From contig NC_091975.1 in the NCBI RefSeq assembly GCF_036711975.1, positions 188,501 through 252,500 on the forward strand: a DNA stretch of 64,000 nucleotides. Direction: 5' to 3'. The position numbers and the translations under genes are program-made. The DNA comes from Onthophagus taurus (lineage: Eukaryota > Arthropoda > Insecta > Coleoptera > Scarabaeidae). This document shows positions 1-64,000 of the stretch, piece by piece. Under the pieces are notes generated by a model. It made no database searches, had not been told where the DNA came from, and was given only the letters and a program-made list of their open reading frames with translations. Every line of letters starts with the position of its first letter. The stretch's first letter is position 1.

Positions 1-26
1 TCGGACATCGAATTTGAACCACCCTG
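1..26. mobile_element. Right terminus of a CAGGGTG-type element (family B)
   Basis: The first 26 bases match the last bases of the complete element at 30240-31636, ending in CACCCTG followed by a TA dinucleotide. Only the inner-facing tip of one terminal inverted repeat is inside the window; the rest lies to the left. Confidence 0.8.
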
Positions 27-28
27 TA

Positions 29-955
29 CACCTCCTAAAATAAGAGAAATTGCTCAGTGTTCAATATTCTCATCATTGTGGACCTTGTATTCGATGCTAA
101 GAACGTGTTTAAACATCCATAGACAAAAATTGTCACATTGACAACTAGAAAAATTAATGACCCAATGTCACCAACTTGAACTGGTTCCATAAAATGTTAC
201 TAAAATCTCATTACAGCATCGGATGCTGTAAGGAGTCTCATTACAGCACCCGTTTGAGTACTGTTAGAGCTTTCATTACCGTCGCGAATTACAAAAACTA
301 TGTTTTAAAATCCGTAGAAAAATTACATCCCGTGACTTAAACAAACTAGCGGTCAAGATACTAAGTATGCCTGCGTTAAGTGCAGCAACAGAAAGAAGCC
401 ACGGGATAATTGCTAATCTTTGGAAAAAAGTCCCACTGCAATACCGCCCATTCACGGCCTTCACTGCTTTTTTTGTCTAAGCTTTATTTTTTAAGAAACA
501 AAAATTATTTTGATATTAAATTGAAGTTGAATTCTCAATTTTTTGTATTAATCATACGATATTATCTTGTATTTATTAATAGATATGCCACGTTAAATTT
601 GTGTATTTACAGATTGAAATTAAAAAAAATAATAAATATATCAACATTTTTTCAAAAATTTTAGCAATCAAGGTGAACAAAAAAAAAATGTCCACTTATC
701 TACATTATTTACAAGAAAAAGTGAACTAATTTGCACAATCTAAAAATTTAAAGCGATTAACATTAACAAAATCTCCACTTCAGCATTAACTTGCAACTCA
801 GCGAAAATAAAATTTTGCTTTCGTACCATTTTTATTGAAACTGGGAGTACTTTTTAATGTTTCATTTTTAATTTAGTATCTTTACATCACCCATTAATCT
901 TAATTCTTACCTTAATGTTTTTCTGCAACTACACAACCCTCAGAAAAATTTTCGT
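29..955. other. AT-rich non-coding DNA 3' of VAChT
   Basis: No coding exon is recognised. On the minus strand an AATAAA motif at 831-836 lies about 120 bases past the VAChT stop and could be its polyadenylation signal. In insects VAChT sits inside the first ChAT intron, so this stretch is probably ChAT intron sequence (inference). Confidence 0.5.
831..836 (-). terminator. Candidate polyadenylation signal of VAChT
   Basis: AATAAA on the minus strand, about 120 bases downstream of the VAChT stop codon. It is the right motif at a plausible distance; the cleavage site is not visible. Confidence 0.4.
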
Positions 956-2770
956 TTAATTAAAACCTTGTCTAAAAGGATTTCTTACAGCCGATTGTTG
1001 TTGTTCGGGACCTCGAAAAGGATTAGGATTTCCTTGAGGCTGTTCAGGAAGAGCTCTTCTACTTTGATTCTGTTGATAATCTTGCTGCTGAAATCCTTGT
1101 TGTTGGTAACCTTGCTGTTGATATCCTTGTTGTGGAAATCCTTGTTGTGGATACCCTTGCTGTTGATATTCTTGTTGCTGACCTTGTTGATAGCCTTGTT
1201 GATACCCATTAACTTCATTTCGATCTAAATTGGTTTCTTGTTGTTGGGAATATTCAAGATGATTTTTGAATTCTTCAGTATTCACTTTTTGATGATCTTG
1301 TAAACTATAAGTTTGATACTCTTTGTTCGGAGGATCGCCCATTAAAATATTAGCTTCGTTCTCAAACGGTTTAAAATCATAAATATCCTTTAAATATCTC
1401 AAAACCGGCGCGTATAATAAGTTTGAGATTGCGATTCCGAAGTTGAGGGCGGTAAATCCGATTGCTTCAACAACTCCTCCGGCTATAATCGGACCGATCG
1501 CGTAAGCCACCGAATAAGAAATGTCTGCAATCGCATAAATGCTCCCATATATAGAAACGTATCGAACATCAACAAGATAACCGAGTGTTGGAAGTAAAGC
1601 AGTGTCGATTAACGCGATTCCAAAACATATTCCGCAAATTGGAATCATTAAGACTTTGTAGGATGATGCGAATGGAATGATGAAACAACAAAGTCCTTCT
1701 AAAGCCAATCCACAGGCCGCCATTAACCATTGATAATGAGGATACTTCTTCGCCATTTTTACCGTTAAGATAACCCCAAAGACGTGCGGGAAAAATGCCG
1801 GCAGCCAAATTATTCCAACTTTCCAATTTTCGGTCGTTAAATTATCTTCCATCCACAACGAAATCGTTGGTTCCAAAAACGCCAAAGCTACATTAGACAT
1901 CATCAAAGCCCCGGAACATACGGCAATATAAGGATCCATGAATAACCTCCAAATGGGTACTGAAGGGGGTTTACTCACTTGAGCCTCTTTAATTTGCGTT
2001 TTAATCGGTTTCATCACCAACAATAACATAAAACCGTCTATCAACGAGACGAAAGCGAGTATTAAAAATGGAACTTCTTTGCCGGCGAATTGATACAAAG
2101 CTCCACCGAATGGCGGCGCGACCAAACACCCGAAACTAATGAACGCTAAAGCTATTCCTAAAGCTTTCGATCGTTCGTTCTCCTCGGTGAATCGATCCGC
2201 GATCATTGCCAAACCGGAAGTATCCGCGAAAGCCGAACCTACACCTTGAAGGCTTCGCGCGAAAAATAGTAACGAATAACTTCTTCCACAAGCGAAAACT
2301 GCCGTTGAAAGGAACATTATGGTTAATCCAATCATCATGGGAACATCATAGCCGATTCGATCGATTAGAGCTCCCGAAAATGGATTTACCATTAATTGTA
2401 CGATAGCTTTTGATGCAAATAAAATACCGGTGGCGGAATCTTGGCCGTGATGTTTATGTTTAAATGGTTCACCTTTAAAGAAATTGACATGTTACTGTCT
2501 TAGCTTGTCTTGAAGTTAGAAAAATTTACCTGGAGCTACTGTAACATTTTCATCAATCGGGTCATCTGCATAAGCACCTATGTACCGGAGATAATCCGGA
2601 ATAATAGGAACTATAACCATGTACAGCATATTATCCAAAAGCAAAGCGATCGAAACGATCACCAAAATTAATTTACGCTGCGATCTTGGTTCTTGCAACT
2701 TGTTCCAAACGACGTCTTTCAGTTCACTTAGTTCCATGTTGATGATGGGGATGGTTCTCGGACCAGCCAT
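956..2770 (-). CDS. VAChT: Vesicular acetylcholine transporter (VAChT)
   Basis: Proton/acetylcholine antiporter of the major facilitator superfamily that fills synaptic vesicles with acetylcholine. Two coding exons: 2770-2530 and 2472-956, split by a 57-base GT-AG intron (2529-2473), give 585 residues. Seen: a cytoplasmic N-terminus [19 protein letters not shown], first membrane helix with [20 protein letters not shown], the loop motif [51 protein letters not shown], and about twelve hydrophobic segments. The conserved tail [20 protein letters not shown] is followed by a glutamine-rich repeat (GYQQQ units, coded by 1080-1215). The ATG at 2770 gives the family N-terminus. Length fits the family. 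The 5' leader has a short upstream ORF (2809-2877). Family assignment is very secure. Confidence 0.97.
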
Positions 2771-2808
2771 TTCGAAAATTCTTTCGCTTCTAACTTTTGA
2801 CTTTCAAT

Positions 2809-2877
2809 TTAAACGTCTTCTTCTCGTACTTCTTTCTTGAGTTGCTGGGGTGTGGTTGGAGCTAGTCGCAGTGCCAT
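2809..2877 (-). promoter_or_regulatory. Upstream ORF in the VAChT leader
   Basis: A 22-codon ORF (starts MALRLAPTTPQQ, ends EEDV-stop) lies between a good splice acceptor (CTGTCCTCCAG, exon start near 2885) and the VAChT ATG 38 bases downstream of its stop. Such an ORF can lower initiation at the main start. Whether it is translated is unknown. Confidence 0.4.
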
Positions 2878-3208
2878 CCCTTTAACCTGGAGGACAGAAA
2901 GGAAGAGTAATCAGAGGTTGTTTGGACTGCGTTAATTATTTTGTTCTTTTTTTTGAGACGGGAGGGGAGGCACTGCTTCTCCTCCTCCCACACCCCAATT
3001 AAATTTGAGTTGCACTTAGTACACAAACACTCAGTAAAACTTATGCTAATTTAACTTTTTTGGTGATTAATATATAAATGACGTAACCGGGTTATAACTA
3101 TTGATCGCGGCCATTTTGAAACCTAGGTAGCCATCTTGTTATAAAATCATAAACCACTCTAATAAGTTAACTCGAGAATTATAAAATGAATAGGTTTCTT
3201 TTTCTTAC

Positions 3209-3600
3209 CTGTATCGGATAAAGCGTTTCCGAACCGGGTAGAAAAAATCCCTCGAATATTTGACGCCGTTGAGGCGCCGAAGAAACCAAAACCGCCGACG
3301 CCGGCGTCTTTCTGTCTTTGATCCACTTTGAAAAACTAACGTTTTTAATTTATCTCGAAATTTGAAACTTTTTTTGGATACTCGATTCTTTTCGGATTTT
3401 TTTTTCGCGCGGTTGTGGTGGTTGGCAGCTGCGACTGCTTTCAGTTCGGCCGCTCGAGGTGTACAGGCGTCGATCGGCGTCGCGACGCTTCGTCGACGGG
3501 GGGCGGATCGTCGTCATAACGACCCAGACCGGCGCTTTTGATTCAGCCAGAATATTGGTGGAGGTGCCGGAAATCCACGCCCAAACTATCAAAATGTAGG
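3209..3600 (-). other. GC-rich probable 5' leader exon of the cholinergic locus
   Basis: This block is clearly richer in G+C than its surroundings and ends, reading the minus strand, in a strong donor (ATACAG|GTAAG, exon end 3209). A matching acceptor precedes the VAChT exon near 2885. In Drosophila VAChT and ChAT share a non-coding first exon, which makes this the candidate shared exon. The transcription start is not visible; AT-rich DNA with several TATA-like words follows at 3600-3780. Confidence 0.5.
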
Positions 3601-4814
3601 CGTGTTTCAACTTTTCGATTATTTATGATTATTTGAATGACGTTATTGTGTTACTTTCGTTCTATATATAAATCTAAAGGACGTGCCATAACATGTCTTA
3701 TTATGATTTTTGCTTTAATTATAATTTTATGCACATATAAATCAACCTGAATAAACAAATAATAATAAAACAAGACCTACCACTAGAATCATTCGGATTT
3801 CGCCGTCTTAAGAGACGTGTGGCTAAATCCGAATGTTTTTAGTTCTAGGTCTAGTGTCAGTTCTAGTTTTACACTATCACTAGAACTAACACTAGACCTA
3901 CAACTGGAATCATTCAGGTTCAGCCGTTTTGAGAAAATTGCGGCTAAACCCGAATGCTTCTAGTTCTAGGTATAGTCTTAGTTCTACGTAGTAACAGTGC
4001 TAGGATAACACTAGAACTACCACTAGATCTAGAACTAGAATCATTCGGGTTTAGCCGTCTTGGGAGACGTGCGGCTAAACCCAAATGATTCTACTTCTAG
4101 GTATAGTATTAGTTCTATATAGTAACACTGCTAGTGTAACACTAGAACTAGTACTAGACCTAGAACTAGAATCATTCAGGTTTAGCCGTCTTGAGAGACG
4201 TGCGGCTAACCCCGAATGCTTCTAGTTCCAGGTCTAATATTAGTTCTAATGACAGTGCAAGTGCAAAACTAGAAGTGTCTACTTCTAGGTATAGTGTTAG
4301 TTCTATATAGTAACACTGCTAGTGTAACACTAGAACTAGTACTAGACCTAGAACTAGAATCATTCGGGTTTAGCCGTCTTGGGAGACGTGCGGCTAAACC
4401 CAAATGATTCTAGTTCTAGGTATAGTATTAGTTCTATATAGTAACACTGCTAGTGTAACACTAGAACTAGTACTAGACCCAGAACTAGAATCATTCAGGT
4501 TTAGCCGTCTTGAGAGACGTGCGGCTAACCCCGAATGCTTCTAGTTCCAGGTCTAATATTAGTTCTAATGACAGTGCAAGTGCAAAACTAGAAGTGTCTA
4601 CTTCTAGGTATAGTGTTAGTTCTATATAGTAACACTGCTAGTGTAACACTAGAACTAGTACTAGACCTAGAACTAGAATCATTCAGGTTTAGCCGTCTTG
4701 AGAGACGTGCGGCTAACCCCGAATGCTTCTAGTTCTAGGTCTAATATTAGTTCTAATGACAGTGCAAGTGCAAAACTAAAAGTGTCTAGTTCTAGGTATA
4801 GTGTTAGTTCTATA

Positions 4815-5570
4815 CAGGGTGCCCATTATGTATGGAATATAGCATATATCTTGGTAGGTATCAACTTTATAAAAAAACATTTTATACAAAAGTTGTTTAA
4901 TATTTTATTTGCCACAATAAGACACCATTCAATTGTTTTTATTTCAGAAAACAAATGAGCAACGAATAACACTTGAAGTTTTTTAAATGGCAATGTACCC
5001 TTTCGTTAGGCTCATTTGATAGAGATTTCTTTTCTCTTTACGATGTCGTAAAATTTTAGTACCCTTATATCAGAAAATTTTTGAAAAAAATGTAAAGATT
5101 GTTTATTAAGAAAATTTAACTAATAACATTAATCTAGATATCCGAGATCGTCAAGTACCTCGAAGTACCTAGAATTATTGGAGAAGTACGCTAATTTTTC
5201 GTTTATTTGTATGTAAATTTAATTTCCGGTAATAATTCGTGGTACTTGACGATCTCGGATATCTAGATTAATGTTATTGATTAATTTTTATTAATGAACA
5301 ATTTTTAAATTTTTTTCAAGAATTTTCTGATGTTTTACGCCATCGTAAAGAGAAAAGTAATCTCTGTCAAATGAGCCTAACGAAAGAACACATTGCCATT
5401 TAAAAAATGTAAGTATTATTCGTTACTCAGTTGTTTTCTGAATTAAAAACAATTGAATGCAGTCTTATTATGGCAAATAAAATATTAAACAACTTTTGTA
5501 TAAAATGTTTTTTTATAAAGTTGATACCTACCAAGATATATGCTATATTCCATACATAATGGGCACCCTG
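4815..5570. mobile_element. MITE, CAGGGTGCCCAT family (family A), copy 1
   Basis: Terminal inverted repeats CAGGGTGCCCATTATGTATG and its complement, flanked by TA on both sides. Almost the whole 756-base element folds back on itself. Removing it and one TA restores the satellite consensus GTTAGTTCTATATAGTAAC exactly, so it inserted after the array formed. No ORF. The second copy is at 54706-55426. Confidence 0.92.
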
Positions 5571-6108
5571 TATAGTAACACTGCTAGTGTAACACTAGAA
5601 CTAGTACCAGACCTAGAACTAGAATCATTCAGGTTTAGCCGTCTTGAGAGACGTGCGGCTAACCCCGAATGCTTCTAGTTCCAGGTCTAATATTAGTTCT
5701 AATGACAGTGCAAGTGCAAAACTAGAAGTGTCTAGTTCTAGGTATAGTGTTAGTTCTATATAGTAACACTGCTAGTGTAACACTAGAACTAGTTCTAGGT
5801 ATAGTCTTAGTTCTACGTAGTAACAGTGCTAGGATAACACTAGAACTACCACTAGATCTAGAACTAGAATCATTCGGGTTTAGCCGTCTTGGGAGACGTG
5901 CGGCTAAACCCAAATGATTCTAGTTCTAGGTATAGTGTTAGTTCTATATAGTAACACTGCTAGTGTAACACTAGAACTAGTACTAGACCTAGAACTAGAA
6001 TCATTCAGGTTTAGCCGTCTTGAGAGACGTGCGGCTAACCCCGAATGCTTCTAGTTCCAGGTCTAATATTAGTTCTAATGACAGTGCAAGTGCAAAACTA
6101 GAAGTGAC

Positions 6109-6219
6109 ACTATACCTAGAACTAGAATCATTTGGGTTTAGCCGTCTTTAAAGACGTGCGGCTAAACCGCACGTCTTTAAAGACGGCTAAACCCAAATGA
6201 TTCTAGTTCTAGGTATAGT
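6109..6219. repeat. Perfect 53-bp-arm palindrome
   Basis: Arms of 53 bases, perfectly complementary, flank a five-base loop (CTAAA, 6162-6166). It is a head-to-head junction of two satellite half-units at the right end of the array. Confidence 0.93.
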
Positions 6220-6400
6220 CTTAGTTCTGCATAGTGCTGGTATAACACTAGACCTAGAACTAGAATGACCTAGAACTAGAATCATTCAGGTTTAGCGGTC
6301 TTGAGAGATGTGCGGCTAAATCTGAATTTCTAGTTCTCGGTCTAGTGTTAGTTTTGGTTTTATACTAGCACTATCACTAGAACTAACACAAGACCTAGAA

Positions 6401-9400
6401 GCAACCCTTCTTTTTGGCGCTTCAATTTGAAAACACTCCTTGGAATTAAAAAATAGAGTATAATTAATGAGATGAAAACTCAAAACCACGAACTCTATCC
6501 AAAATTAAAACAATTATCTCTCTTAATTAATTAAATTTATTTGTTAAAAAAAAAAAAGTGAAACTTAATGTATGTAAAAAGTTCTTTTTTATTTTGAGTA
6601 CGTGATCCGTTTCTTGGCAAACAACTTCGTTATCGTTCCAACATCGGTTCGGTGACGTTGATCCTCGAGAAGGTAAAATAAAGACGAGAAAGAAACGAGC
6701 GGCATTCGAAATGAGGAGAGAAACCGGCCATTTAGGCAGGGTTTCGAATAATCTCGGGGCGATATCTAATGGAAAATTCAAATACCGCGAGATCCCGAAC
6801 CCCACAAAAGCGACCCCCTAGAGGCCACCTCCTGCACTAGACACGTGACAATTTGCAACTCCCTAATGACCAGTGTGTGTCTAAAACAGAATTTCACGAA
6901 CTACATTAACTTACATTACATTAACAATCATGTTTTAAAATTATTTCTTTTTGTTGGCTCTCAGAATACAACAAAATGTAGAAATCTTGTATATGCACAA
7001 TAGACGTTTGTATTACGCAGAGAATTGCGTATAATGCATGTCAATTTCAATGAGAGTTAATTGCGAACGCAAGCGCGTGCTGTTTTCGGTCGTGGGAAGT
7101 TAATTACACGGTAGATGTAAATGAAAATTACTATCCTGCTTTTATTACTTGTACATGTCACTTTGTAAGAGGATTAAAAATAAAATATTGATTAACAGAA
7201 TAATTTATTTTTTACTTTTCCGTCAAATTACAATTCAGCTATAAATTATTAGAAAGAAAGCGTGTTTTGAAACGTACTGGTATAGGTGAATGGTGTGGAA
7301 TAGAGATGAGTGATCACAATTTATTACTTCAAAAGACTTATACGATATGAATTATTTATCTTAATTTAAAGTCCTTGTGGTACATGAATTGAATTCAAAA
7401 AAATCGTAACTCCAAAATCTATAGAATTAAAGAAATTATGGTTTTTTTGGTCTAACCAGCTCAGATTTGAAATACGAAATAGCAGAAAGAAACGGCATTA
7501 GGTACAATTTTGGCAAAATGGCTAACCCAATCCCTACATATCTTTTATGATTCTGTTATTATTAGATGGTCATAGCAGCCACAAAAGCCTTGAAGCCTTG
7601 CAGTGCGCAGAAAGACATTGTTTCAATCAAAAAACATTTAAAGTCGCAGGAAAAGGAAAAATGTTGCGCAGGGATTTCTTGATTATTTTCTCTACATTCT
7701 TCTCTTTTTAATCTTAAACATTAAGGCCGGGGTGTACAAAATAGTTTTTTAATTAAATTTTAAAATAAGTGTGAAGAAATGTTAAGTTAACTTTCAAAAT
7801 ATCTAATAATATAATAAAGGAATCGAGTGAATCGGTAATTTAACGGTTCCCATTCATTTTGAACGATCGGATAGTGAACCTAATAATAAATGCCATATTC
7901 TTGTAAGTATATACGAAGCGGTGGTCCAATTAGACCAATTAGGCGTCCAACAATCGCCGTAGATATGCAACAATAATGTTGCCTCACATTCTAACTCTCG
8001 AAGATGGTTACACGATCGTGAGATGGAAAAGCAAGCCTTTGTTATTATTATCCGGGGAATTTGCGAAATTATCTAAATCGTCTTGAACAACTTTTATTTT
8101 ACAAAGTTTTATTTTTATTGTTTTTGATAATAATTTTAATTTTAATATTTTTAGAGCGAGGGGCAAAATTAAATTGCCTTTGAATTGGTAAATAATCGTC
8201 TAGTAACGTTATTAGCGGTGTTAGAAAACGTTGAGGTTTCGACACCGTTTCACTACACCACTAGCTCTCATTATCCCTTAATGACGGCCGCTTTTTCATC
8301 GTCCTTGGTCCCGATTTCGAGAATAGAGTTGCTATCCTCCTCCAAACCTCTATTTCGTTTCGTCCTTTAATTGCGTTTCCAGACGGTTTAACGAAGTCGT
8401 GCGCGGTGTACATTTTAAAAGATTCATATGGAAAGGTAATTTGTCATTTTAGAGACGACGATTACTATTAGACCCGGCTTGGGTCTCATCTTGGGGATCG
8501 CGACGAAGATGATCCGTTCTCTTTCCCGAAAGGAAAACGTCGATTTTGAAACAACCGCAAATTTATTTCAATATCTCGTTCATCTCGTTGACTTTAATCA
8601 CCTCTTACTTTTGCAGCTGCAAATTACGACATTCCTTTTTATTTAAGATGACCAACTTATTATTTTGGTAAATAAAACGACAACATTTTCTATTTTTATC
8701 ATTGATCGTTATTGTTAATAAATTCAACGACACAACCTCCTCTTCTCGTTACTACATTTTTTTTTCTTTCTAAAACCACACTTGACCCTCACAAAACCAC
8801 TTTACCTTTGATTCCGCTTCTTCTCCCCTTTTCGATAACACCCACTTTGTTAATAAAGGAAAAAGTACTTATCTAAAAATAACTGAAAAAGGGGTTGTTG
8901 TTACTAAATAATTTTTTTTCTTAAAATCGTGGTGGAACGAGATGAATGAATTGGTGTACATGTGAAACGGTGACGTCGACGGCAGGTAAATGGGGGCCCT
9001 GGAGGCACAAAAGGGTCGGATCAATACCTCGACCTCTGCGTGTTTGCATGAATATTTTATATTCTCGCCGTGTGTACGAACTCCAGTTTCAATAGAATAA
9101 TTGTAAATACATATAACTTTTAATCTATACAAAAAAATCTCTGAAAAAATAAACTCGTTATGTAAGAGTTAATAATTGCTTCTGCACAAAAGTGATAAAA
9201 TGTTGCCATTTTTAGTTTGGTTTATTGGTTTCAATTCCAATTATGAATGAAATTGCTGTCATTACGCAACATTTTTTTTGTGGAGTAAATACTAAATATG
9301 ATGAAAATAAGGGAATTGATTGAAACATTAAAATTGATTTGTTTCTAACGGTTTATTTTTATGAACAATTTTAGGCTTAATATATTATTTTATTTTATAC

Positions 9401-9440
9401 TGTCCGGTATATTGATGTTACATCATCAATGTGATTCCGG
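6401..9440. other. Non-coding region left of the 179-bp satellite
   Basis: No convincing exon. Two islands of higher G+C (about 6590-6840 and 8190-8560) stand out from the AT-rich background and could be regulatory or leader sequence; the ORFs that cross them show no recognisable protein features. Confidence 0.4.
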
Positions 9441-11330
9441 TAAGTAAAATTAAAAAGATTATATCTACAAAACGAAAAATTGTAGAGTCTTCAAATTTTC
9501 AACAAAATAAAGATTAATTCTTGCTTTATAATCCCAAAAAGTTTCATTTCTTAAATCCAATAAATTTATTAACAAATAATTTTTTAATTAATCACGTAAA
9601 TAATTGCTAGCTGTTAGGTTAGGTAAAATTAAAAAGCTTATATCTACAAAACGAAAAGTTGTAGAGTCTTCAAATTTTCAACAAAATAAAGATTAATTCT
9701 TGCTTTATATCCTCAAAAAGTTTCATTTCTTCAATCCAATAACTTTACTCAGAAATAATTTTTTAATTAATCGTGTAAATAATTGACAGCTGTTAGGTTA
9801 CATTAAATTAAAAAATTCATATCTACAGAACGAAAAGTTGTAGAATTTTGAAATTTTCAACAAAATAAAGAATAATTCTTACTTTATAATTTCAAAAAGT
9901 TTCATTTCTTAAATCCAATGACTTTATTCAGAAATTATTTATTAATTAATCATGTAAAAAATTGACAGCTGTTAGGTTAGATTAAATTAAAAAAATCATA
10001 TCTACAAAACGAATAATTGTAGAATCTTCAGATTTTCAACAAAATAAAGATTAATTCTTACTTTATAATTTCAAAAAGTTTCATTTCTTAAATCCAATGA
10101 CTATATTCAGAAATTATTTTTTAATTAATCATATAAAAAATTGGCAGTTGTTAGGTTAGATTAATTTAAAAAAATCATATCTACTAAACGAAAAGTTGTG
10201 GAATCTTTAAATGTTCAACAAAATAAAGATTAATTCTTGCTTTATAATCCCAAAAAGTTTCATTTCTTAAATCCAATAAATTTATTAAGAAATAATTTTT
10301 TAATTAATCATGTAAATAATTGCTAGCTGTTAGGTTAGGTAAAATTAAAACGTTTATATCTACAAAACGAAAAGTTGTAGAGTCTTCAAATTTTCAACAA
10401 AATAAAGATTAATTCTTGCTTTATATCCTCAAAAAGTTTCATTTCTTCAATTCAATAACTTTACTCAGAAATAATTTTTTAATTAATCGTGTAAATAATT
10501 GACAGCTGTTAGGTTACATTAAATTAAAAAATTCATATCTACAGAACGAAAAGTTGTAAAATTTTGAAATTTTCAACAAAATAAAGAATAATTCTTACTT
10601 TATAATTTCAAAAAGTTTCATTTCTTAAATCCAATGACTTTATTCAGAAATTATTTATTAATTAATCATGTAAAAAATTGACAGCTGTTAGGTTAGATTA
10701 AATTAAAAAAATCATATCTACAAAACGAATAATTGTAGAATCTTCAGATTTTCAACAAAATAAAGATTAATTCTTACTTTATAATTTCAAAAAGTTTCAT
10801 TTCTTAAATCCAATGACTATATTCAGAAATTATTTTTTAATTAATCATGTAAAAAATTGGCAGTTGTTAGGTTAGATTAATTTAAAAAAACCATATCTAC
10901 TAAACGAAAAGTTGTGGAATCTTTAAATGTTCAACAAAATAAAGATTAATTCTTGCTTTATAATCCCAAAAAGTTTCATTTCTTAACTCCAATAAATTTA
11001 TTAAGAAATAATTTTTTAATTAATCATGTAAATAATTGCTAGCTGTTAGGTTAGGTAAAATTAAAACGTTTATATCTACAAAACGAAAAGTTGTAGAGTC
11101 TTCAAATTTTCAACAAAATAAAGATTAATTCTTGCTTTATATCCTCAAAAAATTTCATTTTTTCAATCCAATAACTTTACTCAGAAATAATTTTTTAATT
11201 AATCGTGTAAATAATTGACAGCTGTTAGGTTACATTAAATTAAAAAATTCATATCTACAGAACGAAAAGTTGTAGAATTTTGAAATTTTCAACAAAATAA
11301 AGAATAATTCTTACTTTGTAACCACAAAAA
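9441..11330. repeat. 179-bp satellite, array 1, with four-monomer higher-order repeat
   Basis: About ten and a half monomers of 179 bases, all containing TTTCAACAAAATAAAGA, AAAAAGTTTCATTTCTT and CAGCTGTTAGGTTA-like words. Monomer variants follow the order a-b-c-d (starts near 9620, 9799, 9978, 10157), then a-b-c-d again from about 10336 and a-b from about 11052, giving a 716-base higher-order period. Each variant is recognised by fixed differences such as GGTAAAATT (a), CATTAAATTAAAAAATTC (b), CGAATAATTG (c) and ACTAAACG with GGCAGTTG (d). Confidence 0.9.
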
Positions 11331-12923
11331 GTTTTGAGGTGATCCACAAATTTTCATTGTAAATTTCTAAAAATATACCTTTTTGATAGATGAATTTTAG
11401 GAAGCTTTTCACCTTTTCGGTATGGTTCGATCTGGCATTTCTAAGGTATTGATTACCAGCACGAATTCAGGACACACCCCCTCCACTTTACGATAGGCTC
11501 CACCACCGGACCGCCCCTAAGTTTTCGATTAATATTTCGTTTAAACAATTTATCACAATTAGCCAAGCAAAAAATTTAGTCTAAATCATATTGAAGAAGT
11601 TAGCTTTTTCATACTAACAAGAGGTAAATAAGGAAACTTTTAAGACTTTATTAACTCTCTTGTTTTGAAAGACGATTCAACTAATTTGTTCTTCTTCGGA
11701 AGCAAAACTTTCACCTTTCTTTGCACACGACAAGTTCAAGTTGGGTGTAATTTTACCATAACCAGAGTTTCTGTCTGTTTTCTTTGTTGAGTGTAAATAT
11801 GCTTATTCGTCATAAATATGAAAGTGGAATTATGTAATTTCACACTATGATTTAATTAGTCTTCGCGGTTTATTCCCATTTCGAATCTTCTCCTTTTTTT
11901 TAATAAGATAGTAACGATTTCGAAGTTAGAACAATGAACATTAAGAATCTCATTGTTTTCTTTTTCTAATCTTTATGTTCACGTTGGTAAAAGTTAAAGA
12001 TAAATTAGAAAAGCAAGGACCTATTTTACAATTATTAGAACAACGGGGTCGATTTTATTACCTCGTAGGTGTGTATGTATGCAAATTTACGTTACACATG
12101 AGAACCATTAAGAAACCCTTTCGTTGCGCATTGCTTTAATTTTTATTTCTTAAAAATCTTAATCGTTTGAGAGAATTTGATTTAACTAAATTTCTTTCTT
12201 GTATCCTTCGTGTATGACCTATTTGCATAGCACAACGATTACTTTAGATTGTGGTATACCATTAGATCACCTCTTTTATTGCGTACGACGTTTTGTAATC
12301 CATTAGCACTCTGTGGCAGTGTTATGCCCGAGCATAATCACTTCCTTTCCAGTCGTGACAAGGTTAAATAATTTGTTAATTAAATTTTTTTTATCACTTA
12401 TCTAAAACCATTAAGATTTTCTTTTCACATTCAACGTCAATTAATTTTTTAAATCGAAAATGTTAAAAGATAAATAATTCCTCCGGGAGCCAAAAACAAT
12501 TTAAAACCTTATTCTTCTTTTCTAGCTGGGTTCTTTTCACTTTCATTTAGAAGAGAAGCTTTACAACCAGCCAATAAAGCACGTACGAGTTGAACGTTTT
12601 ACGACCACCGCTACGTATGTACAAAATCTTCGTGGTAAGATGGCATTTCTCTTGTGCGCATTTCCTTTATGATTGTATTACGCCACAAAAGTAATTATTA
12701 TTCTTTATGAACACCAAACTTGGACAAAGGAATCACATTTTTTTTTATTTTTAGAGAAAAACACGAAAAAAACTGCAGAAAAAGGAATGAAAAGAATGCT
12801 CTAACATTTTCGTTCGATTTGTTATGGGCGAAGAGGAAAAGGATGCGGGGCCAAGATTTTCCGGGAGATAAAGCAACAAAGGAACCGGACGATTTTCTCG
12901 AACGCTAACCGGAAGTGCTGGTC
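11331..12923. other. Spacer between the two satellite arrays
   Basis: AT-rich DNA without a recognisable gene. Short ORFs here (for example 12720-12908) look like chance reading frames. Confidence 0.5.
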
Positions 12924-13242
12924 ATTCAATCTTTGATACCCAATTGGTTCCTAAATCGCTCACCAATTCCCCTTTTTTACGTTAAACAAAAATGAAGATG
13001 TTATTTATCAAATAAATCATCACATTTTCAACGAACTAGTCCGCTTTGAAAAATTATTTTTACTTTTTGACATACAAAGCTTTAAACTGAATATAAGATT
13101 TTGTTAATTTTAAAGTTATTTAAATAAATTTGTGAAAAATCAATTTTTTAATGTATCCATATGAAATATTCTCCAAATCTCAATTAAAGCATCTACCCTT
13201 CAACGAATAAGTCTGTTTTGAAAAATCATTTTTAGTCTTTGA
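12924..13242. repeat. Direct duplication flanking satellite array 2, left copy
   Basis: About 319 bases beginning ATTCAATCTTTGATACCCAA and ending TTTTAGTCTTTGA, repeated in the same orientation at 16799-17120 with a few differences. The second satellite array lies exactly between the copies. Confidence 0.9.
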
Positions 13243-16200
13243 TAACTTTACTCAGAAATAATTTTTTAATTAATCGTGTAAATAATTGACAGCTGTTAGG
13301 TTACATTAAATTAAAAAATTCATATCTACAGAACGAAAAGTTGTAGAATATTGAAATTTGCAACAAAATAAAGAATAATTCTTACTTTATAATTTCAAAA
13401 AGTTTCATTTCTTAAATCCAATGACTTTATTCAGAAATTATTTATTAATTAATCATGTAAAAAATTGACAGCTGTTAGGTTAGATTAAATTAAAAAAATC
13501 ATATCTACAAAACGAATAATTGTAGAATCTTCAGATTTTCAACAAAATAAAGATTAATTCTTACTTTATAATTTCAAAAAGTTTCATTTCTTAAATCCAA
13601 TGACTTTATTCAGAAATTATTTTTTAATTAATCATGTAAAAAATTGACAGCTGTTAGGTTAAATTAATTTAAAAAAATCATATCTACTAAACGAAAAGTT
13701 GTAGAATCTTTAAATGTTCAACAAAATCAAGATTAATTCTTGCTTTATAATCTCAAAAAGTTTCATTTCTTAAATCCAATAACTTTATTAAGAAATAATT
13801 TTTTAATTAATCATGTAAATAATTGCTAGCTGTTAGGTTAGATAAAATTAAAAAGTTTATATCTACAAAACGAAAAGTTGTAGAGTCTTCAAATTTTCAA
13901 TAAAATAAAGATTAATTCTTGCTTTATATCCTCAAAAAGTTTCATTTCTTCAATCCAATAACTTTACTCAGAAATAATTTTTTAATTAATCGTGTAAATA
14001 ATTGACAGCTGTTAGGTTACATTAAATTAAAAAAATCATATCTACAAAACGAATAATTGTAGAATCTTCAGATTTTCAACAAAATAAAGATTAATTCTTA
14101 CTTTATAATTTCAAAAAGTTTCATTTCTTAAATCCAATGACTTTATTCAGAAATTATTTTTTAATTAATCATGTAAAAAATTGGCAGTTGTTAGGTTAAA
14201 TTAATTTAAAAAAATCATATCTACTAAACGAAAAGTTGTAGAATCTTTAAATGTTCAACAAAATCAAGATTAATTCTTGCTTTATAATCTCAAAAAGTTT
14301 CATTTCTTAAATCCAATAACTTTATTAAGAAATAATTTTTTAATTAATCGTGTAAATAATTGACAGCTGTTGGGTTACATTAAATTAAAAAATTCATATC
14401 TACAGAACGAAAAGTTGTAGAATCTTCAGATTTTCAACAAAATAAAGATTAATTCTTACTTTATAATTTCAAAAAGTTTCATTTCTTAAATCCAATGACT
14501 TTATTCAGAAATTATTTTTTAATTAATCATGTAAAAAATTGACAGCTGTTAGGTTAAATTAATTTAAAAAAATCATATCTACTAAACGAAAAGTTGTAGA
14601 ATCTTTAAATGTTCAACAAAATCAAGATTAATTCTTGCTTTATAATCTCAAAAAGTTTCATTTCTTAAATCCAATAACTTTATTAAGAAATAATTTTTTA
14701 ATTAATCATGTAAATAATTGCTAGCTGTTAGGTTAGATAAAATTAAAAAGTTTATATCTACAAAACGAAAAGTTGTAGAGTCTTCAAATTTTCAATAAAA
14801 TAAAGATTAATTCTTGCTTTATATCCTCAAAAAGTTTCATTTCTTCAATCCAATAACTTTACTCAGAAATAATTTTTTAATTAATCGTGTAAATAATTGA
14901 CAGCTGTTAGGTTACATTAAATTAAAAAAATCATATCTACAAAACGAATAATTGTAGAATCTTCAGATTTTCAACAAAATAAAGATTAATTCTTACTTTA
15001 TAATTTCAAAAAGTTTCATTTCTTAAATCCAATGACTTTATTCAGAAATTATTTTTTAATTAATCATGTAAAAAATTGGCAGTTGTTAGGTTAAATTAAT
15101 TTAAAAAAATCATATCTACTAAACGAAAAGTTGTAGAATCTTTAAATGTTCAACAAAATCAAGATTAATTCTTGCTTTATAATCTCAAAAAGTTTCATTT
15201 CTTAAATCCAATAACTTTATTAAGAAATAATTTTTTAATTAATCGTGTAAATAATTGACAGCTGTTGGGTTACATTAAATTAAAAAATTCATATCTACAG
15301 AACGAAAAGTTGTAGAATCTTCAGATTTTCAACAAAATAAAGATTAATTCTTGCTTTATATCCTCAAAAAGTTTCATTTCTTCAATCCAATAACTTTACT
15401 CAGAAATAATTTTTTAATTAATCGTGTAAATAATTGACAGCTGTTGGGTTACATTAAATTAAAAAATTCATATCTACAGAACGAAAAGTTGTAGAATCTT
15501 CAGATTTTCAACAAAATAAAGATTAATTCTTGCTTTATATCCTCAAAAAGTTTCATTTCTTCAATCCAATAACTTTACTCAGAAATAATTTTTTAATTAA
15601 TCGTGTAAATAATTGACAGCTGTTGGGTTACATTAAATTAAAAAAATCATATCTACAGAACGAAAAGTTGTAGAATCTTCAGATTTTCAACAAAATAAAG
15701 ATTAATTCTTACTTTATAATTTCAAAAAGTTTCATTTCTTAAATCCAATGACTTTATTCAGAAATTATTTTTTAATTAATCATGTAAAGAATAGGCAGTT
15801 GTTAGGTTAAATTAATTTAAAAAAATCATATCTACTAAACGAAAAGTTGTAGAATCTTTAAATGTTCAACAAAATAAAAATTAATTCTTGCTTTATAATC
15901 TCAAAAAGTTTCATTTCTTAAATCCAATAACTTTATTAAGAAATAATTTTTTAATTAATCATGTAAATAATTGTTAGCTGTTAGGTTAGGTAAAATTAAA
16001 AAGTTTATATCTATAAAACGAAAAGTTGTAGAGTCTTCAAATTTTCAATAAAATAAAGATTAATTCTTGCTTTATATCCTCAAAAAGTTTCATTTCTTCA
16101 ATCCAATAACTTTACTCAGAAATAATTTTTTAATTAATCGTGTAAATAATTGACAGCTGTTGGGTTACATTAAATTAAAAAATTCATATCTACAGAACGA

Positions 16201-16758
16201 AAAGTTGTAGAATCTTCAGATTTTCAACAAAATAAAGATTAATTCTTACTTTATAATTTCAAAAAGTTTCATTTCTTAAATCCAATGACTATATTCAGAA
16301 ATTATTTTTTAATTAATCATGTAAAAAATTGGCAGTTGTTAGGTTAGATTAATTTAAAAAAATCATATCTACTAAACGAAAAGTTGTAGAATCTTTAAAT
16401 GTTCAACAAAATAAAAATTAATTCTTGCTTTATAATCTCAAAAAGTTTCATTTCTTAAATCCAATAAATTTATTAAGAAATAATTTTTTAATTAATCATG
16501 TAAATAATTGCTAGCTGTTAGGTTACATTAAATTAAAAAATTCATATCTACAGAACGAAAAGTTGTAGAATCTTCAGATTTTCAACAAAATAAAGATTAA
16601 TTCTTACTTTATAATTTCAAAAAGTTTCATTTCTTAAATCCAATGACTTTATTCAGAAATTATTTTTTAATTAATCATGTAAAAAATTGACAGCTGTTAG
16701 GTTAGATTAATTTAAAAAAATCATATCTACTAAACGAAAAGTTGTAGAATCTTTAAAT
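13243..16758. repeat. 179-bp satellite, array 2
   Basis: Roughly nineteen to twenty monomers of the same 179-base family as array 1. The variant order is less regular: several monomers join the first half of type b to the second half of type c (near 14014), and a run of near-identical b-type units occupies about 15250-15700. This is the pattern left by repeated unequal exchange. Confidence 0.9.
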
Positions 16759-16798
16759 GAAATAATTATTATTTAATTATTATTTTAATGAATTAAAA

Positions 16799-17120
16799 AT
16801 TCAATCTTTGATTCCCAATTGGTTCCTAAATCGCTCACCAATTCCCCTTTTTTACGTTAGACAAAAATGAAGATGTTGTTATTTATCAAATAAATCATCA
16901 CCTTTTCAATGAACTAGTCCGCTTTGAAAAATTATTTTTACTTTTTGACATACAAAGCTTTAAACTGAATATAAAATGTTGTTAATTTTATAGTTATTTA
17001 AATAAATTTGTGAAAAATCAATTTTTTAATGTATCCATATGAAATATTCACCAAATCTCACTTAAAGCATCTACCCTTCAACGAATAAGTCTGTTTTGAA
17101 AAATCATTTTTAGTCTTTGA
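16799..17120. repeat. Direct duplication flanking satellite array 2, right copy
   Basis: About 322 bases matching 12924-13242 in the same orientation. A short AT-rich linker (16759-16798) separates it from the array. Confidence 0.9.
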
Positions 17121-17635
17121 GGTGTATAGATTTAACTGTCTGTTTATAACTTGGTTATAAATAACAGCAGCAAATGAAAAGTAAATGGAAATCATTTAAA
17201 ATTTTGTTATTCACTGTTAGTATTTGTAATATAAAACGTTTTTTCATCTAAGGATTAAGATCCATAAAAACAGGAAGTCGTTATATTTTATTTGTTTCAA
17301 TGACAAATTCATATAGTACATATTTTTATTTTCAAAGAATTTATTACCGGGTGGTCTAGATCTGATGATGAAACGGATGTTATTAAGGATTTTTAATTTT
17401 TACAAATAGAACCGAAGGTCAGTCATCATCATGATCGATTGATATCATCATCGCTCCGGATGGATGTATTAATTATTTCCAATCGACCTCGTTGCTTTAA
17501 GTGTACCATCAGTAGAACAATTTCGGTACTCTCGAGGTCTTCCCCAATAGTGTACTAATACTCCTCCCACACCGCAACATCTGAAGATGCTTCCACCACA
17601 ACTTTCACTGTTGATCCACGGCAGGCAATGGTCGG
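17121..17635. other. Upstream region of the resilin-like gene
   Basis: No coding sequence is seen. The last 250 bases before the TATA box are less AT-rich than the DNA before them and are the likely promoter-proximal region of the gene starting at 17697. Confidence 0.4.
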
Positions 17636-17643
17636 TATAAATA
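17636..17643 (+). promoter_or_regulatory. TATA box of the resilin-like gene
   Basis: TATAAATA stands 54 bases before the start codon, a normal distance for an insect cuticle gene with a short leader. Confidence 0.7.
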
Positions 17644-17696
17644 CGTTGGTGTTCGCATCTTCACTTTATTCGAAGTGAACAAGTGTTTAAGTCAAT

Positions 17697-18760
17697 ATGA
17701 AATCGTTAGCGGTAAGGAATACAAAGTTCATTAAAGAAGGTTGTTACAATTTTTTTTTTTTCGAAATAGGTGTATCTTTTTGTCCTTTCAATTCTTAACG
17801 CTTCTAATGGAGAAGGTAATAAATAATAAATTAATCCATTTTGGAATAGTTTTGAATCAATATTTTTATATTTAGCTCCGATAACTGGAAATTATCTTCC
17901 TCCTTCATCGGGTGGAGGTGGTCCTTCTTCAACATACGGTGCTCCATCGTTTGGGGGAGGCTCGTTCGGAGGTAGCTCCGGCAGTGGAGGAAGCTTTGGA
18001 GGTGGTTATAGAGCTCCATCGCAATCTTATGGAACTCCTTCTCAAAATTATGGAGCTCCAAGTGGTGGATCCCACGGAGGATTTGGTGGAGGCAGTTTCG
18101 GAGGTGGAAGTGGTGGAAGTTTCGGTGGTGGTCGCCCAACCACTAATTACTTACCTCCATCGACTTCTTATGGAACTCCATCGAGACCTTCTTCAACTTA
18201 TGGTGCTCCTTCTGGAGGATTTGGAGGTGGATTTGGTGGTGGAAGACCATCAACTACTTACGGTGCTCCATCTGGTGGATTTGGAGGCGGAAGACCATCG
18301 AGTACTTACGGCGCCCCATCTGGTGGATTTGGAGGTGGAAGACCATCGACCACCTACGGAGCCCCCTCTGGTGGATTTGGAGGTGGAAGACCATCCAGCA
18401 CCTACGGAGCTCCATCTGGTGGATTTGGAGGCGGAAGACCATCAAGCACCTACGGAGCTCCATCTGGTGGATTCGGAGGTGGTAGTTTCGGTGGAGGATT
18501 TAAACCATCTACTTCTTATGGAGCACCTTCAGGTATCCAATTTCACACTTTTTTGAGTCTTAAGTTAATTTTTTTGATGTTTAGGTGGAAGACCATCTTC
18601 AACTTACGGAGCCCCATCATCTTTTGGCGGTAGCAGTTTCGGTTCTAGCGGTTTCGGCGGATCCGCTCCTTCTCAATCGTACGGCGCTCCATCTCAACAA
18701 TACGGAGCCCCATCATCCGGCGGCCAACAATACTCCAGCAACGGCGGATACTCGTACTAA
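17697..18760 (+). CDS. Resilin-like elastic secreted (cuticular) protein
   Basis: Four exons by GT-AG rules: 17697-17711, 17770-17815, 17876-18532 and 18585-18760, together 297 residues. Exons 1-2 code a signal peptide (MKSLAVYLFVLSILNASNGE). The mature protein is almost entirely Gly/Ser/Pro/Tyr repeats: YGAPS alternating with GGFGGGRPSSTYGAPS, ending GGQQYSSNGGYSY. The GGRPS-x-YGAP unit is the elastic repeat of pro-resilin; tyrosines there can form dityrosine cross-links in extracellular elastic matrix. No Rebers-Riddiford chitin-binding domain is visible, unlike full pro-resilin. The splitting of the first five codons into a tiny exon is typical of insect cuticle genes. It could instead be another glycine-rich cuticle or eggshell protein, but the repeat favours a resilin-like role. 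Confidence 0.88.
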
Positions 18761-19266
18761 ATCCGATTATTTTTCTGGACCCAACGCGTACCTGAGACAA
18801 CAATTTCTTCTTTGTAAATACCGATGTCGAAATCACGTAAATGAAAAATCTTTAAAGGAATTCTTAAAAAAATAATATCTTAACTTTAATTTATTACTTA
18901 TCGACGACGGCGTAATGATAATAAACGAAGCTACTTTTTTATAAGACTCTTATTTTTTTAATGATCGATGAACCTTGTATCCCATTCCTCTTCTCGATTT
19001 GGATTAAGAAAATTGATCGCCAGCCGCCATGAAAATTGTCGCTTTCTCCGCGACATCTGCGTTTAAACTCTTAGAAATTCGTGACCGTGCATTCGTTTGC
19101 TGTCGCTTTCTTCGACGGTGAATGCCGTAGTAAATTTACAAATGAAATGAGAAGGTATGTGTTTGAATATCAAACGAAAACTATTCCTATTAAATTATGG
19201 AAGTCGAAATAATTCACTTTTTCTTTTTTAATTTACTATTTATAAAATATAAAAACGCTATATTTA
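18761..19266. other. 3' flank of the resilin-like gene
   Basis: No further gene is seen. An AATAAA word near 18920 is a possible polyadenylation signal. Confidence 0.4.
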
Positions 19267-19276
19267 ACAAAGGCTT

Positions 19277-21442
19277 TATTATTATTATTATTATTATTGC
19301 TGCCGGGCTGAGGAGGGCGGCCCCTCTTGTTACCGCGACCTATAAGATCTATTGTAACTTTAGCCCTCCAAAGGTTTAGGGCAAATGTAGGTCCTTAATG
19401 AACCTTAGTATTGTCCTAAGGTCTTGAACCTTTATGTCGGTAGATAACAGGGGAGTTTTACCGAAGACGTTGTGCCTTAGACGTCCTCTGGCGACGCAAT
19501 TGTACAGTATATGTTCAGCAGTTTCTGACTCGTCGTTGCATAGTCGACAAGTTTGATCCTCAGCTTGTCCAATGTGGAAGAGGTGGTATTTTAGGGGCAC
19601 ATGGCCGGTCAGGTAGCCTGAGAGCGTTCTTTATTTGAGGCATAAAACCTCTTTGGTTTTGTTTTGCGATGGAGTTATCATACTCTGTGACCTGGAAGTT
19701 CTTTCCAGCGTATCTTTGAAACCTACCAGTTGTTGATTATTTGTTTTAGGTGGCTTTTTTGTAGTCCACATCCAGGTTGGGGTCCAATGAAGGGCGTGTT
19801 TGCTGCCTCTTTGGCCAGCTTGTCGGCCTTCTCATTGCCCTCAATGTTGCTATGACCTGGAACCCACCATAGGGTAACATCATTGCCCCTAGCGAGTTCT
19901 CTCAGGTTGTTGGTGCACTCTCTGATCAGTGCGGAGCCACACGTGTAGGACTGAATTGCCTTTAAGGCGGCCCGACTGTCTGTGAAAATGTTTATGGTTG
20001 CTCCTTTTTGTCCCTTCTGTAGGTTCAAAGCGGTGCAGAAGTTTATAGCAAGAACTTCTGCTTGGAAAATTGTTAAGTCCGAGCTGAGGGGCAATTTGAT
20101 GTGGCTATTTGGTCCACTGATGCCCATGCCTACTCCAGATCTTACTGTCTTTGAAGCATCGGTGTACCAGGCTAGGGCTCCTCTTTTTAGTTGAGGCCCA
20201 ATCATCCCTGCTACTAAATATGACCTTATACGGTTGGTTGAAATTGTATTCCGTCGGTATAAGGTCCGTTTTAATTTCAATCAGGTGATTTAGACATGGG
20301 TCTTTGAGGATCTCGAGGTGTCCTCTGAGATTACCCTGCATCAACTTGAGTGAAGAAACTGTTTTCAGTGATAAGGCACTTAAGGCTGCCTCCTTTTGTA
20401 TATATATGTGGAGCGGTGTGAGACCAAGTAGGGCTTCCAAAGCAGCCGTTGGACAGGATCTCATTGCACCCGTTATGTTAAGACATGCTAACCGCTGGAT
20501 TTGTGCCAGCTGTTGTTGAGCTGTCTTATGTTTTGTTTTTGGCCACCAAACCAATGAGGCGTAGGCGACCATGGGTCTGATTATTGCTACGTAGGCCCAA
20601 TGAGCCATTCGTGGTTTGAGACCCCAGTTCCTTCCTAGGAGCCTGCGGCAGATCTGGTTTGCCATGATGGCCTTTTTCCTCACCTTATCTAAGTGTGAGT
20701 TCCAGTTTAGTTTACTATCAAGTATTACCCCTAGGTATTTAGTTTCTGTTTTGAGGTTAATAGTTCTGCTTTCAATGGAGGGTGCTTTTATTTGTAGCTT
20801 CCTTCTCCGAGTGAAAGGGACTATTTCGATTTTATTGGGATTGATGCTGAGCCCATTGCTTCTGCACCAAGTACTGGTGAGTAGTGGGGCTTTCTGCATT
20901 AGCTGAGTTATGAGTGAATCATATTTATCTCGGATTGTGATTACCAGGTCATCAGCATACCCTTGTATCTTAAATCCGTTTTTAGTTAGGGTGTTCATCA
21001 AGTCATCAACTACCAGGCACCATAATAGAGGTGATAGCACTCCCCCTTGGGGACATCCTCTTAGCGCCTTTATAGTCAGCGACTCGCCTCCCAGACTGGC
21101 TGTGATCTGCCGACTTTTCAACATTTTACGTTTAAAGCCTTCTCTATGGATTCATATGAGGTGTTATCAAACGCACCCTCTATATCTATGAAAGCACAAA
21201 GGGCTATCTCTTTGGTTGCAATTGCCTCCTCTAAGGTGCTAGTCAAAGCATGGAGAGCGGTAATTGTTGATTTTGCTTTCTGGTAAGCATGTTGGCTAGG
21301 GTGGAGTGGATTTGTGAAAAGCACTCCATTCCTTAGGTATTGATCGATTACCTTTTCCATCCCTTTGAGGAGAAATGAAGTTAGGCTAATTGGTCTGTAC
21401 GCCTTGGGGTCCGCGTTTGAACGCCTACCACCTTTAGGTATG
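19277..21442 (-). mobile_element. 5'-truncated I-type non-LTR retrotransposon
   Basis: Reverse transcriptase begins at AYRPISLTS and continues with CAFIDIEGAFDN, RGCPQGGVLSPLLW and GYADDLV (the catalytic YADD). A ribonuclease H domain follows (YTDASKT, TDSRAALKAI, VPGHSNIEGNEKADKLA), then a CRLCNDESETAEHILYNC zinc-knuckle tail. RNase H plus a 3' (TAA)n tail (19277-19299 on the minus strand) is characteristic of the I clade. The 10-base target duplication ACAAAGGCTT lies at 19267-19276 and 21443-21452. The endonuclease end is missing, and frameshifts near 21120, 20240 and 19720-19600 break the ORF, so the copy is dead. Confidence 0.93.
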
Positions 21443-21452
21443 ACAAAGGCTT

Positions 21453-22878
21453 ATTGGTGTGTGTCAAAATGTTTCTAATCGATTCAAAACATTATCAGAT
21501 TATTTAATAATAACCATACAAGTCGGTGAAATTAAAGGGAACGTTTTCCAGAAAATTTAAAAACCTTGAAACAGTGAAAAAGCTGATTGGTGTGAATCAA
21601 AATGCTTCTGATCTATTAAAGGCATCCTTTTAACACTCAACGAGTATGAAGCATTAATTAGAAACAATTAATTAGTGATTTTTTCGGTAATTAATAATCG
21701 AAAGTGATAACAGGGACAGTTCTGTTGAAGTGCAGAAAACTAGACTAAACCGCAACAAGAGATTTTATATATCGTATTGGGATTGTTACAATGAGGTTGC
21801 TAAAGAGAAACCTGAAAGGTTGAATTTTGATAGGGTGCGGCAATCGGTGGAGCAAAAAATAAGGAATATGAATAAAATAAAGTATGACTCATTACACTTT
21901 ATTATTTAAATATTTTTAATATTCACAACAATATCTTTACAGGTATAATATGTTTTTATATAAGTCTCTAAAATCTTTTTCTTCTCTAACAGTCATTAAT
22001 TACATGGCAACAACTTAGTAATAAATAGCTCTTTGTAGGATTACTTTACACACGTACTTCTTCTTATTTAGTTTAATAAATATTAGATTTTAATAATAAA
22101 TAACAGAAAATAAACCGTTCTATTTTTTTTTTTTAAGTTTTTCTTCGAAGACTCGTAGTTTAACATGGATGTAGGTCGCATTTATTTACAATATAACAAA
22201 GAAACGTTGTTAAGAAGCATGGTTTTGAAACAAATTCATTCGCCTAGTTTCATTTAATTGGGAGTACAACTATTTTTCTCGAGAAATATCAGAGATTTGT
22301 ATTGTCAGTTGGATTTTTTGCGCAACTCTCGATAAACACAAAGTAATTATTTCCTTTTTTGCTGTTTTAGGATAATTTGTAAATTAACTATAAGCCACAT
22401 AGATTTTTTTATTCTTTTAGTCTTAAGATAATCTCAAAAATGATATGTATCTGATATGTATCGGTTTTACGATCATTTTTTTTTGTTTTTAATACTGTTT
22501 ACATATATACACATACAAATATACACATATAAGAAAAGGTTTTTTTCTTGACATTTCGGATTAAAGAACACGTTTATAACAACAACAACGATATGATGTG
22601 TATTATTCTTCTTTTCTCTTTCCCATACCTTTTCTAAAAGTGTAAATATCTTTTCTTATTTTCTACTTAAAATACAACTTTAGTCTCAATCGATATGTAT
22701 TCGTTTCGATGATATGTAAATTTAACTCTTTTCAAAAAACTAGTAACCATAACATATGGTTTGTTTACATTTTTTTGTGTTGTTTTCTTCATAGATTTGT
22801 GTAATTGATAGTTCTAAAGCTGGGCAACATTCTACTTTGTTGCTTTTTGGGTTGTGCCTTGGCTACAGGCTATTCTAA
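21453..22878. other. AT-rich DNA including the probable ChT 3' UTR
   Basis: No coding sequence. The part nearest 22878 should be the choline transporter 3' untranslated region; its end cannot be fixed from sequence alone. Confidence 0.45.
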
Positions 22879-25800
22879 TCAAAAACTGGTCTGAATATCA
22901 TTTTTTTCCGCCAGCCCTTGTTGTAATTTTTTCACTTCCCCGGCTGGAATATCATCGTCAGCTTCCAAAGCCGGATTTATCCTACCATTTCGTTCATCTT
23001 TTCCAACCATGGTATTAGCAGCACCGTACATTTTATTCATCCCCGCCGCCATAACCGACATTTGCTCACCATCTTCTTGTAATTCACTCACCCTTTGGAT
23101 ATCCTCTGGAATGTTAACGACGCAATTAAAAATGTCGTAACCGGGCGCCAATGTTCCACTTTCAAATAAGATCTTAGTTCCATACGAAACGGTTATTAAC
23201 GTAACTAAAGAGAAAATCATCGCCATCGTTCTAAAGGGGAATAATTGACGTTGCTCTTCATAATCGAATCCAGGGTAATAAATGAAAGGATCTAAACCCA
23301 TCAAAGGTTCTCCGCCAGATATCCTCACCACAAACGCAATGATATAAGCCGCTAAACTTCCGTACGTATTGCAATAATCTTTAAAATGAACTACCATTAG
23401 TAATTGAGGAAACAAAATTACGTAAACTAGATCAGAACACATCGACCATAATCCATAAATCGATGGTATAGTTAAAGCCATAATTGTCGCCAAAACACCT
23501 ACTACCAAAATCGATACTCTCATCACCCAGATTATTTCCATTTCCGACGCTCTTTGCCGAAAGATTAATTTATAAACGTTTCTGGCAAACATCGAACTCG
23601 CCGATAAAACACTTGAATCAGCCGAAGACATTACAGCGGCCGAAACGGCTCCTAATCCGAAAAACGAAACGAAATCTGGTGTTAAATATTGAAGCACCAT
23701 CGGCAAAATCATACTGGTTTCTTCTACGGTTAATGGCCAAGGTCCTTTATACTGAGTTTCATTCCAATCTTTAAGAAAAAATATTTAAGGTTTTCAATTT
23801 TTTCACCAATATTTTATATAACCATAATATTTTTTTTTAAAGGAGCATAAACACAACAATTTGTAAAAGACACTTAAATAATTGTGAATAGATAATTAGT
23901 TCTAGAAATAAAAATGGCTAATTTTTCTTGATATTGACACATCTGAGAGCAAAGAAAGCGGCCCATCTTGGTTGTTTATGAATATGTCTCGTTTCAACTT
24001 TCACAATATCTTTAATAACCTTTCTGGTTGAGAACTTTAATGTAAATTGTATTAACCCTTTGAGTCCCGACGGTACTTTAAAGTACCGGTAGTTTTAAAC
24101 ACTCATTTTAAACTGTAGAATTTTTAAATTAGCATCTTTTTTGACACTTTTAGGTTATACGAAAATGTAAGTTTTATTTCAACTTTTCTTTTCTCAATAT
24201 TTTTCCAATCCAACCCAACGATTATTATATATCATTCAAAAAAGAAAGCTTTGAGCTTTAATTTAGAATAAGTTTCACTCCTTAATTTCAATCAATACGG
24301 CTTCCAGGAATTTTTAAATTAGCATCTTTTTTTACACTTTAGGTTACACGAAAATGTAAGTTTATTTCAACTTTTTTTTTCTCTATATTTTTCCAATCTA
24401 ACCCAACAATTATTATACATCATTTTAAAGAGAAAGCTTTGAGCTTTAATTTAGAATAAGTCTCATTCCTTAATTTCAATAAATACGGCTTCCAGGAATT
24501 TTTAAATTAGCATCTTTTTTGACACTTTTAGGTTATACGAAAATGTAAGTTTTACTTCAACATTTTTTTTCTCTATATTTTTCCAATCTAACCCAACAAT
24601 TATTATATATCATTTTAAAGAGAAAGCTTTGAGCTTTAATTTAGAATAAGTCTCATTCCTTAATTTCAATAAATACGGCTTCCAGGAATTTTTAAATTAG
24701 CATCTTTTTTGACACTTTTAGGTTATACGAAAATGTAAGTTTTACTTCAACATTTTTTTTCTCTATATTCTTCCAATCTAACCCAACAATTATTATACAT
24801 CATTTTAAAGAGAAAGCTTTGAGCTTTCATTTAGAATAAGTCTCATTCCCTAATTTCAATAAATACGGCTTCCAGGAACTTTTAAATTAGCATCTTTTTT
24901 GACACTTTTAAGTTATACGAAAATGTAAGTGTTGTTTCAACATTTTTTTTCTTAATATTTTTCCAATCCAACCCATCAATTATTATACATCATTTTAAAA
25001 GGAAAGCTTTGAGCTTTAATTTAAAATAAGTCTCATTCCTTAATTTCAATAAATACGGCTTCCAGGAATTTTTAAATTAGCATCTTTTTTGACACTTTTA
25101 GGTTATACGAAAATGTAAGTTTTACTTCAACATTTTTTTTCTCTATATTTTTCCAATCTAACCCAACAATTATTATACATCATTTTAAACAGAAAGCTTT
25201 GAGCTTTAATTTAGAATAAGTCTCAATCCTTAATTTCAATAAATACGGCTTCCAGGAATTTTTAAATTAGCATCTTTTTTGACACTTTTAGGTTATACGA
25301 AAATGTAAGTTTTACTTCAACATTTTTTTTCTCTATATTTTTCCAGTCTAACCCAATAATTATTATACATCATTTTAAAGAGAAAGCTTTGAGCTTTAAT
25401 TTAGAATAAGTCTCATTCCTTAATTTCAATAAATACGGCTTCCAGGAATTTTCAAATTAGCATCTTTTTTGACACTTTTAGGTTATACGAAAATGTAAGT
25501 TTTACTTCAACATTTTTTTTCTCTATATTTTTCCAATCTAACCCAACAATTATTATATATCATTTTAAAGAGAAAGCTTTGAGCTTTCATTTAGAATAAG
25601 TCTCATTCCTTAATTTCAATAAATACGGCTTCCAGGAATTTTTAAATTAGCATCTTTTTTGACACTTTTAGGTTATACGAAAATGTAAGTTTTACTTCAA
25701 CATTTTTTTTCTCTATATTTTTCCAATCTAACCCAACAATTATTATACATCATTTTAAAGAGAAAGCTTTGAGCTTTAATTTAAAATAAGTTTCATTTCT

Positions 25801-26991
25801 TAATTGCAATAAAGACGGCTTCCAGAAATTTTTGAATTATGCGAAAATAGGGGGATTGCATATTTTGCTAAAATTGATTCCAAAGGCCTTTACTGAGTGG
25901 TGTATTTTGATAGCGTTTTAATTCTGTCACAAAGGTTCAAAATTTTTTACTTCTTGGGACACAAAGGGTTAATTTTGTTAGTGTTGTGCTTACACTTCAT
26001 TCAAAAAAAATAATATTTTTGTTAAAAGCAACTTACTAGTTGATTTGGCTATAGCACCAATTAAAACCGGTGGTATGGCCATTAAAATACATCCAAAAGC
26101 TGCGACGTAAGATAAAATTTGTGCGCGACCAGCCGATTTGCTCGATAAAACTCTTTGGAAGTAAACCTGCCAGGGGATACCCCCGAAAACTAACAACAAC
26201 CCATAATCGATATAATACCACAGCTCTTTTGAATCAACGGAACCAATCCAATCAACGTCCATCGATGATAACGGCTTGACGTGTTCGTTCATCCACGCAA
26301 ATGGAATACACATCCATAATCCGATAAATATACAAAATAATTGAATGACGTCTGTGTAAGCAACGCTATACAATCCGCCAAATAACGTATAAAAAACTGC
26401 GATGCACGAGCTGAAAATAACACTCGTTCGATGATCCATGTCGATGATGACGCTCAATGTGGCTCCCAAGGCGGCTAAAATCCCCGCGGCCCAGAAAACT
26501 TCACCACATAACGCTGGAAGGAAGAGTAATCCACCCATTCGACTCCCAAAACTGTCTTGGAGCGGATCCAACATCGTGATGTAACCTTGTTGTCTCATCT
26601 TATTGGCGAAAAAAATCCCTCCGAAGACTAAACTTAAAGAGTAGCCGAATGGAGCTTGGCACCAAACTAAACCATACCTGAAAATTGCTTCTGCCGTACC
26701 ATTTATGTATCCACCACCAACCCAAGTTGCTATAAAAAAATTCATTAATAACAATTAGTTTTGAGTATTAAATAAAATTCATTTCAAAACTAATCGATTT
26801 GAAGCATTAACGTTCAATAACTCACCGGTCATAGTAAAAATCCCAACGAAAAGGCCAATATTTCTCCCGGCCAACATGACCTCTTCTTCAGAATCATTAC
26901 CACTCTCCTTTTTTCGGCCAGCCCAAATCCCAACTCCCAAAATTAATATGTAGAAAAGTATAATCGAAATAACTCCAGCTATATTTATCAT
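22879..26991 (-). CDS. ChT: High-affinity choline transporter
   Basis: Sodium-dependent choline transporter of the SLC5 family, which supplies choline for acetylcholine synthesis in cholinergic terminals. Three exons: 26991-26826, 26729-26037 and 23768-22879; phases agree and give 582 residues. Seen: [20 protein letters not shown] at the N-terminus, [85 protein letters not shown], then [20 protein letters not shown] and [19 protein letters not shown], with about thirteen membrane helices. The cytoplasmic tail contains [17 protein letters not shown], as in fly orthologues. The intron 23769-26036 is mostly a piggyBac-like element with tandem repeats. Identification is secure. Confidence 0.96.
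24056..25968. mobile_element. piggyBac-like non-autonomous element
   Basis: Flanked by TTAA on both sides (24052-24055 and 25969-25972). The ends CCCTTTGAGTCCC and GGGACACAAAGGG are inverted repeats matching at 12 of 13 bases. TTAA duplication and CCCTTTG termini are the hallmark of piggyBac-type elements. No transposase is present; the interior is a tandem array. It lies in the second ChT intron. Confidence 0.9.
24113..25830. repeat. 190-bp tandem repeat inside the piggyBac-like element
   Basis: About nine copies. The word TCCAGGAATTTTTAAATTAG recurs near 24303, 24491, 24681, 24871, 25061, 25251, 25441 and 25631, a 190-base step after the first. Each unit also has GCTTTGAGCTTTAATTTAGA and CCAATCTAACCCAACAATTA. 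Copies are very similar, so the expansion is recent or homogenised. Confidence 0.93.
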
Positions 26992-27128
26992 TTTGACTTT
27001 TTAATTGATTCAAAATCGAATTGATTTAAAACTTAATTGATTCAAAACTTAATTTTTGCAAACTTAATTTTAACTTCTTGATCCCGATGATTTAAAACGA
27101 AAATTGTTAGACAACAGTCGCCCCACCT

Positions 27129-27490
27129 GAGTGAAGTTTTCTGCGACGGACTGTTTCTGGTCCTAAAAGCTAACCCGCACATGGACGACAACTTCTTATC
27201 GACATTTATCGAGGGGGGTGATCACCACGATACCACGAGACCAAACAAGGACCGGGATCTGAACGTAGACAACTTCCTTCTGTGAAGTACCGTTTTCAGA
27301 CTGGCCCCCGCTTCCGAATCCTGAGGTTGTATCGATCGTCGGGAAAACTGGTGACGTCAAACGGGGCCCAACAGACCCTATTGGGTCGTCCCGTGACCTC
27401 TGACCGGATCCAAAAGGCGCATGAGTCGATTTCCACGAAATCGGAGGCGTATTCTCTATTTCGATAATATCCGCCCACGATAAACTCCAT
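27129..27490 (-). other. GC-rich probable 5' leader exon/promoter of ChT
   Basis: A block rich in G+C upstream of ChT, ending on the minus strand with a donor-like CACTCAG|GTGGGG at about 27128. A 64-codon ORF starting at 27490 crosses it, but the predicted protein shows no family features. A leader exon with upstream ORF is the simplest reading; an independent small protein cannot be excluded. Confidence 0.4.
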
Positions 27491-27924
27491 TTGTCGATAA
27501 TGAATAAATTATTTGAGGGGGAAAATAAATAAAAATTACTTTTATAATAATATTCAAAATTTTTAGTGAATTTTTTAACTTAATTTCCTTTTTGATTATT
27601 TATGGTTTAAATAGAAAGTAGTGACATCTCTTAATACGTGTGGAAAGTTTGATTGGATTGATTGGTTGCCTAACTAAATTTGAATTAAATTTGTTTTTGT
27701 AATGATTTATTTGATAACACAATAATAAATAAACAATCAATACTGATGATTTTTCAAAATTAAAGACTTTGTTGGTTAATCCTTTTGAATGTTATTATTG
27801 CGGAGTGGTACTCTAATGATGCTATTTCTGCTAAAATTTGTTAAGCCAACAACTGGGGATTTTACAATTGTTTCCTAAAATCAAAAAAGAAATGATTTTT
27901 TATTTTAATTTGAAGTATATGTTA
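27491..27924. other. Intergenic AT-rich spacer between ChT leader and ILP
   Basis: No coding exon or recognisable element is seen. Confidence 0.5.
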
Positions 27925-28541
27925 TTAAACCTTGTTAATAATGGGATTTCTGGTGTTAATACATTTGCAGGAACAACTTTTCTTTTTTGGGTTAGTATTT
28001 TTTCGATTTTTTTTCTTGTTAGATTTTCTTTTATTACCAACCTCGTCCACGAAATGTCTTCGATAATTATTTCCGTTTTTTAAAGATTCATCTTTTTGCA
28101 TATTCCTCGAAACTTCATCCGAATACGAAGGGATCTCTTCAATAAAACCCTTCGGAGTTGTTGGGGATTGCTTCATAATGGAATCTCTATATTTAAAATC
28201 ATTTAAAACTTAAAAATTATTTAGTTATTTTTTTTTTCTTACATATTAGATTGGCTACAATAACTTTTAACCAAATCATATTCGGAACACCTTTGAAAAC
28301 AACATTCTTTAACTATCCCAGTGTAGCCAACTACGTAATCCAAAGCTTTTTCTTCTAAAATAAGAACAATTTAAATACAATTTTTTAAGGTTTTGTGCTT
28401 ACCGTGATATACACAATTATATTTCATTAAAGTATCGCCTAAGACTGATCCGCAGAAATATCTCGGTTGATGCACGTTCATTGCTTCGGTGTAAATGATG
28501 AAACATACCATCTTGATCATAATAATCGCCTTTTGATCCAT
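27925..28541 (-). CDS. Insulin/IGF-like peptide precursor with C-terminal extension
   Basis: Three exons: 28541-28403, 28354-28243 and 28186-27925, phases consistent, 170 residues. After a weak signal peptide (MDQKAIIMIKMVCFIIYTEA) comes a B-chain with YFCGSVLGDTLMKYNCVYH, then a 12-residue connector (EEKALDYVVGYT) without a dibasic site, then an A-chain GIVKECCFQRCSEYDLVKSY-C. All six insulin cysteines are present: two in B and C-C, C, C in A. The third exon adds about 85 residues after the A-chain, with basic stretches (RR, KRKSNKKKNRK, PKKK) and a C-S-C-K-C end. The uncut connector plus the C-terminal extension resembles IGF-like peptides of arthropods rather than two-chain insulin. If the second intron were retained, translation would stop one residue later, just after the A-chain. 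Confidence 0.9.
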
Positions 28542-29859
28542 TTATTTGGGTTTGATTCGGAGTCTAAACGCAAATAAACCAAGTCAAAGAAGAATTTTCG
28601 TTTTATATACTTTTTGGGTAGTAACTGATACCCGGATAAGGTTACTGGTTGTAAGAATTGGTTTTTGAGGGTTGATTTAACCGTGAAATTAGAAAATATT
28701 TTTTTGTTAATCGAATATTAAATTTATTGATTTAATTTGATCGAAAACCAAATTAAAATTACTTACATATTTTTATTTAAGAAAGATAACTTCAAATTAT
28801 GACTTAATTAAAAAAATTTATACACATAATTAGACGAAAGGAAATTTTCAGTCAAAACACTAGAAAGGAGATCTTTCGAAATCATATTTTATAGACAGAT
28901 CTGCATTTATTAATACTTTCTTATCTAATAAACCAAAATGAATTCCGATAAAAGTAAAAAAGGTAGAGTAAAAAGAATTCGGTAAGGATAACAACTGGGA
29001 GAGTACACTTTAAACTGGCACAAACAACAAACTGAACACAAAACGGAGTTTTAATCTTTACTCTTCGTCCTCTTCGCGATTCCATCTCTAAAAATTAATA
29101 ATAAAATAATAAAGGATTTTATTTATTAAAAAAATAAATAAAAAGGTTTCACAATATACCTAAATTTAAGAAAAAAAATTTGACATCTAATAATTATTTT
29201 ATACAAGACTTTTTTATTATTGTTATATGTAATCTTCAGAAGTTATTTACGGGATTCGTAAACATTGAGAACGTTTCCAAGAACGCTATTGATTACAATA
29301 CTCAGCAATTTTTTTTTACTTTATGGAATCCCTTATCATAAGTTCGTCTCTTTTTGAAAACGTGGCAACTAGACGGCGGGAGAGATATCTTACAGAGTCG
29401 TGTTCCTCCTGAATGCAAATAATTAAACGTGGGTTAAGGAGGTTATCGATTAAAGAGTATAAAAGAAACTGGACGCATGTGTGATAAATAAAATTCCATT
29501 TTATCGTTTTACCTGAATTAAAATTAACAAGAAATTAAATAAAAATTGGGAAAAAAATATATATGGGAATTAAGAATAAAAGAATTAACACCATAAAATT
29601 GCATTAAAAAAATAAAATCGTGATGATTTTGTAATTTTTAAAAATTTGTAGAAAATTTATTTTGATAGATTAATACAGTTAATACGCCATCTATTATTGA
29701 AGTGATCAAATACAGTAAATAATAATAACAAGGAAACTGTTAATAAGCTTTTCGAAAATAATTTCAAAATTATATAATGTTGTGATGGATATCTGGCCAT
29801 TATGCTTATAATTTCTGGTACATTTCTGAAGTGATACCCTACATTGCCATATTAATGTT
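28542..29859. other. Upstream of ILP; largely non-coding
   Basis: Mostly AT-rich DNA. On the minus strand near 29060-29090 an acceptor-like sequence precedes a nine-codon acidic ORF end (RWNREEDEE-stop), and another acceptor/donor pair brackets fifteen bases near 29420. These could be tiny exons of an unrecognised gene, but the support is too thin for a call. Confidence 0.35.
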
Positions 29860-32800
29860 TAATGTTTATTTATATGTCAAAAAAAAGTTTTTGGACAGAC
29901 GTCATACAAAATATATATGTATACTTCAACAATGAGTATCTAAAACAGTAACTTAACTAATACAGTTCGGTCATACGGTGGACATTACTTAGGAATTCTT
30001 CTACCGAGTAAAAGGCCTCAGACACCAAAAAATGTTTAACACGATTTTTAAAACGCGCGGTGTTCATGTTCTTTATGCAATCCGGTAGTTTGTTATAAAG
30101 TTTTGTACCCTGGTAGTCCACACCTTGTAGAGTACACCCTTATAGAGTTTTTTTGTCGCGTATTATATTCGTGATGTACGGAGTTTATGTCATAGAGATG
30201 TGTATTATTATGTACATGGTTAACACAGGTAAGGATGTACAGGGTGGTTCAAATTCGATGTCCGAATAGGCTAACTCGGAAACTATAAGAGTTAGAAAAA
30301 AAGTAGCTTACATGTCATGATCTCGTTTTTCGAGAAACTGCTAATGCCGAAAACCTCATAGCGCTATCGTCTTTTGTTTTTCCCCTAGAGGCCAAAATTG
30401 AAAATATCGTAAAACCAATAAGTGCAATTATCTTGGTTATTATTATAGGTGGAGTATTATAACTACGACATTATATGAACACTTTTTTACAGAGAATTTA
30501 ATGACATAGTCAAAAAAAATTTTTCGGTTTTAGATTTTGAGATATCATGAGAACTTTCGTTTTTTTAAATGGAAACAACCACTGATTATTCGCTTATTAA
30601 ATTCGTTATTTTTTTCTGATTACAAAAATATAGGGTTCAACAGGTCTATTTCTTATTGTTTTAGAATAAAACTAAAAATAAACTTTTTTTATAAAATTTC
30701 CATCTAGTATCGTCGAGGAAATTAAATTTACAGTTTCCTGTAAATTACGGGGCGGTAGGTAAAATTTAAAAAGTTAACAATTAAATACGAAGATAACTTC
30801 TGGTATTTAAAAACAAATAATTTTTTAATATGTAACATTCTAAACGTTTTAAAATTTTTGTAATTGGTCTTAAAAACGGGATTTTTAAAGTGACACTTCA
30901 GAAAATTTTTGAATACAAACAAATGTTGCTATGTTTATTTGAATTAAAAAAAAACATATGAGCGCCATCTATCGATAATTTATTAAGTCATTTAAAAATA
31001 ATATTAAATCGTAATAAACAATGTGAAATAATGCAATCTATTCCAACTTTTGTGTAAAACATATATAGATTAAACAGTTCAACAAATATATTTGTTTCAA
31101 ATATCAAAAATATGTTTTTTTAATTTTTAGTTATAGAACCGTAATTTACAGGAAACTGTAAATTTAATTTCTTTGACAACACTAAAAGAAAAGTTTATTT
31201 TTAGTTTTATTCTAAAACAATAAGAAATAGACCTGTCAAATCCTATATTTTTGTAATCAGAAAAAAATAACGAATTTATTAAGCGAATAATCAGTGGTTG
31301 TTTCCATTTAAAAAAACGAATTTTGTGATAATATCTCAAAATCTAAAACCGACAAAATTTTTTTGACTACGTCATTAAATTCTCTGTAAAAAAGTGTCCA
31401 TATAATGTCTTAGTTATAATACTCCACCTATAATAATAACCAAGATAATTACGTTTGCGGGTTTTACGATATTTTCAATTTTGGCCTCTAGCGGAAAAAC
31501 AAAAGACGATAGCGCTATGAGGTTTTCAGCATTACCAGTTTCTCGAAAAATGAGATCATGTCATGTGAGCTATTTTTCTTCTAACTCATATAGTTTTCGA
31601 GTTAGCCTATTCGGACATCGAATTTGAACCACCCTGTACATGCAGGGCACGGTAAGTATATCAATTTTTTTAAAATGTTCTTTACATGATTCTAAATTTT
31701 TTAGATTACACAAAGTGCGGATACAACTCTTTTGTAGCTTAAACACCCTGTTGATTCCCGGACCCGAACCCCAAATGGAGATGCCATATGAGGCCACTGC
31801 ATGAAAACAAGAGAAATATGCTGTTCTTACTACTTCAGGTTCGGTACACTTCACCAATCTTCGCACCATAAAAACTGCACTCGCGAGTCTTCTACAAAGG
31901 GCACTCACATGGTCATCCCAGGTGAGACGATTGTTCAACTTCAAGCCAAGAAAGTTCACCACGTTATCGTTTCCTTTCGTGAGAAAGTTAATTTTTTGTT
32001 AATTAAATTAACATCGTTAGTTCTCAATTGTGTTTCTTCTCTCGTTTTCCCTTTTACTACGAACGACGTATCATCCGCATATAGATACGTTTCTGAGTTT
32101 TTTATGTTTCGAGGAAGATCGTTCATATACAGTATAAATAAGATCGGTCCCAGGATTGATCCTTGGGGTACACCGTATCTATTGTTTTTCACATCGGATA
32201 TTGAACCATTCCAAGCGACATATTGTGTTCTGTTACTCAGATACGATTTCATTAGACTTAGTGTTGATCCCCGTACGCCGTAAAAGGCGAGCTTATCCAG
32301 TAATAGATTATGGTCCACCGTATCAAAAGCTTTGGTGAGGTCGCAACAGGTCATTTCCACGCTTTCTCGATTGTCATGAGCTGTGATCGTCGATCTTCCG
32401 GTCCTGTAACCATGTTGGCTATCGTCAAATATTTTATTTTTTTGCAAGTAGCTGATTAGTCGGCGTTTTATTACTTCTTCGAAGATTCGGTCTGTAATTT
32501 GAGCAATCGTTGTCATCTCCTTTTTTGTAGATTGGAACGATCCTGGCCTGTTTCATCCTTTCGGGAAAAACTCCCTCTTCAATACATTTGTTTAAAACCA
32601 TACAAAGCGGTTCAGAGATTTCATTCGCAACTTTCTTTACAACAGCTGTTGAATGTCCATAGACATCTTCGCTCTTTTTGGTTTTTAAATGATTAATTAT
32701 ATTTGTTATCTCGTCTTTGGTACAGGGATTAAAGTAAAGACTTTTTGAAAAAATTCTTGCTGTATTCTTTACGTAAACGTTGGAACTCGTCGTTGTCGGA

Positions 32801-33720
32801 TTCAAACCCTTTACCAGTTTTTCAACTTCTTCAGCGTAGTAGTTACTAAAGTTTTGTGCAGTTAAATTCGTTCCTACTTCTTTTTGTGCATGATGATAGG
32901 ATCGTTCCTTTTTTCCCACATCTTTTTTTGTTTATTATCGGCCGTTAAAATGTTTCTCGTGTAATGTTTTTTCTTTTCGCTCTCTAAGAGATCAAAGTAC
33001 TTTTGCTTACATTGAGCATATTTGTCATAGGATTCTCTGGACCTAGTTACAGAGGCCAGCCACCCCAAAAGATCTAGTGTGTCCCTTTGATTTCTAGTCT
33101 CCTTAGACATATAAATTGTTTTAAATTTAGTATTCCGTTTTTTCTTATAGGCAAACGGGAAACAATCATCGAAGACTGCACAGAATATATTATGAAAAAC
33201 ATCATACAACTGCGTTCTCGGATTTTTGGAGAGGCTGCCAATCCACTGTGGAAAGAGCGATTTTAAAAAAGTGAGTGTTCTCATCGTTATAAATTCTTTT
33301 TTTAATTTTTTGTGTTTTTTCCTTTTTTAGATCTTTGTTGGTTATCATCAGTATTTGTCCGTAGTGGTCACCGATGTGAAGCTGCATCGTGGTGTTTCTT
33401 AGACAATTGTTATTTAGGTTACAAAATATATTATCAATACAACTACTAGTTCTATTGATAGAGTTCTATTCACTCTACAGGGCGAGTCAAACATTTGTTG
33501 CAGTCCAAATTCCCTCATCAATTCTAATAGGTCGGCTTTATTGACACTTTCATGCAGAAAATTGATATTGAAGTCTCCTGATACTATAAGTTTATAGTTT
33601 GGATAATTTTCATCAATGTGAGTTAGGATCTCGTTTAAGGCACTTAGATAGGTATTTATGTCGCCGTCAAGAGACCTATAGATGGACAGGATTATCATCT
33701 TATTATTGCGATATTTGAAT
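29860..33720 (-). mobile_element. 5'-truncated CR1/jockey-type LINE, split by a MITE
   Basis: Minus-strand non-LTR retrotransposon. An endonuclease remnant (SGDFNINFL, near 33560) is followed by reverse transcriptase: ARIVPIYKKGD, CDLTKAFDTVDHNLL, GVPQGSILGPILF and LYADDTSFV, then a C-terminal LTWDDHVSALCRR and CFHAVASYGISIWG region. A MITE (30240-31636) separates the last about 90 codons (YNKLPDCIKNMN, LVSEAFYSVEEF) from the rest. Frameshifts near 33420, 33220, 32900, 32480 and 31960 mean it is inactive. No RNase H is seen. Left and right limits are approximate; no target duplication was found. Confidence 0.85.
30240..31636. mobile_element. MITE, CAGGGTGGTTCAAATTCG family (family B), full copy
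   Basis: Long inverted repeats start CAGGGTGGTTCAAATTCGAT at the left and end with the complement at the right; TA flanks both ends (30238-30239, 31637-31638). The arms, several hundred bases each, include complementary AACGAATTTATTAAGCGAAT-type segments. No transposase ORF. It lies inside the C-terminal coding part of the LINE, so it is the younger insertion. Confidence 0.92.
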
Positions 33721-33996
33721 AAAAATGAAATTAATAAGAAAGCTGATAAGATATGTCAACTTATTTGGATCCAAGATACAAAATAAACTTTTTTCTAAAA
33801 AGAGGATACTTATTATACTTATTATCTGCAATGTCCAACACCTAAAGGGATACTAATTCCTGTGAATGGTGAAGTACTAAGTAATAGATGGACAGAAATG
33901 GACGGATAGTTGCCGGATATCCGTTCCACCACTAGTATAATGTATAACAGACAAAATCCCTTTTTGGTTAATCATTTTTATTATTAATAATCGGAA

Positions 33997-34357
33997 TTAA
34001 TCATCATCACCATCATCATCATCGTCTTCACATGGATTCCTAATCATTCGGTAACCTAAAAATTTGTTTAATAATAAATAAATATGTTATGTTAAAATAT
34101 CGTTACTTTTTCCAGATTCTTTACATATCCATATATCTGCTAAGCAATCGTTATCTATTTCAATTTCATCCCCATCGGGTCCCACTAAGCAAACTGGATC
34201 TAGGATTCTTGGGCATATCTTTAAACATTTTGGGAGTTGTTTTGAGAAATTTACTATGAAAATTATTTATTAAATGAACAAACCCAAGAAAATGTATAAT
34301 TTTATTTTTATACAAACCGATACAGAGTAAAAACAAAACGAGAGAGAACCAACGCAT
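33997..34357 (-). CDS. Secreted single-domain Kazal-type serine protease inhibitor
   Basis: Three exons: 34357-34318, 34253-34107 and 34055-33997, 81 residues. A signal peptide (MRWFSLVLFLLCIVNFS) precedes one Kazal domain with all six cysteines: CLKICPRILDPVC, then IDNDC, then WIC and RNPC. The PVC and NDC words are the family signature. The residue at the P1 position, second after the second cysteine, is arginine (CPR), so a trypsin-like target is predicted. The protein ends in an acidic tail (EDDDDDGDDD). A TATA-like ATATAAAA stands about 30 bases upstream of the ATG (near 34390). Small insect Kazal proteins act in haemolymph or gut; the specific target is unknown. Confidence 0.85.
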
Positions 34358-34388
34358 AATGAAGAAATGAAATGTAACAAAATATAAG

Positions 34389-34397
34389 TTTTTATAT
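34389..34397 (-). promoter_or_regulatory. TATA box of the Kazal inhibitor gene
   Basis: ATATAAAA on the minus strand, about 32 bases before the start codon at 34357, implying a very short leader. Confidence 0.5.
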
Positions 34398-34453
34398 CCT
34401 ATTGTTTCTTCATAATAAAAAATAAATACAAAAGACGTTTGATAATTATTTTT

Positions 34454-36066
34454 TTAATAAAAAATTCGTTCCATTTTTACATAAATGGGTTTTGCAGATA
34501 TCAGAAGAATGTTATTTTTGTTATAATCCAATTTATAATCGGTTTTTGAATGTGGTTTTAGTGAATAATTTGATAAAATTGTTACGAGTGCCACTTTTAT
34601 TTGCGCTATTCCAAATCTTTCAGCTGAAAATAAAAATTCGTTAAAAATTAAATTATTAATTTATTGCAAAACCTACCTATACATTTTCTAGGACCAATAC
34701 CGAAAGGTAAAAATGTATATGGAGGAATGTTGTCTTTATTTAGATCAGAAAATCGTTCAGGATCAAATTTTTGTGGATCAGGAAAATAATCTTCATCCCA
34801 ATGTAAAGCTAATGGGTTAATAAAAACTTTCATTCCTTTCTTAATATCAGGACCGTTTAAAATCTGGTAATCTTTCGTACATTTTCTAGGAATAGTCGGA
34901 GCTGAAGGATGCTTTCTTAAAGTCTCGTATAAAACCTGATCCATATATTTAAATTCAGATAAGCATTCATAAAAAAATCCATTATATTTCTTCAAAATCA
35001 ACCTGATTTCATCCCTAATTTTATCTTGAACCTCTTGATGATGAGCCAATTCGTGTAAACAATAAGTTGTTGTACTCGAAGAAGTCTCAAATCCAGCCGA
35101 AAAAAATAAAAATGAATTTGCAAGCATTTCCTCGTAAGTTAAAGCAATTTCACCTTCTTCCAAAGCTTTTTGTTTCAAATCTAAAAGAATTTGAACGAAA
35201 TCGTTACGTTTTATCATCGTTTTTTCACGATAATCAAACATATCCTTAAATATTGTTTTAAAAAAGTTATCAGCTTCCTTTTTTAACACTTTAAATCGAA
35301 GATATTTGATCAACCAGGGAGCCGTAAAAGCAACAACCCTTCTTATTTTTAAATCAAAACGTTCTTCAAAACACTGCCTACCGTACCTCCTAAAGACATC
35401 ATCCTGGTTAAAACAATCACATTCAAATCCAAAAATACAAGTTCCGATAACGTTTGTAAAAAACCTCCCGCACAATTCAGAAATATCTATTTCAAATTCA
35501 TGGTGGTTTTGTTGATTTAAAAATTTTTTTAACGGTATTGTTGAATTTTTTAACGTTTCGAACATCGATTTTAATTTTCCCGATGAAAATGTTGCTGTAA
35601 GTTTTGACCTTAACACTTTCCAATCGTTTTCTTCAATATTAAACAGTGTTAATGTGAAAACATCTTTTTTGTCGTATTGAAGTCCGTGGCTTAAAAAGTA
35701 ATCGTGATCTTTAACCAAAATCGTTTTAATTAATTCCGGATCGATTATTGTCAACATCGGAGATGTAATAGCGTACGTTCCGAAATATTTAGCTCCTTGT
35801 TTTTTAAAATTCCTGTAATGCTCCAACATCGAGAAGTGAAATCCTTTCTTAAAAAATCCTGCAATCGTAAAACTTCCAAATGGAAATGTTGGTTTCACGT
35901 GGGGAACGTTTCTTTTTTTCCAATATGACCAAGCATAATGGAAATAACTTGTAACGATTATCGTTGTTAATATGAGAGTTAGAGTTAATGTTGTGATTAA
36001 AAATTTAATCAAATCTTTGTAATTTCTGAAATATTTTGGGATTAAGAAGTCGAAGGAGATGGTCAT
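34454..36066 (-). CDS. Cytochrome P450, CYP6-like (CYP3 clan)
   Basis: Two exons: 36066-34677 and 34623-34454, 519 residues. Haem-thiolate mono-oxygenase anchored in the endoplasmic reticulum by an N-terminal helix (LIKFLITTLTLTLILTTIIV). Seen in order: the I-helix AGFETSSST, the K-helix ETLRKHP (ExxR), the PERF motif (DPERFSD), and the haem loop FLPFGIGPRKCIAERFG with the cysteine ligand. The spliced loop has alanine where glycine is usual after C-x. Length and the single late intron in the haem-binding region fit insect CYP6 genes. Substrate cannot be read from sequence; family members oxidise plant toxins and insecticides. The reading frame is open 11 codons further upstream but without an ATG, so 36066 is the start. 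Confidence 0.93.
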
Positions 36067-36099
36067 TTTTTTAATGTTGATAATGACTGGTTGTTTCAA

Positions 36100-37937
36100 A
36101 ATGAATAATAAATGTTGTCGTTAATTTTTTATTTGGGTAACAAAATTAACTGGAGTGGGCTACACGCAACTTTCTCATTGTATAACTCTAATAAGCGTTA
36201 TTTTGAGGATTTAAAGACTTATTGTATTAAACTTAAGAAAATGTTAATAATTATAAAAATATTTTTATAAAAGACTATTTACTGATGAATTCACTTATGT
36301 GTTATTGGCCGTTGATGTTTTCTATTGTATATAACCCATGTAAAGTCGATACAAAGTAATTTTAAAGACATATAATTTTTTGACAGATAGATAACCTCAA
36401 ATTGATTTTTTCTCAATTTCTTATTCAAATCCGTATTTAAACAGTTAAAGCTATTGAAAATGATAATCTTAGCATAGTAAGAATACAAAACAGCCGTCCT
36501 TTTTGTGAATTAATGAAGTTTTAAATGAAAATTCATAATCTCAAGATTTAAGCATTTTGGGAATTTTACCGTTGAATATAGAAGAAAATGACCAGATATC
36601 TGTAAAGCAATTAAAAGAAGCATTAAAACTACAAGATTTCATACATAAATATAGTTATTAAAAAAAAATTAAATAATATTTAATCAAATTAAATTAGTGA
36701 CATTTAAAATGTTAAAGTTGGTAATATCAGAAAATATTAAAAACGAATTTCAAGTTAATGAAATTGACCAATCAGGAAACACTATTTTTCAATTTCAACA
36801 TTAAACAAAGGAAAATTAAAAATTTTAGTTTGATTTTGAACTTGAGAGGGAACGCACGCAAGTTTTGTCTCGTCCAACATTATAAGCAACGTTTTAGGTT
36901 ATGTAAAAGGATAAATGTTGACATAACCTCAAAAAAAAAGGATTTTAAGAATTTCTCCGATCCAAAGAAAAGAAATAATAACCCTCATGAAGAAACATCA
37001 TTTTGGTTCCCGTTCCTGATAATCCCTGAATCCTGTACCGTGGACTTATTTAACCTACAACCAACAGACTAAGATAAGTGTTATTTTCTTTACATTTATT
37101 GTTGTTAATTTAGTTAACAATTCACTTACCTTCCATACGAAAGATAATTCCGAGATATTACTCATAATAATTCATTTCGGTATAATTTAAGAATAGACAT
37201 GTCACTTAAAAATCAACAATCTTGCTTTTCTCAATGTAAAATCTGATAAAATCGCCCAGGCAAAACAAAACCGTCGTATTTTTAAGGAGAACAATTCGGT
37301 AGATGTCGCTGAAGTCTTGAAAACACGCACACTTACACGTATATGTATATATTTGACATTTGAATTTGACTTTGCAAATAATAAGGCTATTGAAGGCTAT
37401 CACGCGCGATTTAAACGGTTAAATTATATAGTTTATTATTTGAGTTTTCAAATGTGATTTAATAAAATTATGAATTTCCATTTTACATAATTTGAAGCAA
37501 ACCAAAAAAACAATACAGTATCTACACGTTTCTTTATTAGATTTGCTTAATATAAGTAGGTAACTTAAATAGAAAATAAAATAATATCATAAATTGGTGC
37601 AGTGAAAGTAAACCTTAAAAATTAATAAAAAAATTCCTGTCACACATACAAAAAAAATTATAATACTTTTAATTTATTGACTTTTTTCTTATTTTCTAAA
37701 CAATATTCTACAACGAATATCGACAAACTTGTTCAATGATGAAATATTTACACAATACTATCACAGTTATCATTTTGTTTTGTCAGAAATTGGCTATAAA
37801 TAATTAAAGCTACATACTTAACTTTATATTCTTCGAGTATTTTGCTTTTTATTTAAATTTTATTAAATGATTGTCGATTTGTATACTTACATTACTCTTT
37901 TTTTAAATGAACAGAAGCGATTTGAGCAATTTTAACT
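36100..37937. other. Intergenic region between P450 and sevenless
   Basis: No coding exon or recognised element. The portion next to 37938 should be the sevenless 3' untranslated region. Short ORFs such as 36758-37072 show no protein-like features. Confidence 0.45.
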
Positions 37938-40900
37938 TTAACCGTTCGCAATTATTTCTTCAACTTGTCCGTCAACAACATCTTTACGAGGAATTTCATA
38001 ACCGTCATTATCTTCTGCGTTTGCATCATAAACTATCTCTAAGTATTTTGGAATTCCATTTGATGTCTCATTACCAGCGGGGGTACTTTGATCGGAATTC
38101 AAAAATGGGGTTATTTCTCGGCTGGAATCATCACTTTTCCATGAAGTACCTAAATAAATATTACAAAATATTAAAATAAATTCTCTTCAAGATGTGGTAT
38201 TATTAATTTGGAGAGTTATTGATGCAATGCAATGATTAGGTTGCGATTACCTGAATGATTATGATTGTAATCCTGAAAATAAAGCTGGTTAGTGACTCCA
38301 TCTGGTTCTGGAAAAGCGAGTTAAAAAAATGGATGCAAATTTTGACGAAACATGCCTATTAATTAACAAGCTGAGGTGGACTTGCAAGAATTTCAATTTA
38401 ATTACTTACGATCTGGAATAGTGCTAATATATTGTCCAGTATGGGCACTAGTTACCGGACATCTTAAAACTTGTTCGTGAAGTTTAGTTAACGTATCCAA
38501 ACAATACTTAAAAGTTGGTCTTCCTTCCGGTTCAAAACTCCAACAAAGAAGCATTAAATCATGTCTAAAAATTGTTGAAAAAAAAAGTCAAAATATATAA
38601 ATTTTTTTTAATTTAAAATTACAATTTTTCAGGACAATCTGTTGGTTTCCCCAAACGCCCACCTCTTCTAACATAATGCAAAACCTCCAAATTATTTCTA
38701 GCTGGGTATGGCTGTTGTCCTAAAGTCATAATTTCCCAAAGAAGTACCCCAAACGACCAAACATCCGATTGCGATGTAAAAACACCATCTACTAAAGATT
38801 CAGGGGCCATCCAACGCACCGGAAGTAACCCCTCGCCTTCTTTCCTATAATAATCATTCTTATAAATGTCTCTTGCTAGTCCAAAATCGCCGATCTTAAC
38901 GATTCTACTCGCGGAATCGGTCGAAGACACCAAACAATTTCTGCATGCTAAATCTCGATGAACGAAATGCATCTCTTCTAAATATCGACATCCTGTTGTT
39001 ACATCTAAACACATTTTTAAAAGTTCTACCAACGTTAATGGGGGTGTTCTTAACGCAGAAGTGTTTCTCGAAGCTCTTAAATACGTTAAAAGATCTCCGC
39101 CTTCCATTAATTCCATAATTATATAATGAGGATCATTATCTAAGCAAACTCCAAGCAATTGAAGGATGTGTTTATGCTTGAAATGACTCATTAATTGGGC
39201 TTCTTGGAGGAATTCGGTTTTTTCTTGTTCGGAAGCTCCTTTTCGCAACGTCTAAAAATAATTTGTTTCATTATTAATTTTTGTTTTCAAAAATTATAAA
39301 AAAGAAAATACTTTTACGGCCACTTTCGTTTCGGCGTTTTCACTGATGCCTCTAGCTTTACCTTCGTAGACTTCACCAAAAGCCCCACTTCCCAAGAATT
39401 TTGTTAAAGATATTTGATCTCTGAAATTTTTAATTACAACGAAATTCTTTTTAATTAATATAATTAAAATTTACCTTCTTATATGAGGTAAGAGTTTAAT
39501 TTCATCGGGTGTAGGTTGCGCAGAAACGTACAATACGTTCGTATTTTGTATAAAATTACTTCTTCTTGGTAGTTCCCTTAATGTGGCCAATTCAACGTCC
39601 GGTCTTCTACTAATCGGGACGATAATATGCGCGTCCTTCTTGTTTTTACTACAATCCCATCTGCCTGTAAGTACGACTTTAGATTTTTGGTGCATTAGAT
39701 AAATCGGGTCATTATTATTAATTTTTTTAAATAAATTTTTGAGAACGCCACAGACAGAGGAAAGATGAGGGAGAAGACAGAGATCGAATTTGAATTTCAT
39801 TCACGAGTGGATGAACTTACAGCATAACATGCACAGACAGGTCACCAGGATTAAGATGACGATTGGCGTACAAATGGCTATTAATATCATCGTTAAAGGA
39901 TCCGGTTTTTCAGCCAAAAGTGCCGCCGTTGTTGGATCAAATTCCATTTCTTCGCTTGGCTCTGACCAACCGTATTCGTTTAAAGCCAAAGCTCGAAATG
40001 AATATCGATAATCTTCGGTTAAACCATCGATTTTCCAAAAAGTTTCTAGAAATAAACAAAATTATTAAGTAAATAAAAAATATTGTAAGTCTTTAAAATC
40101 TTTTAATATAGTTCGTTTTTTTTCTATAATACTTGTCAATGTAAATTTTTTAGGGTTTCTGTTGGTATTATCTAGGACCCTTATAAAATTTATGTTGTTT
40201 TTCTGATTTTTAGTAACATTTTCAATAACTAAATAGTTGATGTTAAAATACTAATAAATTTTTAGATAAATACGATTTTAACGAAGTACAGGGTGTCCCA
40301 ATTTCGATGTCCGCATAGGCTATCTCCGAAACTAAAAGAGATAGAAAAAAAGTAGCTTACATGTCATGATCTCGTTTTTCGAGAAAATGCTAATGCCGAA
40401 AACTCCGTACAGCTATCGTCTTTTGTTTTCCCCCTATCGGCAAAAACTGAAAATTTTGCGAACACGACAATCGCGAATATCTCACTTATTATCAAAGATG
40501 GAGTATTATAAATAAAACATTATATGGGTAACTTTTTAAGAAGAATTCAGTGGCGTAGGTAGAATTTTTTTCCCATCTTTTATTTTCGAGATTTTAGACG
40601 TAACTTTATTTTTTTAAATGGAAACCATAGTTGGCTATTGACTTAAAATAATTTGTTATTTTCTTCTGATAACAAATATATATAGTTTGTGGGGTATATT
40701 TCTTATAGTTATTGAATAATTAACAAAAATTCATTTTGTTCCATCTAAATCTAATGTATATATTTAAAAGTTAACGTTGCTATGGTGATAACCATACATA
40801 CTATGATGGAATATAATGTATCAATTTTTTTTGTTCTTTCTAAAACTATTGTATGTATTTAAAACTTAATGTTGTTATGGTGATAACCATACCATGAGGG

Positions 40901-43900
40901 AAAGCATTGTTTCCAATTATTGGCAAAGTTTGTAGCAAGGACAGTAGAATCTAACAGGGCTGCTACATCCATTGTATTTTTGTAGTCGACTACGGGTTGG
41001 TTGCCTGCACTCTACGTCACACTATTTGCCACGTCTGGTAGATAAGTGTCTATGTTTTTAGAGGTTATATGATAGACATTAATACCTCTAAAAACATAAA
41101 ACTTCAAAACTAATATGAATACGTCTAGGATATAACCTCTAAAAACACACAGCAAACGCATAGACCATAACAACAGCTGCGCGTGGAAAATGGTGTGACG
41201 TAGTTTGCGGGTAGGCTGTCACAACAATGGATGTAGCAGTCCTGTTAGATTTTATTGTCCTTGAGTTTGTAGTAGTATTTAAAAATTCACTAACAACTCT
41301 GGCATTATGTGTTGGTGCTCCGTTATATTGAAAATATATCATTTGAGACATATTTAGTGGCAAATTGTCGACTAAAGGCTCAATGTGCTGCCTTAATATA
41401 TTGAGGTATTTCCCTGAGTTTAAGTTTTTATGGTAGATACTATATGCCAAAACTCTATTATCTAAAAGGGCACACCATACATTGAACCCCAATCTTCTTT
41501 GAACACTCAGAGACTTCATCGGTCCAGATGACGTTTTGAACAAACAGCAGATTATTTAATTTTTCTAAATATCATCTACAAAATTTTAATCTTAGATTGA
41601 CATCTCCGGCACGTAAATAATGAGTTAGCCCCGCTTTGTATGGTTTATACTTATTTTTCTTTCATATTCGGGAGCAGCGGCTTTTGGGTGAGACGTCTTG
41701 TTGCAATTTCTCTTGCAGGCCATTTTGGTATGTTTTTGTATGTGGTTTGGGGAAGGACCAAATATCCATTAAATTTTCTGCTAACCGGCTGAAGGTTCTT
41801 ACGTGCGGTTGTCTTCTTTCCGGATACCTTGTGAAATATAATTCCGCGGCTAACGTCGTATTCTTATCTGATAACATATAGCATTCCATCATGTTACAGT
41901 TTCCATAATTTTCGAAATTAATTGTAAAGTTTTATTCAGTTTTGTTATATTTTGACACTTAACATGCTGGTGCTTCGTACCAGCACATAATGCCAAAGTT
42001 GTTATCCAATTTTTAAATACTAACTTAAGCAATTATTTGATACATTATGTGCCATCATAGTATGTATGGTTATCACCATAGCAACATAACTTTTAAATAC
42101 ATACATTAGTTTTAGATAGAATAGAATGAACTTTGTTAATTATTCAATAACTATAAGAAATATACCCCACAAACTATATATATTTGTTATCAGAAGATAA
42201 TAACAAATTATTTTAGGTCATAGCCAACTATGGTTTCCATTTAAAAAAATAAAGTTACGTCTAAAATCTCGAAAATAAAAGATGGGAAAAAAATTCTAGC
42301 TACGCCACTGAATTCTTCGTAAAAAGTAGCCCATATAATGTTTTATTTATAATACTCCATCTTTGATAATAAGTGAGATATTTGCGGATGTCGTTTTCGC
42401 AATATTTTCAGTTTTTGCCGATAGGGCGAAAACAAAAGACGATAGCTGTTCGGAGTTTTCGGCATTAGCATTTTCTCGAAAAACGAGATCATGACATGTA
42501 AGCTACTTTTTTTTCTATCTCTTTTAGTTTCGGAGATAGCCTATGCGGACATCGAAATTGGGACACCCTGTACATATTTATTGTAAAAGCGTTTTTTATG
42601 CACCTTTTCTTTTTGAATAACGAAAGCTCAAACGTCAGTGTGACATATCTATTTCAAAACATGATAAAACAAAACTCCCTGTTAATTTTGCCAACTTTAC
42701 AACAATTTGACATTTACTACAATTTTGCTTTGTAATACACCTTAACACGTCCCGATTATGTTTCCTTACTTAAATAGCATTTTCTTATATTAAATATTAT
42801 TAAATTTAAATTTACTAGTTCTTACTCACCACTTCCATTATAAAATTCTTTCCATTCAAACTCGGTTTCTTCAATTGAGGGTGCGCTATAAGACCAAGCT
42901 GATCGATTCGTTGATCTCTTCTCCCTATAATTTTTCATTTTCAATCCTTCCAATTTGTACAGTTCAATTGGACCTCCGTTATCTTTCGATGGTTGCCACC
43001 AAATTTTCGATTCATTTCCACCGTTTATACTTCGATATTCGGGTTTTCCCGGCGGGGTGGGACGATCGCCTTTCGTCTCGAAAACGAATCGTCCATCATC
43101 CGGCCAAATGTAATCTTTTCCATCATCTTCCGGATATCTCAATAAGAATCGAAATTTGTATTGCGTTTTCGGTTTTAAATTATTAATATCGATGCTAACG
43201 ACGGTTTCGTTGTTAAGAGAGTCGTTTTCAATCCATTCATCAAGAACTTGTTGCCAATCGTTTGAAATTAATAAAGTGTATTGAATCACGTAGTTTTCGA
43301 TGTATTCGGAAATTTTCCAATTTAATTGCAGGTCGTATGCTGAACAATTTGATAAAGTAAGATTTTCGGGTTCGGGGAAAGTTGTGATTTTTATCGTTTG
43401 ACTTTCGTTTGATGAGTCGTTATTTTGGCTGTAAGCGCGTACCCATATCATATAGGTTTCGTTTTGAGACATTTTTTGAAGGTTGGTTGTAAATGGTTCT
43501 TGGCCAACGCTAACGTCGTTTTCCATCACGATTTGTTCTCCTTTTTTGCGTATTCCTGATGTGGTCGTTTCGGTTAACCAATGAATTTCGTAGTAAATTG
43601 TATCGCCATTAAACTCTTCGGGTGGGAGCCAAGATACTTTTAATAAGGTTGGATTTAAAACGGTCACTGTAACATTTCTTGGTTCGGATGGGGCTAAAAG
43701 AGAAAAAAATTAAGAATTTTACAAAAACAAAGATTTTACCAAGGTGATCAAGTCTTTAAATACGTTAATTAAAACCCATAAAACGTTTAAATGATTATGT
43801 TTGTGGCGGTTATTAAAGAATAATTCTAATAATGTTATAAAAGAACTTGATGGAGTTTTAGAGCAAAATCAGGTAACTCGTTCACGGTTAATTCGCCCGT

Positions 43901-46900
43901 TTCATTGGCAATATCAATCAATGCAAACGACTTTCTTGCACCAATCGCCTTGATCGACCGTAAAAATGAAGAAATGTATAATAATAAGCGGGATTCCGAG
44001 TTGTACTCGCCGCGTTTCCGCCAGTTTGCCAACAGAAATCGGGCGAAACGGTGCAAAAGTTGTGAAAGAATTTGTAAAACTAAAAGAAACTTCACATTTT
44101 ATTCATCAGTATTAATTAAGTCTTTGTGTTATAAATAAGTACTTAGAAAGAATCTAAAAATATTCAAAACAATTTGTTAGTGATGATGATTTTTATTTTG
44201 ATTTTTCTTGGTTTGATGTTTTCAAACCAAGTTCAAGAAGCTCAGTGTCAATATCAAAACGATTTTCCGATTGGATATACGATGGGTAATATGTATATTG
44301 GGGACCCGAGGGATAATCGAAGGGCGATTAGATTCCCTTCAGTTCCAATTCCTAGACCTTTTACTGGAGCAAGAGCGGATTTAATCGGTTATGGATTTCA
44401 ACCACCTGAATATTTCCAGCAACAAAGAAATTTTTAAACATGTTAAAACTCATAAATTTTACATGAACTCAATAAAACTGTTACCTTCGAGAATTCCGTT
44501 TTTTTTATGTAAAAAAAATGTTAATGATCGATTAGATTGTTTTCAAAATTGATTTATTGTGACCTTTATTATATAATTATAAGTAATTATTATTTACTCA
44601 ATAGAATTTTAAAACAACAATTTAATTTTTTAACTGATTATAATTTACTTACCACCAACAGCTGTTTGAAAAACATTCCAAATTCCTTTAAAATCCTTCT
44701 CTTTATCGCTATAATAATTCCTCGCTCCCAAAGATACCGAATATTTTGTGTAAGGTTTCAAGTTATTTATAGTAACAACTTTATCAAAAGTCGATAAAAC
44801 GGTGTAATTTTGATTTCCACTCTCTTTATAAAACAATTTATACTCAATAGTAGCCATAGAAATTCCTTTACATTCTTCATCTTTAGCTTTGATTTCCGGT
44901 ATTGTTAACGTTAAACTATTCCAAGTTCGATTCGCCAAATTGGGCGAAAGCCCGAATTCAAAATTCGGTTGTAAACATTTTTTTGAAGGATACGGTTGGA
45001 CGTGATCTCCAAAAATTAACATTTCCTTCGCTTTCGATTGGTGTTCCAACATCGTTCTTTTCGAACGTTTATTAAAAATGTATAGATCCTTGTTAAACCG
45101 GTCCAACAAGTATAAATTATTAAATTCGGACTTTAACGAGGATGTATCGCTTACATTTAATGTTGTAATAGATTCACAATTACAACCGAATTTATCCGCC
45201 GCGATGATCACGTTTGACGATTCGACGAAAATAAATTTCGGATTCGTTTTATCTTCGGAATGATCGATTGTGAACGTTTTATCCAATGGTAACCTCAAAG
45301 GGCAGTTACACTGATTTTGTTGTTTGTTAAAAAAGTGATTTATCGTTTGTCCATCGCTTTCCATTAAAACGTATTTATCATTTTGATCGTTTTCTATCCA
45401 ATACATTTTTCTAAAGGTAAAGAAATAAATTTATGTTTTCTATTAAAGGAGTACAAATATTAATTAATGATATATGGTGAGTCAGTACGATTTAAACCAA
45501 CATTAACCCGTTTATAAATGATTATATTATCACAGCTTGCCATTTTGCAGGCAGCAACACGTTTCCAGTAAACATGTTGTGATTAGACATTTAAAATGTT
45601 CTCTCATCCAAGGTTGACTACGATGAGCTATTTTAGCTTCTAACTTTTGGAGATCGAAACCCATTACTAATTATTTTTGTATATTTAGCCAGCATGGTAG
45701 TAGCAAGCGATTTTCGGGTTGAGATTATTATTTTATTCTTTCTGACTCACCCCTCTACAGGGTGATTCACATAAGAACCGACACAGAGCAGGGACATGTA
45801 GAAGACAATAAATTAAGATGATTGAAAGTAACTTACCTCTACAGCCTGATTCAGAGTAAGCGCCTTATTTTTTTTAGCCACACTATGGGTACTACTTTCA
45901 AAATATTTGGCAGTAATATGTTTTGGGTCATTCTCTACACAATGGTGATGCCACATTTTCAATTGGAAGAATTATTTCAAAATGGCGACTGTCAACTTTT
46001 TTTTTTAAATGGAATGCCAAAATTTTTTTTTTATTATTGAGGTACTAAAAACATTCTTTATACGATAGTATTTTATTTTTCTTAAAAATTCATTTCTTTC
46101 CCCATCAAAAAGCACACATTTTAATCTAGTAGCGCATGAATGTTTTACACTCGATGTTATTTTTGTCCAAATATCAAGTAGCGCTAGACACAAAAGAAAC
46201 AATTAAACTTTATTTTGTAATAAACATCTACTTATTTATTTATTTTGACAAAAATAACATCGAGTGTAAAACATTCATGCTCTACTATACTCTGTGCTCT
46301 GTGCTTCATGCTCTACTTTACTCCTCCTGGTTTAAAAACCAGGAGGAGTAAACGCGAAAGTCAGATTTACACTAGGAAAAATCACCAGAAAATATCACTA
46401 GGTATTTTGGCGGTAAATTTAAATTAATAATTGTTATTATTTATTTATTTACTTATTATTGTATTTATTTTCGTTTGTTATCGTCAACACTAAACATACA
46501 AATTAACATTGAAGTTATGAGTGTATTTCAAAATATAATAAAGAAGTAAATTAAACTTCGGTTTTTGCACTTTAATGGATTTTTATTTTTAATTTTCACT
46601 CAACCGGTTTCACTGTGTTTATACAGCATCTTCAGGAGTTATCCTACATAAATACAAATTTTCTTAAATAAATCTCGGATTAACGTGCTAAATTAAATGG
46701 ATTTTTAAATTAATACAATAATAAAACTTGCGTCAATTCCTTACAAAATATACATTAGATTCATTCATTTGGCAATTCCTCACTTGTTCCTACCGTTAGA
46801 TCATGTAAATGATTCTTTTAAGTTGTGATTATGAAAGATTAAAACATTTTAGATAATTGAAGCGTCATGGAGTTGTGAAAGTTAGTTTGAGGTTATGTGT

Positions 46901-49900
46901 CAATTTGTTTGGGGATATTTTATTTTTCCCGTTTGGCAATATATTTGAAATCAAAATTTAATTTGAGGATAGTAACGAATTATTGTAACGCATACAGCAA
47001 TAATTATTAAAACCACTTTTTTTTTGGAAGAGGGGGGTTTTTCTAAAGGTTATGGGTAGGATAATAAGGGATAGGTATGATGTCCATGGGATCCAGAGTT
47101 ATTGCAATAACAAAATGGGGGGATATGTTGGGTTGGTTGTAATATAGAGTCTATAAATTGATAGGGATGGGGGTTAAAGGGGTTGATGGGATAACAGGAT
47201 AGTTTATGGAAGGGGGGGGGGGGGGGTTGATGTCCAAGGGACCCAGAGTAGTGCGAATTCAGATCGACATCGTATTCTGAAATCCTCGTCTATCTGGGGG
47301 TTTACGGGGTGGGGTGTAGGGTTGTTTTAGGAAAGAATATAGTGGTTTGTATGCAGTTTGGGTTTGGTCGTTGAGACATGTTAGATCAGGGTTATTGTTT
47401 ATGAATTTGTTAATTTCATATCCTTCGAGGATTTCCATGAGATGACCTTTGTTAATGTGATGTAGTATTTTCGTGTTTCTTTCGTCGTTGAATTCGTGGT
47501 TAAGATTAAAGTTTATATGTTTGCCAAAATTGGAATTATGTTTTATTTTGTGTTCCCTGATTCGTAATCTAAGGGCTCTGCCTGTTTCCCCGATGTACGT
47601 AGCATGACATGTATCGCATTGCAGTTCGTACACTCCATTGTCATCCAATTTGTTTATTTTATCTTTGTTATTCAAGAGCAGATCGCCTATAGTCTTATTT
47701 GGTTTGTCTGTTATTAGAATGTTGTATTGTTTCATTGTCTGTTTTATCTTATTATTAATGTTTCCCTGGTGTGTGATGGATCTGTAGTTTTTGATTTTTT
47801 GTGTTTGTTGATTTTGCAACTGTGTAATATTATTTAGGTCCTGTCTGATTTGATATCTATGGATCATTTTATCTATTATTTCTTCTGGAAATGAATTATT
47901 TATGGCGATGTTTTTTATTATTTTAATTTCTTTGTTAAATCTTTCTGTGTTTAAATTAGAATTATAAGCTCTATGGATGTAGGACCTGAATGCTGCCATT
48001 TTATGGGTTATGTTGTGAAAGGAATCATATGGGATCGTAGCGTCTGTCTGAGTCGGTTTCCTGTATATTTCGAATTGTATGTCTTGTTTGTTTTTTTCTA
48101 TTGTGATGTCGAGAAAATTTATTGTATTGTTGTTTTCAAATTCAATTGTAAATTGGATGTCTGTGTGTAATGTGTTGATGTATTGGTGTAGATTGTCTAT
48201 GGTTTCTGTCTTTTTGGTGTTGACAATGACCAAAATGTCATCTACATTAAAGTGCAAAAACCGAAGTTTAATTTACACACATAAAATGGAAAGTAAATCA
48301 CCAAATAATAATAATAAAGAAGGGTTTAAGAACACAAAATTTACAATAATGACACGAAACTGTCGAATTGTCAATAACCTAACCTTCAAATTCAAAATTG
48401 CCTGTGTGTGAACCTTCCTCGCATTCAACCAATCACGTGCAAGCTCAATCTGGTGACAAATTTAAAATACTCCTCCTGGTTTAAAAACAGAGTATAATTG
48501 CCAAAGAAAACTTCAAGGTATAATTAATGTTTGTAAACAAAACTAACCTTACCTAACATTCCTTCACGCTATAATTGACATAACAAAAGAAAACTTCACG
48601 CTATAATTGCCATTACTAATTGCCAAAGAAAACTTCATGGTATAATTAATGTTTGTAAACAAAACTAACCTTACCTCACATTCCTTCATGCTATAATTGA
48701 CATTACAAAAGAAAACTTCACGCTATAATTGCCATTACAAATTGCCAAAGAAAACTTCAAGGTATAATTAATGTTTGTAAACAAAACTAACCTTACCTCA
48801 CATTCCTTCATGCTATAATTGACATAACAAAAGAAAACTTCACGCTATAATTGCCATTACTAATTGCCAAAGAAAACTTCATGGTATAATTAATGTTTGT
48901 AAACAAAACTAACCTTACCTCACATTCCTTCACGCTATAATTGACATTACGAATGTAAGACGGGGAATTTCGGTTCTCGTAGATGTGGATTGGTAGTGCG
49001 GGTGAGCGCGGGGGAATTGTGTCGTGGTTCGTTGGGAGGGAAGAAGAAAGGGACAGTCGGGGTTTGAAACCGTTGGAAAACCGAACGTGTGTGCTACGAA
49101 GAGAGGTTATGAGAAAGACTATTCAGAGATTGTCGTAGTTTATTCAATTATTATCATATATATACTTTTTTCATGAGGATATATTAAATAGAGTTCTCAG
49201 TCTTGTGTGTGGTATTTATTTCTTACACGAAAGAAAACTTCACGCTATAATTGCCATTACTAATTGCCAAAGAAAACTTCATGGTATAATTAATGTTTGT
49301 AAACAAAACTAACCTTACCGAACATTCCTTCACGCTATAATTGACATTACAAAAGAAAACTTCACGCTATAATTGCCATTACTAATTGCCAAAGAATACT
49401 TCATGGTATAATTAATGTTTGTAAACAAAACTAACCTTACCTAACATTCAGCGTCTGAAGACACAGGGTTAAACCCGAAACTTAAAAATATACAACATAG
49501 CGCTGAATAACAATTAAAACTAGAACTAACACTTGCACTAGAACTATACTCTGTTTTTAAACCAGGAGGAGTAAACGCGAAAGTCAGATTTACACTGGAA
49601 AAAATCACCAGAAAATATCACTAGATATTTGGGCGGTAAATTTAAATTAATAATTATTATTTATTTATTTACTTATTATTGTATTTATTTTCGTTTGTTA
49701 TCGTCAACACTATACATACAAATTAACATAGAAGTTATGAGTATATTTATTTCAAAATATAATAAAAAAGGGTTTAAGAACACAAAATATACAATAATGA
49801 CACGAAACTGTCGAATTATCAATTACCTAACCTTCAAAATCAAAATTCAAAATTGCCTGTGTGTGAACCTTCCTCGCATTCAACCAATCACGTGCAAGGT

Positions 49901-52900
49901 CAATCTGGTGACAAATTTAAAATACTCCTCCTGGTTTAAAAACAGAGTATAGATTAAAATATTAGGTTCCTTTTGGATGGATAAGCGAAAATTCAGTAGT
50001 CGGCTATGAAATTGTACGTCAAACTTGACAAATAGGTTATAAAATTATTTGACAACAAGGTTTTATAACCTATTTGTCAAGTTTGACGTACAATTTCACA
50101 GCCGACTACTGAATTTTCAATGATTATAAGTAGCATTGGCGAAATACGTGTCTTTAGTTATTTGAGTTTTTTATGAAAACGACAATGTTTTTTAAAAAAT
50201 AATAAGAGTAAAAAAAGTTTTAGAATTAAATGCCACATTAAATGAGGTAATAATGTAGTAAATCCACCAAAAGATTAAAAAAATCTGTCAAAATTTAGGG
50301 GACCATCACCCTTAATCAACCACTTAATACCTTCGATACACTCATAACGTATACCAAATTTAGTTTTTCTAGCTTAATGTATTACGAAGATATTTAATGT
50401 TTTCAAAATGTAAGAGCCAACTTTGAAGGCCTATAACTCCTCAGGGGTACAACTTAGTATAGAGATAAGTTGCATTAAATCATCTTAATTTATTGTCCTC
50501 TACATACATGTCCCTGCTTTGTGTCGGTTCTTATATGAATCACCCTGTATATTATATAGATACACAAATACTTACTGTATAACAAATCATCTCGAATGAT
50601 TGTAATAAAAATATACATAAATATTAAAAAGAATTTAAAATAAACTATTCTTACCTTGTAAAAGGTGAAATTTCCAGTTTAGAGATGACCGTCGGTCTTT
50701 TAAACAAAAATTCGAGCTTTAAAATGTTTTTTTCGACCAAATTCAGATCCAACTTATACAAAAATGAGCCTTCCTTTTCTCCCTTAAACTGCACAAAATA
50801 CAAGCTCCGTTCCAACCAATCAACGGTTAAAGAAACGACGTTATCACCGATGTCGAGAATTTTATTTTTCGTTTTCGTTTCCATATTGTAAACGAATAAT
50901 TCTTGCATATCGTTCAACCAAAACAGTTTACTTTCGCTCATCAAAACCCCGATATCCAACGGAGCACTAATTCCATACAATAAATCTTTGCTCTTATTCG
51001 AATCCAAATCTTGGATATAAATCGAATCGTCTCCGCTGGAAATCAAAGTAGGAATCGGATTTTCTATACTTGTATTAACTTGAATTGTTGCTGGGGAACC
51101 TTCGCTAACCGTGTAAGCTAAAATTTTAAAGAGAACCACCTCATCGGTTACGTTATTTAAAATGTATTCTTTGTTATCGGGTGGAGTGTCGCCTTCCCAA
51201 ATGTTTTGAAACGTTTCGTTTCTGAAAACCCAATGGGATACTTTGTATTTTTTTATATCTCCGTTTGGATTAATCGGTTCATCCCAACGAATTGTTATCG
51301 TTATATTGGTGATTAGGTCATACTGTTTCTTGTAAGTAACGAAAGATCGTAAATTTTGTGGTTCTTCCGGTGGGGAAGACGGAGAACGAATTGAGGCTAT
51401 TATTTGAGGCGCAGAAGTCCAATCGGTACAAGATCTTATTGATATTTGAATTTTTGAATATGGGTCGACGCTGTAAGGGTAATTAATGCTGGGTTGATGG
51501 ACGATCTTTAAAAAATTAACGTCATAATTTAATTTTATCAATTAATTTTAAATAACTTACCGTGGCATCCCGATCTGAAAATTTCACCTCATAAAAAACG
51601 CTTCCATAATTAACATTATCGACGGGTTTCCAAGTTATATTGAAAAATTTCCAATCGCCTACAACTTTAAGTGAATCCTTATCGACTATGTCTGGTATAA
51701 CGTTAATATTTTCGAGGGTAACATTTATATGATTTGAGATTTTACGGCTTGCTGGATCCAAAACGCTGATCATATGAAGATCGGTAAAACTTTCGGCGTT
51801 TAAAACGGCTATATTCTTTCCTTCTAAATTACTGATAACGGCGTTATCGTCGTCTTGTTGCCATAAAAATCGATTATTAAAGTATGAAAGGTAACCTTTA
51901 ACGTCTGGTTTTTGGATACTCGAAATCATGGAGTTGGGTTCATTATCGATGATGGTTCCTGCTAAAGCCCCTTTAAAAAGATTCGCTCCATCCGAACCTC
52001 TTACGATCCAATAAACGAATTTATTTTCTATATCTAGAGTTAAACCCATAACTCTTTTTCCAGAAAATTCTCTATCAATGTAATAATGGATTAATTGGTT
52101 ATCACCGTTTAATCTTGAGCAGGTTATAGCGTAACCGGTTGACCAATAAAGGTAAGCTCTTAAAGAATCGATAACTAATTCATTTGCTGTGGCAGCAATT
52201 GGTGGTTCTTTGCTTCCACCAGTTAGATTCGCTCTCATAATCCATTGTTGTTTGGACCAATATAATCTTTTTCCGATCCAATCGATGGCGATGCTTTTAA
52301 CATCGTTATCTAGTTTGGGTAAAATTCGTTTTTGATGTGACGTTAAATTATAAATGTAAACTTCTGAAAGATTTGTTAATAAATAAATTTCGTCCCTAAA
52401 CCAACTACTTCCGATAAAATTAAAATTTTTCATTTCCGTTTTATCAATAAGTGTTTCCATATTTTCGCCGATCACATCTGATTTCGATAACCCATTTGAT
52501 GTGGACCATAAAATGATGGGATTATTTAAGTTCTTATAACGTTTTAAAGTTCTTCCTTTAAATTCAGTTGACCACGGTCCTTTTCCTGAACAAGTATAAG
52601 CGGCAGCTTTTATAACATAATCGGTATCTTGAGATAAATTTGAAATTGTAAAACAAGTTCCGGTAATATTCTGATAAATTTTTACGTCGTTATTTTTTAA
52701 ATCTTTTACTGATATCTCGTAAAGCCAACTTTGCCAAGCTCCTTTTCCTTGACCACCGAGTAAATGGGGTATTTTCCAAGCTATTTTTGCCCGGTTATTT
52801 CCGAAAATCGCTTGGACTTGAGTTGGGGGATTTACAGGAACCGGCACCGGTTGAGAACTCGGCATGTTAATAATTACTTTCAAATAACTCGCTTTCATTA

Positions 52901-55900
52901 ACGCTCCAAATGAATTTTGAAAATAAATCTCATCGGCAGCGTGATATTCTTCATAAAAAACTTGAGAACCATCAGTCCAATAAAATTTCTTATTCGCAGT
53001 CGCTAAAGAAATAACTTTTTCTAAAATTGAATTTGAAATTTTCGGTCGAACGTCTTGAATTTCATTTCCATCCAATGAAACCGAATTGACCGTTTTTTTA
53101 TTTTGATTTGAAACCAACAGTTTAAAATTGGTATGGTCAACTATAAAAGCTCCAAGATTTTTCTCAGAAAATATTAATTCCGGGTGATTTTCATGCTTGA
53201 TCCCGTTACTTATATCGGATAAATCCAACTTAAATAGATTACTTCTCGAACGGTTATCGTCAAAAATCCAAAATAGATATCCATTATAAGGGTCAACCTC
53301 GATGTGATGCGGTTTTATTTGCAAACCTCCAACCGCTACAGTTAAACCTTGTCCATTAAAATCACATCTCATTATAGACCAAATATTCGAAATCGAAGAG
53401 TTCAATTTGAATTTCTTTTCAACTAAAATATACAATTGCTTATTTAACCAATCCACTGATAAATCAAGCGGTTGAACGCTGGTTTGATTCGGAGATATAA
53501 TCGCGATTTTTTGCAAATTCGCAGATTTATTTAATGGCATCTTATAGATGTGACGCGTTGAATCCGATATAAAGAGTAACTTTTCTCTTACATGTATAGC
53601 AACTCCTTTTATCGTTACATTTTCTTCGGTGTTGTTGTATAATATTATTGGTTCGTCTGTTATTTCGACTCCTTGCTCAACAATTTCTTTATCGGTTCCT
53701 ATTATAAGTACAGGTCCTTGAATATCTTTAACTAAAATGACAAATTTGATAATATATTAATATAAAAATTAAATTAAAATTACTTGTACAGGGTGTCCAA
53801 ATTTCGATAGGTTTGCTCAGTTATTATGAAAGATAGAAAGTTACTTTTTTGTGAAACTTACAATGCCGTAAACCAAATTTTCATAGACCTCTTCGTTTTT
53901 GATATACAGGGAGTATTTCAAATTTACGATTTTCAGATCTCGGCTATCCGGAAACTTAGTAAAAAAGTAAAAACGGGTTCTAATAGATTTTTTCACGTAT
54001 AATCCAATGATGCACGTAGAATTTTTCTAGACATCACGGTTTTTGAGTTATAAACACAACTTAAGTTTTTTTAAACGGAACCACCTATATTTTATTTTTT
54101 TATTGAACTGGATTTTTTTCAAGCTTTTCAATGATATATAATACTCTATACTTACCTTTATAATTAACCTCGAAATTAAAAAATCACATTATTTTATAAG
54201 TAGGCTATGATAAATTAAGTGATCGCGTTGCTAGGATACCAGAATAAACAAAGAATTTTGAAAATACTATAATATTAATTATTGACTTATTAAAAAAATG
54301 TATCTATTAAATTTTGTTTGCTAAAAACGAAAAATGATTAAAAACTAAACATTATGCAAATATGGCTTCAAGTTACAAGAATTGTTCAAAGTTGTTACCA
54401 TTTTGATGCACACATTGTTCACAAAGTTTAGTAATGCGTTTAATTGCATTTAGAACAGTTATGGGATGTTGCTGTAAATGTGAAAAAGCATCAGTTACAG
54501 CAATTTTGTTCGATTCTGGGTACTATATACCCGATTTTTGATATATCCCCATAAAAAGAAGTCCAAAATAGATAAAGCAGGTGATCTTGCTGGCCATCGC
54601 GTTGGACCATGTGTACCTATCCACCTACCAGGAAATTCTGCAGTTAGGTAGCGACTCACTACTTACGCATTATGAGCGGGAGCTCCGTCCTGCTGAAAAT
54701 AAATACAGGGTGCCCATTATGTATGGAATATAGTATATATCTTGATAGGTATCAACTTTATAAAAAAACATTTTATACAAAAGTTGTTTAATATTTTATT
54801 TGTCATAATAAGACAACATTCAATTGTTTTTATTTCAGAAAACAAATGAGCAACGAATAACACTTGAAGTTTTTTATTTTTACGATGACGTAAAATTTTA
54901 GTACCCTTATATCAGAAAATTTTTGAAAAAATGTAAAAATTGCTTATTAAGAAAATTTAAATAATAACAGTAATCTAGATATCCGAGGTCGTCAAATACC
55001 TCGAAGTACCTCGAATTATTGGAGATGTACACTAATTTTTCGTTTATTTGTTTTATTTTGCACGTAAATTTAATTTACGGTAATAATTTGAGATCTTGGG
55101 TATCTAGATTAATGTCATTGATTTATTTTTATTAATAAACAATTTTAACAATTTTTTCTAAAATTTTCTAACGTAAGGGTACAAAAATTTTACGCCATCG
55201 TAAAAAGAAAAGTAATCTCTATCAAATAAGCCTAACGAAAGAATACATTGCCATTTAAAAAAATTTAAGTATTATTCGTTACTCATTTGTTTTCTGAATT
55301 AAAAACAATTGAATGCAGTCTTATTATGTCAAATAAAATATTAAACAACTTTTGTATAAAATGTTTTTTTATAAAATTGATACTTACCAAGATATATGCT
55401 ATATTCCATACATAATGGGCACCCCGTATTATTTAGCCGAATAAGAGGAATATCATCCAAAATCTCTGGCAAAGCCTCTTGCAAGAGGGCCAAATAGCGA
55501 TTAGCGCAAAGGTTTCCTTCAAATATTTTGTAAACAATTCGTGGCCCAATAATAAAACATGCCACGCTAAAACCTCGCTCAATTATAATATGTTGGTTTT
55601 CTTGATGCCAATGCCTGTTATTATGACGATTATAGATTCCTGTGCTGGTAAAATATGCCTCATCAGACCATATAATAGAGGAACTAAATTCAATATTATT
55701 TTGTGCATGGTTCAAATACCAGTTACAGAATTCCAAACGTCGTTCGGCATCTCCCGGGTGTAAGTGGTGAACTATTTGTTCTTTGTAGGGTTTATATTTA
55801 TACTTTTTTAGAATCGCACAGGCTGTCGATTTTTTAATTCCAACTTGACATTCAATTTCCCTACATGATGTTTTAGGCGCGGCTTCCACACATCCTAACA

Positions 55901-58900
55901 CTGTAATTTCATTGTTATTCCGATTTTCTTTATTATATTCTTTTGGCCTGGGCATCAAAAAACTTCCATAATTGATCAAATTATTTCGCAAAAAAATTTT
56001 TGAATTTGGTTGCGCTCTTTCTGGATATCTGAAGTGAAACAATCTGCTAATAAAATGTTATTGCTGATAAATGTTGCATTCTACCTATTTATGTATAATT
56101 CAGCAGCTTGATTAACATTTTCATTTGCATGAATTTTTCATAATTTTCATAGCGCTCCATTTCAAGAAAAAGATAATTAAGTTAAGTTAATTAAAGGTAA
56201 TTAAGTAACACACGACTTATTGTTAGCACAAAATTCAAAATTAAGTTTGACAGTAATTAATTATATTTACTTTGTTTATTCCGGTATCCTAGCAACGCGA
56301 TCACTTAATAGACAACCTAAGCCTTGACGTAACAGAGATGGGCGGAGCTTATATCGACTCCAAACATTTTCATAGCCAAGTGTGTTGCTAGTGTTAAAAT
56401 AAAATAAACTAAGTGACTTTTTATGACATTTTTATTACGGTTTATCATTAGCAACTGTGGTTAGCAACGAAATTGTTTGGAGTCGATATAAGCTCCGCCC
56501 ATCTCTGTGACGTCAGGCTAGGCAATCTATTTATCATTGCCTACTTATAAAATAATGTATTTTATTCAATTTCGAGGTTAATTATAAAGGTAAGTATAGA
56601 GTATTATACAGGTGGTTCAGTTTTTAATCGGGAAACTTTACTAGGACGTAGTACTTGCCAAAATAAACAAGTTTTTTATATAAACATAGGGTCGCAACTC
56701 TTCTGTTTTCGAGCTATGAGCTGTCAAAGTTGAGCCAAAAATTTACATTTTATCTTTTATTTCGGGTATGAGTAAACTATAAAATTTGAAATTTGGTATG
56801 TATGTACTACTGGTTAATATCTTATTTTCAACCATACCTTAAACTTCCCTAGCGCCCTCTAAGGAGATGAAATTCACAGCCCCTTTGATTTTTTTATAAC
56901 AACTTCTTAACGCCATGGAATATTAACAAAGAAAAATATGGGTTGTAAAGCTTATTCATTACTAGTACTTTTTTCTCTCTTTAGTTTTTTCCTTAAAAAT
57001 AATAGTTTTAACGTAAAAAAATAAAATATGCTACAATGTACTGTAAAGCGCTGCTATTATTAAAAAAAAAATTCTTTATAGGTGGCTATGGAAGTTGTGC
57101 ACTTACTAGGATCTAGTACTAACTAAATAACACCAATTAATTGTGATTTTCATAAGAAAAACCATAAATAAGATTAATGCCTGTCTGAACAAATTACGTT
57201 GTTTTAAACAATATTAAAAAATTGATACTCTGGCTTAATAACCGTCAAAAATTATTAATAACCAGCAATAATTATGAGGATTCACTGTAAATGAAACTTA
57301 CAAGTTCTCAGAGCAAACTTTTAGAATAATTTTGGCTAAACATGGCGGCACATAGCGGTGCATGGCACGATATTTTATTTTTTTACACGGAAACTATTAA
57401 CTTTAAGGAAAATACTAAACAGACAAAAAAGTACCACTAAAGAGTGAGCTTTACAACCCATATTTTTTTATGTTCATATTCCGTAGCGTTAAAAAGTTGT
57501 TATAAAAAAAACAAGGGGGTAGTGAATTTCATCCCCTAAGAGGGCGCTGGGGAAATTTAAGGTATGGTTGAAAATAAGTTCTTAACCAGTAGTACATACG
57601 TACAAAGTTTCAAATTCTACGGTTTACTTGCAGCCGAAATACAAAACAAAATGTAAATTTTTTTCTCAACTTTGATCGCTCATAGCTCGAAAACAAAAGA
57701 ATTGCGACCCTATGTTTATATAAAAAATTTGTGTTATTTTGGCAAGTACTACATCCTAGTAAAGTTTCCCGATTAAAAACTGAACCACCCTGTATATCAT
57801 TAAAAAGCTTGAAAAAAATCCAGTTCAATAAAAAAATAAAATATAGCTGGTTCCATTTAAAACAACCTAAGTTGTGTTTATAACTCAAAAACCGTGATGA
57901 CTAGAAAAATTCTACGTGCACCATTGGATTCTCCGTAAAAAAGTCTATTAGAACCCGTTTTTACTTTTTTACTACCCTGTATATCAAAAACGAAGAGGTC
58001 TATGAAAATTTGGTTTGAGGCATTATAAGTTTCACAAAAAAGTAGCTCAGGTTCGCGAAAACCGCAACTTTCTATCTTTCATAATAACTGAGATATCCTG
58101 CAAACCCATCGAAATTTGGACACCCTGTACAGTAGCCGTTTCATAAGACGGCTAAACCCGAATGTTTCTAATTCTAGGTCTAGTCTAAGTTCTAGTGTTA
58201 CTCCAAGCTTTAGTTGTTCATACCTGTTGTTTCTAATGGCGTGGTTACAGATGCAAAAGCCGCAGGTCCTGTTCCATCAATATTGGTTAATCTAACTGAT
58301 ACGTTATATCGACTTCCGGGTCTTAAAGAACTTATTATATCAGATGTTCTTTCAGCTGGAACGTCCTAAATGTAAAGAAAATGTTTTTTTTTTATTCGAA
58401 TGTAATTGTTGTATTATAAGTAGTTCATGCAAAAGCACACATAAGCAACATTTAACATGCAGAGAGAAAGAAAAAGTATAATAGGAAATGGCAGGAAATA
58501 AGATATAAGTTTTGAAATTAAAAATTAAATTGATATCAGCTTGAAATGTAGCTTTTCCACCATCTAGAATAATTGATGATATGCATTGCATTAAAAATAT
58601 GCTTTTCATTGAAAATAAGTAATAGAAAATTAATACAAAGAAAAGATAAGTGAAAGAAAATTAAGTAATTGCTTTCGTGAATTAATATTTAAGCGGCAAA
58701 TAAAAAGAATTGTTGTTGTGCAAATTTGCACCTTAAATGCTGATATGTTGGTTTCTAAGTCGATCAACCTGACGACATAGGAGAGGATTGGACCGTTGGG
58801 GAAGGAACCGGGAGTCCAGCTAACACTTATGCGAGTACAATCCACCGGAACCGCTCGTACAGAAGCCGGAGGCGACATCGGAGCGCCTTGAGGAAGAGTC

Positions 58901-59471
58901 ATCATAACAACACTCGGTGCGGAAAATATCGGCTCATTTAATTGGTATATTAAAATTGCAACTCGAAACTAAAACAAAAAGAAAAGGAATTCTTTAAAAA
59001 ATTATTTCCTTTAAGATATTAAAAACTCAACTCTATATTTGGTGTAAGGCTGAAGATTATCGACGGTAAAAAAAATATCTTTCGGCATCCAATTGGTTCT
59101 CTTGTAAAATTGCCAAGTCGATTGCATTTCTTCGTATCTCCACTGGATCAGGAATTTCAAACCAGGCATTTCCGCTTTGTCGTAATTCCATTCTAATCGA
59201 AGCGACGTGGATGTTAATGAATCGGCTACAAGAACTGGTGGCGGTGGTAATCCGAGATGCGATTGCATTTTTCCGCGAAAAATCGATACTCCATCGTTAC
59301 AACCGATCAGACAATATATTTGATGAGGCGTTAAGCTTCCATTAGTACTATTCTGTAATTATATTGTTATATTAATTAAAAATAAAAATTTTTTTTATTT
59401 AATTTACTTACACAAACTAATTGGCAAGATGTATTAAGAGATTCTCTCCATGTATAACAACCATTTTCGCA
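37938..59471 (-). CDS. sev: Sevenless-type receptor tyrosine kinase (5' end not found)
   Basis: Orthologue of the ROS1/sevenless receptor, needed in flies to specify photoreceptor R7. Fourteen exons in phase: 59471-59412, 59352-59032, 58968-58732, 58365-58224, 53731-51561, 51505-50655, 45410-44653, 43693-42830, 40045-39821, 39664-39475, 39420-39312, 39251-38623, 38564-38410 and 38149-37938; 2307 residues. Extracellular part: cysteine segment CENGCYTWRESLNTSCQLVC, fibronectin III domains and YWTD-like propellers. Membrane helix LTMILIAICTPIVILILVTC. Kinase: GSGAFGEVYEG, VAVK, EFLQEAQLMSHFKHKH, HRDLACRN, DFGLARDIYKNDYYRKEGEG and SDVWSFGVLLWE. About 200 N-terminal residues, by comparison with the fly protein, are missing; they may lie past 59471 or right of the window. 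Introns 4, 6 and 8 carry large transposon insertions, intron 7 a nested gene. Confidence 0.95.
40289..42570. mobile_element. Tc1/mariner-type element (family C) in sev intron 8
   Basis: Long inverted repeats begin CAGGGTGTCCCAATTTCGAT and end with its complement; TA flanks both sides. The arms run several hundred bases. The middle contains remnants of a minus-strand transposase. It is the only large element in this intron. Confidence 0.92.
41139..41892 (-). pseudogene. Decayed mariner-like transposase of family C
   Basis: The N-terminal part (41892-41662) has LYFTRYPERRQPHVRTFSRL, resembling the helix-turn-helix region of insect mariner relatives. The C-terminal part (41543-41139) has RRLGFNVWCALLDNRVLAY and IYFQYNGAPTHNARVVSEFL. 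The usual QQDGAP catalytic block reads QYNGAP here, so the second acidic residue is asparagine. The middle of the gene is missing. Inactive. Confidence 0.8.
44129..44135 (+). promoter_or_regulatory. TATA box of the nested secreted-protein gene
   Basis: TATAAAT about 50 bases before the ATG at 44183, on the plus strand inside sev intron 7. Confidence 0.55.
44183..44437 (+). CDS. Small secreted protein nested antisense in sev intron 7
   Basis: An intronless gene of 84 residues on the strand opposite sevenless. It has a TATA box upstream, an ATG at 44183 and AATAAA at 44471-44476, 34 bases after the stop. The first about 22 residues form a signal peptide (MMIFILIFLGLMFSNQVQEA). The mature part is rich in proline, arginine and aromatic residues: YQNDFPIGYTMGNMYIGDP, then RAIRFPSVPIPRPF, then LIGYGFQPPEYFQQQRNF. 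There is one possible dibasic site (NRR) and no cysteine after the signal region. I do not recognise the family. Possible roles are a secreted peptide, cuticle-associated or seminal protein; none is shown by the sequence. Confidence 0.7.
   Translation: MMIFILIFLGLMFSNQVQEAQCQYQNDFPIGYTMGNMYIGDPRDNRRAIRFPSVPIPRPFTGARADLIGYGFQPPEYFQQQRNF
44471..44476 (+). terminator. Polyadenylation signal of the nested gene
   Basis: AATAAA 34 bases after the stop codon of the plus-strand gene at 44183-44437. Confidence 0.6.
46134..46280. mobile_element. Small foldback element
   Basis: Inverted arms of about 33 bases (GCATGAATGTTTTACACTCG and onward) separated by about 80 bases. No coding capacity. Confidence 0.75.
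46547..48310 (-). mobile_element. Penelope-like element 2, 5'-truncated
   Basis: The 332-codon minus-strand ORF (48257-47259) starts at the reverse transcriptase catalytic block (FNVDDILVIV) and continues through FLDITIEKN to a GIY-YIG endonuclease: GVYELQCDTCHATYIGETGR with LRIREHK. Both ends carry the same inverted piece (ATTAAACTTCGGTTTTTGCA at left, complement at right), a usual Penelope terminal structure. A 12-base direct repeat ATAATAAAGAAG flanks it (46535-46546 and 48311-48322), and the host MITE is intact without it. N-terminal RT is missing. A hammerhead ribozyme core lies near its 3' end. Confidence 0.9.
46598..46639 (-). ncRNA. Hammerhead ribozyme (minimal, PLE type) of element 2
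   Basis: Minus strand, 42 bases. Stem I ACUC/GAGU closes the core CUGAAGA; stem II is UGCUGU...ACAGUG; then GAAA; stem III is the self-complementary ACCGGU; predicted cleavage follows UU. All conserved core positions (CUGANGA and GAAA) are present. Penelope-like elements are known to carry such hammerheads. Confidence 0.75.
48496..49448. repeat. 122-bp tandem repeat
   Basis: The word TAATTAATGTTTGTAAACAA recurs at 48521, 48643, 48765, 48887, 49287 and 49409. Steps are 122 bases except one of 400, which equals 122 plus the 278 bases added by a solo LTR with its duplication. Within each unit CTTCACGCTATAATTG occurs as a shorter sub-repeat. Confidence 0.93.
48954..49227. mobile_element. Solo LTR, 274 bp
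   Basis: Starts TGTAAGA and ends TCTTACA (TG...CA with inverted tips), with a four-base target duplication CGAA at 48950-48953 and 49228-49231. The G-rich composition at its start differs from the surrounding array. Removal restores the 122-base period exactly. A 4-base duplication suits a Ty3/gypsy-type element (inference). No internal region remains. Confidence 0.9.
49449..49543. repeat. Fragment related to the CTAGTTCTAG satellite
   Basis: Contains GGGTTAAACCCGAAACTT and ACTAGAACTAACACTTGCAC, words shared with the array at 3780-6400 and with the ends of the Penelope-like element at 60855-62790. Confidence 0.5.
49544..49952. mobile_element. MITE with CTATACTCTG ends (family H), copy 2
   Basis: 409 bases with terminal inverted repeats CTATACTCTGTTTTTAAACC and GGTTTAAAAACAGAGTATAG. 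It is the uninterrupted counterpart of 46306-48494. No ORF. Superfamily not determined. Confidence 0.85.
49987..50118. mobile_element. Foldback with about 57-bp arms
   Basis: Near-perfect inverted arms (GAAAATTCAGTAGTCGGCT onward) around a loop of about 18 bases. No coding capacity. Confidence 0.85.
54530..56042 (-). pseudogene. DD41D mariner-like transposase, split by a MITE
   Basis: Starts around FHFRYPERAQPNSKIFLRN (DNA-binding region) and continues through TSCREIECQVGIKKSTACAI, SIIWSDEAYFTSTG (first catalytic D) and GPRIVYKIFEGNLCANRYLA to IRLN at about 55430. Family A MITE then intervenes. The frame resumes at 54703 with IYFQQDGAPAHNA (second D), an in-frame stop, VVSRYLTAEFPGRWIG, and LDFFLWGYIKN (third D). 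Forty-one codons separate the second and third aspartates, hence DD41D. The stop and the MITE make it inactive. Confidence 0.85.
54706..55426. mobile_element. MITE, family A, copy 2
   Basis: 721 bases; ends CAGGGTGCCCATTATGTATG and complement, TA on both sides (54704-54705, 55427-55428). Close to the copy at 4815-5570. It interrupts the transposase coding sequence of the family D element. Confidence 0.92.
56609..57792. mobile_element. CAGGTGGTTCAG foldback element (family E)
   Basis: Ends CAGGTGGTTCAGTTTTTAAT and complement, TA on both sides. The two halves are inverted copies. The reading frames inside come from the arms and show no protein features. The intact target (GTATTATATATCATT) is still visible, in inverse orientation, in the other arm of the host element at about 54130-54150. 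Confidence 0.9.
58130..58200. repeat. Half-unit of the CTAGTTCTAG palindromic satellite
   Basis: One unit: TAGCCGTTTCATAAGACGGC, then TAAACCCGAATGTTTCTA and TTCTAGGTCTAGTC. It abuts the family D element, which inserted at its left edge. Confidence 0.7.
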
Positions 59472-60463
59472 CTAAAATTTAAACAACGATTATATATTAT
59501 TTTTAACATTCAAATTTAAGCCAAACGTAATTTTATACGGGTTTCGAACAGGATACCGCAATTGGTATACTCATGGACATTCATCAGGCTTCACGGGGCA
59601 ACAATCCCCGTTGCGGTGTTCCCACGACACAATTTCAAATTATATGCAAAATAAATTAAAACGGAAGCGAAACGCGACCGTTTTGCTCCGGAAAGCTCCA
59701 AAAAGTTCACTCAAGCTCGGCGGTCGCGTTATTTAATTTTTATTCTGTTGTTTCTTTTTTTAAAAAACCCATTCATAATCCCAGTTGGGACTCGTTTAAC
59801 GCTAAATGAGTTGTAATTCGAAGGGTCGTGATGGAGGAGGACAAACAGAGATGGAGATCAGTTCCAGAGAGAGTTCGGTCACTCTTCGCATACGAACAGA
59901 GCAACTGTGCTCATTGTTAAGTAGAGTTAATGAGGAAGTAGAGAATTAGGCAACCGGCGTTATACGTACATTAAGGCTTTTTTAACGCGAAGAGATTCAA
60001 AGAAAAAACGAGAATGTATCGACTTTCATAAACATTTCAGGTAGGAGGAAGTTGTTTACAGAGTCGTTTCTTAGCTTCCAGATATTCTTTGAAACGTTGA
60101 CAGAGTGAAACCACAAAAAAAAATTGACAAGAAAGTTAAAAAAAAACAAGACTTTAATGTTTATATATTTATTTGTTGAGTGTTCTCAATAACGTAATCT
60201 TTTTAAATCGTAATGGTTAAGTGGGCGCCAACCAAAACCACTTACTTAAGAGACCCAATTCAAGTTAATTTTGCGCTCAATACAAATGCACTAGAACAAG
60301 GACAACTATATAGTATACAAATATTAAGTAAAAGAGACGTTAAATCAATTAATACTCGAAAAAGAATTGAATAATATCTTGGTATCTCAATAGAAAACTT
60401 AATTAATAAGGATTTCAACGTGATCGTTTCTAGAGAAGAAAATTTGATGAATCAGGTTTTATA
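59472..60463. other. Region upstream of the last recognised sev exon
   Basis: Somewhat less AT-rich in 59570-60000 but without an exon I can defend. A minus-strand stretch near 59560-59610 (NGDCCPVKPDEC) is suggestive of a cysteine-rich exon, but its frame stops at once and no good splice pair closes it. Further sev exons could be here. Confidence 0.35.
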
Positions 60464-60854
60464 CAGGGTGTATCTGAATGACTGCAACAAACTTCAAGGG
60501 GCGATTTCGACTTCGACCCCTCCAAAAATGGCGGAAAATGAAATTTGGGGAATATGTTTAACTCATAATAGGGCACGTTTTGACCCTATTTGTACTTTTA
60601 ACCTACCCTTCTAAACTACTAAACGTAACCACCCCCGTTCAATTTATGCCTAGATTTTTTGTATGAAGATGATAAATACATTGGAAAAATTTCAGTTATC
60701 TAACTGAAATCTATCTATATTATCTATCTAGATAAAACTATTATAAAACTTTTTTGTCTCTTTGATGTTCTTCGAAAAATTAATAATTTCTGAGAAAAAA
60801 AATAATTAAGCAAACACTAACTTAAGTACGAAGGCTGTCACGGCCGGTGTGAAT

Positions 60855-62790
60855 TAAACTAAAATTAGAACTAAAACTAGAACTAACACTAGAAACTTTC
60901 GGGTTTTGCCGTGCGTCTTTTAATAAAAGGTTTGACGTTTCGGATCCCATGTTGCAACCTTCAAAAGAAGGCACTCCGATCTATAAAAGAAAAGTCAGAA
61001 ATCGTCGTGTTACCAGCAGACAAGGGGAATGCCACCGTTGTTATGGACAGGAAAGAATACGACGACAAAATGATGAACCTACTGGACCCAGCCACCTACA
61101 GGAAGATCAAGAAGGACCCCACAGACAAAATCGTAAGAAAAATGAAGGAACTGATAAAAACCGCAGGAATTCCAGCAGAACAGCAGAAAGGTTTGTTTAT
61201 GCAGGCGCCGGTACCACCAAGAATCTACGGACTACCGAAGATTCACAAACCAGACGTCCCCCTCCGCCATATCGTCAGCGCCATCAACTCCCCAACATAC
61301 CAGCTGGCCAAACATCTTGCAAAGATTCTGTCTCCCTTTACAGGTAACACGGAATCGTATGTCAGGGATTCTACACATTTTGTGGAATCGGTAAAAGGTG
61401 TAAAGCTGGAGGCTGGGGATATGTTGGTAAGTTTCGATGTGGAATCCCTTTTTACTAGGGTACCAGTTAAGGATGCTGTAGAGGGTCTTCGCCGAAAACT
61501 CATTCCGGAGCGATTTACCAGAATACGTGCCAGATCTGGTGGAGTATCGACGTATTTCAGCTGGAAAGGAGAATTTTACGAGCAGTTCGAAGGGGCAGCC
61601 ATGGGATCTCCACTATCGCCAGTTATAGCTAATTTCTACATGGAATTATTCGAAGAGGACGCTTTGAAGAAGAGCCAGTGGAAACCAAAACTATGGCTAC
61701 GATATGTGGATGACACGTTTGTGATATGGCAACATGGTCAAAAACGGCTCCAAGAGTTTTTGGATCACTTGAACTCTCAACATCCTATGATTAAGTTCAC
61801 CATGGAAACAGAAACTGCCAAAAAACTACCTTTCCTAGATGTATTGGTCACCAGGACGACAAATGGAGATATAGAACTTGGTGTATACCGAAAGAAGACC
61901 CATACCAACAGGTATTTACAGGCATGTTCACATCATCATCCCCAACAGAAGAGGTCCGTGATCCGTACATTATTTCAGCGAGCAGCGAGACTATGTGAAG
62001 GAGAGAACTTGAAGAAGGAGCAACACTTTCTACGAGGCGTGCTGCAGAAGAATGGATACACTTCGAGGGACATCAACCAGGCCATCAAGCAGCGAAAGCA
62101 GAAAGAGTCTGTCTTCCCTATGTTTCAGGTATAACGGAACGAATTGCTAGGCACCTCAAGAAGAACGACATCGTAGTGCGGAACAAAATTCGGAACACAC
62201 TCCCGATAGCCAAGGACAAACTAACTCCATTAAAAGGAGCGGGAGTCTATCGACTATCGTGTAGTTGTGGGAAGGTTTATGTTGGCCAAACTGGACGCAA
62301 CGTCGAGTGCCGCATCAAGGAGCATGAGAGGGATGTAAGGCTGAAGAAGATCCAGCAGTCGGCGGTTGCGGAACATTGCCATGCAGAGGGGCACCGAATA
62401 GACTTCGAACAAACAAAGGTGCTGGCTAGGAACAACAGATACTACCAAAGACTGACAAGAGAAGCCATAGAGATCCACCGACATAAAAATAACGTTAACA
62501 GAGAGGATGGCTGGGAGCTTAGCAGAACATGGAAGATGGTGGTGAACACGAAGACCTCTTCCCGCCTCACACCGGACGCGACGCAATTAGTTATTAATTA
62601 GCTTGTAATTAGCGTTAACTGATTATTAATTAGTTTTTCCGACTTATATATAGTTACCGATTTTTGATCTCGTCACTTCGAACCAGTTTCTGAAGAAGGT
62701 TGCAACATGGCATCCGAAACATCAAACCTTTTATTAAAAGACGCACGGCAAAACCCGAAAGTTTCTAGTTTTAGTTCTAATTTTAGTTTA
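60855..62790 (+). mobile_element. Penelope-like element 1, nearly complete RT plus GIY-YIG
   Basis: Inverted ends of about 100 bases: ACTAGAAACTTTCGGGTTTT at left and its complement at right, each with AATAAAAGG and GCAACATGG words. The reverse transcriptase frame runs to 62134 (IVVLPADKGNATVVMD, PRIYGLPKIHKPDVPLR, SFDVESLFTRVP, GAAMGSPLSPVIANFYMELF, RYVDDTFVIW). A one-base frameshift around 62110-62125 separates it from the endonuclease frame (ITERIARHLKKNDIVVRNK, then GVYRLSCSCGKVYVGQTGR, RIKEHERD), which stops at 62601. The protein N-terminus is missing. A hammerhead core lies at 62686-62727. Confidence 0.93.
62686..62727 (+). ncRNA. Hammerhead ribozyme (minimal, PLE type) of element 1
   Basis: Plus strand, 42 bases. 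Stem I is GUUU/AAAC; the core CUGAAGA is followed by stem II (GG-U-UGC ... GCA-U-CC), then GAAAC; predicted cleavage follows AUC. Stem III reads ACAU here, slightly mismatched, whereas the inverted terminal copy near 60940 has the self-complementary ACGU followed by C but has lost the CUGAAGA core. Confidence 0.72.
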
Positions 62791-62817
62791 ACAAACACTA
62801 ACTGTTAAGCTGTGGAT

Positions 62818-63124
62818 TGTTAATCGAAAGTTGGAATGAATTTTTAATGAAAAAATCTTAGTAGGCTTTGCAATCTTTGTCAGAAATATTTTTGACGTTT
62901 AAATGTCAGTGGTTTTCGTACTATTATTATTGTTTTATTTGAAATTTTGAAACGTCGAGTGAACGAGCGTAAATGCGATAGAACTTTATTTAAAAATTAA
63001 TTTGAAAAACAATAATAATAGTAAGAAAAACACTGACATTTTAACGTCAAAAATATTTCTGACAAAGATTACAGAGCCTACTAAGATTTTTTCATTAAAA
63101 ATTCATTCAAACTTTTGATCGACA
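62818..63124. mobile_element. Foldback within family G right arm
   Basis: Inverted arms of about 120 bases (AATGAATTTTTAATGAAAAA and onward, complement near 63090-63110) around an AT-rich centre. No ORF. Confidence 0.8.
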
Positions 63125-63497
63125 ACCCCGATGTTTAAAGTGCAGTATTTGCTTTATTATTTTTTTTCTCAAAAATTAGTCGTTTTTGGAAAAATTTTAG
63201 AGAGACAAAAAAGTTTTAGGATACTTTCATCTACCTAGATAAAATTTTTTTAATGTATTTATCATCTGCATAAAAAAAATATTAGCAAAAATGTGAAGGG
63301 GGTGGTTACGTTTAGTAGTTTAGAAGGGTAGGTTGAAAGTACAAGTAGGGTCAAAACATGCCATATTATGAGTTAAACATATTCCCCAAATTTCATTTTC
63401 CTAGCGTTTATGGTTTTTGAGAAAAACAAATAGTACCCTTAAAATTCACTAAAGAATCACCCCTTGAAGTTTGTTGCAGTCATTCAAATACAGCCTG

Positions 63498-64000
63498 TAT
63501 AAAAGGAGATATTTTCATGTATAATTTTTTTACTTAATGTAAAGATACTTCATAATTAATGAAAATTTAAATTTGTCGTTTTGAACAAAGCGTTGCCAAT
63601 AGCCAATTGGAACAATTTAGCAATTGATGAAAATGCAACCTCTTTCTCCATTAACAATTACTTCGTAATCGAAAGAACGTGACTCGTATACAGAGAAAGA
63701 TCATTGTAAACCGTAGTTGTTGCGGAAATTAGGTTGTCGCTATTTTAAAAATAGTGATGTCACGAACGCAGAAGACCTCGGCTCCAAAAAGCAAAAAAAA
63801 AAAATAGAATTAAACTGTTGGTGAATTGTCGCCGCAATTAGTTCAATTGGTCGAGTTGGCTCAGAAACGAATGCTAAACGTTTATTAGTTTTAAGCTTAA
63901 ATCACCTTTTCTGTCTTCGAGATTTCACTGTTTACTACTACTGTTTTGTTCAAACCATTAAAGAAGGAGTAAAAACCGACCTCTCAAGTGGTTCAAGAGT
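63498..64000. other. Non-coding right edge
   Basis: No exon or element recognised. A G+C-richer stretch around 63660-63800 is unassigned. Confidence 0.4.

Follow-up and report, generated by a model that had tools for sequence, protein, structure and literature searches.

The minus strand of the window, the whole stretch of 64,000 nucleotides of Onthophagus taurus DNA analyzed here, carries a real insulin-type gene which, on its architecture, very probably belongs to the arthropod IGF (aIGF) type, its orthology with aIGF genes being probable but not proven. When the 170-aa form proposed in the first-pass annotation was used in a protein search (8 candidates), two O. taurus proteins were matched at E up to 1. 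The O. taurus protein records comprise isoform X2 (P0002, 200 aa, a cluster of two sequences) and isoform X3 (P0003, 164 aa), and both were reproduced exactly by splicing the window sequence as four coding exons with GT-AG introns (Table 1). The existence of exact annotated proteins indicates that the gene is not a chance open reading frame. The isoform comparison covered X2 and X3, both annotation models; isoform X1 is presumably the other sequence in the P0002 cluster. The annotated record names the gene only as an 'uncharacterized protein', no paper naming it was found in literature searches, and the word 'Onthophagus' occurs 0 times in the main text of Veenstra 2020 (PMC7357564). Two protein searches (8 and 2 candidates) of a database clustered at 90%, in which shared 5-residue words are required, retrieved no aIGF from outside O. 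taurus, and aIGF membership was therefore judged by architecture. The gene is thus of a known kind (aIGF) and ordinary, with mildly unusual details, and no earlier name for it in O. taurus was found. These data support the proposal in the first-pass annotation that the precursor is IGF-like and long-tailed.

Table 1. Features of the O. taurus hormone gene, in window positions
Feature	Positions	Strand	Basis
Coding exon 1: N-terminus resembling a signal peptide, then B chain (C-x12-C) and first part of connector	28403..28541	-	exact P0002/P0003 rebuild
Intron 1, 48 or 51 nt, with tandem acceptors (TAG and AAG) spaced by 3 nt	28355..28402	-	P0002, P0003
Coding exon 2: remainder of connector and A chain CC-x3-C-x9-C	28243..28354 (5' end 28354/28351)	-	P0002/P0003 rebuild
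Intron 2, 56 nt, phase 2, GTAAGA...ATATAG	28187..28242	-	spliced in isoforms X2 and X3
Coding exon 3, part common to the isoforms, 48 codons past the split codon	28042..28186	-	P0003
Exon 3, alternative part: 37 residues, including CSCKC	27931..28041	-	in P0002, not in P0003
Intron 3, 56 nt (long form) / 167 nt (short form)	27875..27930	-	P0002/P0003 rebuild
Coding exon 4, ETIVKSPVVGLTNFSRNSIIRVPLRNNNIQKD + stop TAA	27776..27874 (coding 27874-27779, stop 27778-27776)	-	exact P0002/P0003 end
AATAAA, candidate poly(A) signal ~65 nt past the stop codon	27706..27711	-	pattern only
TATATAAA, candidate TATA box ~60 nt 5' of the ATG	28602..28609	-	pattern only

The exon map corrects the extent of the precursor, which had previously been placed at 27925..28541. 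Its start at 28541 on the minus strand stands. The end at 27925 does not, since the apparent terminal valine and stop are the GTT TAA of intron 3 and exon 4 had been missed. Nor does the tail end in the CSCKC motif as had been proposed; the motif lies inside the alternative segment at 27931-28041, after which the long form has 32 more residues. Exon 1 ends at the phase 1 donor ACG/GTAAGC (the slash marking the exon boundary), and from here P0002 is spliced to the acceptor ending at 28352 and P0003 to that ending at 28355. The TAGAAG tandem acceptor (window 28352-28357) places either E or EE in the connector (HEK versus HEEK), both of which are annotated.

All six insulin-type cysteines claimed for the precursor were confirmed (residues 30, 43, 64, 65, 69 and 79 in the EE form), and they occur in the B-chain/A-chain order of the insulin superfamily. 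The usual insulin spacing is C-x11-C in the B chain and CC-x3-C-x8-C in the A chain. The gene departs from this spacing in both chains, with C-x12-C and CC-x3-C-x9-C respectively. The connector measures 15 residues from the second B-chain cysteine to GIVKECC; the 12-residue length given previously hinges on the chain boundaries chosen, whilst the reported lack of a dibasic site holds, none being present in residues 21-89. Scores against PF00049 were below the curated cut-off of 23 bits (18.5 bits for P0003 and 18.2 bits for P0002), and a six-frame PF00049 search of the beetle's own genome (E up to 1) missed the gene. The term insulin-type accordingly denotes an assignment from cysteine order, the GIVKECC motif and gene architecture, and not strict membership as judged by spacing or by the Pfam score. 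Among solved structures, the 170-aa form matched IGF-II best, although weakly (E 0.008), over query residues 11-84 only and leaving the tail uncovered. Vertebrate IGF-I and IGF-II combine a short connector with a C-terminal extension, features which the O. taurus gene shares alongside this weak insulin-part match. The resemblance of aIGF to vertebrate IGF could be convergent according to a passage of Veenstra (PMC7357564). Poxvirus F1 proteins, the next-best structure matches (E 0.02-0.05), and a Pfam DUF6434 hit on the 170-aa form (E 0.033, under its cut-off) were taken as chance. No NCBIfam match was found, and structure prediction yielded no usable model (mean pLDDT 31.1 from the single sequence and 36.4 from a 10-row alignment). 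The N-terminus is hydrophobic, with a peak of 2.37 at residues 7-17 amongst 10 sampled 11-residue windows.

Apart from the E/EE variation, the sole difference between P0002 and P0003 is a stretch of 37 residues of exon 3, and the annotated splice choice therefore sits at the exon-3 donors and not at intron 2. The short form uses the donor GAG/GTTGGT at 28041 and the long form AAG/GTTTAA at 27930. The 37-residue segment contains 11 Lys, 3 Arg and 3 Cys (in CSCKC), and has a net charge of +14, compared with -2 for the common part of exon 3 and +3 for exon 4. With a donor position weight matrix (PWM) built from just 14 donors, all taken from the ROS/sevenless gene next to it, GTTTAA (27930) scored 4.11 and GTTGGT (28041) 4.82. 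Two further exon-3 GT sites, unused in X2 and X3, scored 6.09 and 5.77, above the annotated donors, indicating that the annotated choice is not predictable from the PWM alone. GTAATA (28037) and GTATTA (27962), both phase 1, were rejected as exon-3 donors, as the annotated proteins use GTTGGT and GTTTAA.

The first-pass annotation had located the switch between short and long forms in intron 2. Short and long forms made by splicing are annotated, as X3 and X2 respectively, but both splice intron 2, and its retention as a designed switch was rejected. The intron itself (28242-28187, phase 2) and the consequence of its retention, one Met and a stop, were reproduced from the sequence, the product being an 84-aa protein ending ...SQSNM. 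This Met-stop is generic to phase-2 introns and is expected by chance. Any phase-2 intron with a donor GTAA, GTAG or GTGA gives, if retained, one codon and then a stop, because retention reads NNG plus the next three intron bases. Comparison donors were obtained by mapping P0005, the ROS protein annotated for O. taurus, on the window (the first 60 of 2390 residues unmapped); donors of the Met-stop type were present in 10 of the 14 mapped ROS/sevenless introns, and all three of the phase-2 introns would stop at the second codon. Six of the same 14 introns are 54-63 nt long, which makes the 56 nt of intron 2 unremarkable, and the intron-2 donor score of 6.62 (PWM) falls within the neighbour-gene range of -0.99 to 10.56. 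Regulated retention yielding an 84-aa A-chain-terminated hormone, with splicing giving the long-tailed form, is on this evidence very improbable. In its favour are the Met-stop that retention does produce, the little pyrimidine tract of the acceptor ATATAG, and a honey bee aIGF isoform, described in a passage of Veenstra (PMC7357564), in which a second transcript arises via stop-codon inclusion; moreover, the protein-search length windows start above 84 aa, so that such a product could not appear there. The same source gives the identical read-through as the reason the extension gets missed, with overlooking of the intron donor leading to falsely short insulin predictions in aIGF genes, and describes such donors as functional per RNA-seq in several species. 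A second possibility, that the 170-aa form ending ...NPIINKV is itself produced, either because intron 3 is retained or because the transcript is cleaved at an AATAAA at 27904 within that intron, is likewise very improbable. The position of that AATAAA and the weakness of the long-form donor AAG/GTTTAA are consistent with it, but exon 4 is carried by both X2 and X3, and the 170-aa form as an exact query returned no 170-aa record from the 90%-clustered database, in which the P0002 cluster could hide one. As exon 4 exists, the 170-aa end was rejected as the main form.

The preferred assignment to the aIGF type derives from comparison with published genes. In the aIGF archetype, as set out in passages of Veenstra 2020 (PMC7357564), exons 1-2 code for the insulin part, two further exons code for the extension, exon 4 supplying the C-terminus, and an alternative site midway through exon 3 allows a basic and often Cys-bearing stretch to be included or left out, beetles being among the examples. 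The fat body is given there as the main site of aIGF expression. The O. taurus gene resembles this archetype in having four coding exons, the first two providing the insulin part and exons 3 and 4 the long extension; in its mid-exon-3 choice (at annotation level) around a basic, Cys-bearing stretch; and in a very short connector and a post-A-chain donor that is easily missed. These likenesses suggest that the gene is probably an aIGF orthologue. The 37-residue segment differs in composition, being Lys-rich with three Cys, whereas the corresponding stretch in Veenstra's account is dibasic-rich and mostly Arg, with two Cys in many species (PMC7357564). When exon 4 was compared with the aIGF consensus GTVx1Px2(F/Y), the best window agreed at 1 of 5 positions, a result matched by 5000 of 5000 shuffles; the passage describing the consensus has exon 4 fitting it 'more or less' and being less well conserved (PMC7357564). 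By eye and post hoc, the exon-4 motif TIVKSP resembles the consensus with two extra residues.

Amongst individual aIGFs, that of the locust has the first six of its ten cysteines spaced like insulin, a pattern from which the O. taurus chains differ by one additional residue each (passages of PMC8220825). Tenebrio molitor aIGFa and aIGFb are likewise splice forms of a beetle aIGF gene, both being listed at 162 aa, unlike the 200 and 164 aa of O. taurus; neither was detected by mass spectrometry in that study (PMC9552230). Alternative splicing is not universal in the sources, with no evidence for it in spiders or scorpions in a passage of PMC7357564, none found for locust aIGF in a passage of PMC8220825, and aIGF missing from the three cases of splice forms that a passage of PMC9552230 lists for Zophobas, also a beetle. 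Passages on Gnatocerus and Tribolium ILP3 (PMC6880982) describe a short C-peptide, usually no dibasic site, and an extended A/D domain, as here; those passages mention no alternative splicing, whereas O. taurus has two annotated forms. A short connector free of dibasic sites is a mark of the IGF-like subtype in passages of both PMC6880982 and PMC7357564. The sources differ over Gnatocerus weapon growth, which Veenstra credits to aIGF and PMC6880982 to the insulin-like GcorILP2, classing GcorILP3 as IGF-like.

A PF00049 search of the 290.8-Mb assembly detected 18 other places with an insulin A chain at E up to 1, of which 17 were over the Pfam cut-off; in a 2019 survey, the number of insulin genes in a beetle ranged from two to ten (PMC6585902). 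These places (L005-L022) are clustered on C11 (31.73-31.87 Mb), C1 (32.69-32.95 Mb), C6 (31.06-31.07 Mb) and C7 (31.43 Mb), and the five on C1 (one under the cut-off) are adjacent, with strands alternating -,+,-,+,-. They contain 17 distinct A-chain motifs, all with x8 spacing, and a B-chain-like match was present upstream of 14 of the 17, the nearest being x11 every time, and not found upstream of the other 3. The window gene thus has one extra residue per chain relative to the other O. taurus insulins found, a comparison biased in that those places were found with a canonical-spacing profile and the window gene was not. A dibasic site was read shortly before the A chain at 14 of the 18 places. 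When the genomic DNA is translated without splicing, each of the 18 ends 1-8 residues past the last cysteine; at three (L006, L012 and L020) the stop falls exactly at a would-be phase-2 GTGA, the same trap as in the window gene, so that these three may have spliced tails. It is unlikely, though less so than the alternatives above, that the window gene is a divergent insulin paralogue from outside aIGF whose tail was gained independently. Paralogues are common, with 17 other places over the cut-off, and spliced tails are possible at the three places with phase-2 GTGA stops; the off-canonical cysteine spacing, the missing strict exon-4 consensus and the Lys-rich segment would also fit such an origin, and a passage of Veenstra deems independent tail gain possible for Bombyx BIGFLP (PMC7357564). 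Against this, the four-exon architecture and a similar exon-3 choice would both have to arise twice, which favours the aIGF assignment.

The hormone gene is flanked upstream by a gene for a receptor kinase of the ROS/sevenless kind (P0005, 2390 aa) at ~37940-59470 (-), the longest of whose 14 introns is 5244 nt, with a cytochrome P450 open frame (PF00067, E 3.3e-81) between the two at 34648-36120 (-). Downstream are sodium:solute symporter family exons (PF00474) at 22879-27000 (-), presumably of a high-affinity choline transporter from their appearance. A foldback element upstream of the hormone gene (30235-31641) has 459-nt inverted arms, 93% complementary and 489 nt apart. Tandem arrays resembling satellite DNA, with units of 179 bp and 190 bp, were observed at 9447-11334, 13242-16758 and 24118-25839, the 190-bp array lying among the symporter exons. 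Reverse transcriptase frames (PF00078), remains of transposons, occur at 20105-21151 (-), 31956-32552 (-) and 60893-62134 (+).

The hydrophobic N-terminus suggests that the precursor would be secreted, and the hormone may stay a single chain because the insulin part is without a dibasic site. The insulin part would be expected to act as an agonist on an insulin receptor kinase, and the basic segment (+14) may alter fate after release, for example through carrier or matrix binding, half-life or receptor preference. A passage on locust aIGF similarly proposes that the second part may prolong half-life via a carrier and that two receptors may differ in preference (PMC8220825). Splicing would then set whether the hormone is made plain or sticky. 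The B19 and A20 cysteines of insulin pair with each other. A more radical and very improbable reading is that the aIGF of the horned-beetle lineage has been rebuilt, with these cysteines displaced by the one-residue insertions in both chains, such that the long form, with the odd number of cysteines in its basic segment (CSCKC), could form a covalent dimer or a mixed disulfide with a carrier and the short form could not. If this were true, the splice choice would govern whether a growth hormone linked to nutrition changes its oligomeric state or is retained in tissues, in a beetle whose horns depend on nutrition.

In the aIGF assignment favoured here the splicing biology fits the published pattern, whereas the extra residue in both chains and the presence of a third cysteine in the tail may come as a surprise to specialists. 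Horn growth that depends on nutrition is studied in O. taurus as a model, and the insulin/IGF-like pathway is implicated in it in a passage of PMC12973629. Naming this gene as aIGF-type would give those working on horn growth a specific ligand and two measurable isoform-specific junctions.
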